Origin: Terriglobia bacterium
Lineage (GTDB): Bacteria > Acidobacteriota > Terriglobia > JAIQFV01
DNA length: 64,000 nucleotides
Direction of reading: 5' to 3'
Assembly (NCBI GenBank): GCA_020073085.1
Contig: JAIQFV010000003.1
Location: forward strand, 1-64,000
Part shown: piece after piece, positions 1 through 64,000 of the stretch
Position numbering within the stretch: position 1 is the stretch's first letter
Layout: each line of letters begins with the position of its first letter
Notes under the pieces: model-generated
The model's database searches: none
Seen by the model: only the letters and a program-made list of their open reading frames with translations
Told to the model about the DNA's origin: nothing
Translations under genes and position numbers: made by a program

Positions 1-2
1 CG

Positions 3-1424
3 ATGACGACCTTCTGGTGGAACACCAGCCTGGGGAGTGAGTGTTATCTGCAGGTGGGAACCACGCTGGGGGGACAAGAGATTTACAGTGCGGGACAGGG
101 GACGGGACTGTCGGCGGTGGTCTGGGGATTGCCGACCGACGGGAGCCCGGTCTATGCGCGGTTGTGGTCGAACATCGGGGGGGCATGGCTGTACAACGAT
201 TACACCTATGCCGCCTGCACCGGGTGCATGGCCACGAAGGCCGTGCTGACGACGCCGGCGCCGGGGGCGACGTTGAGCTCTTCGATGGCAACATTGTGGT
301 GGAGCGCGAGTGTGGGGAGTGAGTGTTATCTGCAAGTGGGGACCACCGTGGGCGGCCAGCAGCTCTACAGTGCAGGGCAAGGGACGGGGCTGTCAGCGGT
401 GGTGTGGGGACTGCCGACGGATGGAAGTACGGTGTATGTGCGGTTGTGGTCGAATGTCAGTGGGGCGTGGTTGTACAACGACTATACCTACGCAACGTGC
501 AGTGGGTGTATGGGGACGGAGGCGCTGATGACGGGGCCGGCGCCGGGGGCGACGCTGGGCTCGACGGTGGTGACCTTCACGTGGAGTGCGAGTCTGGCGT
601 CGGAGTGCTACCTGCAGGTGGGGACGACGCTGGGAGGGCAAGAACTGTACAGTGCGGGGGAGGGAACGAGCCTGTCGTCGCAGGTGGTGGACCTGCCCAA
701 CAACGGAAATGCGGTGTATGTACGGCTGTGGTCGAACGTGGACGGGGCCTGGTCGTACAAGGACTACACCTACACGGCGTGCACGGGGTGTGTGGCCACG
801 AAGGCGGCGATGGTGACGCCGGCTCCGGGATCGACCCTGAGTTCCACGGCGGTGACCTTCACCTGGAGTGCAGGCCTGGCTTCGGAGTACTACTTGTTCG
901 TGGGCCATACGGCAGGAGGACAGGAAATCTACAGCGCGGCGCAAGGGACGAACTTGACAACCGGAGTGAGCGGCTTACCTGAAGATGGGAGCACGGTGCA
1001 CGTGCGGCTGTGGTCGAAGATTGGAGGTGCTTGGTTGTTCTATGACTACATCTACACAGCCTTGAATGCCGGAGGATTCTCCCTGGATGGGAACTGGTCG
1101 GGGCTGACGGCCCAGGGGAAGCCGATCACCTTCACGGTTTCGGGGGGCTCAGTCACAGCAATCTCTTTTGGAGTCCACATTGCGGGACCTGGATGCACAA
1201 CGGATTCTACCAGCACCACCCCATCGATGAACCACCTGATCACGAGTAATGCGTTTTCCTGGACCTACACGGCTGGGCCGGGCGGCATCACTTACACCAT
1301 CGGCGGGAGCTTTAGCTCCAGCTCTGCCTCGAGTGGAACCTTGGACTTCACGCTTGTGGAAATCCCGGGCGTGCCCGGTTGTTATGGCTCGGGCAGCACG
1401 ACCTGGAGTGCCAGCAAGATTTAG
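3..1424 (+). CDS. Repeat-rich secreted protein, C-terminal fragment
   Basis: The reading frame is open from the first bases of the window, so this is the 3' part of a larger gene and the apparent ATG at 3 is probably internal. It shows one incomplete and three complete repeats of about 94 residues. Each has a PAPG(A/S)TL start, a (E)CYLQVGTT.GGQ core, YVRLWS and a terminal C(T/S)GC. The same units close the two downstream paralogues. Unlike them, this protein ends with an extra domain of about 110 residues (from about residue 357, beginning near GNWSGL), rich in Ser, Thr and Gly. The repeats look like an Ig/FnIII-type beta-sandwich used in surface or secreted proteins; no catalytic motif is visible. 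Function unknown; role in adhesion or at the cell surface is inference. Confidence 0.75.
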   Translation: MTTFWWNTSLGSECYLQVGTTLGGQEIYSAGQGTGLSAVVWGLPTDGSPVYARLWSNIGGAWLYNDYTYAACTGCMATKAVLTTPAPGATLSSSMATLWWSASVGSECYLQVGTTVGGQQLYSAGQGTGLSAVVWGLPTDGSTVYVRLWSNVSGAWLYNDYTYATCSGCMGTEALMTGPAPGATLGSTVVTFTWSASLASECYLQVGTTLGGQELYSAGEGTSLSSQVVDLPNNGNAVYVRLWSNVDGAWSYKDYTYTACTGCVATKAAMVTPAPGSTLSSTAVTFTWSAGLASEYYLFVGHTAGGQEIYSAAQGTNLTTGVSGLPEDGSTVHVRLWSKIGGAWLFYDYIYTALNAGGFSLDGNWSGLTAQGKPITFTVSGGSVTAISFGVHIAGPGCTTDSTSTTPSMNHLITSNAFSWTYTAGPGGITYTIGGSFSSSSASSGTLDFTLVEIPGVPGCYGSGSTTWSASKI

Positions 1425-1560
1425 TTCAGTCTGTTTGGTCTATGCTGCTGTTCGGTCTATGCGGTCTTTTCAACCGCAGGTTCGCCGGCTTTGTGGCGGA
1501 TTCGGCCGCAGCTCCGCCAATCTTTTCTGGCGGAGCTATACAGTCTGTTCGGTCGAAGAT
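1425..1560. repeat. 9-nt tandem repeats plus two hairpins behind surface gene
   Basis: Directly after the stop codon lie degenerate copies of a 9-nt unit (TCTGTTCGG and variants), then a conserved TTCGCC...GGCGGA hairpin. A perfect 9-bp stem follows (AGCTCCGCC at 1510-1518 with GGCGGAGCT at 1529-1537), and then more 9-nt units. The same modules recur after the next two paralogues and on both sides of the cysteine synthase gene. The hairpins could act as transcription ends, but no long T-run follows. Confidence 0.6.
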
Positions 1561-2253
1561 CCAATGCTTTCATGGCGGATCTGTTCTCAGGGCGACCAGT
1601 CGCGAGCTTTCGGCATGGACTTCGGGGAGCAAAGGAGTTGATTTCTGGATTGTGAAGTGATTCTCTTTTCTTGACCTTAGGAGAGGATTGTGATTAGTAT
1701 CACATGATCTTAGACAGCCATTTGGGGGTATGACGCGAAGGGTAGCAATGGCGTCTTGTATTTATCGAGTTGGATTGCCTTTTATCACTCCAAATTTTCC
1801 CCTCCTAAAGATCATCAAGTTCTCATAAAACAAAAAGGCCCAGGCCCCCTCGTCAAAGTCCCTCACAAGTCGATGATTCCAGAAAGCTCATCGACTCCGT
1901 TCCTGCGGTGGGACTCTGATTTGTTTGTTGTGTGGATGCAAACAGGGGAACAGCTATGGGAACCCCCAACCACTTGAGCCGGATTTCACACACTCATGCG
2001 TGTTCTGTTGCTTGTCGACTCATCGCACAGTCTTGGAATCCATCGGGTGAGGTAATTTCTGGTTTCAGGGCGTGAGGTCGTCTGATGGAGTCCAGAATTG
2101 TCTTGAGTCCGAACCCAAGTTTTCAATTGTTCCACAAACAGGGATGTTTGCAGCAGGCCCGAGAATTGAAGTCTGACCTCAGTTGTTATGCGAGTGTGGC
2201 GGATGAAACGCCGCGATTCATAATGGAATGATTCGGTTCCAGGGAGGAGACCG
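1561..2253. other. Non-coding spacer with duplicated leader
   Basis: No convincing gene is seen here; short open frames have unlike codon use and no ribosome binding site. The last 63 bases (2191-2253) match 6653-6715 in front of the next paralogue almost base for base, including the strong GGAGGAG ribosome binding site 5 bases before the start codon. The gene duplication therefore included the leader. Confidence 0.6.
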
Positions 2254-5200
2254 ATGAAAACCAACAACCGTGAATTGAACCTCGAACGCTCTCTTCGGAG
2301 CGGGTACCTCAATGAAAAGTCTCAAGAGTCCAATCTGTGGACTCCCTTCCCCTCTTCGGGGGAAGTCGCACGACGAATTTCGCGTTGGGATGTACTGAGG
2401 CTCGTATGCGTCTTGTTTGTGGCGTTGCTGGGATGGAGTTCTGCCGCACGGGCGCAATCGGCACTCGATGGCTTCGATCCAGGGGCGAACGGCACAGTCT
2501 ACGCTCTGGCGGTGCAGCCGGACGGAAAGATCCTGGTGGGGGGTGGATTCACGACGCTGGGAGGAGGCGCTGTTGGGACGCCGACGCGCAACAGGATTGG
2601 TCGGCTGAACCCGGACGGGAGTCTCGACACCAGCTTCGATCCGGGAGCGAACGCCGTAGTCTACGCACTGGCCGTGCAGCGGGACGGGAAGATCCTGGTG
2701 GGAGGTAACTTTACGACGCTGGGAGAAGGCGGGACTGGGACGACGACGCGCAATAGAATTGGTCGGTTGAACCCTGATGGAAGTCTCGACACCAGCTTCG
2801 ATCCGGGAGCGAGTGGCCCTGTCCGCACTCTGGTCATCCAGCCGGATGGGATGATCCTGGTGGGAGGTAGCTTCACGATGCTAGGAGGAGGCGGGACGGG
2901 GACGACATCGCGCAACCGGATTGGTCGGCTGAACCCTGATGGAAGTCTCGACGCGAGCTTCGATCCGGGAGTGAACGGCTGGGTAGCCGCTCTAGCCCTG
3001 CAGTCGGACGGGAAGATTCTGGTGGGAGGTCAATACAACAGGTTGGGAGGAGGCGGGACAGGGTCGACAACGCGGAACAAGATCGGTAGGTTGAACTCGG
3101 ATGGAAGTCTCGACACGGGCTTCGATCCGGGAGCGAACAACACAGTCCACGCCCTAGCGATTGAGCCGGATGGGAAGATCCTAATAGGAGGTATCTTCAC
3201 GACGCTGGGAGGAGGAGGGACGGGGACGACGCCGCGCAGCTATATTGGTCGACTGAACCCGGATGGAAATCTCGACACAAGCTTCGATCCGGGAACCAAC
3301 AACGAGGTCGATGCTTTGGCGGTGCAGCCGGACGGAAAGATCCTGGTGGGAGGGGGATTCACGACGCTGGGAGGAGGCGGGTCGGGGACGACAACGCGCA
3401 ACAGAATTGGTCGGTTGAACCCGGACGGAAGTCTCGATAACAGCTTCGATCCTGGAGCGGACGACTTGGTTCTGGCTCTTGCGGTGCAGCCCGATGGGAA
3501 GATCCTCGTGGGAGGTCTTTTCACGACGCTGGGAGGAGGTGGGACGGGATGGCGCAACAAAATTGGTCGGCTGAACCCGGATGGAAGCCTCGACACCAAC
3601 TTCGATCCGGGAGCAGACAACTCTGTCACCGCTCTGGCGGTGCAGCCGGACGGGAAGATCCTGGTGGGAGGTATTTTCACCAGGCTGGGAGGGGGCGTGT
3701 GGGGGACGACGCCGCGGAACAGTATTGGTCGGCTGAGCCAGGACGGAATTCTCGACGGCAGCTTCGATCCGGGAGCGAACAGTTGGGTCTACGTTCTGGC
3801 AGTGCAGCCGGATGAGAAGATCCTGGTGGGAGGTTGGTTCACGACGTTGGGAGGAGGCGGGACAGGGACGACGGCGCGCAATTATGTTGGTCGGCTCAAC
3901 GCGGATGGAAGTCTTGATACCAGCTTCAATCCGGGAGCGAACAGCTATATTTACGCTCTGGTGGTGCAGCCGGATGGGAAGATCCTGGTGGGCGGTAGCT
4001 TCACGATGCTGGGAGGAGGCGGGACCGGGACGATAATGCGGAACTACATTGGCCGGCTGAACGCGGACGGAAGTCTCGACACCAGCTTCGATCCGGGAGC
4101 AAACGGCGCGGTCGTGGCTCTGGCGGTGCAGGCGGATGGGAAGATTCTGGTGGGAGGCGTCTTCACGACGCTGGGAGGAGGTGGGACGGGAACTGCGACG
4201 GTCAATCGTATTGGTCGGCTGAACCCGGACGGAAGTCTTGACACGAGCTTCAATCCGGGAGCCAACGGCAGTGTCTACACTCTGGGGGTGCAGCCGGACG
4301 GGAAGATCCTGGTGGGAGGTAACTTCACGACGCTGGGGGGAGGTGGGACGGGGACCACGACGCGCAACAGGGTTGGTCGGCTGTACGCAGATGGAAGTCT
4401 CGACGTCAGCTTTGATCCAGGTGCGAACGACAAGGTCGACGCTCTGGCGGTGCAGTCGGGTGGAAAGATCCTTGTGGGAGGTCTTTTCACGACGCTGGGA
4501 GGAGGCGGGACGGGGACCACGATTCGCAACAGGATTGGTCGGTTGAACCCGGATGGAGGTCTCGACACGAGTTTCGACGCGGGAGCGAATTGGGAGGTCT
4601 ATGCTCTAGTAGCCCAGCGGGACGGGAAGATCCTCGTGGGAGGTGCTTTCGATACGCTGGGAGGAGGCGGGACAGGGACAGCGACGCGCTTCTGTTTTGG
4701 TCGGTTGACGAATAACGAAGCCGCCCTCGAGAATCTCGGGGTTGACAGCACGGGATCTGTGATTACCTGGTTGCGCAGTGGCGCCGGACCGGAAGTGGAT
4801 GAGGTGACGTTCGAATTGGCTGACGACGCAATCAACTATAGCCCTCTAGGCGGGGGCACGCGAGTCGCGGGCGGCTGGCAATTGAGCGGGCTGACTTTAC
4901 CGAGCAATCAGAATGTCTTCTTGCGGGCTCGTGGCTATTTCCGGACGGGATGCTACAGCGGCTCCGGGTCGATAGTGGAATCCGTGCGGGAGGTTTTTCT
5001 GCCGCCTTCGGGCAAGGCCGTGATGGTGGATCCCCCCCGGGGATCGATTTTCACTTCTTCAGCCGTGACCTTCACGTGGAGCGTGGGCCCCGAGGCGACC
5101 GAGTACTATCTTCAGGTAGGAACTACGCCAGGAGGCCAGGAGCTGTACAGCGCGAGCGAAAGCCTGAATCTGTCGGCGACGGTGTTGGCCCTGCCGACCA

Positions 5201-6423
5201 ATGGCAGTACGGTGCACGCGCGGCTGTGGTCGAACGTCGGAGGAGCGTGGCAATACAACGATTACACGTATACGGCATGCACCGGGTGCATGGCGACCAA
5301 GGCAGCGATGACCACGCCTGCGCCGGGGTCCGCTCTGAGTTCCTCCATGGAGGTCTTCTGGTGGAGCACGAGCTTGGGGAGTGAATGTTATCTCCAGGTG
5401 GGGACCACCCTGGGCGGGCAGCAGATTTACAGTGCAGGGCAGGGGGCGAGCCTGTCGGTGGCGGTATGGGGACTGCCGACCGACGGGAGTCCGGTGTATG
5501 CGCGGTTGTGGACCAATGTCGGAGGGGCGTGGTTTTACAACGATTATGCCTACACCGCGTGCAGCGGATGCACGGCGACCAAGGCGGTGATGACCAGTCC
5601 GGCGACAGGGTCGACGCTGACCTCCTCGTCGGTGACCTTTACGTGGAGCGGCAGTTTGGCTTCGCAGTACTACTTGCAGGTAGGGACGGCCCCGGGCGGG
5701 CAGCAGATCTACAGTGCCGGGCAGGGGACGGGCCTGTCGGCAGGAGTGAGTGGACTACCCATCGGGGGGGGGAACGTGTATGTGCGGCTGTTTTCGAACG
5801 TCGGCGGGGCGTGGTTGTACAACGACTACAGCTACGTGGCCTGCACTGGGTGCACCCCGACGATAGCGGCGATGACAAGTCCCGCCCCGGGATCCAACTT
5901 AACGTCCTCCATAGTGACCTTCACGTGGGGCACAAGCCTAGCCTCCGAGTGTTACCTGCAGGTGGGGACAACGCCGGGCGGGCAGGAGATTTACAGTGCA
6001 GGTGAAGGGACGAACCTGTCGAGCGAGGTGTTGGATCTGCCCAACAACGGGGGTGCGGTCTATGTGCGCCTGTGGTCGAACGTGGGTGGGGCATGGTCGT
6101 TTATGGATTACACCTACACGGCATGCACGGGCTGCATGGCAACAAAGGCGGCGATGACGAGTCCCGCTCCGGGATCGACCCTAACTTCCACGGGGGTGAC
6201 ATTCACGTGGAGTGCAAGCCTGGCGGCGGAGTACTACTTGTTTGTTGGGGGGACGCCGGGTGGGCAGGAACTCTACAGCGCGGGGCAGGGCACGAACCTC
6301 ACGACAGGAGTGACCGGCTTGCCCAACGACGGCAGCACCGCGCATGTGCGATTGTGGTCAAGGATTGGGGGAGCGTGGCTCTTTAGTGACTATACATATA
6401 CGTCGTGTACCGGATGTCAATGA
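2254..6423 (+). CDS. Secreted delta-60 repeat / Ig-like repeat protein, copy 1
   Basis: 1389 residues. Residues about 45-68 form a hydrophobic export signal ending ARAQ, after an unusually long polar N-terminus. Residues 69-817 are 14 delta-60 repeats of 54 residues (162 bp), with the pattern LNPDGSLDTSFDPGAN, ALAVQPDGKILVGG and FTTLGGGGTG. The first repeat and the seventh are slightly shorter. A linker of about 100 residues follows, then five 94-residue repeats (921-1389), most ending C(T/S)GC. Delta-60 repeats are known from secreted and surface proteins and are expected to form a beta-propeller-like or solenoid fold. The start is set by GGAGGAG at the right distance. No anchor (LPXTG, PEP-CTERM or type IX tail) is seen at the C-terminus. 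Role in adhesion or environmental binding is inference. Confidence 0.85.
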   Translation: MKTNNRELNLERSLRSGYLNEKSQESNLWTPFPSSGEVARRISRWDVLRLVCVLFVALLGWSSAARAQSALDGFDPGANGTVYALAVQPDGKILVGGGFTTLGGGAVGTPTRNRIGRLNPDGSLDTSFDPGANAVVYALAVQRDGKILVGGNFTTLGEGGTGTTTRNRIGRLNPDGSLDTSFDPGASGPVRTLVIQPDGMILVGGSFTMLGGGGTGTTSRNRIGRLNPDGSLDASFDPGVNGWVAALALQSDGKILVGGQYNRLGGGGTGSTTRNKIGRLNSDGSLDTGFDPGANNTVHALAIEPDGKILIGGIFTTLGGGGTGTTPRSYIGRLNPDGNLDTSFDPGTNNEVDALAVQPDGKILVGGGFTTLGGGGSGTTTRNRIGRLNPDGSLDNSFDPGADDLVLALAVQPDGKILVGGLFTTLGGGGTGWRNKIGRLNPDGSLDTNFDPGADNSVTALAVQPDGKILVGGIFTRLGGGVWGTTPRNSIGRLSQDGILDGSFDPGANSWVYVLAVQPDEKILVGGWFTTLGGGGTGTTARNYVGRLNADGSLDTSFNPGANSYIYALVVQPDGKILVGGSFTMLGGGGTGTIMRNYIGRLNADGSLDTSFDPGANGAVVALAVQADGKILVGGVFTTLGGGGTGTATVNRIGRLNPDGSLDTSFNPGANGSVYTLGVQPDGKILVGGNFTTLGGGGTGTTTRNRVGRLYADGSLDVSFDPGANDKVDALAVQSGGKILVGGLFTTLGGGGTGTTIRNRIGRLNPDGGLDTSFDAGANWEVYALVAQRDGKILVGGAFDTLGGGGTGTATRFCFGRLTNNEAALENLGVDSTGSVITWLRSGAGPEVDEVTFELADDAINYSPLGGGTRVAGGWQLSGLTLPSNQNVFLRARGYFRTGCYSGSGSIVESVREVFLPPSGKAVMVDPPRGSIFTSSAVTFTWSVGPEATEYYLQVGTTPGGQELYSASESLNLSATVLALPTNGSTVHARLWSNVGGAWQYNDYTYTACTGCMATKAAMTTPAPGSALSSSMEVFWWSTSLGSECYLQVGTTLGGQQIYSAGQGASLSVAVWGLPTDGSPVYARLWTNVGGAWFYNDYAYTACSGCTATKAVMTSPATGSTLTSSSVTFTWSGSLASQYYLQVGTAPGGQQIYSAGQGTGLSAGVSGLPIGGGNVYVRLFSNVGGAWLYNDYSYVACTGCTPTIAAMTSPAPGSNLTSSIVTFTWGTSLASECYLQVGTTPGGQEIYSAGEGTNLSSEVLDLPNNGGAVYVRLWSNVGGAWSFMDYTYTACTGCMATKAAMTSPAPGSTLTSTGVTFTWSASLAAEYYLFVGGTPGGQELYSAGQGTNLTTGVTGLPNDGSTAHVRLWSRIGGAWLFSDYTYTSCTGCQ

Positions 6424-6510
6424 GGGAAGGTCTGTTCAGTCTGTTCGGTCTATTCAGTCTGTTCGGTCTGTTCGGCCGAAGGTCCGCCGAGTTTTTGGCG
6501 GATTCGGTCT
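6424..6510. repeat. 9-nt tandem repeat and hairpin after copy 1
   Basis: Five near-perfect TCTGTTCRG units (about 6429-6475) begin 5 bases after the stop codon. A short stem follows, TCCGCC at 6483 pairing with GGCGGA ending at 6502. The order of modules is the same as at 1425, 10892 and 12104. The remaining bases up to 6652 show nothing recognisable, and 6653-6715 is the duplicated leader described at 1561-2253. Confidence 0.6.
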
Positions 6511-6715
6511 ATATCAAGGTAATCGGTTATAGATACAGTTCTTCGAAATGAAAACATTATTCTCCGAGCTCGTGAGCAAGGAAGGCGGTAGGTTCTCAAG
6601 GAACAGCAACTTCCTTCATCCATTGGGAGGGAACCCTGGGTTCGGTGATGCGCGAGTGTGGCGGATAAAACGTCTCGAATGAAAATGGAAAGATTCGGTT
6701 CCAGGGAGGAGACCG

Positions 6716-9700
6716 ATGAAAACCAACAACCGTGACTTGAACCTCGAACGCTCTCTTCGGAGCGCCAGCCTCAACGAAAAGCCTCAAGAGTCCAACCCGC
6801 ACCCTGCTTCCCACCTTGCGGGACAGGTGGGACGACAAGTTTCCCGTTGGGATGTGGTGAACCTCGTGTGCGCCCTGTTTGTGGCGATGCTGGCATTGAG
6901 TTCTGCCGCGTGGGCGCAATCGGCACTCGATGGCTTCGATCCGGGAGCGAACGCCCTCGTCCTCGCTCTGGCGGTGCAGCCGGACGGGAAGATCCTGGTG
7001 GGAGGTCAATTCACGGCGCTGGGAGGAGGTGGGACGGCGCCGCGCAACTATATTGGTCGGCTGAATCCGGATGGGAGCCTCGACACCAGCTTCGATCCAG
7101 GAGCGAGCAACGCGGTGTGGGCCTTGGCGGTACAGCCGGACGGGAAAATCCTGGTGGGAGGCTATTTCAGTACGCTGGGAGGAGGTGGGACGGGGACGAC
7201 CCCGCGGAACTGTATTGGTCGATTGAACCCGGACGGAAGCCTCGACACCAGCTTTGATCCGGGAGCGAGCGGCGGAGTCTTCGCTCTTGTGGTGCAGCCG
7301 GACGGGAAGATCCTGGTGGGAGGTGACTTCACGACGCTGGGAGGAGGTGGGACGGGGACGACGGCGGTCCATCGTATTGGTCGGCTTAACCCGGACGGAA
7401 GTCTCGACACCAGCTTCAATCCGGGCGCGAACTACGAGGTCTTCGCTCTAGCGGTGCAGCCGGACGGCAAGATTGTGGCGGTAGGTGGATTCACGACGCT
7501 GGCAGGAGGGGGGACGGGGACGACGACGCGGAACCATATCGGTCGGTTGAACCCGGATGGAAGTCTCGACACCAACTTCAACCCGGGAACGAACAACGCG
7601 GTCTTCGCTATGGCAGTGCAGCCGGATGGGAAGATCCTGGTGGCAGGTGACTTCTCAACGCTGGGAGGCGGCGGGACGGGGACGACGACGGTCTATCGTA
7701 TTGGTCGGCTGAACCCAGACGGAAGTCTCGACACCGACTTCAATCCGGGAACGGACGGCACTGTCCTCGAACTTGCGGTGCAGCCAGACGGGAAGATCCT
7801 GGTGGGAGGTGGATTCACGACGCTGGGAGGAGGGGGAACGGGAACGACGGCGCGCTGGTGTATTGGTCGTTTGAACCCGGACGGAAGTCTCGACACCAAC
7901 TTCGATCCGGGAGCGAGCAGCAATATCCTAGCCGTGTCGGTACAGCCGGACGGAAAGATCCTGGTGGGTGGTAACTTCACGACGCTGGGAGGAGGTGGAA
8001 CAGGGACAACCACGCGCGACTATATTGGCCGGGTATACGCAGATGGAAGTCTCGACACCAGCTTTGATCCGGGAGCAAACACCTCAGTATGGCCTGTGGC
8101 GTTGCAGCCGGACGGGAAGATCCTGGTGGGAGGTGCGTTCACATCCCTGGGAGGAGGGGGGAAGGGGACGACGACGCGCAACCATATCGGTCGGCTGAAC
8201 CCGGATGGAAGCCTCGACACCAACTTTGATCCGGGAGCGGACAACTGGGTCGCCGCTCTGGCGGTACAGCCCGATGGAAAGATCCTGGTGGGAGGTTTTT
8301 TCACCATGCTGGGTGGCGGGGGGACGGGGACGACGATGCGCAACTATATTGGTCGGCTGAACCCGGATGGAAGTATCGATACCGGCTTCAATCCGGGGGC
8401 TGACGGTGAGGTCTACGCTCTGGCAGTGCAACCGGATGGAAAGATCCTGGTGGGAGGTAAATTCACGATGCTGGGAGGCGGAGGGACGGGGGTGGCGACG
8501 CGGAACAGGATTGGTCGATTGAACCCGGACGGAAGTCTCGACTCCGACTTCAATCCGGGAGCAGATGACACTGTCGTCGCTCTGGCGTTGCAGCCGGACA
8601 GCAAGATCCTGGTGGGAGGTGGATTCACGACGCTAGGAGGTGGCGGGACGGGGACGACTACGCGCATTGCGATTGGCCGGCTATACCTCGATGGAAGTCT
8701 CGACACCGGCTTCAATCCGGGGGCCGACGGCCAGGTCTACGCCTTGGCAGTGCAACCGGATGAGAGCATCCTCATGGGGGGTCAATTCACGAAGCTTGGA
8801 GGAGGCGGGACGGGGACGACGACACGCAACCATATTGGTCGACTGAATCCGGATGGAAGTCTCGACACCGGCTTCAATCCGGGAGCGGACAGCCCTATCT
8901 ACGCCCTGGCAATGCAAGCAAACGGGAAGATCATGGTGGGAGGTGCATTCACGAGGCTGGGAGGAGGCGGGAGTGGCACGACGACGCGCAACCGTATTGG
9001 TCGGCTGAACCCGGATGGGAATCTCGACACCAGCTTCGACCCGGGAGCAAACAGCTATGTTCAAACTATGGCCTTGCAGCCGGACGGAAAGGTCCTCGTG
9101 GGTGGTGCGTTCACAATGCTCGGAGGAGGCGGGACCGGGACAACGACGCGATACTTCATTGGTCGGTTGGCGAATAACGAGGCCGCGTTCGAAAATCTGG
9201 GAGTTGACGGCGCCGGATCTATGATTACTTGGTCGCGCAGTGGCGCCGCACCGGAAGTGGAAAGCGTGACGTTCGAATCGTCCGACGACGGAAACAACTA
9301 TAGTCCCATGGGCGTGGGCACGCGGGTGGCGGGCGGCTGGCAGCTGGGCGGGGTGACGTTACCGAGCAATCAGAACTTCCTTTTGAGGGCTCGTGGCTCT
9401 TTCCGGACTGGGTTATACACCGGCTGCGGGTCGATAGTGGAGTCTGTGCGGGAGGTTTTTCTTCCGGCTTCAAGCAAGGCTGAGATGGCGAGCCCAACGC
9501 CGGGATCGGCGCTGACCTCTTCGACGGTGACGTTTACTTGGACAACGGGCACAGGAGTCTTCGAATACTATCTTCAGGTGGGCACGACGCCGGGGGAGCA
9601 AGAGCTTTACAGTGTCAGCGAAGGCCTGAACCTGTCGGCGACGGTGGCGGCGCTGCCGACCGACGGCAGCTCCGTGTACGTACGCCTGTGGTCAAAGATC

Positions 9701-10885
9701 GCGGGGCTATGGTCCTTCAATGACTATATTTACACTTCTTGCACCGGCTGTACCGCGACCAAGGCGGCGATGACCACGCCTGCGCCGGGGTCCACGCTGA
9801 GTTCCTCAATGGAAGTCTTCTGGTGGAGCACGAGCCTGGGGAGTGAATGTTATCTCCAGGTGGGCACGACGTTGGGCGGGCAGCAGATTTACAGTGCAGG
9901 GCAGGGGGCGAGCCTGTCGGTGGCGGTATGGGGACTGCCGACCGACGGGAGTCCGGTGTATGCGCGGTTGTGGACCAATGTCGGAGGGGCGTGGTTTTAC
10001 AGCGATTATCCCTACACCGCGTGCAGCGGATGCACGGCGACCAAGGCAGCCATGACGAGTCCGGAATCGGGATCGACGTTGAGTTCCTCGTCGGTGACGT
10101 TTACATGGAGCGGGAGTCTGGCTTCGCAGTACTACCTACAAGTGGGGACCACGCCGGGCGGGCAACAGGTCTACAGTGCGGGGCAGGGGAGGGGCCTGTC
10201 GGCAGCAGTGTCCGGTCTGCCGATAGTAGGCGGCAACGTCTATGTGCGGTTGTGGTCGGAAATGGGTGGGGCGTGGTTCTACAACGACTACAGCTATGTG
10301 GCATGCAGCGGGTGCACGCCGACGACGGCGGTGATGGCGAGTCCTGCCGCAGGGTCCACCTTGACCGCGACGATGGTGACCTTCACGTGGAGCAGCAGTC
10401 TGGCGTCGGAGTGCTACCTGCAGGTGGGGACGACCGTGGGCGGGCAGGAGATTTACAGTGCCGGAGAGGGGACAAACCTGTCGAGTCAGGTGATGGACAT
10501 CCCGAACAATGGCAGCGCCGTGTATGTGCGGCTGTGGTCGAAGATCGGGGGAGCGTGGCTGTTTAACGATTACAGCTACACGGCGTGCACCGGGTGCACG
10601 GGGACGAAAGCCCTAATGCAGACGCCCGCCTCGGGATCAACGCTGACTTCCAGAGCAGTGACATTTACATGGAGTGCGAGCCTCGCTTCGGAGTACTACC
10701 TGTTTGTGGGCCTGACGCCGGGAGGGCAGGAGCTTCACGGCGCCGGGCAGGGCATTAACTTGTCTACGGGAGTGACTGGCCTGCCCAACGACAGCAGCAC
10801 GGTGTATGTGCGGCTGTGGTCAAGGATCGGAGGGGCGTGGCTGTTTAATGACTACACGTATTCGGCGTGTAGTGGATGTCAATGA
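6716..10885 (+). CDS. Secreted delta-60 repeat / Ig-like repeat protein, copy 2
   Basis: Paralogue of the 2254-6423 gene with exactly the same length (1389 residues) and the same domain borders. It has a signal sequence to residue 68 (ending AWAQ), 14 delta-60 repeats, a linker, and five 94-residue repeats from residue 921. The N-terminal 20 residues are almost identical between the copies, whereas the variable positions inside each repeat differ (for example the residues after FDPGA). This fits an ancient duplication kept in register, or gene conversion. Tandem 162-bp units at DNA level make repeat-number change by slippage likely. Function unknown; probably exported and surface exposed. Confidence 0.85.
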   Translation: MKTNNRDLNLERSLRSASLNEKPQESNPHPASHLAGQVGRQVSRWDVVNLVCALFVAMLALSSAAWAQSALDGFDPGANALVLALAVQPDGKILVGGQFTALGGGGTAPRNYIGRLNPDGSLDTSFDPGASNAVWALAVQPDGKILVGGYFSTLGGGGTGTTPRNCIGRLNPDGSLDTSFDPGASGGVFALVVQPDGKILVGGDFTTLGGGGTGTTAVHRIGRLNPDGSLDTSFNPGANYEVFALAVQPDGKIVAVGGFTTLAGGGTGTTTRNHIGRLNPDGSLDTNFNPGTNNAVFAMAVQPDGKILVAGDFSTLGGGGTGTTTVYRIGRLNPDGSLDTDFNPGTDGTVLELAVQPDGKILVGGGFTTLGGGGTGTTARWCIGRLNPDGSLDTNFDPGASSNILAVSVQPDGKILVGGNFTTLGGGGTGTTTRDYIGRVYADGSLDTSFDPGANTSVWPVALQPDGKILVGGAFTSLGGGGKGTTTRNHIGRLNPDGSLDTNFDPGADNWVAALAVQPDGKILVGGFFTMLGGGGTGTTMRNYIGRLNPDGSIDTGFNPGADGEVYALAVQPDGKILVGGKFTMLGGGGTGVATRNRIGRLNPDGSLDSDFNPGADDTVVALALQPDSKILVGGGFTTLGGGGTGTTTRIAIGRLYLDGSLDTGFNPGADGQVYALAVQPDESILMGGQFTKLGGGGTGTTTRNHIGRLNPDGSLDTGFNPGADSPIYALAMQANGKIMVGGAFTRLGGGGSGTTTRNRIGRLNPDGNLDTSFDPGANSYVQTMALQPDGKVLVGGAFTMLGGGGTGTTTRYFIGRLANNEAAFENLGVDGAGSMITWSRSGAAPEVESVTFESSDDGNNYSPMGVGTRVAGGWQLGGVTLPSNQNFLLRARGSFRTGLYTGCGSIVESVREVFLPASSKAEMASPTPGSALTSSTVTFTWTTGTGVFEYYLQVGTTPGEQELYSVSEGLNLSATVAALPTDGSSVYVRLWSKIAGLWSFNDYIYTSCTGCTATKAAMTTPAPGSTLSSSMEVFWWSTSLGSECYLQVGTTLGGQQIYSAGQGASLSVAVWGLPTDGSPVYARLWTNVGGAWFYSDYPYTACSGCTATKAAMTSPESGSTLSSSSVTFTWSGSLASQYYLQVGTTPGGQQVYSAGQGRGLSAAVSGLPIVGGNVYVRLWSEMGGAWFYNDYSYVACSGCTPTTAVMASPAAGSTLTATMVTFTWSSSLASECYLQVGTTVGGQEIYSAGEGTNLSSQVMDIPNNGSAVYVRLWSKIGGAWLFNDYSYTACTGCTGTKALMQTPASGSTLTSRAVTFTWSASLASEYYLFVGLTPGGQELHGAGQGINLSTGVTGLPNDSSTVYVRLWSRIGGAWLFNDYTYSACSGCQ

Positions 10886-10891
10886 GGGAGA

Positions 10892-11118
10892 TTCTGTTCG
10901 GCCTGCGCTTGCGTCCGCCGGGGTTGTGGCGGATTCAGTCAAGAACCAGTTATCAGTTCCCAGCTCTCAGTTGTCATTGAACTGAAATGGCGATGCCACT
11001 GAACTCCGCGCAATCATAAAGTGCATTGTGGGAGGTCTAGTCGGATAAATGAATCAAGCCAAATAGACTGTTGTTTCTGACTGAAAAGACCGAACAGACT
11101 GAATAGACCGAATAGACC
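10892..11118. repeat. Composite repeat element, copy A (upstream of cysteine synthase)
   Basis: The modules in order are: a CTGTTCGG unit; GCGTCCGCC with GTGGCGGATTC (small stem); a TATCAGTTCCCAGCTCTCAG module (10951-10970); a GCATTGTGGGAGGTCTAGTCGGATAAA block; and finally ACCGAACAG-type 9-nt units in inverted orientation. The same order recurs at 12104-12378. A perfect TGATATATCA palindrome (11133-11142) lies between this element and the cysteine synthase start. Confidence 0.65.
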
Positions 11119-11173
11119 TTAATCTTGCTTTGTGATATATCATCACTAGCAACAGCTTTGAGGGAGGCTTGAT

Positions 11174-12094
11174 ATGTCTGCTGTTCTAGTGCCTTGTCCC
11201 ACCCTGTTGACACGCATTGGAAACACCCCCTTGTTCGAGCTGTCACCGTCTGGCCCCGCAGCGGGCGCCACCATCTTTGCCAAAGCCGAATTCATGAATC
11301 CGGGAGGCAGCGTCAAAGACCGGATCGCCCAGTACATCATCGAGCGCGCCGAGGATCGTGGCGACCTGAAACCTGGCTCGACCATCCTGGAAGTCACCAG
11401 CGGAAATACGGGGATAGCCCTTTCAATGGTGGGGGCACAAAAAGGCTACCGGGTTGTCATCATCATGCCAAGGACCGCTAGCGTCGAGCGGCGAAAGATG
11501 ATTGAGGCTTTTGGAGCTGAACTCGAGCTGATCGATGACGTCAAGGACATCGAGCGGGCAGTCGCTGATACTGAGGATCGGGCCGGAAAGGACCCCACCA
11601 TCTTCCTGCCCCGGCAGTTTTCGAATCCCGACAATCCGGCGGCTCACACCGCCACCACCGGTCGTGAGATCCTCAACGAGTTGGGATCGGATGTTGATGC
11701 CTTTGTGATGGGCGTGGGGACAGGCGGGACTCTTATGGGGGTGGGTGAGGCGCTCCGCCGGGCAAATCGCCGTGTTCAAATCGTTGCCGTGGAACCAGCG
11801 GAATCAGCAGTTATTTCGGGACAGTCCCCGGGAGATCATGGAATTCAGGGCATCGCCGATGGGTTCATCCCTCCGATCCTGAAGGTCGAGAAGGTCGATC
11901 AAGTTGTGAAAGTCCCGACACAAGAAGCCATTCGAATGGCCAAGAGGTTGGCCCGGGAACAGGCACTGTTCGTCGGGATCAGCGCGGGAGCGAATGTGGT
12001 GGCGGCCCAAGAGGTCGCTCGTGCCTTGGGACCAGGTAAGAATGTGGTCACTATCCTTCCTGACCGGGGCGAAAGGTATCTTTCAGTGTGGTAG
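11174..12094 (+). CDS. cysK: Cysteine synthase (O-acetylserine sulfhydrylase)
   Basis: A 306-residue PLP-dependent beta-replacement enzyme that makes L-cysteine from O-acetylserine and sulfide in the cytoplasm. Visible family motifs are the PLP lysine in GGSVKDR (Lys48), the substrate loop TSGNTG (75-80), the phosphate-binding GTGGT (182-186) and a GISAGAN stretch near residue 268. The length is normal for CysK/CysM. The start ATG has GGGAGG 6 bases upstream. The gene stands alone, bracketed by two copies of a composite repeat element. CysM (thiosulfate or O-phosphoserine use) or cystathionine beta-synthase-like activity cannot be excluded by sequence reading alone. Confidence 0.9.
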   Translation: MSAVLVPCPTLLTRIGNTPLFELSPSGPAAGATIFAKAEFMNPGGSVKDRIAQYIIERAEDRGDLKPGSTILEVTSGNTGIALSMVGAQKGYRVVIIMPRTASVERRKMIEAFGAELELIDDVKDIERAVADTEDRAGKDPTIFLPRQFSNPDNPAAHTATTGREILNELGSDVDAFVMGVGTGGTLMGVGEALRRANRRVQIVAVEPAESAVISGQSPGDHGIQGIADGFIPPILKVEKVDQVVKVPTQEAIRMAKRLAREQALFVGISAGANVVAAQEVARALGPGKNVVTILPDRGERYLSVW

Positions 12095-12103
12095 GAGGAA
12101 AGC

Positions 12104-12378
12104 AGTCTGTTCAGTCTATTCGGTCTTTTCGGTCTGCGTTTGCGTCCGCTTGGTGTGTGGCGGATTCCATCAAAAAGTAGTTATCAGTTGCCAGTTCTCA
12201 GTTGTCAGTGAGCGAACTCACGAAGCATTTGAACATCGAGCTAGCCCGCGGCGCATTGTGGCGGGTCTATTCGGATAAACGAAATAGACCAACTAGACCG
12301 TTGCTTTTGACCGAACAGACCAGACAGACCGAACAGACCAGACAGACCGGACAGACCGAATAGACCGAATAGACCAAT
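12104..12378. repeat. Composite repeat element, copy B (downstream of cysteine synthase)
   Basis: Same modules and order as 10892-11118. TCTGTTCAG/TCTATTCGG units come first, then GCGTCCGC...GTGGCGGATTC and GTTATCAGTTGCCAGTTCTC. Next is a hairpin, CCCGC (12245) with GCGGG (12261-12265), then TCGGATAAACGAAATAGACC. The element ends in about eight 9-nt units of the ACCGAACAG type (12310-12378). The 9-nt units at its ends are in opposite orientation, giving the element inverted termini. A TATAAT box at 12404-12409, just outside, could serve the next gene. Confidence 0.65.
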
Positions 12379-12430
12379 TAGATCAATCCCCCCCCAAAAA
12401 TAGTATAATATTCCCTCGAGTCTGATCCCT

Positions 12431-13546
12431 ATGGCCACGTTACAAGCCATCGTCAATGAAAACGTTCGCGAGGGCGAACTCTATGAGAAGTTCGAGGGAG
12501 GATGGCTGCGTTGTTATGCCTGTGGGCATAGCTGTCGGATTCCCGAAGGGCAGCCGGGGGTGTGCAAGGTCCGGTTCAACGAGGGAGGGTCGCTCTTCGT
12601 CCCCTGGGGATATGTCGGCGGGGTCCAATGCGACCCGATTGAAAAGAAGCCGTTCTTCCATGCCTATCCCGGGGCGCTGGCGTACAGCTTTGGCATGCTG
12701 GGTTGTGATTTGCACTGCGCCTACTGCCAGAACTGGGTGACCTCCCAGGTCTTGCGCGATCCGTCGGCAGTCGCCTCGCCGTTGAAGGTCACACCCCAGG
12801 CCCTGGTGCGCGAGGCTCTTCGTCAAGGCGCCAAAGTAATCGTCAGTACGTACAACGAGCCGCTCATTACGAGTGAGTGGGGAGTGGCGGTGTTCCGGGA
12901 GGCGAAGGGCGCTGGGCTAATGACCGGTTATGTCTCCAATGGGAACGGCACCCCGGAGGTGCTCGAATACCTTCGGCCCTGGGTTGATCTTTACAAGGTC
13001 GATCTCAAGAGCTTTGATGACAAGCACTACCGCCAACTCGGAGGACGTCTTCAGCCGATACTCGATACCATCCGGCGGTTGTTTCAGTTGGGATTTTGGC
13101 TGGAGGTCCTTACGCTTCTGATCCCGGGATTCAATGATTCTGAAGAGGAACTGAAAAGGCTGACCGGGTTCCTCTGCAGCGTCTCACGGGATATTCCCTG
13201 GCATGTGACGGCCTTTCACAAAGACTACAAAATGACAGATCCCGAGGACACCAGCGCCGACGCTTTAATCCGCGCCTCGGAGATCGGCCGGGCTGCAGGG
13301 TTGCGTTATATTTACGCAGGCAATTTGCCGGGGCAGGTCGGTGGCCTCGAGAACACCTGCTGCTCCAATTGCCAGATGCTCCTCATCGAGAGATTCGGGT
13401 ACTTGATCACCCGTTATTCCCTGACGGCAAACGGTTCCTGCCCGTCTTGCGGAACTATGATTCCGGGAAGATGGGACTCTGACTTTCGCGGTCAGATCAC
13501 TGCACGTCCGTTTGTTCCCCGGATACACCAGCGAGTTCGGTCATAA
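12431..13546 (+). CDS. amrS: AmmeMemoRadiSam-type radical SAM enzyme (AmrS)
   Basis: 371 residues. The [4Fe-4S]/SAM motif is CDLHCAYCQN (Cys92, Cys96, Cys99), the CxxxCxxC of radical SAM enzymes. The N-terminal block YACGHSCRIPEGQPGVC and the stretch before the cluster (EKKPFFHAYPG, AYSFGMLGC) are typical of the AmrS / PflA-like family. The C-terminus carries further cysteines (CCSNC and a late CPSC) that may hold an auxiliary cluster or zinc; this is inference. In many genomes amrS occurs with genes for AMMECR1 and Memo domains; neither is seen nearby. The reaction of this family is not established to my knowledge. A TATAAT box lies 22 bases upstream of the start. Confidence 0.85.
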   Translation: MATLQAIVNENVREGELYEKFEGGWLRCYACGHSCRIPEGQPGVCKVRFNEGGSLFVPWGYVGGVQCDPIEKKPFFHAYPGALAYSFGMLGCDLHCAYCQNWVTSQVLRDPSAVASPLKVTPQALVREALRQGAKVIVSTYNEPLITSEWGVAVFREAKGAGLMTGYVSNGNGTPEVLEYLRPWVDLYKVDLKSFDDKHYRQLGGRLQPILDTIRRLFQLGFWLEVLTLLIPGFNDSEEELKRLTGFLCSVSRDIPWHVTAFHKDYKMTDPEDTSADALIRASEIGRAAGLRYIYAGNLPGQVGGLENTCCSNCQMLLIERFGYLITRYSLTANGSCPSCGTMIPGRWDSDFRGQITARPFVPRIHQRVRS

Positions 13547-13716
13547 GGTTGCGAGATCCAGAGCTTTGGTGAGGCCCGGACTTTTGCGGCCGGCAGGGAA
13601 AGTTCCACCCCGATCCCTCGGGGGGGGTGTCCAGGCTTGAGGGAGCCAATCTCCATCGAGCCACCAGTGTCACGACATTCTAGAATCCTCTGTATTCAGG
13701 CAACAGGAGGTCATTG

Positions 13717-14046
13717 ATGGATTATTTTCAGGACTACCGGTCTCACATCGGCTTTTCCCAGGAAAAACCCTCCAAGACGACTCTCTTTCGAACTCCAAGG
13801 ATGCTTCTGGGGATAAATTGTTTGGAGCCAGGACAGTCGCATCACGCCCACCAGCACGCGGAGCAGGATAAATTTTACTTTGTCGTCGAAGGCGAAGGTG
13901 AATTTACCGTGGGAAAGGAGACCCAGAAAGGGAGAATGGGAATGACCGTGTGGGCGCCGGCGGGCGTCAGTCATGCGGTGACCAACGCTGGGCCTTATCG
14001 GCTGGTTCTATTGATGGGCATGTCGCCTGCGCCGCCCAATGCTTAA
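13717..14046 (+). CDS. Small cupin-domain protein
   Basis: 109 residues. A single conserved beta-barrel cupin is indicated by PGQSHHAHQHAEQDKFYFVV and a later GVSHAV. These supply the usual metal-binding His, His, Glu and His. ATG at 13717 is preferred over the in-frame TTG at 13714 because AGGAGG sits 7 bases upstream. Such proteins act as sugar-binding, isomerase or dioxygenase modules; the substrate cannot be read from sequence. A C-rich/G-rich hairpin (13609-13624) precedes it. Confidence 0.8.
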   Translation: MDYFQDYRSHIGFSQEKPSKTTLFRTPRMLLGINCLEPGQSHHAHQHAEQDKFYFVVEGEGEFTVGKETQKGRMGMTVWAPAGVSHAVTNAGPYRLVLLMGMSPAPPNA

Positions 14047-14148
14047 GAAAGAAGACTCCGGTCTAAGGGATTCTCGGTCTCCCCTCGATCCACCTCCTTT
14101 GCGGAAATGCCACAAGAAGTGGAACGATCGGGCGAGACGACTCGCACA

Positions 14149-15999
<1,851 letters not shown>

Positions 16000-16021
16000 G
16001 AGTTTTCCCCTCTCATTCCCG

Positions 16022-17422
16022 CTAAGCTTTAGTGGATTTCGATCTCTTGTCGGCGCGCTTTTGCTTCCAATCCCGCTTGTTCTCTTGCCGGCCCCGTGCA
16101 ATCGCCAAGGCATCGGGGGGAACATCGTGAGTGATCACCGACCCTGCGGCGACATATGCCCCCTTGTGGACGACGACCGGAGCGACCAGTTCCACGCCGC
16201 TGCCGATGAAACATTCATCGCCGATCACGGTCGAGTTTTTATTGACCCCATCATAGTTGCAGGTGATGGTGCCCGCTCCAATGTTCGCATTTTGCCCTAC
16301 CGTCGTGTCACCGAGGTAGGTCAGGTGGGAGGCCTTGGAGTTCTGGCCTAGCTTGGTCTTCTTCAGCTCGACAAAATTTCCGACACGGGCATTTGATTCG
16401 ACCACCGCGTCCAACCGCAAATGAGCGAACGGGCCGATGGTAGCCCTCTCGGCAACGTGGCTTTCGTTGATGACGCTCAGGTCATGGACTGTGACATCGT
16501 CTCCGAGGGTCGAATTGGTAATGCGGCAATGAGAGCGAATGAGACAGCGCTGGCCGATCGTGGTAGACCCTTCGATACGAACGCCCGGAAAGAGAATTGT
16601 GTCCTGCCCGATCGAGACGCCCTCCTCGACCGTTGTTGTCAAGGGGTCCATGATGGTTACGCCGTCCCGCATGAGACGTTCGAGGGTCCGCAATCGAAGG
16701 ACCCGGTCCACCGCAGCGAGTTCGATACGATCATTCACTCCCAGAACCTCCAGGGGGTCCGGGGTTTCAAACACGTTCACCTTCTTCTTGGCGGAGATCA
16801 ACAACTCGACAAGATCAGTCAGGTAATATTCCTGCTGGGCGTTTTGATTACTGAGCTTGGAAATAAACTTCTTAAGAAGGTCCAGGGATATGAGATACAT
16901 CCCGACATTGATTTCCTGGATTCGACGCTGGGCCGGTGTCGCGTCGCGGTCCTCGATGATCCGGGCGATCTTCCCGGAGCGATTTTTGAGGATCCTGCCG
17001 TAGCCGGAGGGATCCTCCAATCGGGTCGAGACCACCGTCGCATCAGCCCGCTCGGAGCGGTGCGCTTCCAGGAGTTTCTTCAGCAAATTCTGGCCAATGA
17101 GCGGGATATCCCCGTTGAGAATGAGGACCGTCCCCGACGATTCCGAGATCTGCTGCGTTGCCACAAGAACGCAATGACCGGTTCCGAGCTGGGGCTGCTG
17201 CGTGACAAATTTGAGGGAGTGATTACGGAGAACTGATTGAACCTCCTCAGCGCAATGGCCCACTACGACATAGAGGGTCTGGGGGGAAAGCCCTTCAGTT
17301 GCCTCAACCACACGCTCAATCATACTTTTTCCATGAACGGGAGTGGCCAACTTGGAGCGCTGCGATTTGAAGCGCGTACTCCTGCCCGCAGCCATCACGA
17401 CGGCGATCAATGAGTTTGACAT
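16022..17422 (-). CDS. glmU: Bifunctional GlcNAc-1-P uridyltransferase / GlcN-1-P acetyltransferase
   Basis: 466 residues. It makes UDP-N-acetylglucosamine in the step pair after GlmS and GlmM. The N-terminal nucleotidyltransferase domain begins [13 protein letters not shown], the usual LAAGxGTRMKS signature with small changes. LNGDIPL provides the metal-binding Asp. The C-terminal half is a left-handed beta-helix with hexapeptide repeats and includes the acetyltransferase signature [14 protein letters not shown]. The tail is basic and Lys-rich. No strong ribosome binding site is seen before the start. The phosphoglucosamine mutase glmM is not in the window. Confidence 0.95.
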
Positions 17423-17500
17423 GGGCTCATGTTCGCAGAAATTGGGTTCCCCGCCAATCCTAATTTGTGGGGGAACAAATGACTGCGCGGCATGCGAATC

Positions 17501-18181
17501 TTAAGTGCCGGCAGGTGTCCCACGAACGAGGGCTTGAAATTCCGTGGTTGGTGCAATGGGTTCAAAATCCGGGTCACTCAAGGCAGCCATGCGGTTCAAG
17601 GGGTTCAACTGGATGGCCCTTTGGAGGTGCTTCAAGGCTGGCTCCAGATGACCTTGCAGAGATTCCAAGGCGGCCATTCCATATAGAATGTGGTCGCCTT
17701 TCGGATCGAGCGCGAGCGCCTTTTCCAGACTGGCCATTGCCTCCCCGAATTCTCGCCGATTCAGGTGAATGATAGCGAGGTTATAGAGGTCTTCAGCCGT
17801 CTTGGCGCTGCCTGTACCCTTGGCAAGCCGTTGCTGGCAGATATTCAGGTGGACTCTTGCGCGCTCAACGATGTCAGGCTCTTTCGGAAATTGGTCAATC
17901 ACTTTTTGAAAGGTATCGCGAGCTCTCGCAAATTCGTGCGAACCGAAACTCTTCAATGCTGCCTCATAAAGTTTTACCGCTTGCGGATCCCGTTCCGGGG
18001 TCACCGCCCTTCTGATTATCCTCTTTTCCACAGGACGAGCTTTTGCGGAGGGTAAGCGTCCTTCCGCCCGTCGGGAGGAGACCTTTGCGGCGGACCGCCC
18101 TGTGGGTTTTTGACGTTGGACAGGTCGGGTGCTCTTTCCCGTCTTCTTCTTGACACTCCGTTGTCTTGTTCCTTTTGCCAT
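17501..18181 (-). CDS. Basic-tailed TPR protein
   Basis: 226 residues from the ATG at 18181, which has AGAGG 8 bases upstream; an in-frame ATG at 18232 lacks this. The first 60 residues are very basic and low in complexity (KKKTGKSTRP and similar), possibly a nucleic-acid or ribosome contact. From about residue 66 on there are at least three tetratricopeptide-like helical repeats (for example LYNLAIIHLNRREFGEAMAS and ALKHLQRAIQLNPLN). No export signal is seen. TPR proteins are scaffolds, so the partner is unknown. Confidence 0.75.
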   Translation of the reverse strand: MAKGTRQRSVKKKTGKSTRPVQRQKPTGRSAAKVSSRRAEGRLPSAKARPVEKRIIRRAVTPERDPQAVKLYEAALKSFGSHEFARARDTFQKVIDQFPKEPDIVERARVHLNICQQRLAKGTGSAKTAEDLYNLAIIHLNRREFGEAMASLEKALALDPKGDHILYGMAALESLQGHLEPALKHLQRAIQLNPLNRMAALSDPDFEPIAPTTEFQALVRGTPAGT

Positions 18182-18410
18182 ACTAAACCTCTTTTGAGTG
18201 GTGTAGGTCGTTGGTGTTTCCAGGTGGTGCACTGATGGCTTGAGAAGCGACCCTATTCATTGACAAAGGAGAAACCACGGTCGCCCAACCTGTGGTCAAA
18301 GACTATCTGAGGGAACCGATGGGTAGCTTTTTAAAGCTTTCGACTGACGTTTCCTCTTATAGCAAACCTTCCGAGCGAAAGTCAAGGTGACGGGGTTCGG
18401 TCCCGAAAGA

Positions 18411-18439
18411 TTGACAATTGGTCCGGGCTGCGATAAGTT
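18411..18439 (+). promoter_or_regulatory. Sigma-70-like promoter for the NuoI-like gene
   Basis: TTGACA at 18411-18416 is followed after exactly 17 bases by TAAGTT (18434-18439). The -35 is perfect and the -10 weak. Its position argues that the real start of the next gene is the ATG at 18511, not an in-frame GTG at 18418. The rest of the 18182-18510 spacer shows nothing else recognisable. Confidence 0.5.
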
Positions 18440-18510
18440 TAGATTTTGTCATTCTTGCGATCCTGAAATGGAAATGGAAGGACGCCGGAGAAGGCAGGTC
18501 TACGAACCGA

Positions 18511-18999
18511 ATGAATCTACTTAGAGAGGTTGTGGACGCGTCGGTCGCTCTCGTCAAGGGTTACGGGATGACTCTCAGACATGTGTTTCGACCTGCGATT
18601 ACCGAGAATTATCCCGATGTGGCGCCGAAATTTGAAGAGCGCTACCGCGGGATACATGAACTTCAACGGGATGAAAATGGACTGGAAAAATGCGTGGCTT
18701 GCTTTCTATGTTCAGCCGCCTGCCCCGCCAACGCCATCTACATCGAGGCCGCCGAGAATACGGAGAAGGAAAGGTTTAGCCAGGCTGAGCGTTACGCCAA
18801 GGTTTACAACATTGACTACGGTCGATGCATTTTTTGCGGGTTTTGCGTGGAGGCCTGCCCAACGGACGCCATTACTCACGGTCACAAATTTGAATTTGCC
18901 ATATACGATACGAAGGACTTGATCTACACGAAAGATATGTTGCTTGTTCCCAACCCGACGGAGGAGAAAGTCAAGAAGGCGGGCGAGAAAGCAGCCTGA
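18511..18999 (+). CDS. nuoI: NuoI-like 2[4Fe-4S] ferredoxin subunit
   Basis: 162 residues. Two CxxCxxCxxxCP clusters (Cys61, 64, 67, 71 and Cys106, 109, 112, 116) and the spacing between them match NADH-quinone oxidoreductase subunit I. The family-like N-terminus (GYGMTLRHVFRPAITENYPD) and the tail (FEFAIYDTKDLIYTKDMLL) also match. In complex I this subunit carries clusters N6a and N6b near the membrane arm. No other complex I gene lies in the window, so this is either a displaced or additional copy, or a ferredoxin for another enzyme. It is preceded by its own promoter and followed by a hairpin, consistent with a single-gene unit. Confidence 0.85.
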   Translation: MNLLREVVDASVALVKGYGMTLRHVFRPAITENYPDVAPKFEERYRGIHELQRDENGLEKCVACFLCSAACPANAIYIEAAENTEKERFSQAERYAKVYNIDYGRCIFCGFCVEACPTDAITHGHKFEFAIYDTKDLIYTKDMLLVPNPTEEKVKKAGEKAA

Positions 19000-19084
19000 A
19001 GTCTTGAAAAGGGACCCCCGCATGAAATCGGTGGGGGACGGGCAGGGGAGAGAGTTCCCTGCAGTATCTTCCTCGAATAGAACC

Positions 19085-19124
19085 GGCGCCAGGATCAATG
19101 ACCAATCCTGGCGCCATTTCATTT
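19085..19124 (+). terminator. Hairpin downstream of nuoI
   Basis: A perfect 11-bp stem, GGCGCCAGGAT (19085-19095) with ATCCTGGCGCC (19105-19115) and a 9-base loop, is followed by ATTTCATTT. The T-run is interrupted, so termination is likely but not certain. Confidence 0.5.
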
Positions 19125-19489
19125 GGGAGTCCCTGGTTCCCCTCCCAACGGGGAATGGACAGCCTATCCGGCCCCGCCTCTGCTTCAAGAAAGCCTGTGT
19201 AATCAATCTGCTCATTTCTGCAATCTTCTAGCCACCCCCTTCACCGCCCTCACTCTCCAAGAGGGTTGTGACCTCATTGACAGCAATGAGCCAATTCTTC
19301 GGGTCTGGGTCTATTGAGCACGGTGCGGCCCGGGCCTTTCATTCTTGATCTGTAAGAGTTCAAGGTCCGACCGAGGGCGATCAGATCCAATTCAAGATCC
19401 TTGTTGGGGTCGGAATTTATTAAATGGAAGAATTTCAGGAAGGTTGGGACAGGGCGGGGAACTCTTGTTGTCTTTCTTCGTTCAATGCG

Positions 19490-19574
19490 ATGGCGACAGG
19501 TGGGGGTAGCGCCACCTGTCGCCGTCCATACTGCCTCGCGAGAGAAACTCAGCCAGGAGCCCACTCACGGGCAG
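19490..19574. repeat. REP-like hairpin element, copy 1
   Basis: A perfect 12-bp stem, GGCGACAGGTGG (19492-19503) with CCACCTGTCGCC (19512-19523), has loop GGGTAGCG. A tail CTGCCTCGCGAGA...CTCACGGGCAG (to 19574) follows, which is shared with copy 2. Confidence 0.65.
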
Positions 19575-19724
19575 ATCTCCTTGACGGATTGGGAAGACGA
19601 CACATTCCCTCACGCCAAAAAGCTTCGATCCAAAACCTCCCATTCCTCAATCTTGTCGCGCTTGCGACCAAGGGTTCTCGAACCAAAATGCCTAGCCACG
19701 GTTCGAGCTTTGGAACAGGGAAAA

Positions 19725-19806
19725 AAGCGGCAGGCGGGGGTAGCGCCACCTGCCGCGTCCTTCTGCCTCGCGAGAAAAATTCAAGGAGGAAAGAGCTCAC
19801 GGGCAG
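19725..19806. repeat. REP-like hairpin element, copy 2
   Basis: GCGGCAGGCGG (19727-19737) pairs with CCACCTGCCGC (19746-19756) apart from one mismatch. It has the same 8-base loop GGGTAGCG and the same tail ending CTCACGGGCAG as copy 1. The two copies are in direct orientation, about 235 bp apart. Confidence 0.65.
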
Positions 19807-20166
19807 AAACTTAAATATTCTTTTGTCAGGCCGATCTAATCATATCAGCCCATCAGAGTACTAATGCCCTACAAGCATTCCCGGATTCTACGAGCTGCTC
19901 AAGCCCGTATTCAAGTCTGTCAGGGGCCGATCCCAGGCTAAATGGCCACGCTCTCTACTGCACCGATGATCCTCATCAACAACTGTTCCGTTTTGTTACA
20001 TGCAATGAGGTGGCCAAACTGGAATAATTTCTTAATTTGAAGAATTTACAGGAATAAGCTCAACACACCTAGCTTGGGGATGGGAAGAAAGCCTTCATGT
20101 GGATGTGGAATCAGGGAAAAAATTCCTTCTTGAAGTGAGAGGAGAGGCGTATAATCCGCTTCAAAC

Positions 20167-21543
20167 ATGACAACAGACAAGCACATTCTTATCGTAGACG
20201 ATGACGCAGCGGCGAGGGAGATGCTCTCTATCATGGTGCAAGAGTGGGGTTACAGGCCACTGGAGGCCAAAGATGGCGAGGACGCCCTAAAGAAGATGGA
20301 GAAGGACCCGGTCTCGGTCGTGGTGACCGATGTGATCATGCCCAAGCTTGGGGGACTCGAACTCCTTCGACGGTTGAAGGTCACCAACTCCAGTACCAAG
20401 CTCATCCTGATTACGGCGGAGGGGACCATCGATCTGGGCGTGGAAGCGATGAAACTGGGCGCGGTCGACTTTCTCACAAAGCCCATCGATTTCAAGAAGC
20501 TGAAGATCCTTCTCGATAATCTTTGCGAAGAGGAAGCCGAAATGGTAGAGCTTGACGATCTCGACAAGCTTTTGCGTTCAGGCGGGTCCTTTTTCGGTTT
20601 GATCGGACGAAGCCCGGCGATCAAGTCAATTGTCGGCCTAATCCGCGACGTGGCCAGCAAGGATGCGGCTGTCTTGATTACGGGGGAGAGCGGCACGGGG
20701 AAGGAAGTGGTCGCGAATGCCATTCATCAGGCGAGCCCACGTGCCTTGGAACCCTATATCGCCATCAATGCGTCTGCAATACCCGAAACGCTTATCGAGA
20801 GTGAGATTTTCGGGCACGAACGGGGCGCATTTACGGGAGCTCAAGATCGACGTCCGGGGTGTTTTGAGCTCGCCACGAAGGGAACGCTGTTCCTCGATGA
20901 GATTGCCGAGATGCCTCTGAATCTCCAGCCCAAACTGCTCCGTGTCCTGGAAGAGGGGAGCGTTCGACGACTGGGCGGTCGTGAATCCATACCCATTGAC
21001 GTGAGGATCATTGCAGCGACCAATCATCGGCCCGACGAAGCTATCCGGGAAGGGACGTTGCGGAAAGATTTGTTTTACAGGCTGAGCACCGTTCAGGTGG
21101 AACTGCCTCCCCTGGCGCAGAGGAAGGAAGACATCCCACTCCTGGTGCGTCATTTCATCGAGATGTATGACCAGAAGCACCAGGTCAAGATCAAGTCGAT
21201 TTCCAGGCGAACCAAACAGATTTTCATGAGTTATTCATGGCCTGGAAATGTTCGCGAATTGCGAAATGTCATCGAGCGCGCCGTCATTGTGGCTAAGTCG
21301 GAATGGATCGAGCCTCAAGACCTGCCCCCGTATTTGACCCAGATCACGGCGGAGCAGGAACAGTTGATTACGATCAAGCCGGGCACCACCTTTTCTGATG
21401 CAGAAAAGGAGATTATCCTGAGGACTCTCAAGGCTGTGGATAACAACAAAGCGGAGGCAGCACGGGTCTTGGGTGTGGATGTCAAGACGATCCGAAACAA
21501 GCTGAAGGCTTATGGAATCGCTGATCTTGAGTCCGCAGGGTGA
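20167..21543 (+). CDS. Sigma-54-dependent response regulator (NtrC family)
   Basis: 458 residues with the full three-part layout. The receiver domain has acidic residues near 11-13, phospho-acceptor Asp55 (VVVTDVIMP) and Lys105 (LTKPID). The AAA+ domain has Walker A GESGTGKE (173-180), the sigma-54 contact loop GAFTGA (220-225) and Walker B TLFLDEIAEMP. The C-terminal Fis-type helix-turn-helix lies around residues 415-455 (NNKAEAARVLGVDVKTIRNK). When phosphorylated it should oligomerise and drive sigma-54 promoters. It is first in a unit with a histidine kinase and a lipoprotein; no sigma-54 promoter was recognised nearby. Confidence 0.95.
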   Translation: MTTDKHILIVDDDAAAREMLSIMVQEWGYRPLEAKDGEDALKKMEKDPVSVVVTDVIMPKLGGLELLRRLKVTNSSTKLILITAEGTIDLGVEAMKLGAVDFLTKPIDFKKLKILLDNLCEEEAEMVELDDLDKLLRSGGSFFGLIGRSPAIKSIVGLIRDVASKDAAVLITGESGTGKEVVANAIHQASPRALEPYIAINASAIPETLIESEIFGHERGAFTGAQDRRPGCFELATKGTLFLDEIAEMPLNLQPKLLRVLEEGSVRRLGGRESIPIDVRIIAATNHRPDEAIREGTLRKDLFYRLSTVQVELPPLAQRKEDIPLLVRHFIEMYDQKHQVKIKSISRRTKQIFMSYSWPGNVRELRNVIERAVIVAKSEWIEPQDLPPYLTQITAEQEQLITIKPGTTFSDAEKEIILRTLKAVDNNKAEAARVLGVDVKTIRNKLKAYGIADLESAG

Positions 21544-21816
21544 CGGGTATCACGTCCCCCTGGTGCCCGGCGATCCTTTCTGCGCAGCGGTGGGATCCGC
21601 CGATGGGGGCGCCGAATGATTTCCGAGGCGGGGACGGTTTAGCGGGACGGGTCTTTGACTTCTTGTCAGGACCGGGGTTTTTGTCACCAATGATCACATT
21701 TGAGACCTTGAGTTTTTGACTGACGCGTGATGTCCCTCAATGGAAGTCCCGCTCTCACCGGTGGAGAGTTTTGAGTTCTTGGTGTCTTTCCCCGCTGGTT
21801 TCAAGCGATCAAGCCC

Positions 21817-23370
21817 ATGAAAATCCGAACGCAGATTACGCTGGGGTATTTCGGCTTAGTTGCGCTGATGGTCGCGGTCGCGATCTATTTCATGGTGGAA
21901 ATCCGTTGGCTGAACCGAACGAACCGCGATTTATCGAATATCGATTTCCACGCTCGCACTGAGGAGCAGGAACAAGGGCGACTCCTTGAAGACATCTTCA
22001 TTTCGGATCAAAAGTTCCTGGTGACGCAGGATCCGGACTATTTGGACCGGATGATCAATTCGGAGAAACAGTTCACTTCGAGTTTTGAACATCTGCGGCG
22101 GCTCCTGGTCAGTCCGGAGGAACAGGCAAAGGCGCAGGAGATTGAAAAGACCTACTCTGAATACAATCAGGTTTTCAATCGGCGAATGGGCTCCGAAGGC
22201 GCCGTTTCCACGGAAGATCTGATCTTGCTTGACAACCGGAAATTCGATCTGACTCAGAGTCTGAAGCGCCAGTACTCGGAACTGGAGCAATCCACCGTCG
22301 ATGTGATGCAGAAGCGCCTGTTGTATTCTGAAGGCGTCCGGCGGCGGGCTCGGCAGATAGCATGGATTGCCGGATCTTTTTCAATTATCCTCGCGGTGGG
22401 GCTGAGTCTGTTTCTGGCCCGAAAGATCTCCCGCCCCCTGTTGAAGCTGATCGCGGGAACGCGGTTGATCGCGACCGGGAAGTTCAGAACCCTGATTCAT
22501 CTCAACCGGCGAGATGAATTTGGGGAACTGGCCCAGGCCTTCAATTCCATGGCCAAGCAACTGGGCGAGCTCGACGAACTGAAGAGGGGTTTTGTGTCTC
22601 ATGTCTCCCATGAGCTTAGATCTCCCCTGGCCTCCATGCTGGCCACGAATGATCTGCTGTTGAGCGAGGCCATCGGATCGTTGAACGACAAGCAGAAACG
22701 TCTTCTGACGATCAGCCGGGAAAAATCAGACATGCTGTCCCGGAGAATTAACGATTTGCTGGATCTGTCGCGGATTGAGGCAGGGGCCATGGAATATCAG
22801 CTCGAGCCTTCCGACGTTTCGGCCATCCTCAAATCGGCGATCGAGAGCGCATCCCCGCTGCTGCGGGAGAAGAACCTTTGCATCGTGACGGAATGTGATA
22901 TGGAAAACTCCCGGGCCACCATTGACTCCCGTCGAATCGTCCAGGTTGTGGAGAATCTGCTGAGCAATGCCATCAAGTTCTCACGCGAGAACACCACAAT
23001 CCGGGCGGGGTGCCACCGGACGACAGGGCAACAGCTCGCCCCAGTCTTCAATGCCTGGAACGGCAACGATCCCGCCTCATCTCTGTGCGATCCTCAAGGG
23101 GAATACATGGTAATCAGTGTCGAGGACAAGGGAATTGGAATTCCCCCCGGGGAGACCCGCAGGATCTTTGAGAGGTTTTATCAAGCCGGCCACGGGAATG
23201 AAGTTTCGAAGACCGGGACTGGACTGGGCCTGGCCATCTGTCAGAGCATTATCGAGGCCCACAACGGCGTCATCTGGGTGGAAAGCGAATTGGGGCAGGG
23301 AAGCCGATTTCAATTTGCACTGCCAACCTCGCTGCCGCAGGGAGTAAGGAAGTCGAGTCAAATTGTGTGA
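21817..23370 (+). CDS. Membrane sensor histidine kinase
   Basis: 517 residues. TM1 is at about 7-28 and TM2 at about 181-200; together they frame a periplasmic, largely helical sensor region of about 150 residues. A HAMP linker follows (about 200-252). The HisKA dimerisation box is FVSHVSHELRSPL with phospho-His265. The HATPase domain has an N-box (VVENLLSNAIKFS), G1 (DKGIGIPPGE) and G2 (GTGLGLAI). It is the likely partner of the upstream NtrC-family regulator, 273 bases away. The signal sensed cannot be read from the sequence; the helical periplasmic domain resembles the four-helix-bundle sensors of the GlrK/QseE type. Confidence 0.93.
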   Translation: MKIRTQITLGYFGLVALMVAVAIYFMVEIRWLNRTNRDLSNIDFHARTEEQEQGRLLEDIFISDQKFLVTQDPDYLDRMINSEKQFTSSFEHLRRLLVSPEEQAKAQEIEKTYSEYNQVFNRRMGSEGAVSTEDLILLDNRKFDLTQSLKRQYSELEQSTVDVMQKRLLYSEGVRRRARQIAWIAGSFSIILAVGLSLFLARKISRPLLKLIAGTRLIATGKFRTLIHLNRRDEFGELAQAFNSMAKQLGELDELKRGFVSHVSHELRSPLASMLATNDLLLSEAIGSLNDKQKRLLTISREKSDMLSRRINDLLDLSRIEAGAMEYQLEPSDVSAILKSAIESASPLLREKNLCIVTECDMENSRATIDSRRIVQVVENLLSNAIKFSRENTTIRAGCHRTTGQQLAPVFNAWNGNDPASSLCDPQGEYMVISVEDKGIGIPPGETRRIFERFYQAGHGNEVSKTGTGLGLAICQSIIEAHNGVIWVESELGQGSRFQFALPTSLPQGVRKSSQIV

Positions 23371-23462
23371 AATAGATCTGCAGACCCCAAAACTGTCCGT
23401 GGTCTTAGCTTTCGTCTTCCGGTTCTAGGCACAACACACCCTGAGCGGGAAAAGGTGGTTTG

Positions 23463-24125
23463 ATGACTTCGAATACCAGACGGGGATGGACACTCCTGGT
23501 GATGGTCTCAACCCTGATGGCAACAATGATCTCTTGTGCCAAGAAAACGCATGTGAAGACCCCAGCCTCTTCAGTTCGCCAGCATGAGCAGATGATTGCC
23601 AATGTGAACCGGCTGGCGACTCAAAACCACTTTGCCGAAGCCATGTCCTCCTGCAAGGATTTCCTGCAACAATATCCCCAGAGCCCGGTGCTGGACCACG
23701 CCTTGTTCCAGTGTGGACTCCTTTATGCTTCGGAGCAGAATCCTCAGAAGGACTATAGTCAGGCCGTGGCCCTGCTGAGCCGCATCCCGGCGGAGATCCC
23801 CATGAGCATTTACGCGACCAATGCCGGCATCGTCGCCCATCTGGTGGGGATGCTCGATCAGCTCCGGATCGCAAACGCGAAGCAGATCGAGATGATCGAG
23901 GCGCTTCAGGCTTCTGAAGCGCGTCTAAAGGAGACCTTCAGCCAGTTGCAGGATTCTTATGACAAGCAAAAGGAGGCAGCCGGGGCGCTTCAGACCACGG
24001 ACGGTCGCCAGAAGCAGACGATCAAAGAACTTCAGGCCACGCAAGCGCAACAAGCCCTGATCATCAAAGAGCTTCAAAGTGAAATTGAAAAGATGAAGCG
24101 GATTGATTTAAGGAAACGGCCGTAG
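23463..24125 (+). CDS. Lipoprotein with TPR-like and coiled-coil regions (QseG-like)
   Basis: 220 residues. A hydrophobic signal ends at a lipobox-like MISC (Cys25), so the protein is probably lipid-anchored. Residues about 40-110 form helical TPR-like pairs (FAEAMSSCKDFLQQYP; YSQAVALLSRIP). Residues about 130-215 are a long Gln-rich coiled coil. The ATG at 23463 is preferred over the TTG at 23460 because AAAGGTGG is well placed. It follows the kinase gene by 92 bases. In enterobacteria the lipoprotein QseG (YfhG) sits with the QseE/QseF pair and modulates the kinase; the same trio is present here in another gene order. Role as kinase accessory is inference from context. Confidence 0.7.
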   Translation: MTSNTRRGWTLLVMVSTLMATMISCAKKTHVKTPASSVRQHEQMIANVNRLATQNHFAEAMSSCKDFLQQYPQSPVLDHALFQCGLLYASEQNPQKDYSQAVALLSRIPAEIPMSIYATNAGIVAHLVGMLDQLRIANAKQIEMIEALQASEARLKETFSQLQDSYDKQKEAAGALQTTDGRQKQTIKELQATQAQQALIIKELQSEIEKMKRIDLRKRP

Positions 24126-24400
24126 GGGTGGGCACTCGATGGACCGCGGCCCGTGTTGGTCGGAGGGCACTTTCGGGAGATTTTGAAACCGCATCACATC
24201 GACGCGCTCCGGCTCAATCAATGACGAGACCTTGGCTGAGCGCCGCAATACGTATTGGGTGGGGGATTCTTCTGGATCGAAAAGACCTGCGCAAGCCGGC
24301 TTCAACTAGGTGAATGCCCGCCGGAGGGAAAAGTGAAAGGAAGAATAATAGATAACAACCTTCTCACCCTCCCTCCGTTTCCAACACCTGTTATGGGCTA

Positions 24401-25117
24401 CTACTTCTTTGCGCTCATGATCTCCGGATTCTCGAGAAGATGAACTTCGACGCGGCGATTTTCTGCACGCCCCGCACGCGACTTGTTGTCGTCGACCGGT
24501 TTGCTTGCGCCCAAGCCAACAATGAACAATCGATAGAGCGGGATGTCGTATCTCTCCGCGAGATAACGGACGACGGACTCGGCACGCTTTTGACTCAGGT
24601 CGTAGTTATAGTCCTTGTTTCCAACTGAGTCCGTGTAACCCTCAATCTGGACTATATAAGCGTTGCGGTCTTTGATCTTGGACGCGAGCTCATCCAGCGA
24701 CGTTGTCTCCTTCTCCTTCAGCTTGTACTGATTAAAGGGGAAGTTGAGCGTGACGGTTTCCGTCTGTTTGTAATTGTCGATGTTCCCGAGCTTGCTCTCA
24801 ACACCCGTCAACTGACCTTTCAGGTCGGTTGCCATGGACTGGGCGGTTTCGGCCTTCTTATCGGCAGTCATTGCCTTTTCATCGGCTGTGTCTGCCTTAC
24901 TGGAGGCCGTTTGGATGCCCTGCTGTGCCCGCGAATCGACATCCTTGATGTCGTTCGAGTTCTTTCGAGCCAGGTCACTCAACTCAGTCACCTTGCCCGT
25001 CAAGGGATCAATCTGTTGTCTCACGTATTTCTTTGTGGCGCATCCGCTTGCGAGCAGCAGCACCCCAGCCACTGCGCTCAGCAGCAGCATTGTCTTGATT
25101 GTTTTAGTACCGACCAT
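24401..25117 (-). CDS. OmpA/Pal-type lipoprotein with coiled-coil stalk
   Basis: 238 residues. The signal peptide ends in lipobox LLASGC (Cys26), so it should be an outer-membrane-anchored lipoprotein. Residues about 35-115 are an Ala- and Lys-rich helical stalk reminiscent of Lpp. The OmpA C-terminal peptidoglycan-binding domain covers about 118-232, with the typical IEGYTDSVGNKDYNYDLSQKRAESV and an RAENRRVEV ending. It should tie the outer membrane to peptidoglycan. A GGAGG-like site precedes the start. The spacer of about 275 bases towards the QseG-like gene holds nothing recognisable. Confidence 0.88.
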   Translation of the reverse strand: MVGTKTIKTMLLLSAVAGVLLLASGCATKKYVRQQIDPLTGKVTELSDLARKNSNDIKDVDSRAQQGIQTASSKADTADEKAMTADKKAETAQSMATDLKGQLTGVESKLGNIDNYKQTETVTLNFPFNQYKLKEKETTSLDELASKIKDRNAYIVQIEGYTDSVGNKDYNYDLSQKRAESVVRYLAERYDIPLYRLFIVGLGASKPVDDNKSRAGRAENRRVEVHLLENPEIMSAKK

Positions 25118-25294
25118 GTTTGCTCCTCCTTAGTTTGCGTTCGTTAGATTAGCTTCATCATTACCAAAAAAACTTTGTCCAAATTCCCAGGGAATAGAGC
25201 GGGCGCCGTCTCAGCCGGCCGGTCAAACCTACAACCCTTCGAATCAACTTCCGCTCACGTTTCCAAAGCGGATCAACGCTTCGCCCTGAACCAC

Positions 25295-25960
25295 TCACGA
25301 CACCTTGACGTTCGTCGGCTCCTTCAAAGTAAAACGTAGGAGGGTTTCTGAGGGGATAGTAACTTCATGTCCCCGGATCAGGGCCTTGGTGCCAAGGCCT
25401 GCGCCAAACCCCACAGGGCCGCCGATAGCCAGCCCTTTTCCTCCGCCCGCGAGGGCGCCAATACCCGCGCCGATCCCAGCTCCTCCCCCCAACAAGGCCA
25501 AATTACGGTTGTGGTTGGATGCACCGAGCCTACTCACGGAATTGGTGGCCACCTCCAGCTTTGTGCCACCCCGCAACTCGATTGACTGGAGCCGCAGAGA
25601 TATATAAGAGCGGCCTTTCACCCTCCCGGATTCCTTGACCGAGGTGACCACCCCGAGAGCCGTAGAATCCCGGGGTACGATTTCCTTCCCATCCACTTGA
25701 ATGGGGCGTTCAATAGAAGCGCTGAATTGGTCTCCAACCCTGTTGCTCTTCGTGCTCAGCGTGTTGAGCAATCGTACTTCGATCTCAGTGCCCTCTGGAA
25801 TGACAACTGACGAGGCGCTTTCCAAAGCACGTTCGGATGAGCCCTCCGCGGGCCGGGAGCTTGCTGCAACACCCTCATTGTGCAACTTGGACGAAAGTAA
25901 GTATCCTGAACCGCCAACCAAAATGATGAAAGCAAGAAGGACGGATATACGTTTTAGCAT
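25295..25960 (-). CDS. Membrane-anchored protein with glycine-zipper segment
   Basis: 221 residues from the ATG at 25960, which has GGAGG just upstream; an in-frame ATG at 26020 has no such site. It has an N-terminal hydrophobic anchor (about 6-22), then a soluble beta-rich part (PEGTEIEVRLLNTLSTKSNRVG) and a Gly/Ala stretch around 165-195 (GGGAGIGAGIGALAGGGKG) that looks like a glycine-zipper membrane segment. It ends with a short beta domain. I recognise the general type (acidobacterial-like envelope proteins with a TEI.VRL core) but no function. Confidence 0.65.
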   Translation of the reverse strand: MLKRISVLLAFIILVGGSGYLLSSKLHNEGVAASSRPAEGSSERALESASSVVIPEGTEIEVRLLNTLSTKSNRVGDQFSASIERPIQVDGKEIVPRDSTALGVVTSVKESGRVKGRSYISLRLQSIELRGGTKLEVATNSVSRLGASNHNRNLALLGGGAGIGAGIGALAGGGKGLAIGGPVGFGAGLGTKALIRGHEVTIPSETLLRFTLKEPTNVKVS

Positions 25961-26170
25961 CCTGAACCTCCTCTCCCTGCTTGAATGAGTCAACCTTGAA
26001 TAGAGCATCTCCTGGGCCAAAATCGAGTATCTTATAAGTTGTTGAATATAAATTAGTTATTTGATTGTTCGGATGGGAACTGCGAACAGGGGGGTGGTGG
26101 AAGGGAAAAATTCCCTTACCTTTGGGCCTGCAGGTCGGTACTTACCCAGTCTTAGGGCGGGGGGTGATCC

Positions 26171-26785
26171 TCACACTCGCGTTGTCTTGGAACTGCGTAG
26201 AAGCTCCAGGAATTCCAGCCGGGTTTGTCCGTCTTCACGGAACGCCCCCAGCATAGAACTGGTTGTGGCGACAGAGTTTTGCTTTTCAACTCCACGCATA
26301 ATCATACAAAGATGTTGGGCCTCAATCACCACACCCACTCCAACCGGGCTAATCGCTTCGTTGATTGTCTCTGCGATTTGGCATGTCAGTCTTTCCTGGA
26401 TTTGGAGTCGGCGGGCGAACATCTCTACCAGGCGCGCAATCTTACTGAGACCGATGACCTTCTCGTTGGGGATGTAGGCCACATGGCACTTGCCGAAGAA
26501 AGGAAGCAGGTGATGTTCACACATGCTGAAAAGGTCGATATCCCTCACCATGACCATTTCGTCATATTGAACGGAATAAAGGGCATTGTTCAGGACTCTT
26601 CGGGGATCGAGTTGGTAGCCTTGGGTTAAATAGGTGAGCGCCTTGGCCAGACGCCGGGGGGTTTCCACCAGCCCCTCGCGGTCCGGGTCCTCTCCGATGC
26701 GGATCAGAATCTCTCTGATCAATTCGTCCAAGGTCGCTTCCTGGAGGCCCCTCTCCGAAGGCGTAGTCGTCGTTTTATTAGACAT
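26171..26785 (-). CDS. folE: GTP cyclohydrolase I
   Basis: 204 residues. It hydrolyses GTP to 7,8-dihydroneopterin triphosphate, the entry to tetrahydrofolate (and queuosine in many bacteria). The zinc ligands are seen as CEHHLLPFF (Cys89, His92) and Cys160 in HLCMIMRG. The substrate region [24 protein letters not shown] and the ending [18 protein letters not shown] are typical. It is transcribed in the same direction as the iscS arm but separated from it by a terminator at 26861-26887, so it is likely its own unit. Confidence 0.95.
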
Positions 26786-26860
26786 CAGAATTTACCCTTT
26801 GGGAATGATGGCGATCCACCGAGGCTACTCCGTTCGCAGCCATCAGTGAAGTTCGGTCGC

Positions 26861-26887
26861 AAAAAAAAACCCGAGTTCAAACTCGGG
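26861..26887 (-). terminator. Rho-independent terminator after nfu
   Basis: On the minus strand a 7-bp stem (CCCGAGT/ACTCGGG, 4-base loop) is followed by nine T residues. It closes the merR-iscS-iscU-nfu transcript before folE. Confidence 0.85.
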
Positions 26888-26920
26888 CGTTCACAACTTC
26901 CCCCCCCTGTGCGGCATGCT

Positions 26921-27157
26921 TCATTCGAAAGGCGAAACCGAGACGAGGTGATCAAACTCGGGGATCTCATCTCTGAGTGTTTGTTCGATGCCGAATTGCA
27001 GCGTTAACATGGAGCTGGGGCATCCAATGCAATGTCCCACCAGTCGGATTGTAGCACAATTGTCAGCGACCTCGACCAACTCCACGTCACCTCCATGCGA
27101 CCGGATAGCAGGGCGTAACTTTTCGAGAACGCTCTCCACTTGCTCTCGCGTCACCAA
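26921..27157 (-). CDS. NifU C-terminal-like (Nfu) iron-sulfur scaffold
   Basis: 78 residues, a stand-alone Nfu domain. The cluster-binding CxxC is seen in GHCIGCPSS (Cys43, Cys46). The N-terminal helix (VESVLEKLRPAIRSHGGDVELVEV) is family-typical. Nfu proteins carry [4Fe-4S] clusters from IscU to target enzymes. It is the last gene of the minus-strand ISC arm, 67 bases after iscU, followed by a terminator. Confidence 0.93.
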   Translation of the reverse strand: MVTREQVESVLEKLRPAIRSHGGDVELVEVADNCATIRLVGHCIGCPSSMLTLQFGIEQTLRDEIPEFDHLVSVSPFE

Positions 27158-27224
27158 ATCCGGCCCCTTTCAAGACCACCGATCCGTCTTTTCCCGAACG
27201 GGGAGTCCCAAAAAGGTGACCCGA

Positions 27225-27644
27225 CTAAGCCGTCGTCCGAACGGGAACAGCAGCGGGTTTCGTCGAATTCCCGTGCCTCTTCCGATAGTCTTCAATCGCT
27301 GCTTTAATCGCATCCTCCGCCAGTACGGAGCAATGGATTTTAACCGGGGGCAATTTGAGCTCATTCACAATTTGCGTGTTCTTGATCGCATAGGCCTCAT
27401 CAATGGTCTTGCCTTTGACCATTTCCGTGGCCAGACTGGAGCTCGCAATCGCGCTCCCGCACCCGAACGTCTTGAATTTGGCGTCTTCAATCACACCTTG
27501 ATCATTGATCTTGAGTTGCAACTTCATTACATCCCCGCACGCGGGGGCACCCACAATGCCGGTGCCCACCCCGTCGTCGCCTTTCGCGAAACTCCCGACG
27601 TTGCGCGGGTTATTGTAATGATCAATCACCTTTGGATCGTACAT
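27225..27644 (-). CDS. iscU: Iron-sulfur cluster scaffold IscU
   Basis: 139 residues. The three scaffold cysteines are present (Cys36 in ACGDV, Cys62 in FGCGSA, Cys105 in HCS), with Asp38. The LPPVK motif (98-102) is the HscA-recognition site, in keeping with hscB/hscA on the opposite arm. The C-terminus has a short basic extension. It follows iscS by 148 bases. [2Fe-2S] clusters are built here from IscS sulfur. Confidence 0.96.
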   Translation of the reverse strand: MYDPKVIDHYNNPRNVGSFAKGDDGVGTGIVGAPACGDVMKLQLKINDQGVIEDAKFKTFGCGSAIASSSLATEMVKGKTIDEAYAIKNTQIVNELKLPPVKIHCSVLAEDAIKAAIEDYRKRHGNSTKPAAVPVRTTA

Positions 27645-27792
27645 GGTTGCTCCTTCTCGCGATAGTTATTTTACCGGGATCCGTCGAAGAATGCATCGGG
27701 TTTGTTTCTGAAACCTGGAACAGCGCTCTACCGCCTGCTCCCCTCCGTCCCCACGATCGGCCATTTCCATTTCCCGGCCGAGACCGCCCGAA

Positions 27793-29013
27793 TCAACTGG
27801 CCGACCATTTGATGGAGTTCAGATCGATGCCTTCGAGGACCATTTCGTAGAGGGGTGAAAGTTCGCGCAAACGATTCACATGTTTGACGACCGCCTCAAC
27901 CACAAAACTGACTTCCTCCTCGGTGTTGAATCGGCCGACACAAAAACGAATTGAGGTATGCGCCAGCTCGGGGCCCACACCGATCGCGGTCAGCACATAA
28001 GAGGGCTCGAGACTGGCCGAAGTACAGGCCGAACCGGACGAAACCGCCACATCCTTCAAACCCATCAGAAGAGATTCCCCCTCCACAAACTCGAAACTCA
28101 AATTCAGGCTCCCCGGGATGCGTTTTTCCGGATGCCCGTTGAGGTGGACGTAGTCCAACTTCGCCAACAAGCCTTCGCGCAACTTGTCGCGCAGGCTGGC
28201 GAGGCGCTTCATCTCCTCCGGCAGGTCCCGTTGTGCCAGTTCGCACGCTTCCCCGAATCCCACGATCCCGGGCACATTGAGAGTCCCGGAGCGTTTTCCT
28301 TTTTCGTGGCCGCCTCCATGGATCAGAGGCGTGAGTTTGATAAAAGGCTTCTTCTTGCGAACGTAAAGCGCTCCCACCCCCTTGGGGCCATAGAGCTTGT
28401 GACCCGAAATGGACATCAGGTCGACAAAGGTCGATTGCATATCGATCGGAATCTTGCTCGCGGCTTGAACCGCGTCACAGTGGAACAAGATGCCCTTCTC
28501 CCGCGCAATCTCCCCGATCTGGGGAATCGGCTGGATGGTTCCGATTTCGCTGTTGGCATACATGATCGATATCAAAATGGTCTGATCCGTGATCGCGGCC
28601 CGCACCGATTCGGGGTCCACCACTCCATACTTGTCCACGTCAAGGTAAGTCACCTCGAACCCTTCCTTCTGCAGGTACTTGCAGGAATCGAGGATCGCCT
28701 TGTGTTCCGTTTTTTGCGTAATGATATGATTGCCTTTGGACTTGTAACTCCAGGCCACCCCCTTCAGCGCGAGGTTGTCGGATTCGGTGGCGCCACTGGT
28801 GAAGATAATTTCATCAGGAGAGGAGGCGTTAATTAATTGAGCAATCTGTTCGCGCCCCTTCTCGACTGCGGCCTCAGCCACCCATCCGAAGGAATGAGTC
28901 CGGCTGGCTGCGTTTCCGAAGCTTTCAGTCAAGTACGGCATCATGGCGCTCAAGACGCGCGGATCCAAAGGGGTCGTTGCGTTATTGTCCATGTATATGG
29001 GTAGCTTTACCAT
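27793..29013 (-). CDS. iscS: Cysteine desulfurase IscS
   Basis: 406 residues. It is a class V PLP enzyme that takes sulfur from cysteine and gives it to IscU. The PLP lysine is Lys206 (SISGHKLYGPKG). The active-site Cys330 lies in SSGSACTSASLEPS, the extended mobile loop of IscS/NifS group I. MDNNATTPLDPRV at the N-terminus is typical. It starts 28 bases after the merR stop, so the two are co-transcribed. Confidence 0.96.
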   Translation of the reverse strand: MVKLPIYMDNNATTPLDPRVLSAMMPYLTESFGNAASRTHSFGWVAEAAVEKGREQIAQLINASSPDEIIFTSGATESDNLALKGVAWSYKSKGNHIITQKTEHKAILDSCKYLQKEGFEVTYLDVDKYGVVDPESVRAAITDQTILISIMYANSEIGTIQPIPQIGEIAREKGILFHCDAVQAASKIPIDMQSTFVDLMSISGHKLYGPKGVGALYVRKKKPFIKLTPLIHGGGHEKGKRSGTLNVPGIVGFGEACELAQRDLPEEMKRLASLRDKLREGLLAKLDYVHLNGHPEKRIPGSLNLSFEFVEGESLLMGLKDVAVSSGSACTSASLEPSYVLTAIGVGPELAHTSIRFCVGRFNTEEEVSFVVEAVVKHVNRLRELSPLYEMVLEGIDLNSIKWSAS

Positions 29014-29041
29014 AATTCCTCTCGTCCGTCAGTGGTGTTAC

Positions 29042-29515
29042 CTAAGAAACCAATGCCTTAAACGTTGTTGGAATCTCGCCTTCATAAAAGATGCATTCCT
29101 GGCAATACTTCTCAAGAGGCTCGAACCGGCAGGTAGGGCAGCCCTCCAACACCTGGAGGGTGCTATGAAGTTCCTCCCTCATCTTGTTTAGAAAGGCGAT
29201 CTTGAAATTAAGGGTCTTCTCCTGCTCTGTCAGGATCGTTTTGATCTTGCCAACAGCGTCTTTCTTGTTGGCAGCCTTTTCCTTGGCACAGAATATCTCC
29301 TCGATCTCCGACAGTTTCAGGCCATACTCTTTGAGGTTATTGATCGTGACAATCTTGTCGACACAGTCTCGAGAATACAGCCGGTTTCCCTTGGTACTGT
29401 GCTCAGTGGGGGTAAGGAGCCCGATTTCCTCATAGAAACGAAGAGTCCGTGGCGTTATACCCGTCATTCTCGCCAGTTTACCGATCCTCATCAAGTGATT
29501 TTGGCGTGTAGCCAT
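29042..29515 (-). CDS. MerR-family regulator with four-cysteine C-terminus, in the IscR position
   Basis: 157 residues from the ATG at 29515; the longer in-frame start at 29569 would overlap the promoter. The N-terminal winged helix is clear (MRIGKLARMTGITPRTLRFYEE with GLLTP). The dimerisation helix runs over about 85-122. The C-terminus carries CxxC-x8-CxxC (Cys126, 129, 138, 141), plus Cys51 and Cys76. Such a set could bind an Fe-S cluster or a metal. It is first in the merR-iscS-iscU-nfu arm, where proteobacteria usually have iscR. I infer it senses Fe-S or iron status and controls both arms; known metal-sensing MerR proteins support the style of sensing but not this exact function. Confidence 0.85.
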   Translation of the reverse strand: MATRQNHLMRIGKLARMTGITPRTLRFYEEIGLLTPTEHSTKGNRLYSRDCVDKIVTINNLKEYGLKLSEIEEIFCAKEKAANKKDAVGKIKTILTEQEKTLNFKIAFLNKMREELHSTLQVLEGCPTCRFEPLEKYCQECIFYEGEIPTTFKALVS

Positions 29516-29537
29516 ACATGAGACCTTTTTTCTAAAG

Positions 29538-29569
29538 TTTACGATAACGTAAATAAAAATAGGTGTCAA
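29538..29569 (-). promoter_or_regulatory. Promoter and palindromic operator of the merR-iscS arm
   Basis: On the minus strand TTGACA (29564-29569) is followed after 17 bases by TATCGT (29541-29546). A perfect palindrome TTTACG-ATAA-CGTAAA (29538-29553) overlaps the -10, 23 bases before the merR start. This is the expected place for an autoregulatory operator. Confidence 0.6.
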
Positions 29570-29785
29570 GGGCTTTTTGAAACGAATAATGTCTGCTTCA
29601 AACGAATCTTTTGCCGACGGTTTACTGGGGTGTTGTTACAGCTGCTGGATACTGTTTAACATGTTGAAATATAATAGTATTATTTAACACATGGACTATC
29701 ATAATAAAGCCTGGATTGAGATGCGAATCGAATGGAGAGGAGCATTTTTGAACGGATTCTTTTAAGGCAGAGGAGTTTTTTTGGT

Positions 29786-29814
29786 TTGACAAGATTTAAC
29801 TTAAACGTTAATTT
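29786..29814 (+). promoter_or_regulatory. Promoter-like region of the iscA arm with related palindrome
   Basis: TTGACA (29786-29791) is followed after 17 bases by TAATTT (29809-29814). An inverted repeat TTAAC-N6-GTTAA (29796-29811) lies in the spacer and shares the AACGT core with the operator of the divergent promoter. A second possible -10 is TATAAA at 29832-29837, 28 bases before the iscA start. The remaining bases 29570-29785 are AT-rich with nothing else recognised. Confidence 0.45.
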
Positions 29815-29864
29815 ATCGGGTCGAGGGCCCTTATAAACATTAATCCGGACGAGGTCATCAAGCC

Positions 29865-30185
29865 ATGATCACGCTCACTGAGGCAGCAGCCGAAAAGATT
29901 CAGCAAACGATACAGAAGAAGGGTCAGCCCGACGCCGGTCTTCGAGTCCGTGTGGTGGGCGGAGGTTGTTCAGGCTTACAGTACAACCTCGACCTTGAGA
30001 CTCAAGAGCGGAAGGGCGACAAGACGTTCGAATCGAATGGAGTCAGGGTTTACGTTGACCTGAAGAGCCTCCTTTATCTGAAAGGGACGGAGATTGATTT
30101 TGTTGACGCCCTCCAAGGTGGAGGATTTAAGTTCAAGAACCCTAACTCCCACGGAAGCTGCAGTTGCGGGGAGTCGTTTCACTGA
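29865..30185 (+). CDS. iscA: A-type iron-sulfur carrier IscA (HesB family)
   Basis: 106 residues. The three conserved cysteines are in GGGCSGLQY (Cys35) and SCSCGESF (Cys99, Cys101). A-type carriers hold [2Fe-2S]/[4Fe-4S] clusters or iron for delivery to apo-proteins. It is first in the plus-strand ISC arm iscA-iscX-hscB-hscA, divergent from merR-iscS-iscU-nfu. ErpA-like function cannot be distinguished from sequence. Confidence 0.93.
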   Translation: MITLTEAAAEKIQQTIQKKGQPDAGLRVRVVGGGCSGLQYNLDLETQERKGDKTFESNGVRVYVDLKSLLYLKGTEIDFVDALQGGGFKFKNPNSHGSCSCGESFH

Positions 30186-30260
30186 TATTGGCCTGAGCGC
30201 TGATCAGGCGTGGACCTCTTCACGGCAGGAACCGAATAAGAACCCGGGAGACCGATTAGA

Positions 30261-30464
30261 ATGGAATGGGATGACGTTGAGGAAATCGCCGAACAGTTGA
30301 GTCTGCAGCACCCGGAGATCAAGGATCCATTCTCAGTCCGGTTTGTTGATCTGCTTCAGTGGATTGTGAACCTGGATGGATTTGATGGGGAGAAGAATCC
30401 AAAGACCTCGATGGAGGGGAAATTGGAGAGCATTGTCCAGGCTTGGGCCGATTATCTCCATTGA
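30261..30464 (+). CDS. iscX: IscX-like iron-sulfur accessory protein
   Basis: 67 residues. It matches the small acidic IscX (YfhJ) family. The motifs are WDDVEEIAEQL at the start, SVRFVDLLQWIVNLDGFDG in the middle and ILE/ESIVQAWADYL at the end. IscX binds iron and IscS and tunes cluster assembly in E. coli. GGGAG precedes the start. It lies between iscA and hscB, as part of the same transcript. Confidence 0.85.
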   Translation: MEWDDVEEIAEQLSLQHPEIKDPFSVRFVDLLQWIVNLDGFDGEKNPKTSMEGKLESIVQAWADYLH

Positions 30465-30537
30465 TTCGGGATCCCTCGGGCCTGAACTACTCTTGGCCTT
30501 TCGATAGCTTTGGAAGGGGGATCAGAGGAAAGGATTT

Positions 30538-31257
30538 ATGCGAGTCGTTTGTATCAGCTGCGATTCCCGGGAGTCCGGACACTGGTGTAGTCAATGCGGC
30601 GCCATTCTTCCGACCCCGGAAAACGAGGATTATTTCTCAATTCTGGGGCTCCCTCAGAAGATCAATGTGGACGAAGCCGTTCTGAAGGAGAGGTTTTTTG
30701 ATTTGAACCGCGCCTTTCACCCGGATCGTGCGGCAAAGTTGACCGATGAACGCATGCGTGAAATCGCCCTCCGCAAATCGGTGTTGATTAACAACGGTTT
30801 TAACACGTTGCGAGACCGGACGCGCCGGATCCACTACCTGGTCCGCCAGGAACTGGGGGAGCGTGAGGAAAAATCCGGCCACGTTCCCGTGGAGTTATTT
30901 GAGTTGGTGGAGGAAATCAATGACCTTATGGCAGAGGTCCACGAGGCGAAGCAGGCGAAAGAACGGGCTGAAAGGGGACCCGTCCCGGGCAATGGAGATC
31001 ATTTGAACGGCCTCGTCTCGCGGTTACAAGCGCATCTTCAGGATTTGACGACCCGCCGGGAGGCCTTTGAGCAGGGATTGCGTTCCAAGGAACAGGAATG
31101 GGATGCGCTCTGCGACAGTACTCACAACTTTGAGAACCTGGATATCCTGGCAAGAGCTAAGCGGCGCCAGATTGTCTCTGCGCTGGCGGCCAAGATGGAC
31201 GAGATTTCGTACGTGGATTCTCTGATCCGTCGAATCAAAGACACCCTCTATGAGTAA
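30538..31257 (+). CDS. hscB: Fe-S co-chaperone HscB with N-terminal zinc-finger motif
   Basis: 239 residues. The J-domain spans about 31-100 with the HPD motif at 61-63 (AFHPDRAAKL). The C-terminal three-helix domain should bind IscU. The first 21 residues carry CxxC-x8-CxxC (Cys5, 8, 17, 20; CISC then CSQC), as in animal and plant HscB but absent from the E. coli protein. It is longer than E. coli HscB (171 residues), mainly through the finger and an extra charged helical stretch around 140-190. The ATG at 30538 follows AGGAAAGG. Its end overlaps hscA by 8 bases. Confidence 0.92.
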   Translation: MRVVCISCDSRESGHWCSQCGAILPTPENEDYFSILGLPQKINVDEAVLKERFFDLNRAFHPDRAAKLTDERMREIALRKSVLINNGFNTLRDRTRRIHYLVRQELGEREEKSGHVPVELFELVEEINDLMAEVHEAKQAKERAERGPVPGNGDHLNGLVSRLQAHLQDLTTRREAFEQGLRSKEQEWDALCDSTHNFENLDILARAKRRQIVSALAAKMDEISYVDSLIRRIKDTLYE

Positions 31258-33124
31258 TAATTTGATGACCAATAAGATCATCGGCATTGATCTCGGGACA
31301 ACGAATTCAGTTGTGGCGGTCATGGAAGGGGGGAAGGTCACCGTCATCCCCGATGACGAGCAGCAGAAGTTGTGTCCTTCCATCGTCGGCTTTCAGGAAG
31401 GGGGAACGCCGCTGGTCGGCACTGCAGCCCGCAATCAGCTTGTTCTCAATCCCCGGAACACCATTTACTCGATCAAGCGTTTCATGGGCCGGCGACACAG
31501 TGAAGTCACGAAAGAAGAAAGTTCGCTTTCATACGAGATCTTTGGCAAGCCGGAAGAGATGGTAAAAGTTCGGTCGAGGGGGCGTGTCCTCACCCCGCCG
31601 GAAATCTCGGCCATGATACTTCGGAATTTGAAGGAGCGGGCGGGCCGGTACTTGGGGGCCGAGGTCGCTCAGGCCATCATCACGGTACCGGCCTATTTCA
31701 ACGACAGCCAGCGTCAGGCCACCAAGGATGCAGGTGGATTGGCGGGCTTGGAAGTGGTGAGAATCATCAACGAACCGACGGCAGCGGCCCTCGCCTACGG
31801 TCTCGACAAGAAGCATGTTTCGAAGATTGCAGTATTTGATCTCGGCGGAGGGACCTTCGATATCTCCATCCTCGAGCTCTCGCAGGGGATTTTCCACGTC
31901 CTCGCCACCAATGGCGATACCCACCTGGGGGGCGACGATATCGACAAGCGTTTGGTGGAGTGGGTTTATTCGGAATTTGAGGGCGAGAACGGGTATGCGC
32001 TCAAGAGGGCCCCGGAAGTTTTTGAGCGTGTGCGGCAGGAAGTCGAGAAAGTGAAGTGTGAGCTTTCATTCAGCGCAGCCGTCGAGGTGAGCCTTCCCCT
32101 CCTCGATGCCCGCGACGGAAAGGTATCGAACTTCCATCGAATGCTGCGACGGGCCGACCTTGAAACCCTTAGCCGCGATATCGTGGAGCGGACGATTAAT
32201 CCCTGTCGTCGTGCCATGGATGATGCGGGGCTGGATCCGGGCGAGCTTGATGAGGTCATTCTCGTGGGGGGGAGTACGCGCATGCCCCTGGTCCGGGACC
32301 GGGTGAAGGCCGTTTTTGAGAAGGAGCCCAATACCAGTGTTAATCCCGACGAGGTCGTGGCAATCGGTGCGGCCATCCAGGGCGCCGTGCTGTCGGGCGA
32401 TGTCTCCGACGTCCTGTTGCTGGATGTCAATCCTCTATCCCTGGGAATCGAGACCTATGGCGGAGCGATGAGCAAGCTGATTTTCCGGAACTCGCCCATC
32501 CCTGCCACCGCAAATGAGGTGTTCACGACGGCGGTGGACAACCAGACCGCCATTGATGTGCACGTCCTTCAAGGGGAACGCGAGATGGCCGCAGATAATC
32601 GGACGCTGGCGCGCTTTGCGTTAAGCGGCATCAAACCGCAACCCGCCGGAGGCCCCCGAATTGAAGTCATCTTTGTGATCGACGTGAACGGGATTCTGAA
32701 TGTCACGGCGAAGGATCAATCCACCGGGAAAGAGGAACACATCGAAGTCAAGCCGAGCTATGGTCTGACAGAAGAAGAAGTCGCCCGGCATGTGGATGAA
32801 TCCGTGGAACACGCATTTGAGGACATGGACCGCCGCATGTGGGTGGACCACAAGCAGGAGGCTGAACGGGTGGTTGCCGCCACGATGAAGACAATGTCTC
32901 AGCACGGCGCAAAGCTCGAAGGCCCGATGCGGGAGAAGGTCCTGTTGCTGGTGGAGCGGACCCAAAAGGCTCTTGAAGGCGGGGACTGGCACGACTTGAA
33001 GGCTGCCTTGGATGCGCTCAACGAGGCCACCCTGCCACTCGCGGAATTGCTGGTGACAGAGGCGATCAAAGCCGAAGGTACTCTCGGCAGGCCGGGAACC
33101 CATTCCCCTTCATCGCATCACTAG
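31250..33124 (+). CDS. hscA: Hsp70-type Fe-S chaperone HscA
   Basis: 624 residues. The ATPase domain begins [19 protein letters not shown]. Phosphate loops are visible as [15 protein letters not shown] and [13 protein letters not shown]. The substrate-binding domain starts about residue 390. HscA with HscB helps move clusters from IscU, whose LPPVK motif is present in this locus. The position directly after hscB, with an 8-base overlap (an ATG at 31265 is also possible), favours HscA over DnaK. The C-terminus lacks the EEVD/DDK-type tail of DnaK. Confidence 0.92.
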
Positions 33125-33137
33125 TCCGGGAACACTG

Positions 33138-33629
33138 ATGGACGCCATCCTACGATTCTTCCAAGCGCTCTGTTTGGTCCTGTGGCTGGGGGGAATGATT
33201 TTCTTTGGACTGGTTGTCGCCCCCTCGGCCTTCGCGGTTTTGCCGACGCGTCAACTGGCAGGAACGCTGGTGGGGACCACGCTCTTTAAACTCAACTACC
33301 TTTCCTGCATTCTTCTCGCGGTTTTCCTTCTCCTGACGCTGGTCGCTTCCGCCCTTGGAAGCCGGCCCCGGAAGGTCCGCCGGCACATCCTCGCCGCGGC
33401 GGCGGCCGTGGCGCTTGCCCTCTCGCTCTACGCGTGGGGTGGGGTTGATCGGCGAATGCACGCTCTGCGGACGAGGATGGATGCTGTCGAAACGTCCGTC
33501 GCCGAGGATCCGACCCGGGCGGAATTCGATCGCCTGCATCGCCGGTCAGTCGCCTTTTTTGGGGTGAATGTGGTTCTGGGATTGTTGATGCTGGGGTTGT
33601 GGACTCGCGAGATCGGTCGACCGCAATGA
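33138..33629 (+). CDS. DUF4149-type small membrane protein
   Basis: 163 residues with four predicted membrane helices (about 5-30, 45-70, 82-100 and 137-157). The N-terminal pattern FFQALCLVLWLGGMIFFGLVVAP is typical of DUF4149. It starts 13 bases after hscA and is likely transcribed with it. Function unknown. Confidence 0.75.
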   Translation: MDAILRFFQALCLVLWLGGMIFFGLVVAPSAFAVLPTRQLAGTLVGTTLFKLNYLSCILLAVFLLLTLVASALGSRPRKVRRHILAAAAAVALALSLYAWGGVDRRMHALRTRMDAVETSVAEDPTRAEFDRLHRRSVAFFGVNVVLGLLMLGLWTREIGRPQ

Positions 33630-33654
33630 CCGGGGATCAATCCCCCGGGACGGT

Positions 33655-34266
33655 TCAGTTCGGGATTTCTTCATGCTTCTTTCGCAATAGAAAATAAATC
33701 GCGAAGATCCCGACGAGGGTCAGAACCATTGACAACGCCAACCAGGGGTAGTGTTCCCTCATCCAGTGCATCCCCTGCTCCCCCATTTTCATGGCAAGGT
33801 ACCCTTCCAAATAGTAGCGGAAGCTCCGGCCGAACAATACTGCCGTAATAAACTTCCATGGCTTGATCTCGAAGACGCCCGCGGAGAGGACAAACACTTT
33901 AAAGGGGGTGGGGGGAGGAAGGATGGACGGGATCACTACCGCCAGTATCCCGTAACGATCAAACCATCGCCGCACCCGGGCCACTTTGACAGGATCGAAC
34001 TTCTTGTGAAGGAGGGCATGGCCCCCCCGCCGCCCGACCCAGTACAGTGCGGTACATCCCAAAACTGATCCGATCACCGTCATGGATGCCAGGTACAACA
34101 TGCGCTCCGGGTTGTGGAAGGAATTGGTCATAATAATGACGTCGTTCACTTCCGGAAAAGACAGAAACGAGGAGTCAAAAAAGGCGATGATCAGCAGCCC
34201 CGGCCCGCCGAAGGTCGCGGCGATAGATTTCAGAAAAGCAGTGATCTTCCCCATGATCGATTGCAT
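33655..34266 (-). CDS. DedA/VTT-domain membrane protein
   Basis: 203 residues with several membrane helices. The VTT core is seen as FFDSSFLSFPEVNDVIIM at the start of the domain, then the G-rich ALYWVGRRGG and a proline-rich re-entrant piece ILPPPTPFKVFVLSAG. DedA-family proteins help lipid carrier or phospholipid scrambling and membrane stress resistance. It is convergent with the DUF4149 gene. Substrate unknown. Confidence 0.8.
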   Translation of the reverse strand: MQSIMGKITAFLKSIAATFGGPGLLIIAFFDSSFLSFPEVNDVIIMTNSFHNPERMLYLASMTVIGSVLGCTALYWVGRRGGHALLHKKFDPVKVARVRRWFDRYGILAVVIPSILPPPTPFKVFVLSAGVFEIKPWKFITAVLFGRSFRYYLEGYLAMKMGEQGMHWMREHYPWLALSMVLTLVGIFAIYFLLRKKHEEIPN

Positions 34267-34510
34267 GCGATTGATTTCTTCGTTGGAACTTCAGCGAGGC
34301 GCCTTTGGGTCGGACGGGCAACTGCGAGTGTGCCGATGGGCCGGACTCAAGAGACCGCCCATGATAACGAAGCGGGAATACCTTGTCAAAAAGTTGTTTA
34401 CGGAAAAAGGGAAAATGCCTCCGCCGAGGTCCTGGTCGAACAGAGAGACCCCTTCCCGCTCCACGACGACCCCCTCTTTGCTTCTTGAGTCCGTCAGGGT
34501 CTTTCGCTAG

Positions 34511-36562
<2,052 letters not shown>

Positions 36563-36677
36563 AACGCGGTGGCGATGGTACTCACTTTCCGGATGAAAGG
36601 ACCTCCTTCCTTAACCCATCCTTGCCTGAGCCGTATCTAAGCGGTCCTAGACGGTCTAGGTCTGGAAAGATTCAACG

Positions 36678-38288
36678 ATGCGAACAGCCTTGATTCTCAG
36701 CGGTGGAGGGGCCAAGTCAGCCTACGAGGCAGGCGTCCTGAAAGCCCTTGAGGATAACAATGTGCGTGTGGATCTGGTCATCGGAACGTCTGCCGGGGCG
36801 TTGAATGCCGTCTTCTATGCCGTGGGCGAGACCGAACGGCTCTATAACGGGCAAGGGACCGGACTCTGGCAACGCATCAGCAAGAAGGCCATCCTCCGCG
36901 ACGGGCTTCTCTCCACTTTTTATTCTCGAGTCGTGAGCTGGAAGCTTGCCTGGCTGGGCATCGCGGTCTCTCTCTTGAACCTGGTTTTCTTTGCGTTGGG
37001 GTTCTCCGTGGTCTTTCTTACCGGGTATTATGTCAGCGTCAAGAATCAAGGGATTTCGAAGGCGATGGGAAGGTTGGGAAGTAACCTCCTGGCGGGGATC
37101 TTCTATGGATCCGTGTTGCTCGCCGTGATGATGGTCCTCGAATACCTTTTCGTTGGCAGGGTCGCCCTCACGGTTTACCACTGGTTGAAGATCAAGTTGG
37201 GGATCGTCCCCGTCAATGACGAATCTCTGAACAATCTTCGAGTCACCGCCCGACATATCCCGCGGCTTACCAAGAAGATTTTGACTCGCTGGCTGAAGCT
37301 GCCGTGGGATGTGCTGGACTCCGACCGGCTTGTGGAGAGCATCCATCAAGTGGACGCGCCGGCGTATTTTTCTGCGCGCCCGCTCGAGGAAATGTTGCGC
37401 GGAGAGATCCACAGGGTCCTGTCAGACCAGAACCTGACCGCCTCGCAGACAAACTCTACAGAAATTGGACTCACCTTCACCACGTGGCTGCATTCCAAAG
37501 TGGAAGGGAACGATCCGCGGTTTCGGGAATTGATGATCACAGCAACCGATCTGAACGCCAAGACGGAGTGTCTTTTCCTGGCGCTCCGCGACCAATATCG
37601 CGAACAACTCGTGACCCAACGGCTGAGAAGATACGACCTCAACAAGGGCGACCTTTTTGTCCATTCCCAGGGGATCGATCACTGCGGTCCAGATTACATC
37701 GACTTGCTGTACGAGGAGAATGGTTGCTTGCTCCTCGATGCGTTGTTAGCTTCGACTTCCATCATTGGGGTCTTTCCGGCCCGAAAAATCAAGATGCCCG
37801 CCAAAGGATACTGGCGTTCCCTCGAGCCCCCTCATACCTTTGTGGATGGTGGATTTGGCAATAATACCCCCATTCGTGACGCCATCGAAGCCGGCGCGAC
37901 GCACCTCATCGTAGTCCAGGTGGAACCGAAGAACGTGGTCGAACCGCTCAATAATCCGGAGGAACTCAATGCCACCTTGCCTTGCCTGATGAGGACGGTG
38001 GAGACGGTTCTCGATACAACCGTGGATGATGACTACCGGTACTATGAACTTTGGAACAAGTATGTCCCCAGGGACCAGCGCATCAAGATGTCCATCGTGC
38101 AGCCCCGGTCTTCATTGTGTATTGCGACCCTGGACTTCGATGGCGGGATTTCGGCCAACGGCAACAAAGTACCTCTCAGCGCCGCCTGTGCACGTGGCTA
38201 TTCGGATGCCCTGAAGCAGTTTATCTATACCGACTGGCCCCAATGGAAGGAAGAGTCTCAAAACGAATCTTCCAAACAGGTAATTTGA
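36678..38288 (+). CDS. Patatin-like phospholipase with membrane segment
   Basis: 536 residues. The oxyanion loop SGGGAKSAYEAGVLKAL is followed by the nucleophile elbow GTSAG (Ser38 in 36-40). The catalytic Asp is in DGG at 390-392 (VDGGFGNNTP), giving the Ser-Asp dyad of patatins. An unusual insertion at about 92-170 contains two or three hydrophobic stretches (LAWLGIAVSLLNLVFFALG; LLAVMMVLEYLFVG), so the enzyme is probably membrane-bound. A small CCTAGA-CGG-TCTAGG palindrome lies 18 bases before the start. It likely hydrolyses phospholipids or lysophospholipids; the substrate is not known. Confidence 0.85.
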   Translation: MRTALILSGGGAKSAYEAGVLKALEDNNVRVDLVIGTSAGALNAVFYAVGETERLYNGQGTGLWQRISKKAILRDGLLSTFYSRVVSWKLAWLGIAVSLLNLVFFALGFSVVFLTGYYVSVKNQGISKAMGRLGSNLLAGIFYGSVLLAVMMVLEYLFVGRVALTVYHWLKIKLGIVPVNDESLNNLRVTARHIPRLTKKILTRWLKLPWDVLDSDRLVESIHQVDAPAYFSARPLEEMLRGEIHRVLSDQNLTASQTNSTEIGLTFTTWLHSKVEGNDPRFRELMITATDLNAKTECLFLALRDQYREQLVTQRLRRYDLNKGDLFVHSQGIDHCGPDYIDLLYEENGCLLLDALLASTSIIGVFPARKIKMPAKGYWRSLEPPHTFVDGGFGNNTPIRDAIEAGATHLIVVQVEPKNVVEPLNNPEELNATLPCLMRTVETVLDTTVDDDYRYYELWNKYVPRDQRIKMSIVQPRSSLCIATLDFDGGISANGNKVPLSAACARGYSDALKQFIYTDWPQWKEESQNESSKQVI

Positions 38289-38362
38289 CAAGATCCCGAA
38301 CAGGCCCCAGTGCATCCGGTCGAGCCGCGTTGATTCTGATGGCACTCTCCGTCCAGTTCCCT

Positions 38363-38368
38363 TATAAT
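38363..38368 (+). promoter_or_regulatory. -10 box of rnpB
   Basis: A perfect TATAAT ends 7 bases before the first base of the RNase P RNA. The -35 is weak (TGGCAC-like near 38340). Confidence 0.65.
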
Positions 38369-38375
38369 TTGATTT

Positions 38376-38847
38376 GGCAGGCCGAGACGATCGCCGCGGT
38401 CCCGCAAGACGGGACCGGGGAGGAAAGTCCGAACTCCACAGGGCAATGTGCCACGTAACGCGTGGGCGCCTCTGGATTCCCTTGGTTTCTTTACGGGGAT
38501 CCCAGAAGGAATCGGGGGAACCGGGGGCGACGGAAAGTGCCACAGAAAACATACCGCTCCGGATTCTTGGAGTAAGGGTGAAAAGGTGCGGTAAGAGCGC
38601 ACCGCTCCTCCGGTAACGGGGGAGGCAGGGCAAACCCCACATGGAGCAAGACCAAATAGGCCTCACCTTCGGCTCCGGCCGAAAAGAATGGCCCGTTCAG
38701 ATTTCCGCTGCGGCGGAAGGGTGGGGCGGGTAGGTCGCTTGACCCCGACAGTGATGCCGGGGCTAGAGGAATGATCGTCACTTTGAATGGTTCCGGGGAT
38801 TCTGTCCGGTCACCTTCAGAGAACAGGATTCGGCTTATCGGCCTGCC
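38376..38847 (+). ncRNA. rnpB: RNase P RNA, type A
   Basis: Catalytic RNA that matures tRNA 5' ends. The closing helix P1 is GGCAGGCC (38376) pairing with GGCCTGCC (ending 38847). Conserved blocks follow in order: GAGGAAAGTCCGAACTCCAC, then GTGCCACGTAACGCGTGGGC, then GGAAAGTGCCACAGAAAACA, then GTGAAAAGGTGCGGTAAGAG, then AAACCCCACATGGAGCAAGA, then AGAGGAATGATCGTCACT, and CGGCTTATC near the 3' end. At about 472 nt it is longer than the usual 350-400. The extra length lies mainly in the region after GTAACG (38462-38526) and near 38690-38760. The promoter at 38363 defines the 5' end well. Confidence 0.95.
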
Positions 38848-39296
38848 AATTTGTTCCCCTGCGGATAAAGCCCCTCCTTCAGAATCGGCTCAAAACAATT
38901 CTCATTTTCTCAGGCAAGGTCCATTCTATTTCGGATTGTAGATTTCGGATTGCCGATTTGATGCCCGGGGCTGCTGACTTTTTGCTGGCGAGTATTCCTT
39001 TACCTCCGAGGCAGGGGCAAGACACACAAAGAACCTAAGTCAGGCTGATTCTCCCTCCGTTTAAACACGACCGCCCGGATCCATACGCATGGGATAGCAA
39101 ACTTCCTCTTGATTTAGCCGTTCAAGTCTGTATAATTGCGTCATCTTTTCAATCGACGAACCAAAGTTCTTCCCCGGTTCGGCGAACTGTGATGTAGGTT
39201 ATTGAGGGCTATCCAAATCGTTCTGAGTTGTCCAGGGCCAAGTCAAAAGGCAGTCCGAGTTAAGAAAAAATAAAAGCCAGCAGGTATTCATAACGG
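38848..39296. other. Spacer between rnpB and the NlpC/P60 gene
   Basis: No gene or RNA recognised. Two copies of ATTTCGGATTG stand at 38928-38938 and 38942-38952. The last part (39100-39296) is AT-rich and probably holds the promoter of the next gene, but no clear boxes were fixed. Confidence 0.4.
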
Positions 39297-40211
39297 ATGA
39301 AAAAACGTATTGTACTTGCACTGTGCGTTTCCTTCTTCGCCCCTCTGCTTGCGGCTGGACAATCGCCGGGTCCTGTCATGGTTGCCGTCGTTCTAGCCAG
39401 AAATCCCCAGGTGGACACGTCCCAGGCCACGAAGGCCGAGAAGAACCCGCTCTTGTTCCGGGTGGTACAGGAGGGGGATACGCTCTTCAGTATTTCTCAG
39501 GCGAACAACATCAGTGTTCAAGCGCTGAGGCGCATTAATCACCTTCAAAGCAACCGCCTGAGACTCGGGCAGCGCCTCTTGATCGCTTCGCCGGGAAACA
39601 CTGCAAATTGGAACGAGGCGAAATCGAAACGAGAGCCGAAAGAGAGGAGAAGCGCTCAAGAGCTTTTGGCGGGCGTGCGTGACGCGGCGACCACGAGGGA
39701 ATTAGATCCGGGCAATTCTCCGGAAATAGCCCTTCGCTCCTCCGAGGCTTTAATGAATGATCCGCCCTCGGGAGACGTGGCAGAGGCGGAACTTTCGGTT
39801 CCCAACCAACTGGTCCAAGCCGGCCTGGACTTTCTCGGTGTTCCATATCGGTGGCGGGGAATGTCGGAGCGCCGCGGCGTTGATTGCTCCGGCCTCGTAA
39901 AGACCCTGTTTGATAGGTTTCAAATCGAACTGCCTCATTCGGCTCGGGAGCAATACAAACTGGGCGAAAAGGTGGCGAGGGCCGAGTTGGCCGTAGGGGA
40001 CTTGGTTTTCTTCTCGACGCGGGGCAGGATTCCCACACATGTGGGCATCTATATTGGTGACAACCGGTTCATTCACGCGGCGCGGAAGGCGGGGCAGGTC
40101 ATCATCAGCAATCTCAGCCAGAGTTGGTATCAGCGGAATTTTGTGGGCGCCCGGCGGATTGCGGGCCTTTGGAGAGATGAACAAAAGCCGCCCGAGGCCA
40201 AGGGAAACTGA
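39297..40211 (+). CDS. Exported LysM-NlpC/P60 cell-wall endopeptidase
   Basis: 304 residues. The signal peptide covers about 1-21. The LysM peptidoglycan-binding domain is at about 54-97 (VVQEGDTLFSISQANNISV). A low-complexity linker leads to the NlpC/P60 domain at about 168-290. The catalytic Cys197 (GVDCSGL), His248 (THVGIYIG) and the third polar residue His260 (FIHAA) are all present. It should cut peptide cross-links or stem peptides (gamma-D-Glu-diaminopimelate type) in the periplasm. It is followed by a strong terminator. Confidence 0.92.
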   Translation: MKKRIVLALCVSFFAPLLAAGQSPGPVMVAVVLARNPQVDTSQATKAEKNPLLFRVVQEGDTLFSISQANNISVQALRRINHLQSNRLRLGQRLLIASPGNTANWNEAKSKREPKERRSAQELLAGVRDAATTRELDPGNSPEIALRSSEALMNDPPSGDVAEAELSVPNQLVQAGLDFLGVPYRWRGMSERRGVDCSGLVKTLFDRFQIELPHSAREQYKLGEKVARAELAVGDLVFFSTRGRIPTHVGIYIGDNRFIHAARKAGQVIISNLSQSWYQRNFVGARRIAGLWRDEQKPPEAKGN

Positions 40212-40238
40212 TTCTGGGGCCTTCGGGTGGAATAATGC

Positions 40239-40267
40239 AAGGCCGAGCTGAGGAGCTCGGCCTTTTT
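40239..40267 (+). terminator. Rho-independent terminator after the NlpC/P60 gene
   Basis: A perfect 11-bp stem (AAGGCCGAGCT with AGCTCGGCCTT, 4-base loop GAGG) is followed directly by TTT. The stem also begins with AA on the other side, so it may act weakly on the convergent argS transcript. Confidence 0.9.
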
Positions 40268-40368
40268 GGTTCAGAGTGAGATTTCACCTGTGCTTTTCCT
40301 AAAGAGCACCGCGCTGCAGCGCTCGTTTTCTCCCCGAGCTTACTCCAACGGTGACATCCCTCAAGAAC

Positions 40369-42378
40369 CTACATCCTTTCCGGAACTTCAATGCCAAGCA
40401 AATCGAGTGATCTTTCCAGAGTGCGCATGACAATGTCGACAACCATCAAGAGAAATTCCTTACGCTCGGCGTCGGGCTCGGGAAGGATACGGTGTTTGTG
40501 GTAGAAATTATTGAAATTTTGAGCCAGCGTGAAAGCGTACTTTGCCACTCCTGCGGGCTCATGCGTGGCGACGGCCTGCCGGGAAAGCGTCCTCAATTGC
40601 GATGCCAACAACAGCAGGCTCCACAGTTCATCGTTCGCGGCTCCTTCCAGGAATCTTCCGGAGGGGCGGCTGCGCATCCGGACGCGAAGGTCCTCAAGAG
40701 AAAAATCAGGTTTCTCTTCGGCATACTTTCGAAAGATATTCCTGGAGCGAACGACGGCGTATTGAATGTAGGGTCCCGTTTCACCTTCGAAGCTGAGCGC
40801 TTCGTCAAAATCGAACGCGATGACGGAGTGCAGGGTGTACTTCAAGAGGAAGTACCTCAATCCCCCGATGGCAATTTGTTTCGCGATCATCTCCTGTTCC
40901 AGCGGGGGGAGGGCGGGATGGCGCTTTTCCACCTCCAGGAGCGCCTTGGCAATCATCTGGTCAATCAACTGGTCGGCTTTGACGCCGAGCCCCTTCCGCC
41001 CCGAAACTTCGACATAAGGCCGCTTGCGGTCCTCTTCGGAAAGCTCAATCCCCAGATCCGCACAGCAATGGGGTGACAGCGCCACCATCTCGTAATCGAA
41101 GTGGATGGAATGATCCGCCGCCTCGTGGAAGCCGAGAGCACGCAGCCCGAGCGCCACGATGTTCTGGAGGTACGCCTGGCGCACGTCGATGACGTTGTAG
41201 ACTTCGCCCCCGCCACCAAAGTGCGGCGGGCAGTCGCGGTCCGGGGCCGGCTGAGACGACGACATCCAGAGGACATGACCATCCTCATAGGTATGAAATT
41301 TCCGATAGTAGAAATCCTTCCCCAGCAATCCAAACTTCCAGAGCTGGTAGGCGATGTCCTTCCCCACGTAGGTGACGGTTCCATTGGACCGGACGATGAC
41401 TTTGTCTTCATCGTGGAATTCCTCAGTCGTCGAACCGGCGTTGTCCTTTTCGGCTGACTCAGCGCCCTTCATGACCCAGCAGCCGCGGTTTTTCCCCTCG
41501 TTCTCGAAAACAATGGCGCCGCTTTCTTTCAGAAGATTGAATGCCTTCTCCCAGAATTTCAAATGGAGGATGTCGCTCTCTCGCGGCATGAGATCATACT
41601 GGATGTTCACGCGCTTCATTGTGGCGATGTGGGCGCGAACAATCGCAGTCGCGACGAGATCGGCGAGCTCAGACGTCGGATTCCCGCCTTGTTCGATGTT
41701 GTGAAGAGCTTCGGCACGAAGGGAAAGCCGGGAGGGATCTTCCTCATAAAAGTGTGAGACCCGGGCGTAAAGGTCCCAACAGTAGAAGTCGAACTTTAAC
41801 CGGGGATCATCGATCAGCAACGCGACCTGGTCTTTGGAAAGGTTCTGGATGTGTTCAAACCCCACAACGACATCCGCCACCTGAACGCCCGTATTGTCGA
41901 TATAATTCTGAACCTCGACGGTCCGGCCCAGGAACCGGAGCAGCCGGACGAAGCTGTCACCCAGGGCGGCATTTCGAAGATGACCGATGTGCGCCGACTT
42001 ATTCGGATTAATATTGGTGTGTTCGACAATTACCTTGTGCGGAAGAGCGGCATGGGATTCCAGCTGATCCAGTCTAGCATCGATGAGAAGAGTGAAGAAG
42101 TCGCTTCGCTGCAAGTAAAGATTGATGTATCCGCCTCCGGCAACGACAATTTTTTCGATGCCGTCAAGCGGGCCAATTTTTTCGGCGAGCTGTTGAGCGA
42201 TGACTCGTGGGGCCTTTTTGAGGCGCTTGGCGAGATCGAAGGCGACAGGTAGGGCCAGCTCGCCGAACTCGACTTGCGGGGGAATTTCGAGCTTTAACTC
42301 GAGGCGCTCAATTCCGTACTCCGATTTAAGAAATTCCGCCACTCGCTCGCGAACTCTTTGCTGGATGGTATGGTACAT
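40369..42378 (-). CDS. argS: Arginyl-tRNA synthetase
   Basis: 669 residues from the ATG at 42378, which has GGGAGA 4 bases upstream; the open frame extends 44 codons further without family similarity. The class I HIGH motif is intact (SAHIGHLRN, 130-133). The N-terminal Add-1-like domain and the C-terminal DALR anticodon domain are visible (the end has VAKYAFTLAQNFNNFYHKHRIL). The second signature is VSGRKGLGVK in place of KMSKS, a known variation in ArgRS. It is about 90 residues longer than E. coli ArgS, mostly in the catalytic-domain insertion around 310-420. Confidence 0.95.
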   Translation of the reverse strand: MYHTIQQRVRERVAEFLKSEYGIERLELKLEIPPQVEFGELALPVAFDLAKRLKKAPRVIAQQLAEKIGPLDGIEKIVVAGGGYINLYLQRSDFFTLLIDARLDQLESHAALPHKVIVEHTNINPNKSAHIGHLRNAALGDSFVRLLRFLGRTVEVQNYIDNTGVQVADVVVGFEHIQNLSKDQVALLIDDPRLKFDFYCWDLYARVSHFYEEDPSRLSLRAEALHNIEQGGNPTSELADLVATAIVRAHIATMKRVNIQYDLMPRESDILHLKFWEKAFNLLKESGAIVFENEGKNRGCWVMKGAESAEKDNAGSTTEEFHDEDKVIVRSNGTVTYVGKDIAYQLWKFGLLGKDFYYRKFHTYEDGHVLWMSSSQPAPDRDCPPHFGGGGEVYNVIDVRQAYLQNIVALGLRALGFHEAADHSIHFDYEMVALSPHCCADLGIELSEEDRKRPYVEVSGRKGLGVKADQLIDQMIAKALLEVEKRHPALPPLEQEMIAKQIAIGGLRYFLLKYTLHSVIAFDFDEALSFEGETGPYIQYAVVRSRNIFRKYAEEKPDFSLEDLRVRMRSRPSGRFLEGAANDELWSLLLLASQLRTLSRQAVATHEPAGVAKYAFTLAQNFNNFYHKHRILPEPDAERKEFLLMVVDIVMRTLERSLDLLGIEVPERM

Positions 42379-42578
42379 CGGCTCTCCCCAAGGGCGCCGC
42401 ATTATAGCCCAGCCCCCCGACCCCCGCAATTCGATTCCTGCGCGGCGAATGCGCGGTGAATTGACATTGCCTGATATTGCTTCTATCATTGCGGGTTTTA
42501 GATTGATCACGTGGAAAGATAGAGTGGCGCCGAGGACAAACGCGGGGCCTGCCCGGAGGGGCCCGGTTGAGGTTGAAG

Positions 42579-43871
42579 ATGAGCGTAGCGTATTTCGATT
42601 GTTTTGCAGGGATTAGCGGCGACATGACGATTGGCGCCCTGCTCGGAGCAGGTGTGAGCTTTCCGGACCTCAAAGCAGAACTTTCGAAGTTGAAGCTCAA
42701 GGGCTATGAACTTCACCAATCCCGGGTGTTGCGGAGTGGGATCTCGGCAATTAAGTTTGATGTGCTGCTTACCGGACCGGAACGTCCTTCGCCTGAGGGA
42801 AGTCCAGGGCCGGCCGGACGCGCTCCCTCGAAGGGGAAGCAGGTGGGAGGGAGACCGCACCACGAGCACATTCCGGGTGAGCACAAGCACCGCTCCCTCG
42901 ACAATATTCTGGAGATAATTGAGACCGCGAAATTGAGTTCCGGCGCGAAGGCGCTTTCTCAACAAATTTTCCGGCGCCTTGGTGAGGCCGAAGCCAAAGT
43001 ACACGGTATCCCCCTCCAACAGGTGCACTTTCACGAGGTGGGAGCCGTCGATTCCATAGTCGATATTGTAGGCAGCGCTGTTTGCTTTGATTGGCTCGGT
43101 TTCGAGCGGATTATCTGTTCGCCGATTAATGTCGGGTCGGGATTTGTCGATTGCGAACACGGAAAGTTGCCTGTGCCGGGTCCGGCAGCGGCCGAACTCC
43201 TCAAGGACATTCCCATTTACTCGGAGGGGCCCGAGGTGGAACTCACTACCCCCACCGGGGCGGCCATTATCTCTACAATGGCTTCCGAGTTTCGAAGAAT
43301 GAAAGAGTTTCAATCGACCTCCGTGGGGTATGGTGCCGGCTCTCGCGACGTCAAGGGATTTCCGAATCTGTTGCGTGTCTATGTGGGGAAAGAAGGAAGC
43401 GGGCCGGAGGGGGTCTTTGAGAGTGATCTGGAAATTGTAAATATCATCGAAGCAAACATTGACGATATGAACCCCCAGATTTACGGTTATTTTGTTGAAA
43501 AAGCCCTGGCCGCGGGGGCGCTCGATGTGTACATCACCGCGGTCCAGATGAAGAAGAGCCGGCCCGGTCAATGCCTCTCAGTGATTTGCGATCCATCCAA
43601 ACTCGATGTCCTCACCCGCCTGGTTTTTGCCGAGACAACCACCATTGGATTGCGCATCCAGGAGGCCTCCCGACGGGTTTTGAATCGAACGCTGGAGACC
43701 ATTGAAACCCGGTTTGGTCCAGTGAGGATTAAGGTGGCGCGACTCGATGGGTCTGTCCTCAATGCCATGCCTGAATTTGCCGATTGCCAGCGGCTGGCCG
43801 AAGAAAATGCCACCCCCTTGAAGGAGGTTTTGGCAGAGGCGAACGCAAAGATCCGAACGCTGAAGTTATAG
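42579..43871 (+). CDS. larC: LarC-type nickel insertion protein for the NPN cofactor
   Basis: 430 residues. The beginning MSVAYFDCFAGISGDMTIGALL and the block VHFHEVGAVDSIVDIVG are typical of LarC (DUF111). LarC inserts nickel into the pyridinium dithiocarboxylate cofactor of lactate racemase LarA. A histidine-rich stretch at about 90-105 (RPHHEHIPGEHKH) is the likely nickel-binding part. The ATG at 42579 is chosen over the TTG at 42567 because GAGG is well spaced. In some bacteria LarC needs a frameshift; here one open frame covers both halves. LarA, LarB and LarE are not in the window. Divergent from argS and 3 bases before metG. Confidence 0.9.
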   Translation: MSVAYFDCFAGISGDMTIGALLGAGVSFPDLKAELSKLKLKGYELHQSRVLRSGISAIKFDVLLTGPERPSPEGSPGPAGRAPSKGKQVGGRPHHEHIPGEHKHRSLDNILEIIETAKLSSGAKALSQQIFRRLGEAEAKVHGIPLQQVHFHEVGAVDSIVDIVGSAVCFDWLGFERIICSPINVGSGFVDCEHGKLPVPGPAAAELLKDIPIYSEGPEVELTTPTGAAIISTMASEFRRMKEFQSTSVGYGAGSRDVKGFPNLLRVYVGKEGSGPEGVFESDLEIVNIIEANIDDMNPQIYGYFVEKALAAGALDVYITAVQMKKSRPGQCLSVICDPSKLDVLTRLVFAETTTIGLRIQEASRRVLNRTLETIETRFGPVRIKVARLDGSVLNAMPEFADCQRLAEENATPLKEVLAEANAKIRTLKL

Positions 43872-43874
43872 CTT

Positions 43875-45905
43875 ATGACAGAGACCCGAAGATCATTTTA
43901 CGTGACAACCCCAATCTATTATGCGAACGCCAAACCGCATCTGGGTCACCTCTATACCACTCTGGTGGCGGACACCTTGACCCGTTTTCAGCGGCAGCGC
44001 GGGATCGACTCCTTCTTCCTGACTGGGACTGACGAGAGGGGGGTCAACATCGAGCGGGCCGCGGCAGCGCGCGGGATTCCCGTGCAACAGCATGTTGACG
44101 AAATTGTGGAAGAATTTCAGGAGACGTTTCGTGTCTTCAACGTTGAATACAGCCGATGGATCCGCACGACCGATTCCTACCATAAAGAGGGGGTACAAAG
44201 TCTGTGGCGACACCTCGACGAACGGGGGTTCATTTACCGGGGAGAATACAAAGGATGGTTCTGCGCCTACTGCAATGAATTCAAGGAGGTCGAGGAGAGA
44301 ACAGAGCAGCCGCTTTGCCCCACCCATGAACGGCCGCTCGAGATCGTGGCGGAGGAAAGCTACTTCTTTAAATTGTCGGCGTTCGGGGATCGCCTCATAA
44401 AACTCTATGAATCACGTCCGGATTTTGTTCAACCCGACTCGCGACGCAATGAGGTGATCGCTTTCGTGGCCGGGGGACTGAGGGACCTTTCCATCAGCCG
44501 TATTTCGGTGAAGTGGGGAATCGAAGTGCCGGGGGATCCCCGACACACGATCTATGTCTGGTTCGATGCGCTCGCAAACTACATCACGGCGCTGGGTTGG
44601 GGAAACCGGTCCTTCCAGGATTTTGACCGGTTTTGGCCGGCCCTGCACCTGGTCGGGAAGGATATTCTCCGGTTCCACGCCGTGTACTGGCCGGCGTTCC
44701 TCATGGCAGCGGGGATCGAAGTCCCACGGACCGTTTTCGCCCATGGGATGTGGCTCTCCAGTGGAAGAAAGATGGGGAAGACCCTCGGCAACGTCATCGA
44801 CCTTGCTGTTCTCCGGAAGCACTTCACTCCCGAGCAGGTGCGGTATTTCTGTCTGCGCGAAATGGTGTTTGGGCGAGACGGCGACTTCACGTACGAAGCG
44901 CTAATCGATCGTGTGAATGCCGACTTGGCGGCGGGCCTGGGGAATCTGTCAAGCCGGACGCTGACCATGGTGCGGACCTACTGTGGAAACAGGATCCCTC
45001 TGTCCGACTCGGATGCCAGCAGTGAATTTGTCCCGCAGGCCGCAGAGGTTCGTCAGGCGATCGAGCAGGCGATGGCCCAATTCGACCGGGAATTTGAGCG
45101 GTACTGCTTCAGCCTCGGGCTGGAAGCCATTTGGGCTGCCATGTCACGCGTTGATAAGTTCATCACGGATGCCCAGCCGTGGGAATTGGCCAAAGATCCT
45201 GAAAAGCAAGGAACCCTGAAGTACGTTCTGAGTACGGCCCTTGAGGCAGTGCGGCATTTAGCCGTCGTGCTGGCGCCTGTCCTGCCGGAAGGCAGTCAGG
45301 CCGTGTGGCAACAGCTGGGCCAGGCGGGCAAGGTGGGCGAGGTTGCGCCTGCCGGGCTTCGGTGGGGAGGTCTGAAGGCGGGGACTGAAATTGGTGAGGT
45401 CAAGGGCATCTTCCCAAGGATGGAGAAGGTGAAAATCATGGAAGAAATCAAACGCGACGAATTGACGGCTCGGACCGAGGGAGCCGGGAGGGCAGAAAGA
45501 GGAGATCAACCCTCAACTGCGGCCGCTCCGAAGGAGGCCTCCAAAGTAGGGCCGGAGGGGGAATCCGTCCGCGACGGGCTCATCTCGATTGAGGAATTTG
45601 CTCGAGTCGATATGCGAGTTGGGACCGTGCTGACGGCGGAACGCATTCCGAAGGCGGACAAGCTCTTGAAACTCACCGTCGATATAGGAGATGAAGTGCG
45701 ACAAGTCCTCGCAGGTATCGCCCTGTATTACGAACCGGAATCATTGATTGGCCGGAAAGTGGTCGTGGTGACGAATCTGCCGCCCCGGAAGATGCGCGGG
45801 CTCGATTCCAACGGCATGATAGTGGCGGCCTCGGTGGGACCGGAGGGACGACCTGTCATCGCAACATTTAACGAGGACGTCCCCAATGGAGCGAGATTGA
45901 AATAG
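43875..45905 (+). CDS. metG: Methionyl-tRNA synthetase
   Basis: 676 residues. The HIGH motif is HLGH (PHLGHLYTT). The zinc region has FCAYC and CPTH, a single-zinc type. The KMSKS loop reads RKMGKTLGN, with Gly and Thr for the two Ser. The WFDALANYITALGW helix is typical. After a charged linker (about 510-565) the C-terminal tRNA-binding OB fold begins (EEFARVDMRVGTVLTAERIPKADKLL). It starts 3 bases after larC, so the two are co-transcribed. Confidence 0.95.
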   Translation: MTETRRSFYVTTPIYYANAKPHLGHLYTTLVADTLTRFQRQRGIDSFFLTGTDERGVNIERAAAARGIPVQQHVDEIVEEFQETFRVFNVEYSRWIRTTDSYHKEGVQSLWRHLDERGFIYRGEYKGWFCAYCNEFKEVEERTEQPLCPTHERPLEIVAEESYFFKLSAFGDRLIKLYESRPDFVQPDSRRNEVIAFVAGGLRDLSISRISVKWGIEVPGDPRHTIYVWFDALANYITALGWGNRSFQDFDRFWPALHLVGKDILRFHAVYWPAFLMAAGIEVPRTVFAHGMWLSSGRKMGKTLGNVIDLAVLRKHFTPEQVRYFCLREMVFGRDGDFTYEALIDRVNADLAAGLGNLSSRTLTMVRTYCGNRIPLSDSDASSEFVPQAAEVRQAIEQAMAQFDREFERYCFSLGLEAIWAAMSRVDKFITDAQPWELAKDPEKQGTLKYVLSTALEAVRHLAVVLAPVLPEGSQAVWQQLGQAGKVGEVAPAGLRWGGLKAGTEIGEVKGIFPRMEKVKIMEEIKRDELTARTEGAGRAERGDQPSTAAAPKEASKVGPEGESVRDGLISIEEFARVDMRVGTVLTAERIPKADKLLKLTVDIGDEVRQVLAGIALYYEPESLIGRKVVVVTNLPPRKMRGLDSNGMIVAASVGPEGRPVIATFNEDVPNGARLK

Positions 45906-45940
45906 CAAAAAGATTCAATCGCTCCTCCCTGCTGAAAACC

Positions 45941-47329
45941 ATGTTTATCGATTCTCACGCCCATCTGGAATTCCCCCAGTACAACGGCCAGGGTGCCGAG
46001 GTCCTGGCGCGCGCCCAGGCCGCCGGCGTCGAACGCATCCTCGCCATCGGGAGCGGGTCGGGACCCGGGACGCTGGATTGCGCCCTCCAGTTTGCGGAAC
46101 GCTATGATTGGATCTTCGCCACGGTTGGCATTCATCCCCACGAATCCAGGCTGGCCGCGGATAAGGATTTCGTGGAGATTCGGCAGCTGGCCGGACGTCC
46201 AAGGGTGCTGGCCATCGGGGAGATTGGCCTCGACTACTATTATGATCACTCCCCGCGGGACGTCCAGCGGGAAGTCTTCATCCGCCAGATCCGGATTGCA
46301 AAAGATCTGGGCTTGCCCATTGTGGTTCATTCCCGGGATGCAGAACAGGATACCTTGGAAATCCTTCGCCACGAGTGGAGGAGTGCCGGGCTGGGCGGGA
46401 TCCTGCACTGCTTTACCGGGAGCCTGGAGATGGCGCGCGGCGCGATCGAGATGGGTTTTCTCGTCTCCTTTTCCGGGATTATCACCTTTAAGAAATCTCA
46501 GTCGATCCGAGAAGTGGCTCGCTCCTTGCCGAATGAGCGGGTCTTGATAGAGACCGATAGCCCGTTCCTGGCGCCGGAGCCTCACCGGGGCAAGACAAAC
46601 GAACCGGCCTTTGTTGCAGAGACCGCCCGAGCACTGGCGGAAGTGAAGGGGCTGACAACGGAGGACATTGCCCGCATCACCCGGTTCAATTTCAACCGGT
46701 TCTTCAAATTGCCGGATCCCTCGATCGGTCGGCGCACGGTCACCTACAAGATCCGGCATTCAATTTATGTAAACCTGACGACGCGCTGCACGGCCGACTG
46801 TGTTTTTTGCGCCCGGCTTTACGATCCGGTCGTGTCCGGCTATTACCTGGGGCTGAAAGAAAACGAGGAGCCGGGCGCCGACGAAATCATCGGCGAAATA
46901 GGCGACCCCACACAGTTCGAAGAAGTGGTTTTCTGTGGCTATGGCGAACCCACCCTGCGGCTCGACGTCATCAAGGAGGTATCGCGCGCCGTCAAGTCCA
47001 AAGGGGGGCGCACCCGCATTGATACCATCGGCCATGCCAATCTGATTCACAAGAGAAACGTTGTGCCCGAACTGGTGGGATTGATTGATCACGTCTCCAT
47101 CAGCCTGAATGCCGCGGACGCACAAAAATACGAAAAGCTCTGCCGGACGGAATTTCCAGGGGAGGCTTTCGCCGGAATGCTGGAGTTTACCCGCGAATGC
47201 GTCAGGTGGTTGCCCCGGGTTACGCTGTCCGTCGTCCGCGTCCCGAATCTGGACGTTGAGGCCTGCAAACGGATGGCGGACGAGATCGGAGCCGTCTTTC
47301 GGATTCGAGAGTATGATTTGGTTGGGTGA
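45941..47329 (+). CDS. Fused TatD-type DNase and radical SAM protein
   Basis: 462 residues. Residues 1-257 are a complete TatD metal-dependent hydrolase: DSHAHLEF (metal His6, His8), GEIGLDYYYD, VVHSRDAE, LHCFTG and ETDSPFLAP. Residues about 268-462 are a radical SAM domain with TRCTADCVFC (Cys283, Cys287, Cys290) and the GEPTLR motif that often marks the SAM-binding strand. A radical SAM family linked to or fused with TatD is known, but its reaction is not. Since the frame is continuous through both domains, this is a true fusion. It lies 35 bases after metG, probably in the larC-metG transcript. Confidence 0.88.
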   Translation: MFIDSHAHLEFPQYNGQGAEVLARAQAAGVERILAIGSGSGPGTLDCALQFAERYDWIFATVGIHPHESRLAADKDFVEIRQLAGRPRVLAIGEIGLDYYYDHSPRDVQREVFIRQIRIAKDLGLPIVVHSRDAEQDTLEILRHEWRSAGLGGILHCFTGSLEMARGAIEMGFLVSFSGIITFKKSQSIREVARSLPNERVLIETDSPFLAPEPHRGKTNEPAFVAETARALAEVKGLTTEDIARITRFNFNRFFKLPDPSIGRRTVTYKIRHSIYVNLTTRCTADCVFCARLYDPVVSGYYLGLKENEEPGADEIIGEIGDPTQFEEVVFCGYGEPTLRLDVIKEVSRAVKSKGGRTRIDTIGHANLIHKRNVVPELVGLIDHVSISLNAADAQKYEKLCRTEFPGEAFAGMLEFTRECVRWLPRVTLSVVRVPNLDVEACKRMADEIGAVFRIREYDLVG

Positions 47330-47334
47330 GGAAA

Positions 47335-47420
47335 GTTGTCGGTTGTCAGTTCCCAGTTATCAGTGTAGTGCAGCCTGGTCTTGCGCTCGTACTGACAACC
47401 GAGAACTGAGAACTGACAAC
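47335..47420. repeat. 30-bp imperfect inverted repeat before yajQ
   Basis: Left arm 47335-47364 and right arm 47391-47420 match as inverted repeats at 25 of 30 positions, with a 26-base loop. The arm sequence (GTCAGTTCCCAGTTATCAGT type) is the same module found inside the composite elements near 10951 and 12181. Confidence 0.65.
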
Positions 47421-47457
47421 TTCTCTTTTCAGTTGTCTAACCGGGGGCGGAAGCCAA

Positions 47458-47955
47458 ATGGCCGCAGAAAATAGTTTTGACATCGTCTCAAGAATTGACA
47501 AGCAGGAAGTCTCCAACGCCATCCAACAGGCCTTGAAAGAAATTCATCAGCGCTTTGACTTCAAGGGGAGCAAGAGTTCGATCGAACTCCTGGAGGACAA
47601 GATCGTTCTGGTCTCCGATAATGATTTCAAATTGAAAGCCGTGACGGACATCCTGGAGCAAAAACTGGTCAAGCGCGGCGTGCCTCTAAAGGGGTTGGCC
47701 TTCGGAAAGGTTGAGCCCTCCGCTCAGGGGACGGTGCGGCAGGAGGTCACGCTTCAACAGGGGATTTCTCCGGACAAGGCCCGCGAAATTATCAAGTCCA
47801 TCAAAGAAACCAAATTGAAGGTACAGTCCTCCATTAACGGGGACTTCGTGCGTGTTTCAGGAAAGGATCGAGACACCCTGCAGAACGTGATTGCCCATCT
47901 GCGGGCCCTCGATTTTGGAATTCACATGCAGTTTGTGAACTACCGCAGCCAGTAA
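47458..47955 (+). CDS. yajQ: YajQ-family cyclic di-GMP-binding protein
   Basis: 165 residues. It begins ENSFDIVSRIDKQEVSNAIQQALKEIHQRFDFKGS and closes with FGIHMQFVNYR, both family hallmarks. YajQ proteins are small two-domain nucleotide-binding proteins; some bind cyclic di-GMP and act with transcription factors. A ligand for this one cannot be read from the sequence. A long inverted repeat lies just upstream. Confidence 0.93.
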   Translation: MAAENSFDIVSRIDKQEVSNAIQQALKEIHQRFDFKGSKSSIELLEDKIVLVSDNDFKLKAVTDILEQKLVKRGVPLKGLAFGKVEPSAQGTVRQEVTLQQGISPDKAREIIKSIKETKLKVQSSINGDFVRVSGKDRDTLQNVIAHLRALDFGIHMQFVNYRSQ

Positions 47956-48050
47956 ACGGAGGCTGCACAAAGAGGCGAAGCGTGCCTCCTTGCCGGGGCG
48001 AGGAGGAGCCGAGGTCCGGATAGGGATCCGCGATCAAAGGAGTTCGTGCT

Positions 48051-49028
48051 GTGACCGTCCAGGAGATTTTCGATCTTGTCCAATCGGACCTGAAGGAAGT
48101 TGAAGCCGAATTCGCCCGGCAGGTGGTTTCGCCTGTCAAGACAATCTCATCGATTGGGAGCTACCTCCAACAGAGCGGAGGCAAGCGGCTGCGACCCGCC
48201 CTTTTACTTCTTTGCGCGAGGCTGTGCGGCTCCAACGGGAGCCTGGCGTCGATTAAGCTCGGAACGGTCGTGGAATTCCTTCATACGGCCACCCTGGTTC
48301 ACGACGATATCATTGATGATTCGAACCTGCGGCGGGGCCGCACTGCGGCGCACATGAAATGGGGCAACCAAACGTGTGTTCTCGCCGGGGACTGGATGTA
48401 CATGCAATCCTATGTGCTGGCGCTCTCGGAGAAGAACTTTCATATCCTCGAGATCTTGACGGACGTGACCCAGAAAATGGTGGAAGGCGAACTGATCCAA
48501 CTCCAGTGGCTGGGTCACAGCGATATTGATGAGGCGAGCTATCTCGATATCGCCACCCGCAAAACCGCCCTTCTGTTTGCAGCCTGCGGCCGGCTCGGGG
48601 CCGTCCTGGGAGGGCGGTCGGAGGGAGAGGAAGCGCGGATCGGGGAATATGGCCGAAACCTCGGCCTGGCCTTCCAGTTGGTCGATGATCTCCTCGACTT
48701 TACTTCCAATGAGACCACTCTGGGAAAGCCGGTCCTGAGCGATCTGAAGGAAGGCAAGGTGACGTTGCCGCTGATTTATGCGTTGCGTCGCTGCCAGCCG
48801 GAAGAAGCCATCCCGGTAAAGCGAGTCCTGGAAGACTCCGGGTTCGATACCGTCGGGCGCCGTGAGATCATCGAACTGGTGGAGAAATACGATACCCTTG
48901 CCGAGGCGCATGAAAAGGCAAAACGTTATGCCCGGTGTGCCCGCGAGGAGCTCTCCAGTTTTCCGCCCTCCCCGTATCGAGAGGCGTTGCTGGACATCAC
49001 GGATTTTGTCATCGATCGCAACCGATAA
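48051..49028 (+). CDS. Long-chain polyprenyl diphosphate synthase
   Basis: 325 residues with a GTG start preceded by AAAGGAG. Both Asp-rich motifs are seen: LVHDDIIDDSNLRRG and LVDDLLDF. The FLHTATLVHDD segment before the first motif, with small or long-chain-type residues, resembles IspB-like octaprenyl or solanesyl synthases, so the product is probably the quinone side chain. It lies upstream of a CYTH gene and the uppS operon. Farnesyl synthase (IspA) is less likely. Confidence 0.88.
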   Translation: MTVQEIFDLVQSDLKEVEAEFARQVVSPVKTISSIGSYLQQSGGKRLRPALLLLCARLCGSNGSLASIKLGTVVEFLHTATLVHDDIIDDSNLRRGRTAAHMKWGNQTCVLAGDWMYMQSYVLALSEKNFHILEILTDVTQKMVEGELIQLQWLGHSDIDEASYLDIATRKTALLFAACGRLGAVLGGRSEGEEARIGEYGRNLGLAFQLVDDLLDFTSNETTLGKPVLSDLKEGKVTLPLIYALRRCQPEEAIPVKRVLEDSGFDTVGRREIIELVEKYDTLAEAHEKAKRYARCAREELSSFPPSPYREALLDITDFVIDRNR

Positions 49029-49086
49029 CAGCAGTTCGAGGCGGCCGGGCCCTCCCTGGCGGGTTCCGCTCCATTCAACAGAAAAC

Positions 49087-49671
49087 ATGAAAGAAATCGA
49101 GGTCAAGCTGAGGATCAGCGATGTCGTCCAGACCCGGCGCCGGCTCCTGGAGGCGGGGTTTGAACCCGAAGGAGAGCGGGTTTTTGAAGAGAATTGGCTG
49201 TACGATTTTCCGACCCAGACCTTGCGTCAATCGCGTTCCTTGCTCCGGCTAAGAAAATCCGGCGATCGCGCCATCATCACCTTTAAGGATCCTCCCGAAG
49301 GGAACTTGCGTTACAAGATGCGCGACGAGATTCAAACTGAAGTGGCGGAAGCCGAGGTGATGCGCGATATTTTTCGCAAATTGGGCTTGAACGAGACGTT
49401 TCGCTATCAAAAGTATCGGACCGCGTTCCGGATTAGGGATGAATCCCGGGGGCATGTTCTGCTGGATGAAACGCCGATCGGCCCATTTCTGGAGTTGGAG
49501 GGCGCCACTGACTGGATCGATCAAGCGGCCTCACAGCTGGGCTTTTCACCTGGCGACTATATCTTGAAAAGCTATGTGACGTTGTTCCGGGAGAGTTGTC
49601 CGGAGCAGGAGTTCGAAGGGTCCGCCATGTTGTTTGGGTCCACCTACTCACAACCGAACCCGAAAGGTTAG
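49087..49671 (+). CDS. CYTH-domain protein (class IV adenylate cyclase or triphosphatase type)
   Basis: 194 residues. The EIEVK signature (Glu3, Glu5, Lys7) starts the triphosphate tunnel. Alternating charged strands follow (LLRLRKSGDRAIITFK, KMRDEIQTEVAEAE, FLELEG). CYTH proteins hydrolyse inorganic triphosphate or thiamine triphosphate, or cyclise ATP; the activity here is open. It stands 58 bases after the polyprenyl synthase gene and 7 bases before uppS. Confidence 0.88.
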   Translation: MKEIEVKLRISDVVQTRRRLLEAGFEPEGERVFEENWLYDFPTQTLRQSRSLLRLRKSGDRAIITFKDPPEGNLRYKMRDEIQTEVAEAEVMRDIFRKLGLNETFRYQKYRTAFRIRDESRGHVLLDETPIGPFLELEGATDWIDQAASQLGFSPGDYILKSYVTLFRESCPEQEFEGSAMLFGSTYSQPNPKG

Positions 49672-49678
49672 CCATCGT

Positions 49679-50461
49679 ATGAACCTCAAGGCCGAGCAGC
49701 CCGACCCGTTCATCCTGGATGCACGGAGCAAGAGAATGGTCGAACAGCTCGATCCGATTCGAATGCCGCGCCACATTGCCGTCATCATGGATGGCAATGG
49801 CCGCTGGGCACAGCGGCGACACCTGCCGCGGGTTGCCGGACATCGCGCCGGCATCGATGCCGTTCGGGACACCGTCGAAATGTCACGGTGGCTGAATATT
49901 GAAGCGTTGACCCTGTATGCTTTTTCCAAGGAAAACTGGAAGCGGCCTAAGTCGGAGGTCAGCGTTCTGATGCGCCTGCTCCGCGAGTATCTCCACAAGG
50001 AACTGGCCCGTCTGAAGCGGAACAATATTCGCTTCCAGGTCCTCGGCCGGATGGAGGATCTTCCGCCGCTGGTTCAGAAAGACCTGGTCTATGGCCGGGA
50101 GGAAACCCGGAACAATACCGGAATGATCTTCAACGTCGCCCTGAATTATGGGGGGCGGACCGAACTGGTCGACGCGTTCAAGCGTCTGGCTGTCCGGATG
50201 CGGACGAACGGGCTGGATCTCGATCAATTGAACGAATCTGACATTGAAAGGGAATTGTACACAGCCGGTCTGCCGGATCCCGATTTGCTGATCCGAACGA
50301 GTGGAGAAATGCGGGTGTCGAATTTTCTGCTCTGGCAGATCGCGTACGCGGAAATCTGGGTGACCCCGGTTCTCTGGCCTGATTTTCGCCGGCACCATTT
50401 ACTGGAAGGAATCATTGAATTTCAAAAGCGCGAGCGGCGCTATGGTGGCCTCCAGGCATGA
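49679..50461 (+). CDS. uppS: Undecaprenyl diphosphate synthase
   Basis: 260 residues. A cis-prenyltransferase that makes the lipid carrier for peptidoglycan. Signature HIAVIMDGNGRWAQRR has the catalytic Asp38. FSKENWKRPK and RTSGEMRVSNFLLWQIAYAE are typical. The ATG at 49679 gives the normal length; a TTG 45 bases upstream is less likely. The stop codon overlaps the cdsA start (ATGA). Confidence 0.95.
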   Translation: MNLKAEQPDPFILDARSKRMVEQLDPIRMPRHIAVIMDGNGRWAQRRHLPRVAGHRAGIDAVRDTVEMSRWLNIEALTLYAFSKENWKRPKSEVSVLMRLLREYLHKELARLKRNNIRFQVLGRMEDLPPLVQKDLVYGREETRNNTGMIFNVALNYGGRTELVDAFKRLAVRMRTNGLDLDQLNESDIERELYTAGLPDPDLLIRTSGEMRVSNFLLWQIAYAEIWVTPVLWPDFRRHHLLEGIIEFQKRERRYGGLQA

Positions 50462-51306
50462 CGCGAGTGTTGAGCGGACTTGTGCTGGTTCTCGTTGCCG
50501 TTGGGGTGGTGGGCTGGGCCCCGCGCTGGGTGATCTTTCTGGGGCTGGTGGTGCTCAGCAATCTGGCGTTGCACGAGTTCTACCAGCTCTCTGAAAAATG
50601 CGGGCTGCTTCCGTTCCGGTCGGCCGGTCATCTTTACGGCTTGTGGCTGCTCGCCGAGCAGTGGAGGTTTCCCGGGCACATGAGCATGGGCGCGTTGACA
50701 GGGTTCGTCCTGCTGGTTCTCTTTCTTAGCCTGACGCGTCCGGACAGCTTTGCCCTGGCGATTGGGTCTTCGGGGGCCACGATTTTAGGCACCCTCTATA
50801 CGGGAGGGTTGCTGAGTCTCCTCCTGGCATTTCCAGACCCCTCGTCCCGCCGGGGTCCCTTGGGTCTCCCCATTGAGGGCCGGGCAGCAATTTTCTTTTT
50901 GCTGGCCGTCATTTGGGCGTCTGATATTGGAGCGTATTACGTCGGTCGCGCCATCGGAAGGCATAAGATGGCCCCGCGGATCAGTCCGGGAAAGACGATT
51001 GAGGGTCTGGTGGGAGGATTGATGGCCAGCGTGCTCGTTTCTCTTGTGTTTCAACGGTATTGGCTTCGAGGTTACAGCCTGGCGGCCCTGATGGTCCTTG
51101 CAATTTTTCTCGATCTGGCGGGGGTTCTGGGCGATTTGGCCGAATCGGCTATGAAACGGGGGGCGGGCGTAAAGGATTCTTCCTCGATTGTTCCGGGCCA
51201 TGGCGGTGTCCTGGATCGGATCGACAGTTTGTTGTTCGCCCTCCCGGTGATGTATTATTACCCGGCGGTGCTTGTATTCTTGAAGGGCATGCTCAAGACG
51301 GGTTGA
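50458..51306 (+). CDS. cdsA: Phosphatidate cytidylyltransferase
   Basis: 282 residues with about eight membrane helices. It makes CDP-diacylglycerol for phospholipids. The family signature is at the end: GVKDSSSIVPGHGGVLDRID. RISPGKTIEGLVGG is also typical. It overlaps uppS by 4 bases and is 34 bases before dxr. Confidence 0.94.
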   Translation: MTRVLSGLVLVLVAVGVVGWAPRWVIFLGLVVLSNLALHEFYQLSEKCGLLPFRSAGHLYGLWLLAEQWRFPGHMSMGALTGFVLLVLFLSLTRPDSFALAIGSSGATILGTLYTGGLLSLLLAFPDPSSRRGPLGLPIEGRAAIFFLLAVIWASDIGAYYVGRAIGRHKMAPRISPGKTIEGLVGGLMASVLVSLVFQRYWLRGYSLAALMVLAIFLDLAGVLGDLAESAMKRGAGVKDSSSIVPGHGGVLDRIDSLLFALPVMYYYPAVLVFLKGMLKTG

Positions 51307-51340
51307 AGTGGTTGCATCAGGGCGGCATCTCGAAAACCGA

Positions 51341-52498
51341 ATGAAGAACATTTCTATTCTCGGGTCCACAGGCTCGGTCGGGGTGAACACCCTCCGCGTG
51401 ATTGAAAAATTTCCCGGGACGATCCGCGTGGTCTCATTGGCCGCCGGGAGCAATTCCAGCCTTCTTTCTCAGCAAATTCGAAAGTTTCACCCGCAGATTG
51501 TATCCGTGGCTGATGACGAAACTGCCGACGCCTTGGCCCGGAATCTTCGGGGATTTCCCAAGCGACGCCAGCCCCAGATCGAGGTCGGCGAAAAGGGAAT
51601 GACGCGGGTGGCCACCCACCCGGCCGTCGAGCTCGTGGTGGCCGCCACGGTCGGGGTGGTGGGATTGGTTCCTATTTTCGAGGCGGTCCGGCGCGGGAAG
51701 TCCGTGGCCTTGGCGAACAAAGAGATTCTCGTTGTTGCGGGAGAACTCCTCACCCGAGAGATGGCCCGGCAGGGGAAACCCTTGCTGCCGATTGATAGCG
51801 AACATTGCGCAATCCATCAATGCCTGCGCTCGGGCTATCATCACGAGATCCGGCGATTGATCCTGACGGCCTCCGGAGGCCCGTTTCGCAACGCCTCGCT
51901 GCGGGCCATGCGCCGCGCCACCGTGCGGGAAGCCCTGGCCCATCCAACCTGGAGGATGGGGAACCGCATCACCATCGACAGCGCCACCCTGATGAACAAG
52001 GGATTTGAGGTGATTGAAGCCCACTGGTTATTCGGGTTGAAGGCCGACCAGATCGATGTGCTCATCCATCCCCAGTCGACCATCCATTCCATGGTCGAGT
52101 TTATCGACGGGTCGATCATGGCCCAGCTGAGTGCCACCGATATGCGTCAGCCGATCCAATACGTGTTGACCTATCCGCACCGGTTCAACTCCAATGTCCA
52201 ATATTTTGATTTTGGCAAGGCGACGAAGTTCGATTTTGAACAGCCCGATCTGGGCAAGTTCCGATGCCTCGCCCTAGCCTACCACGCTCTCCGGTCCGGG
52301 CCCTCCGCGTTGTGCGCCTTGAACGCAGCGGACGAGGTGGCAGTCCAGGCATTCCTCAAGGAAGAAATCCCCCTGACCCGGATTCCGGTGGTCATTGAAA
52401 AGACCCTCGAACGCCTGCCCTCCGTTAAGATCCAGTCGATTCGGCACTGTGTGGAAACCGATCGGGAAGCCCGGCGGGTGGCCCTCGCTATGATATAA
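51341..52498 (+). CDS. dxr: 1-deoxy-D-xylulose 5-phosphate reductoisomerase
   Basis: 385 residues. NADPH-dependent second step of the MEP isoprenoid pathway. The nucleotide-binding loop is GSTGSVG (7-13). Metal and substrate residues lie in IDSEHCAIHQCL and in SATLMNKGFEVIEAHWLF. The start at 51341 gives the family N-terminus MKNISILGSTGS; an upstream GTG frame does not. It supplies precursors for uppS and the polyprenyl synthase in the same neighbourhood. Confidence 0.95.
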   Translation: MKNISILGSTGSVGVNTLRVIEKFPGTIRVVSLAAGSNSSLLSQQIRKFHPQIVSVADDETADALARNLRGFPKRRQPQIEVGEKGMTRVATHPAVELVVAATVGVVGLVPIFEAVRRGKSVALANKEILVVAGELLTREMARQGKPLLPIDSEHCAIHQCLRSGYHHEIRRLILTASGGPFRNASLRAMRRATVREALAHPTWRMGNRITIDSATLMNKGFEVIEAHWLFGLKADQIDVLIHPQSTIHSMVEFIDGSIMAQLSATDMRQPIQYVLTYPHRFNSNVQYFDFGKATKFDFEQPDLGKFRCLALAYHALRSGPSALCALNAADEVAVQAFLKEEIPLTRIPVVIEKTLERLPSVKIQSIRHCVETDREARRVALAMI

Positions 52499-52540
52499 TG
52501 GAGCTGCCACAGGGTTTCATTTCCCGCCAAGGAGAGTTGT

Positions 52541-53923
52541 TTGTATAACGCAGCCGTCTATATCCTGTCGTTCGTCTTCGTCCTGGGAGTACTCATCTTT
52601 GTGCATGAGCTGGGTCATTTCCTGGCCGCCAAGTACTTTAAGGTGCGGATCCTGACCTTTTCCCTCGGCTTTGGGAAGCGTCTTGTGGGGTTCGAACGGG
52701 GGGGCACGGACTATCGAGTCAGCGTCCTGCCAGTGGGCGGTTACGTTCGAATGGCCGGTGAATATCCCACCGATGAGTCGGTCGGGGCCCCTGATGAATT
52801 TCTGAACAAGCCGCGCTGGCAGCGGTTGATTGTGGGCGTGGCGGGCGCCACCATGAACCTCATCATGGCGGTCCTCATTCTGGCGGCTGTTTTCAGGTTC
52901 AATTACCTCGAGCCCATGTACTTGGGCCAACCGGTCGTCGTCGGGTCGGTGGCGGCGAACTCCGCGGCTTCGGCGGCCGGACTCGAAGCGGGGGATCGGA
53001 TTACCAAGTTGAACGCCAAGGAGAATCCTAATTGGCATGACCTCGAGACGTTGTCGATTACCAATCTGGCTGAGCCGGTGGCGGTCACTGCAGAGCGCAA
53101 CGGCAGACCCTTCAGTTTAACCGTGACTCCCCGGCTGGTGACTCTGCCCGAGACGGGGGAACGAATCAGCGACTTCGGAATTCAACCCACCCTTGCCGTG
53201 CAGGTACGCAACCTGGTCCCGGGGTTTCCCGCTGCGAAGGCAGGTGTCCAGGACGGAGACCTGATCTTGAAGATCGGGGATCATCCGATCACGAAGAGTG
53301 AAGATTTCTCCTACCTCAACGACACCATTCATAAGAGCGTCGGAAAGCCGCTCCTCTTTGTGCTACAAAGGGGGAACGACACCCTGACGAAGGAGATCAC
53401 GCCGGTGTTGGATCCGGCCCTTGGCTATGGCCGCATTGGATTCCGACCCGACATCCCCACGGAGAAAATGAATCTTGGGGTGGTCGGCTCCATCGGAAAA
53501 TCGGTGGGCGAGAACGTCAGGATCGCCGGGCTGACCTTCAAGGTGTTGGGGCAACTGGTCACCGGTAAAACGTCGCCCAAGACACTGGTTGGACCGATTG
53601 GCATTTTCAAGGTGACAGGCGAGGCGGCCAAGACCAGTGCCAGCGACTTGTTCCATTGGATGTCCTTTATCAGCCTCCAATTGGGGATATTCAATCTGCT
53701 TCCGATCCCTGTTCTCGATGGTGGGATGGTTTTCGTGTTGCTGATCGAGAGCGCCCTCCGTCGCGATTTGGGTCGGGTCGCCAAGGAACGACTCATTCAG
53801 GTGGGTTTTGTCTTCCTGATGCTTTTGATGGTCTACGTCATCTACAACGATGCCATGCGGTATACCCCTTGGGTAAAGGGGTCAGGAAGCACTGCGACCC
53901 AGCCTGCGTCGCCCCCAAAATAG
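52541..53923 (+). CDS. rseP: Site-2 metalloprotease RseP
   Basis: 460 residues, TTG start with AAGGAGA 5 bases upstream. It is an intramembrane protease of the envelope stress pathway. The zinc motif HELGH is at residues 22-26. Two PDZ domains lie between (about 115-200 and 215-300). LLPIPVLDGG near the end supplies the third metal ligand. It is 42 bases after dxr and ends the uppS-cdsA-dxr-rseP group. Confidence 0.94.
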   Translation: MYNAAVYILSFVFVLGVLIFVHELGHFLAAKYFKVRILTFSLGFGKRLVGFERGGTDYRVSVLPVGGYVRMAGEYPTDESVGAPDEFLNKPRWQRLIVGVAGATMNLIMAVLILAAVFRFNYLEPMYLGQPVVVGSVAANSAASAAGLEAGDRITKLNAKENPNWHDLETLSITNLAEPVAVTAERNGRPFSLTVTPRLVTLPETGERISDFGIQPTLAVQVRNLVPGFPAAKAGVQDGDLILKIGDHPITKSEDFSYLNDTIHKSVGKPLLFVLQRGNDTLTKEITPVLDPALGYGRIGFRPDIPTEKMNLGVVGSIGKSVGENVRIAGLTFKVLGQLVTGKTSPKTLVGPIGIFKVTGEAAKTSASDLFHWMSFISLQLGIFNLLPIPVLDGGMVFVLLIESALRRDLGRVAKERLIQVGFVFLMLLMVYVIYNDAMRYTPWVKGSGSTATQPASPPK

Positions 53924-54233
53924 GGGGTGGCGTTCGCCTGTTCATTCCGAATGCGCGTTCCCGACAGGCGGGCGAGCCTCCAGGGCTTGCGGGGACTTTT
54001 TCTTCACGTTGGTTGTCCTTCCCCCTGACGTGTGTTTTTCAGCAGAGCGAAGCATTTATCTTTCTCTCGCAAATCACCGTATGTACGCCCCCCCCCCGAG
54101 AATCTGATCTCTTCCTCCCCCCGCTGACACACAACGAGTTGAGATACTTGAATCCCCGCCATCGGCCGCGTATGGGATGGAGAAGGGGATCGTAAGCCTC
54201 TCCCGAGTCCCGGTTTGCCCCGGGAGAAAGGCG

Positions 54234-54308
54234 ATTTTCAAGAGGATTTTCAAGGCGACCCTTTTCAAGAACAATTCCAAGAAGAAATTTCAAGAAAATT
54301 TCAAGAAG
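54234..54308. repeat. Cluster of TTTTCAAGA-type short repeats
   Basis: About six imperfect copies of (A)TTTTCAAGA or TTTCAAGAA stand in tandem just upstream of the Fur-controlled promoter at 54313. They could be a binding site series or a slippage tract. The rest of 53924-54233 shows a C-tract near 54089-54097 but no gene. Confidence 0.55.
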
Positions 54309-54312
54309 AGGC

Positions 54313-54370
54313 TTGACAGCCGGAAAGCCATTGGGTAGTGTTGTATTGAAAATGACATTCATTTTCAATA
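54313..54370 (+). promoter_or_regulatory. Promoter with Fur box
   Basis: TTGACA (54313-54318), a 17-base spacer and TAGTGT (54336-54341) form the promoter. Directly after it is a palindrome with 12-bp arms (TATTGAAAATGA and its complement, spacer CAT) at 54344-54370. Its core, 54348-54366, matches 15 of 19 positions of the classic Fur box. The site covers the expected transcription start, so iron-loaded Fur would block it. The first start codon is at 54401. Confidence 0.8.
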
Positions 54371-54400
54371 TTGACGACACGGCCTTGAGGTGGAGTCCCG

Positions 54401-54853
54401 ATGAAATCTTCCCTGCGGTCTGGCAGAATCCCCCGGCTTCATCTCTGGCTGGGGCTTTCCGCCGGCCTGTATTTCTTGTTTCTCGGCCTGACCGGGATTG
54501 CGCTGAATCATCGAACCGACTGGGGGCTGGAGGAGAAAACCGTCAGCCACCGCTTTTTGCCTTCGCATTATCGCCCGATGGACGAGGGAGAAAGAACACG
54601 GCTGGATATTGTTCTTGCCGATCTCCACTCCGGGCTGCTTTTCGGAAGATATGGCCCCACGGTAAGTGATCTCATCGCCCTGATTTTGATGGCCTCAACT
54701 TTAACCGGGTTTGCCTTGGGGTGGAGACGATCCCGGAAACGAGGGGCATCCTTTCAAACGCCTCGGGCGAAGCCTGTCGCCGACTTGCCTCCAATCCCTG
54801 CGGAGGCCTCAGAGCCTCAACAACTGAGAATCACAACTTCAAACGGAACCTGA
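54401..54853 (+). CDS. Minimal PepSY-TM-like membrane protein
   Basis: 150 residues with two membrane helices: about 13-34 (LHLWLGLSAGLYFLFLGLTGIAL) and about 88-107. The pattern LHxWLGLxxGLYxxxxGLTG, the central DLHSGLLFG and the ending FALGWRRSRKR are those of the PepSY-associated transmembrane family, which occurs in ferric-siderophore and flavin-linked reductases. His residues near the helix ends could ligate haem; this is inference. First gene after the Fur box; the porin follows after 110 bases. Confidence 0.75.
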   Translation: MKSSLRSGRIPRLHLWLGLSAGLYFLFLGLTGIALNHRTDWGLEEKTVSHRFLPSHYRPMDEGERTRLDIVLADLHSGLLFGRYGPTVSDLIALILMASTLTGFALGWRRSRKRGASFQTPRAKPVADLPPIPAEASEPQQLRITTSNGT

Positions 54854-54963
54854 ACAAAAACGACCAGGATCAAATCAGGAATATACGTGAAGGAGCAGCC
54901 CGGGTGTCGATGATGATTCATTTTCTCAGAGCCATCCCGAAGTCTACAGTGGGAGATTCATAT

Positions 54964-56640
54964 ATGAGGTCTCAGTTTTTTCGGAAGCGGTTGTCCTGTC
55001 TCCTGATCCTGTGCTTGGGCGGGGGAGAAGCGGTTGGACAAAGCGCCTATAACGGTTCAGAGGCGGCGAAGCCCGCAAGTGGCACGCTGCTGAAGTCCGA
55101 GCGCGATCAACTTTTGGCGAAAATCTCGGACCTTCAGGCACAGATCGATGCACTCCGGAAGCAGATCGGGATGGAAAGACCGGTTGAGACGGAAACCGCT
55201 GTCCCGCCAATCTCCCCGGATGACTCGGCGAAAGTCCAGGTCCCACGCAAGGAGGTCATGGACTCAAGCTCGCAAACCTCTCCTGGACGTATTCGGCCGG
55301 GACAAATCAGCGTCTTGAAGGACCGTGTCAACATAGGAGGTTACGGCTCGGTCCGATTTGAAGCGAATGATGTGGGCGGTGACTTCTTCGTACCCGGCGG
55401 GTCAGCCAGGGGGTTCACGTTTCGACGTTTTGTGCTGACTACCGATACGCATCTCAGCGACCGGCTTCGCATACACACGGAAACCGAATTTGAGAGACTG
55501 TTGGAACTGGAGATTGAACGGAAGGTCGAAAGGAGTGCGGGCGGACTGCGATTCGAGCAAGGTTTGGAGGGAACCAACGGGGGAGCCATTGAACTTGAGC
55601 AGGCCTGGGGCCAATTCGACTTTTCGAAAAACCACGGAATCCGGTTCGGCGTCGTCTTATCCCCGGTGGGGCGCTATAACATCAACCACGACGACGACTA
55701 TTGGGATCTTCCTCGACGCACGCTGACCGACCGTGATGCTCCCGTGCTGCCGGTGAAGGCCGCATGGAGGGAATTGGGGGCGGGCCTGGTCGGTCATGGC
55801 AACGTGGGGGGGCGCGGTCGGATCGATTATCAAGTCTATTTATTGGGTGGGGCCACTCTGGATTTTGCGATGAATCAGATCAGCCAGACAAGGGGTTCGC
55901 AACCCGCCCGATTGGTGTCGGAGGCTGAGGTGGGGTTGACCTCCGGCGCCTTTGACGGGACGAAGTCCGCTCAGGCCTTGGGCTATCGTCTGGCTTATAG
56001 CCCACGCCTGGGAAGCGAGATCGCCCTTTCGGGATATCATGGAAGATATACCCCGGGCTTTCTCCCGGTCTCTGAAGTACTCCAGGTGATCGGACTGGAT
56101 GGGGACTTCAAACACAAGGGGTTCGAAGTGGAAGGAGAGATGATTGCTTCCGATTTTGGGAATGTCCGCAATGTGCTGGCCGCCTTTGCCGAGCGGGCAT
56201 TTGCCGCGTCTGTAGAGTCCACAGGAAGCGGGGGTCTCGGATCAGAGATCGAATTCAGTCTGGAGGGCCTGGCGCGGAGGCGGTACGGCTTTTGGACCGA
56301 CGTCAAGTATCACTGGCGACCGGAGTTTTTGAGGAAGACGTTCCTCGGTCGAGGGTTTGAGGATCCGGTCCTGATCCCCATTGTCCGATTTGAACGCGTA
56401 TGGCTCAAAGACCTGGTCACTGGGCTTGCATTCGACCAGGGGGCCCTCACCGAGCTTGCTCAGGAGAACCGGAGCCAGGACCGGTTGACGGTTGGGATCA
56501 GTTACCGGCCGGTGCCGTCGTTCGCATTCCAACTCGCCTATGAACACAATCGACGCCGATCAGGATCGATGTTGATTTATCCGGCGGTTCCATTGAATTC
56601 GACAAATGGTTTCCTTTTGGGAATGAGTTTTGGCTTCTAG
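54964..56640 (+). CDS. Outer-membrane porin with N-terminal coiled coil
   Basis: 558 residues. The ATG at 54964 has GGGAGA upstream and opens a signal peptide (to about residue 25, AVGQ). An N-terminal coiled coil follows (KSERDQLLAKISDLQAQIDA), as in trimeric porins. The rest alternates amphipathic strands and ends in Phe (LGMSFGF), the C-terminal mark of outer-membrane barrels. It resembles phosphate-selective or OprB/OprP-type porins. Within a Fur-controlled cluster it may pass iron chelates or reduced iron, which is inference. A longer frame from 54721 overlaps the gene before and is unlikely. Confidence 0.8.
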   Translation: MRSQFFRKRLSCLLILCLGGGEAVGQSAYNGSEAAKPASGTLLKSERDQLLAKISDLQAQIDALRKQIGMERPVETETAVPPISPDDSAKVQVPRKEVMDSSSQTSPGRIRPGQISVLKDRVNIGGYGSVRFEANDVGGDFFVPGGSARGFTFRRFVLTTDTHLSDRLRIHTETEFERLLELEIERKVERSAGGLRFEQGLEGTNGGAIELEQAWGQFDFSKNHGIRFGVVLSPVGRYNINHDDDYWDLPRRTLTDRDAPVLPVKAAWRELGAGLVGHGNVGGRGRIDYQVYLLGGATLDFAMNQISQTRGSQPARLVSEAEVGLTSGAFDGTKSAQALGYRLAYSPRLGSEIALSGYHGRYTPGFLPVSEVLQVIGLDGDFKHKGFEVEGEMIASDFGNVRNVLAAFAERAFAASVESTGSGGLGSEIEFSLEGLARRRYGFWTDVKYHWRPEFLRKTFLGRGFEDPVLIPIVRFERVWLKDLVTGLAFDQGALTELAQENRSQDRLTVGISYRPVPSFAFQLAYEHNRRRSGSMLIYPAVPLNSTNGFLLGMSFGF

Positions 56641-56710
56641 AGGAATGGGGCATTACGTGTGCAGCTTTGCCGCTGCCCCCCGACATTTCGGAAGTGGAAG
56701 GGATTGAGTG

Positions 56711-57262
56711 ATGAAGAAGCAAGTGCTGTGCCTCGCATTGATTTCATTGTGGGTCCGCACGCCGGTGATGATTGCCGAGCAATACCTGACCGAAGCGCAA
56801 GCTTTGAAGATTGCGTTCCCTCAGTCCCAGAGCGTCACCGCGGAGAGCAGAGTGATCTCAGACGAGGACCGCCGGGGAATCAAACAGCGATACGGGATTG
56901 AAGTGCTGAGTTCTTCAGCGAGGATATATTCTGGAAGAAGCGGTTCAAGGATAGACGGGTATGCCGTGATCGCTGACGAGATCGGAAAGAGCGAGCCGAT
57001 CACGTTCATTGTCGTCATGGACCCATTTGGAAGAGTCCAGACCGTAGCCGTCATGGAGTTTCGGGAGACTCGCGGATGGGAGGTAAAGGAGCCCCGTTTT
57101 TTGCGCCAGTTTCATGGCAAGAAATCCACCGATCACCTCCGTGTCAACGATGATGTGGTCAACTTGAGCGGCGCCACTCTTTCGTCGATCGCCGTGGCCA
57201 ACGGTGTCAAGAAGGCCGTCGTGCTGGTCGATTATTTCCTTTTACATTCGGATAGAAAGTAG
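56711..57262 (+). CDS. Exported FMN-binding-domain protein
   Basis: 183 residues. A short hydrophobic N-terminus looks like a signal peptide. The FMN-binding domain has GYAVIADEIGKSEPITFIVVMD and the flavin attachment motif SGATLSS with Thr156. ApbE-type enzymes attach FMN by a phosphoester to this Thr in related proteins (NqrC, RnfG), and an apbE gene follows after 9 bases. In NqrC the motif is DGLSGAT; here Val replaces the Asp, so modification is not certain. It probably carries electrons in the periplasm. Confidence 0.85.
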   Translation: MKKQVLCLALISLWVRTPVMIAEQYLTEAQALKIAFPQSQSVTAESRVISDEDRRGIKQRYGIEVLSSSARIYSGRSGSRIDGYAVIADEIGKSEPITFIVVMDPFGRVQTVAVMEFRETRGWEVKEPRFLRQFHGKKSTDHLRVNDDVVNLSGATLSSIAVANGVKKAVVLVDYFLLHSDRK

Positions 57263-57271
57263 GAGCTCCCC

Positions 57272-58414
57272 TTGAATTCGACATCTCAACACTTCCCCAA
57301 GATTCATCCTGCAATGGGTAAAATGTTTGGGTACTGGCGGCGTTGGGTCCCGATGGCGGTAGTTATGGGGGCCGCATTGGCAGCAATGGGGTTCAGAGAA
57401 TCCGGATCGCAACCACTTCCTCACAAGCAGATGCGTTATGTGATGGGAACCCTGTGCGAAATTACGATTTATGACGAGGATCCAGTACGGGCGGAGCGGG
57501 CCATGAACCAAGCGTTTGAGGAGATGCAACGGGTCGACCGGCTCTTGAGCAACTACGATCCCCACAGCGAGTTGAGCCGGATGAACCGGACGGCTGCCGC
57601 GGGCCCCTTTAAAGCGTCTGTCGAGTTATTCCAATTTGTCACGGCTTGTCAGCGGTTCTACAGGATCACTCAGGGGGCATTTGACCCGACGGTAGGCCCC
57701 CTGGTTCGTGCCTGGGGTTTTTTTGGGCTTCACCCTCATGTCCCCCGGAGGAGTGAAGTGGAAGCCGCCCGTGACAAGGTGGGAATGGGGAAGGTCGAAC
57801 TCGACCAGGTTCATGCCCTGATCAGTTACGGGGTTGAGGGAATGGAGATCGATCCCGGGGGAATAGGCAAAGGCTACGCAGTGGATCGGGCAGTTGGAAC
57901 GCTAAAGCGCGCCGGCATCACTTCCGCTCTGGTCAACGCCGGCAGCAGCTCCCTGTATGCGATCGGGCATCCACCCGGCCAGGCCTCTTGGCGGATCGGG
58001 ATCAAGGACCCCTTTTTTCCAAACCATCCCGCGGCCTTCGTTGCGCTCCTCGACAACTCGCTCTCCACGTCCGGGAGCCTCGAAAAGCGCGTGCAAGAGG
58101 GAAGTCAGACCTTCAGTCACATCTTTGATCCGCGATCAGGGGCGCCGGTGGGGGGAGTTCTCGAGGTGAGCGTCATTGCCCCAACGGCAACCGAATCAGA
58201 CGCATTGACGAAAGCAGCTTTTGTTTTATCTCCCCCAGATGCCTTCGGCCTATTTCAGAAACTGGGCGGGGTCCACGCCCTTCGTTTCGAGCGCAGCGGG
58301 TCCGCCGGATGGCGCCTCCGAATGACTCCCTGGTCACAATCGGAATTCTGCCTGAAAGGCGAAATTCGCCGGACCCATTCCGTTAGACGTGTTGATTTGA
58401 AGCGGGAGAACTGA
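57272..58414 (+). CDS. apbE: FAD:protein FMN transferase ApbE
   Basis: 380 residues, TTG start with AGGAG upstream. Signal-anchor helix at about 25-45. Family motifs: MGTLCEITIYDED, GGIGKGYAVDRAV, the glycine/serine-rich NAGSSSLYAIG, the strand HIFDPRSGAPV and the metal region ATESDALTKAAFVL. It moves FMN from FAD onto Thr of exported proteins. Tight linkage to the FMN-binding gene points to that protein as substrate. Confidence 0.93.
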   Translation: MNSTSQHFPKIHPAMGKMFGYWRRWVPMAVVMGAALAAMGFRESGSQPLPHKQMRYVMGTLCEITIYDEDPVRAERAMNQAFEEMQRVDRLLSNYDPHSELSRMNRTAAAGPFKASVELFQFVTACQRFYRITQGAFDPTVGPLVRAWGFFGLHPHVPRRSEVEAARDKVGMGKVELDQVHALISYGVEGMEIDPGGIGKGYAVDRAVGTLKRAGITSALVNAGSSSLYAIGHPPGQASWRIGIKDPFFPNHPAAFVALLDNSLSTSGSLEKRVQEGSQTFSHIFDPRSGAPVGGVLEVSVIAPTATESDALTKAAFVLSPPDAFGLFQKLGGVHALRFERSGSAGWRLRMTPWSQSEFCLKGEIRRTHSVRRVDLKREN

Positions 58415-58476
58415 TAGATTACGGGTCACAGACCCAGCAGGTCCCGGCAAAGAGAAAGAAGCGTTCAGGTGACCCT

Positions 58477-58977
58477 ATGAACACCGCGCGGGTGTTGGAT
58501 ATTTCGGAAGTAAACAAGGCCCAAGGGACCATCCCTGTCACTGAGGAGAAGCGCGTCTTTGAAGAACACCTCAGAACGGTCGGTCTGAAGCACTCGCACC
58601 AACGGGATGTCATCCTGGATGAGTTCCTGAAGCATCGAACACATTTAAGCGTGGACGATCTTTACCAGATGGCGCGTCAGAGGGACGCTCGGATCGGATT
58701 CAGCACCGTCTTCCGGACCATGAAGCTTCTCAAAGACTGCGGCGTTGCCCGTGAGGTCGTCCTGGCGGACGGAATTTCCCGCTTTGAGCGCAACTACAAG
58801 TATCCACACCACGATCACCTCATCTGCACCTCCTGCAACAAAACCGTGGAGTTTTTTGTCTCTGAGATCGAAGAACTTCAAGAGCAAGTGGCGAGGAAGT
58901 ACCACTTCAAGATGAAGCACCACGTCATGGTGCTGTATGGTCTCTGTCGCGATTGTCAGCGTGCTCTCAAGACCTAG
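58477..58977 (+). CDS. Fur-family transcriptional regulator
   Basis: 166 residues. The winged-helix part has LKHSHQRDVILDEFLKHRTHLSVDDLY and the recognition helix FSTVFRTMKLL. The metal region HHDHLICTSCNKTVEF and the second CxxC (CRDC) supply zinc and regulatory sites. An N-terminal extension of about 20 residues is present. It is the last gene of the cluster that starts with a Fur box, so autoregulation is likely. Fe, Zn or Mn specificity cannot be told from sequence. Confidence 0.9.
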   Translation: MNTARVLDISEVNKAQGTIPVTEEKRVFEEHLRTVGLKHSHQRDVILDEFLKHRTHLSVDDLYQMARQRDARIGFSTVFRTMKLLKDCGVAREVVLADGISRFERNYKYPHHDHLICTSCNKTVEFFVSEIEELQEQVARKYHFKMKHHVMVLYGLCRDCQRALKT

Positions 58978-59186
58978 GCCCTCCGTTGTTCCGCCGTTAT
59001 TCGGATGTCCTTTTTCGAGGCTCCTGCCCGACTTGAAATTCCAGATCTTGCGAATTGATCGGGGGATGGCTTGCGCCCACGCCGCAATCCACCCGTGGCT
59101 TGGTCTTCCCGTCCCTGGTCTGATTCCAGGAGAAACCGAGTCAATATGGACAACGAGTGACCCCGGACAATCGGTCGGGAATCTGC

Positions 59187-59213
59187 TTGACTAAACCGGA
59201 CCCCTCGTATAAT
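59187..59213 (+). promoter_or_regulatory. Promoter-like boxes upstream of glnA
   Basis: TTGACT (59187-59192) and TATAAT (59208-59213) are separated by 15 bases, shorter than optimal; GCTTGA at 59185 would give 17. The glnA start is 70 bases further on. The spacer 58978-59186 shows nothing else recognisable. Confidence 0.45.
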
Positions 59214-59283
59214 TTTTCAGGACGAAAGCCAATCCAAATCCAAAACCCAGAAGGCGCAACCCTATTACCTGAAGGAGGGAAGA

Positions 59284-60693
59284 ATGCAACCCAAAGAAGT
59301 ATTGGAGTATGCCAAAGAGAATAATGTGAAGATTCTCGATCTTCGCTTCACCGATCTTCCGGGATTGTGGCACCACGTCTCATTCCCGCTTCACGAACTG
59401 ACGGAAGAAAGTTTTGAAGACGGATTTGGGATCGACGGGTCCTCGATCAGGGGTTGGGCATCCATCCATGAGAGCGACATGCTCCTGATCCCGGATCCCA
59501 GCTTTCCCTGGATCGATCCATTCCATGAAGCGCCGACGCTGTGCATGATCGGGGACGTGATTGATCCCATCACGCGGGAGCATTACCCGCGCGATCCCCG
59601 TTACGTGGCCCGCAAGGCGGAGGCCTATCTCGCCTATACCGGGATCGCTGACACGGCCTACTTTGGCGCGGAGGCAGAATTCTTCATCTTCGATAACATT
59701 CGCTTTGACCAGAAAGAGCACTGTGGCTATTACTTTATTGATGCGGAGGAAGGGCGATGGAACTCGGGGCGCAAGGAGGAGAACCTCGGCTACCGGCCGC
59801 GTTATAAAGAGGGTTATTTCCCCGTCCCTCCTACCGACCATTATCAGGATCTGCGCTCGGAGATGGTCAGGGTCATGGAACAATGTGGGATGACGATTGA
59901 ATGTCATCACCACGAGGTGGCTACGGCGGGTCAGACGGAGATCGACCAGCGATTCAATACCATGGTCAAGTCCGCCGACAACATGATGCTGTACAAGTAC
60001 ATCACTCGAAACGTGGCCAACCGGCATGGCAAGACGGTGACCTTCATGCCCAAGCCGCTATTCCAGGACAACGGCTCCGGGATGCACTCCCACCAGAGCC
60101 TGTGGTCGAAGGGGAAGCCGCTTTTTGCGGGCGATCAATACGCTGGATTGAGCCAGATGGCGCTCTGGTACATCGGGGGCCTGCTGAAGCACGCGCCCGC
60201 GATCGCCGGGCTGATTGCTCCCACCACGAATTCTTATAAACGGTTGGTCCCGGGTTTTGAGGCCCCCGTCAACTTGGCCTACTCCCGCCGCAATCGCAGC
60301 GCCGCCGTCCGCATTCCGATGTATTCCGCATCCCCCAAGGCGAAACGGCTGGAATTTCGACCTCCCGACCCTTCGTGTAACCCCTACCTGGCGTTCGCGT
60401 CCATGCTCATGGCAGGCATCGACGGGATCGAAAACAAGATTGACCCGGGCGAGCCCCTCGACAAAGACATTTACGACCTCAGTCCGGAGGAGATGAAGGA
60501 CGTCCCCACTTTGCCTGGCTCGCTGGAGGAGGCGTTGAACAATTTGAAAAAGGATCATGGCTTCCTGATGAAGGGCGATGTCTTTTCGCAGGATCTGCTC
60601 GACACCTGGATCAATTACAAAATGAAGAATGAGGTCCAGGCGGTGAACTTGCGTCCTCACCCTTATGAATTCGCATTGTATTACGACATCTAA
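59284..60693 (+). CDS. glnA: Glutamine synthetase, type I
   Basis: 469 residues, the same as E. coli GlnA. It makes glutamine from glutamate, ammonia and ATP. Motifs: FGIDGSSI at residues 49-56, [11 protein letters not shown] (metal site), [12 protein letters not shown] and [23 protein letters not shown]. The adenylylation site is Tyr397 in [11 protein letters not shown], so activity should be controlled by the GlnE encoded downstream. GAAGGAGGG precedes the start. A terminator follows. Confidence 0.97.
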
Positions 60694-60745
60694 CCTGGGG
60701 TAGCGGGTCGGTGCGTCGGGGAATCGGGTTTGTGCTAAGATGTGT

Positions 60746-60787
60746 GGGACTGCAGTCTGCTGAGCGCAGGAGTAGTCCCTTTTTTTT
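60746..60787 (+). terminator. Terminator-like hairpin between glnA and glnE
   Basis: GGGACT (60746) pairs with AGTCCC (60774-60779). An inner CTGC/GCAG stem lies in the loop, and eight T residues follow. It ends just before glnE, so glnE may be read by partial read-through or its own promoter. Confidence 0.7.
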
Positions 60788-60799
60788 CGCCTTCATTGC

Positions 60800-63700
60800 A
60801 TGCCCATTCGACATCTATCCATTTCATTCCAGGATCCGGACCGGGCACAGCTGAACTGGACGCGTATTGAGCGGTCGGCGCCCCGTGAGATTCTGGGCCC
60901 GATCGCTTCGCTGCTCAAAGGCTCTGCCGATCCCGACACTGCCCTCAACTATCTTGAGCGGTTCCTCTCCAACACCCCCGAAAAGACCATCAGTTATCTC
61001 GCCAAGTTCCCGGCAGCCCTCAATGTGCTTATCCCCCTCTTTTCACAAAGTCATTTCCTCTCGGAGACGCTGCTCATGCATCCGGAATACGTGGAATGGC
61101 TCCACCGGGACAAGCGGATTGAATTCGTTAAGTCGAAGGAAGACCTGCTGGAGGAGTCCTCCCGGTTCGATGCGACCCTGGGGGATGTGGAGTTGGCTGA
61201 ACGCCTGGCCCGTTTCAAGCGGAAGGAGTATCTCCGGATTGCCCTCCGTGACGTCAGGAAGATTGCTACTCTCGCGGAGACCACATGGGAACTGTCGACG
61301 CTGGCGGACGTGGTGCTTGAAAAGGCCCTTCGTTGGTGCGACCAATCGCTTCGAAACCGCTATGGCGTCCCCCGGTTTCTCGACGAGGCAGGCAGAATTG
61401 CTCCCTCGGAGTTTGTCGTCCTGGCCCTTGGGAAGCTGGGAGGAAATGAGCTCAATTACAGTTCCGACATTGATTTGATGTATCTGTATTCCCACGAGGG
61501 GGAGACTGAGGGAATCGAGGGGCGGTCCGAAACGCGAATCTCGAATCAGGAATACTTTATCAAGCTCAGTAGCGCGATCAATGAAGCGGTGAGCCGGGTC
61601 ACTCCGGCGGGATGGGCCTTCCGGGTGGACCTGCGTCTGCGCCCCCAGGGGAGAGAAGGCTTCCTGACACGGTCGGCGAGGAGCGCCATCGAATATTATA
61701 ATCGCCACGCTCAACCCTGGGAGCTGCAGGCGCTGCTGAAGGCGCGACCTGTGGCAGGATCACTGGCCGTTGGAAAGCAGTTGTTGAACAGCTTGCAGGT
61801 ACGCATTTTTCCCTCGGAAGAGAAGGGGCGCATTATTGAAAGCATTGAGCAGATGCGGATCAAGCTGGATGATAAGCTGCAGCAATCAGAGGCCTCGGGC
61901 TTTAATGTGAAGCTGGCGCGAGGAACTATCCGCGACATCGAGTTCATTACGCAGTGCCTGCAGCGCATCCATGGAGCTCATGACGCCTGGGTCCGGGAGG
62001 GCAACACGGTTCTTGCCTTGCGTCGCCTCCACGACAATAACTATCTGCCCCGTGCCGAGTTTTTCGCCTTAGCCAGCGCCTATGAATTCTTTAGAATCAT
62101 TGAACATCGCCTCCAACTGGATCGGGGCCAACAGACTCATACCCTATCCGGCCAGCCGTCCGATCAGCAGCTTCTGGCCCTGCGAATGGGCTTCGAGGAC
62201 GGCCGCGAAACGACGGCTCGGGAGGCCTTGCTCCATGCAATCGAGTATCACCGCGGAAATGTTCTTCGAATCTCCCAGCAAAATCTGGAGGAGGGGAGGG
62301 TCCAGGCCGTCGTTCACCCCGGCGACGTTCAAATTTTGGAAGAGATGGAACATGGAGCTGAGGCACGAGAATCTCGCGAGATGACGGCGTCAATGAATAA
62401 GCTCGAGAAAGTCCATCCTGACTTCGCATCCGCGCTCAGAACGGTGGATTTTGACAAGGCCGCCAGATCGCGGTTCCATTTATTTCTTGAGGCCCTTCTC
62501 TCGCAGGCCCAATTGCTGAAAGATTTTCAGCTGAACGCATCTTCTTGCCAGCGGCTGGAGGCGCTCTTTGCATCCGGAACGGCTCTCTGTGAAGCGATGG
62601 TGCGTAATCCCAGGTGGGTGCTCTCTCTGCTGGAGAAGCCCGCGGCAGGAAATCGGCCCGGAATGTCCAGGGGGCTGCGAATCAAGGCCCGACTTGAAAG
62701 TACCGTCCCTAAAAAAAGCGGGAAGAAGAAACGCGGCCGACCCGGAGCAGCGGCTCCTGCGGGGGTGACTTTCTTTCGACATGAGATTCGCCGCCAGGTG
62801 TTCGACATTCTTGTCGAAGATGTGTTACGGCAGCCTCCTCTGGCAGTTTCGCTTCGACGCCTGACGGAAACCGCGGAAAGGGCCGTGGCAGGCGCACTGA
62901 CGCTCGCGACCCGTCAGCTCAGTGGGCGGGTTTCAGCAGCAACACGAAAAATCCTTAAGAGCAGTGATTTTCATTTCGGCATTTTTGGACTGGGGCGCCT
63001 CGCCTCAAACGAACTCGATGTCGGGTCAGACCTGGATCTCTTCTTCGCGTGCGATTACGCTAGCTTCAAAGCACGAGAAGCCGTTCACGAAGTAGCGTTC
63101 CGGCTTGCTGAGACGGTGGTTTCCATACTGACAAGTTATACTCGTGAAGGTCCCTTGTACCGGGTCGACCTCCGCTTGAGGCCCAGCGGCAAGGAGGGAG
63201 AACTGGTTCAGGATGCCACTTACTTGATTGAGTACTTTCGAGGGATTGCCAAAGGCTGGGAGCACGCCGCGTATCTGAAACTGCGCCCCCTGGCGGGCGA
63301 TCTGTCGTGGGCCAAGACGGTTTCAAAGAAACTTGCAAATGCCAGCTTTGCCGGCATGAAACCAGAAACGCTCAAAGAGGATTTACTGGATATTCGGGCG
63401 CGAGTGCAGGAGGCGTCCGGCTCCTCCGAGACGTCTTTGGATCTTAAACAAGGCCGCGGCGGGATCTACGACATCGAATTTGCTCTTGCGTACAGCCATT
63501 TGAAGAATGGCAAGCGCTATCGGGCTGGGTTGACGCTTCGTGAGGCGGTCGAAACCGCCCGTCGCAGCAAAATACTTTCAGAGTCCATCGCGACGGTTTT
63601 TGATGAGGCGATCCCTCTTTACCGCATACTTGACCACTCCATCCGTTTAATCAGGGGGAAGACCTCTCCGGCTCTCGACCAGAAGATCATCCAGGAAGTC

Positions 63701-63862
63701 CCCGTGCATCTGCAGGGCCGGATCATGTCGGCCTTCGCCTCCTCTTCAGGTATGGGCCCATTTGTCCGCGGGAATCAGGCGGACGAAGTGATGGCGTTAT
63801 GCACGAGGATGGCCGACCGGGTGCGATGCGGAATGGAACAAGCCTTTGAGGGAATCCCTTGA
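60800..63862 (+). CDS. glnE: Bifunctional glutamine synthetase adenylyltransferase/deadenylase
   Basis: 1020 residues, somewhat longer than E. coli GlnE (946). It has two nucleotidyltransferase domains. The N-terminal deadenylase has LGKLGGNELNYSSDIDLMYLY near residue 213. The C-terminal adenylylase has FGLGRLASNELDVGSDLDLFF near 730. Each domain has the GxS-D-x-D metal site. It adds or removes AMP on Tyr397 of GlnA. The extra length is partly a Lys/Arg/Pro-rich linker near 635-650 (KKSGKKKRGRPG). Confidence 0.95.
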   Translation: MPIRHLSISFQDPDRAQLNWTRIERSAPREILGPIASLLKGSADPDTALNYLERFLSNTPEKTISYLAKFPAALNVLIPLFSQSHFLSETLLMHPEYVEWLHRDKRIEFVKSKEDLLEESSRFDATLGDVELAERLARFKRKEYLRIALRDVRKIATLAETTWELSTLADVVLEKALRWCDQSLRNRYGVPRFLDEAGRIAPSEFVVLALGKLGGNELNYSSDIDLMYLYSHEGETEGIEGRSETRISNQEYFIKLSSAINEAVSRVTPAGWAFRVDLRLRPQGREGFLTRSARSAIEYYNRHAQPWELQALLKARPVAGSLAVGKQLLNSLQVRIFPSEEKGRIIESIEQMRIKLDDKLQQSEASGFNVKLARGTIRDIEFITQCLQRIHGAHDAWVREGNTVLALRRLHDNNYLPRAEFFALASAYEFFRIIEHRLQLDRGQQTHTLSGQPSDQQLLALRMGFEDGRETTAREALLHAIEYHRGNVLRISQQNLEEGRVQAVVHPGDVQILEEMEHGAEARESREMTASMNKLEKVHPDFASALRTVDFDKAARSRFHLFLEALLSQAQLLKDFQLNASSCQRLEALFASGTALCEAMVRNPRWVLSLLEKPAAGNRPGMSRGLRIKARLESTVPKKSGKKKRGRPGAAAPAGVTFFRHEIRRQVFDILVEDVLRQPPLAVSLRRLTETAERAVAGALTLATRQLSGRVSAATRKILKSSDFHFGIFGLGRLASNELDVGSDLDLFFACDYASFKAREAVHEVAFRLAETVVSILTSYTREGPLYRVDLRLRPSGKEGELVQDATYLIEYFRGIAKGWEHAAYLKLRPLAGDLSWAKTVSKKLANASFAGMKPETLKEDLLDIRARVQEASGSSETSLDLKQGRGGIYDIEFALAYSHLKNGKRYRAGLTLREAVETARRSKILSESIATVFDEAIPLYRILDHSIRLIRGKTSPALDQKIIQEVPVHLQGRIMSAFASSSGMGPFVRGNQADEVMALCTRMADRVRCGMEQAFEGIP

Positions 63863-64000
63863 AGGTGCTTCAAGTCGGGTTCCGCCCACAACCGTTTGCC
63901 CTCTGTGTTAGACTTCACCCAGGGCTCTATTCAGCAGACCTGCAGCTCCTTGTTCTGTCGAGCAATAATTCTCTCTGGGATGGTGTTTGTGCTGGATCCC

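Follow-up and report, generated by a model that had tools for sequence, protein, structure and literature searches.

What function unites a compact membrane protein, a porin, an exported flavoprotein and its flavin transferase that follow a single Fur box and are succeeded by a fur gene? The locus lies in the window, by which we mean the whole 64-kb stretch of DNA analysed here, itself part of a 5.79-Mb draft genome in 68 contigs (G000, the own genome). Our results argue with good confidence for a Fur-controlled module that reduces iron in the periplasm for assimilation.

Organization of the gene cluster

The sequence-only reading had described five same-strand genes following a 27-bp Fur box. 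All five open reading frames were found where it had put them; Pfam matches above cut-off name four of the five (PepSY_TM, FMN_bind, ApbE and FUR) and the fifth is modelled as a porin. The features are as follows.

54313–54341, + strand: putative promoter read from the sequence (TTGACA 54313–54318, 17-bp spacer, TAGTGT 54336–54341)
54344–54370, no strand assigned: Fur box, 27-bp palindrome
54401–54853, + strand: compact PepSY_TM protein, 150 aa (Pfam PF03929, 1.4e-10)
54964–56640, + strand: predicted outer-membrane porin, 558 aa, with signal peptide (AlphaFold model and Foldseek)
56711–57262, + strand: exported FMN-binding (RnfG/NqrC-like) protein (Pfam PF04205, 1.4e-9)
57272–58414, + strand: ApbE FAD:protein FMN transferase, exported or anchored (Pfam PF02424, 7e-76)
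58477–58977, + strand: resident fur, Fe-type (Pfam FUR, 7.6e-33; top PDB matches are ferric uptake regulators)

The palindrome reads TATTGAAAATGA-CAT-TCATTTTCAATA, with both 12-bp arms perfect, and is the sole palindrome in the window with perfect 12-bp arms and a short loop. Its score of 15/19 against the 19-bp Fur consensus was confirmed; 500 mononucleotide shuffles of the surrounding 310 bp gave no sequence that attained it. The box is kept, with a single central base differing, in the same-genus relative G001 (GTDB record JAIQFY010000008.1, a soil ‘Terriglobia bacterium’ MAG), a relationship that places the window in the Acidobacteriota. The Fur palindrome proposed earlier holds. The promoter proposed with it holds in part: the upstream TTGACA is also present in G001 at equal spacing to the box, but the −10 hexamer is poor, and a strict scan found no promoter-like site because TAGTGT is weak. 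The Fur box begins just past the −10 and overlaps the inferred transcription start. Several imperfect TTTCAAGA direct repeats, most of them absent from G001, occupy 54235–54310 immediately 5′ of TTGACA, and a run of ten C residues at 54088–54097, in the intergenic region between rseP and the PepSY_TM gene, is possibly slippage-prone or assembly-sensitive.

A shared operator with iron transporters

No iron transporter gene adjoins the module inside the window, and the strongest evidence for its role is the genome-wide scan for a shared operator, which is independent of gene neighbourhood in the window. Allowing up to three mismatches to the strict palindrome, only four sites were found in the own genome (none in the reversed control): at the module, 36 bp before FeoB, in the intergenic region of the divergently oriented VIT1 and FTR1, and a fourth, doubtful one. 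A box-like site at C6:30120 in G000, ∼680 bp before an aconitase-like gene, was not judged to be real. A second scan, using a slightly looser pattern limited to at most one mismatch, covered all five genomes that pair the module with canonical Fur boxes (G000, G001, G033, G047 and G223) and returned exactly two sites in each, with no site for the reversed pattern in G001, G033, G047 or G223. One of the two is the module promoter in 5/5 genomes; the other precedes FeoB in G000, G001 and G033, and FTR1 in G047 and G223. Judged by sequence, the promoter box is thus both conserved and common to iron-transport genes, consistent with a shared Fur regulon.

Two features of the transporter loci may be recorded here. 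In the own genome, a DtxR/MntR-type metal-binding domain is fused to a FeoA domain after FeoB (contig C14, L085:2078–2725), and two iron-type repressor families may therefore meet at one iron locus. A C-terminal FtrD-like Fe-S domain is present in those FTR1 permeases with which the module has its operator or neighbourhood in common (L159:4293–5540, L160:3054–4382 and L129:6907–8304).

Components of the module

The first protein had been called PepSY-TM; the transmembrane/haem part of that name stands (PF03929), but there is no PepSY domain. Its AlphaFold model, of modest confidence (mean pLDDT 69.7), has two helices of transmembrane length, residues 10–36 and 85–117. Three histidines, His14, His37 and His76 (codons at 54440, 54509 and 54626), are conserved in the alignment, His14 being absent from one sequence only, whose start is uncertain. 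Profile comparison gave a weak match to FoxB (7abw, E 0.0025). The alignment, itself weak, places helix 1 and the His76-containing LHSG motif at either end of FoxB, the motif falling on the ‘IHGGR’ of its C-terminal helix. A Foldseek search with the model returned nothing significant; FoxB came second and fifth, with E values of 4–5. We regard the protein as a putative haem-b carrier of electrons through the inner membrane. Known family members have at least four helices and large periplasmic domains, and so small a protein would need to dimerise.

For the second protein, no family match above the Pfam cut-off and no relative in a comparison of its sequence profile with the PDB were found. The AlphaFold model, of moderate confidence (mean pLDDT 69), is a large β-barrel of about 16–18 strands with an N-terminal coiled coil (residues 42–67), and Foldseek with this model returned classical porins, the best being OprP (2o4v, E 1.9e-10). 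The predicted fold is thus consistent with the outer-membrane porin proposed from the sequence.

The FMN_bind protein carries the [S/T]GA[S/T] flavinylation motif as S153-G154-A155-T156 (Thr156 codon 57176–57178), invariant in six homologues, and an N-terminal signal sequence judged by eye. A contig search with this protein gave no match beyond the same-genus MAG. ApbE aligns with the solved ApbE structures 3pnd and 7esa across the STSGS and SHIFDP motifs. The two are taken as a pair, since homology search found only one FMN_bind protein and a single ApbE match in the genome. In relatives, both are also found fused in one open reading frame (L022:1883–3346, L089:6432–8360 and L091:4956–6599), in which case substrate and flavin transferase would travel as one exported protein.

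Gene orders in relatives and the origin of fur

The core of PepSY_TM, FMN_bind and ApbE is rare: the PepSY profile matches 10 of 399 genomes of the class and the porin profile gives strong matches in 7/399. The five-gene order of the window, PepSY-porin-FMN-ApbE-fur, recurs in G001 and G223. Elsewhere the components are rearranged, as fur-PepSY-porin-FMN::ApbE in G093, PepSY-porin-FMN::ApbE in G069 and porin-FMN::ApbE-PepSY in G047; the relatives are mostly draft MAGs, and some clusters may be incomplete on draft contigs. G051 has fur-porin-FMN-ApbE at a contig end and a TonB receptor-ApbE-PepSY piece on another contig. The orders fur-FecA-FMN-ApbE-PepSY and fur-FecA-ApbE-PepSY are seen in G008 and G030, respectively, with no FMN_bind match found in the latter. 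In G466, from another class, porin-FMN-ApbE-PepSY is divergent from an FTR1/EfeU gene. Porin homologues lie within the same cluster in G001, G033, G047, G051, G093, G223 and G466, and FecA-type TonB receptors, in place of the porin or in addition to it, accompany the module in G008, G030 and G051. ‘FecA-type’ is used loosely: the G008 receptor matches FecA structures at 3e-47 and the G030 receptor was recognised by NCBIfam and Pfam, both falling below the NCBIfam equivalog cut-off for FecA.

The fur gene starts 62 bp after apbE and is probably co-transcribed with the module. That the cluster ends in a regulator of its own, as the sequence-only reading had it, needs qualification. G002, of the same family and lacking the module, has dxr-rseP-fur followed by glnA, which rules out a fur exclusive to the module, and rseP directly precedes this type of fur in several genomes of another family. 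This adjacency in module-less relatives indicates that the terminal fur is the resident one; the module has probably become placed between it and rseP. On the other hand, the module repeatedly adjoins Fur-family genes, and this weakens the view that fur is unrelated to it. The module-adjacent fur of G223 groups with the fur of its own family. In other families, represented by G008, G051, G030 and G093, the regulator beside the module belongs to a separate Fur clade. Recurrent placement beside a Fur-family gene suggests, in this small sample, selection for the pairing.

Each of the four genomes with the second clade has a perfect TTGCAA-N5-TTGCAA repeat near the regulator or the module (loci L023:5253, L024:9635, L089:10789 and L127:4612). 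The repeat is identical to the Streptomyces consensus for the nickel regulator Nur (PMC3919588); a nickel reading was set aside on account of G008, where the sole other perfect copy is just upstream of an FTR1 gene. Two other perfect copies, the second one of G030 (close to a DUF5916 gene) and one within the secY region of G069, appear to be unconnected.

Proposed mechanism and alternatives

Our results suggest how such a module may operate. When iron is ample, Fur-Fe(II) would occupy the box, which covers the inferred start site, and close the operon; scarcity of iron would open it. ApbE would attach FMN covalently to the exported FMN_bind protein at Thr156, and the PepSY_TM protein, probably as a haem-b homodimer, would pass electrons to this FMN from a donor in the inner membrane, which is probably quinol. 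The separate flavoprotein may thereby stand in for the substrate-reducing domain of larger PepSY_TM reductases. Its substrate would be Fe(III), as such or in weak chelates, admitted by the dedicated porin; in relatives, a FecA-type receptor would take the porin's role and let in ferric iron or chelates. The resulting Fe(II) would be imported by FeoB or FTR1, encoded elsewhere in the genome under the same operator.

A more specific version of this scheme is proposed tentatively, with slightly less than even confidence: that the two-helix PepSY_TM homodimer is the entire inner-membrane conduit, feeding a separate covalent flavoprotein, and that two parts are exchanged around this core: the gate in the outer membrane, which is either the porin or a FecA-type receptor, and the regulator together with its operator, either Fur and a Fur box or the second Fur-family clade and a Nur-like box.

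The sequence-only reading had envisaged a Fur-regulated flavin path to the periplasm or beyond, for example for Fe(III) reduction or uptake. Comparative genomics strongly supports periplasmic Fe(III) reduction for uptake, through the operator shared with FeoB and FTR1, the FecA-type receptors and the module divergent from FTR1, but there is no support for electrons passing the outer membrane. Dissimilatory respiration of extracellular Fe(III), with the porin forming part of an electron conduit, is very improbable. A porin together with a periplasmic redox protein does superficially resemble porin-cytochrome conduits; however, among the open reading frames and Pfam matches of the cluster there is neither a multihaem protein nor a redox protein of the outer membrane, a TonB receptor takes the porin's place in relatives, and repression by iron is the opposite of what is needed when abundant iron is respired.

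Fur control taken alone would fit equally well with an iron-sparing redox shuttle, in which, during iron starvation, the flavoprotein would substitute for an iron-rich cytochrome or thioredoxin route in some periplasmic reduction that has nothing to do with iron uptake, and flavin systems may suit iron-poor settings (Méheust et al., PMC8238504). Such a shuttle seems unlikely to us, as it leaves unexplained the linked FTR1, the FecA receptors and the operator common with ferrous transporters, and the cluster is without a terminal reductase. It is also highly unlikely that the metal reduced is another one, either copper, to which the PepSY_TM protein CrpH has been linked (PMC13038864), or nickel, as the Nur-like box of the relatives might imply. 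The Fur box of the window is common to FeoB and FTR1, the TTGCAA box of G008 is found at FTR1 as well, and the receptors in relatives are FecA-type.

Relation to known systems

The arrangement had been thought unfamiliar, a view that does not survive comparison with the literature, in which Fur-repressed PepSY-like flavinylation clusters are already published. Méheust et al. 2021 (PMC8238504) described 3220 such clusters, defined by an ApbE, FMN_bind, DUF2271 or DUF3570 gene with a PF03929 or PF16357 gene within five genes, and proposed a role in iron reduction and assimilation; by its Pfam matches, the cluster in the window is one of this kind. The likeness extends to the combination of ApbE with a periplasmic protein predicted to be flavinylated and a membrane protein of PF03929/PF16357, to regulation by Fur, with repression cited for Shewanella and Caulobacter and a link to iron uptake (PMC8238504), and to the association with TonB receptors and VIT1. 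The Caulobacter cluster CC_3059-3063 is strongly iron/Fur-responsive (PMC3751524). The published clusters differ in that most contain DUF2271 (2833/3220), often with DUF4198 (PMC8238504), whereas the window has an FMN_bind substrate and a dedicated porin. PepSY-like proteins in general have three transmembrane helices (PMC8238504), in contrast to the two modelled here.

The PepSY_TM ferrisiderophore reductases FoxB, FpvG, FsrB, HiuB and VciB, for which periplasmic Fe(III) reduction has been proposed, have transmembrane and histidine elements to which those of the 150-aa protein may be homologous, the alignment with FoxB being weak. FoxB-type reductases, however, are characterised by at least four transmembrane helices and large periplasmic domains (PMC13038864), and the protein described here has neither the two periplasmic PepSY domains, which in FoxB bind the substrate, nor the four helices of that type. 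Since it lacks a PepSY domain, the separate flavoprotein would have to carry out the reduction. P19/FTR1 clusters likewise tie an FMN_bind protein to FTR1 iron uptake (PMC8238504), recalling the FTR1 gene beside the module in G466, but no P19 gene was recognised beside the module, which adds PepSY_TM and a porin. The FMN_bind domain and its flavinylation motif are shared with RnfG/NqrC, yet NqrB/RnfD and the other subunits of an RNF/NQR complex are missing from a neighbourhood made up of PepSY_TM, porin, ApbE, Fur, rseP and glnA.

The novelty lies in how the cluster is put together: FMN_bind takes the place of DUF2271, the porin is a dedicated one, the PepSY_TM protein has two helices and no PepSY domain, and the outer-membrane gate and the regulator are interchangeable. 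No description of the acidobacterial form was found in the literature searched, which largely excluded subscription journals, and close relatives may already appear in the supplementary lists of Méheust et al.

The 150-aa protein would offer a small model of a PepSY-type membrane reductase, and the cluster a case of a module that retains its core while its outer-membrane gate, regulator and operator are swapped. For the Acidobacteriota, which are major soil bacteria, it would represent a flavin-based periplasmic reductase linked to ferrous-iron uptake.
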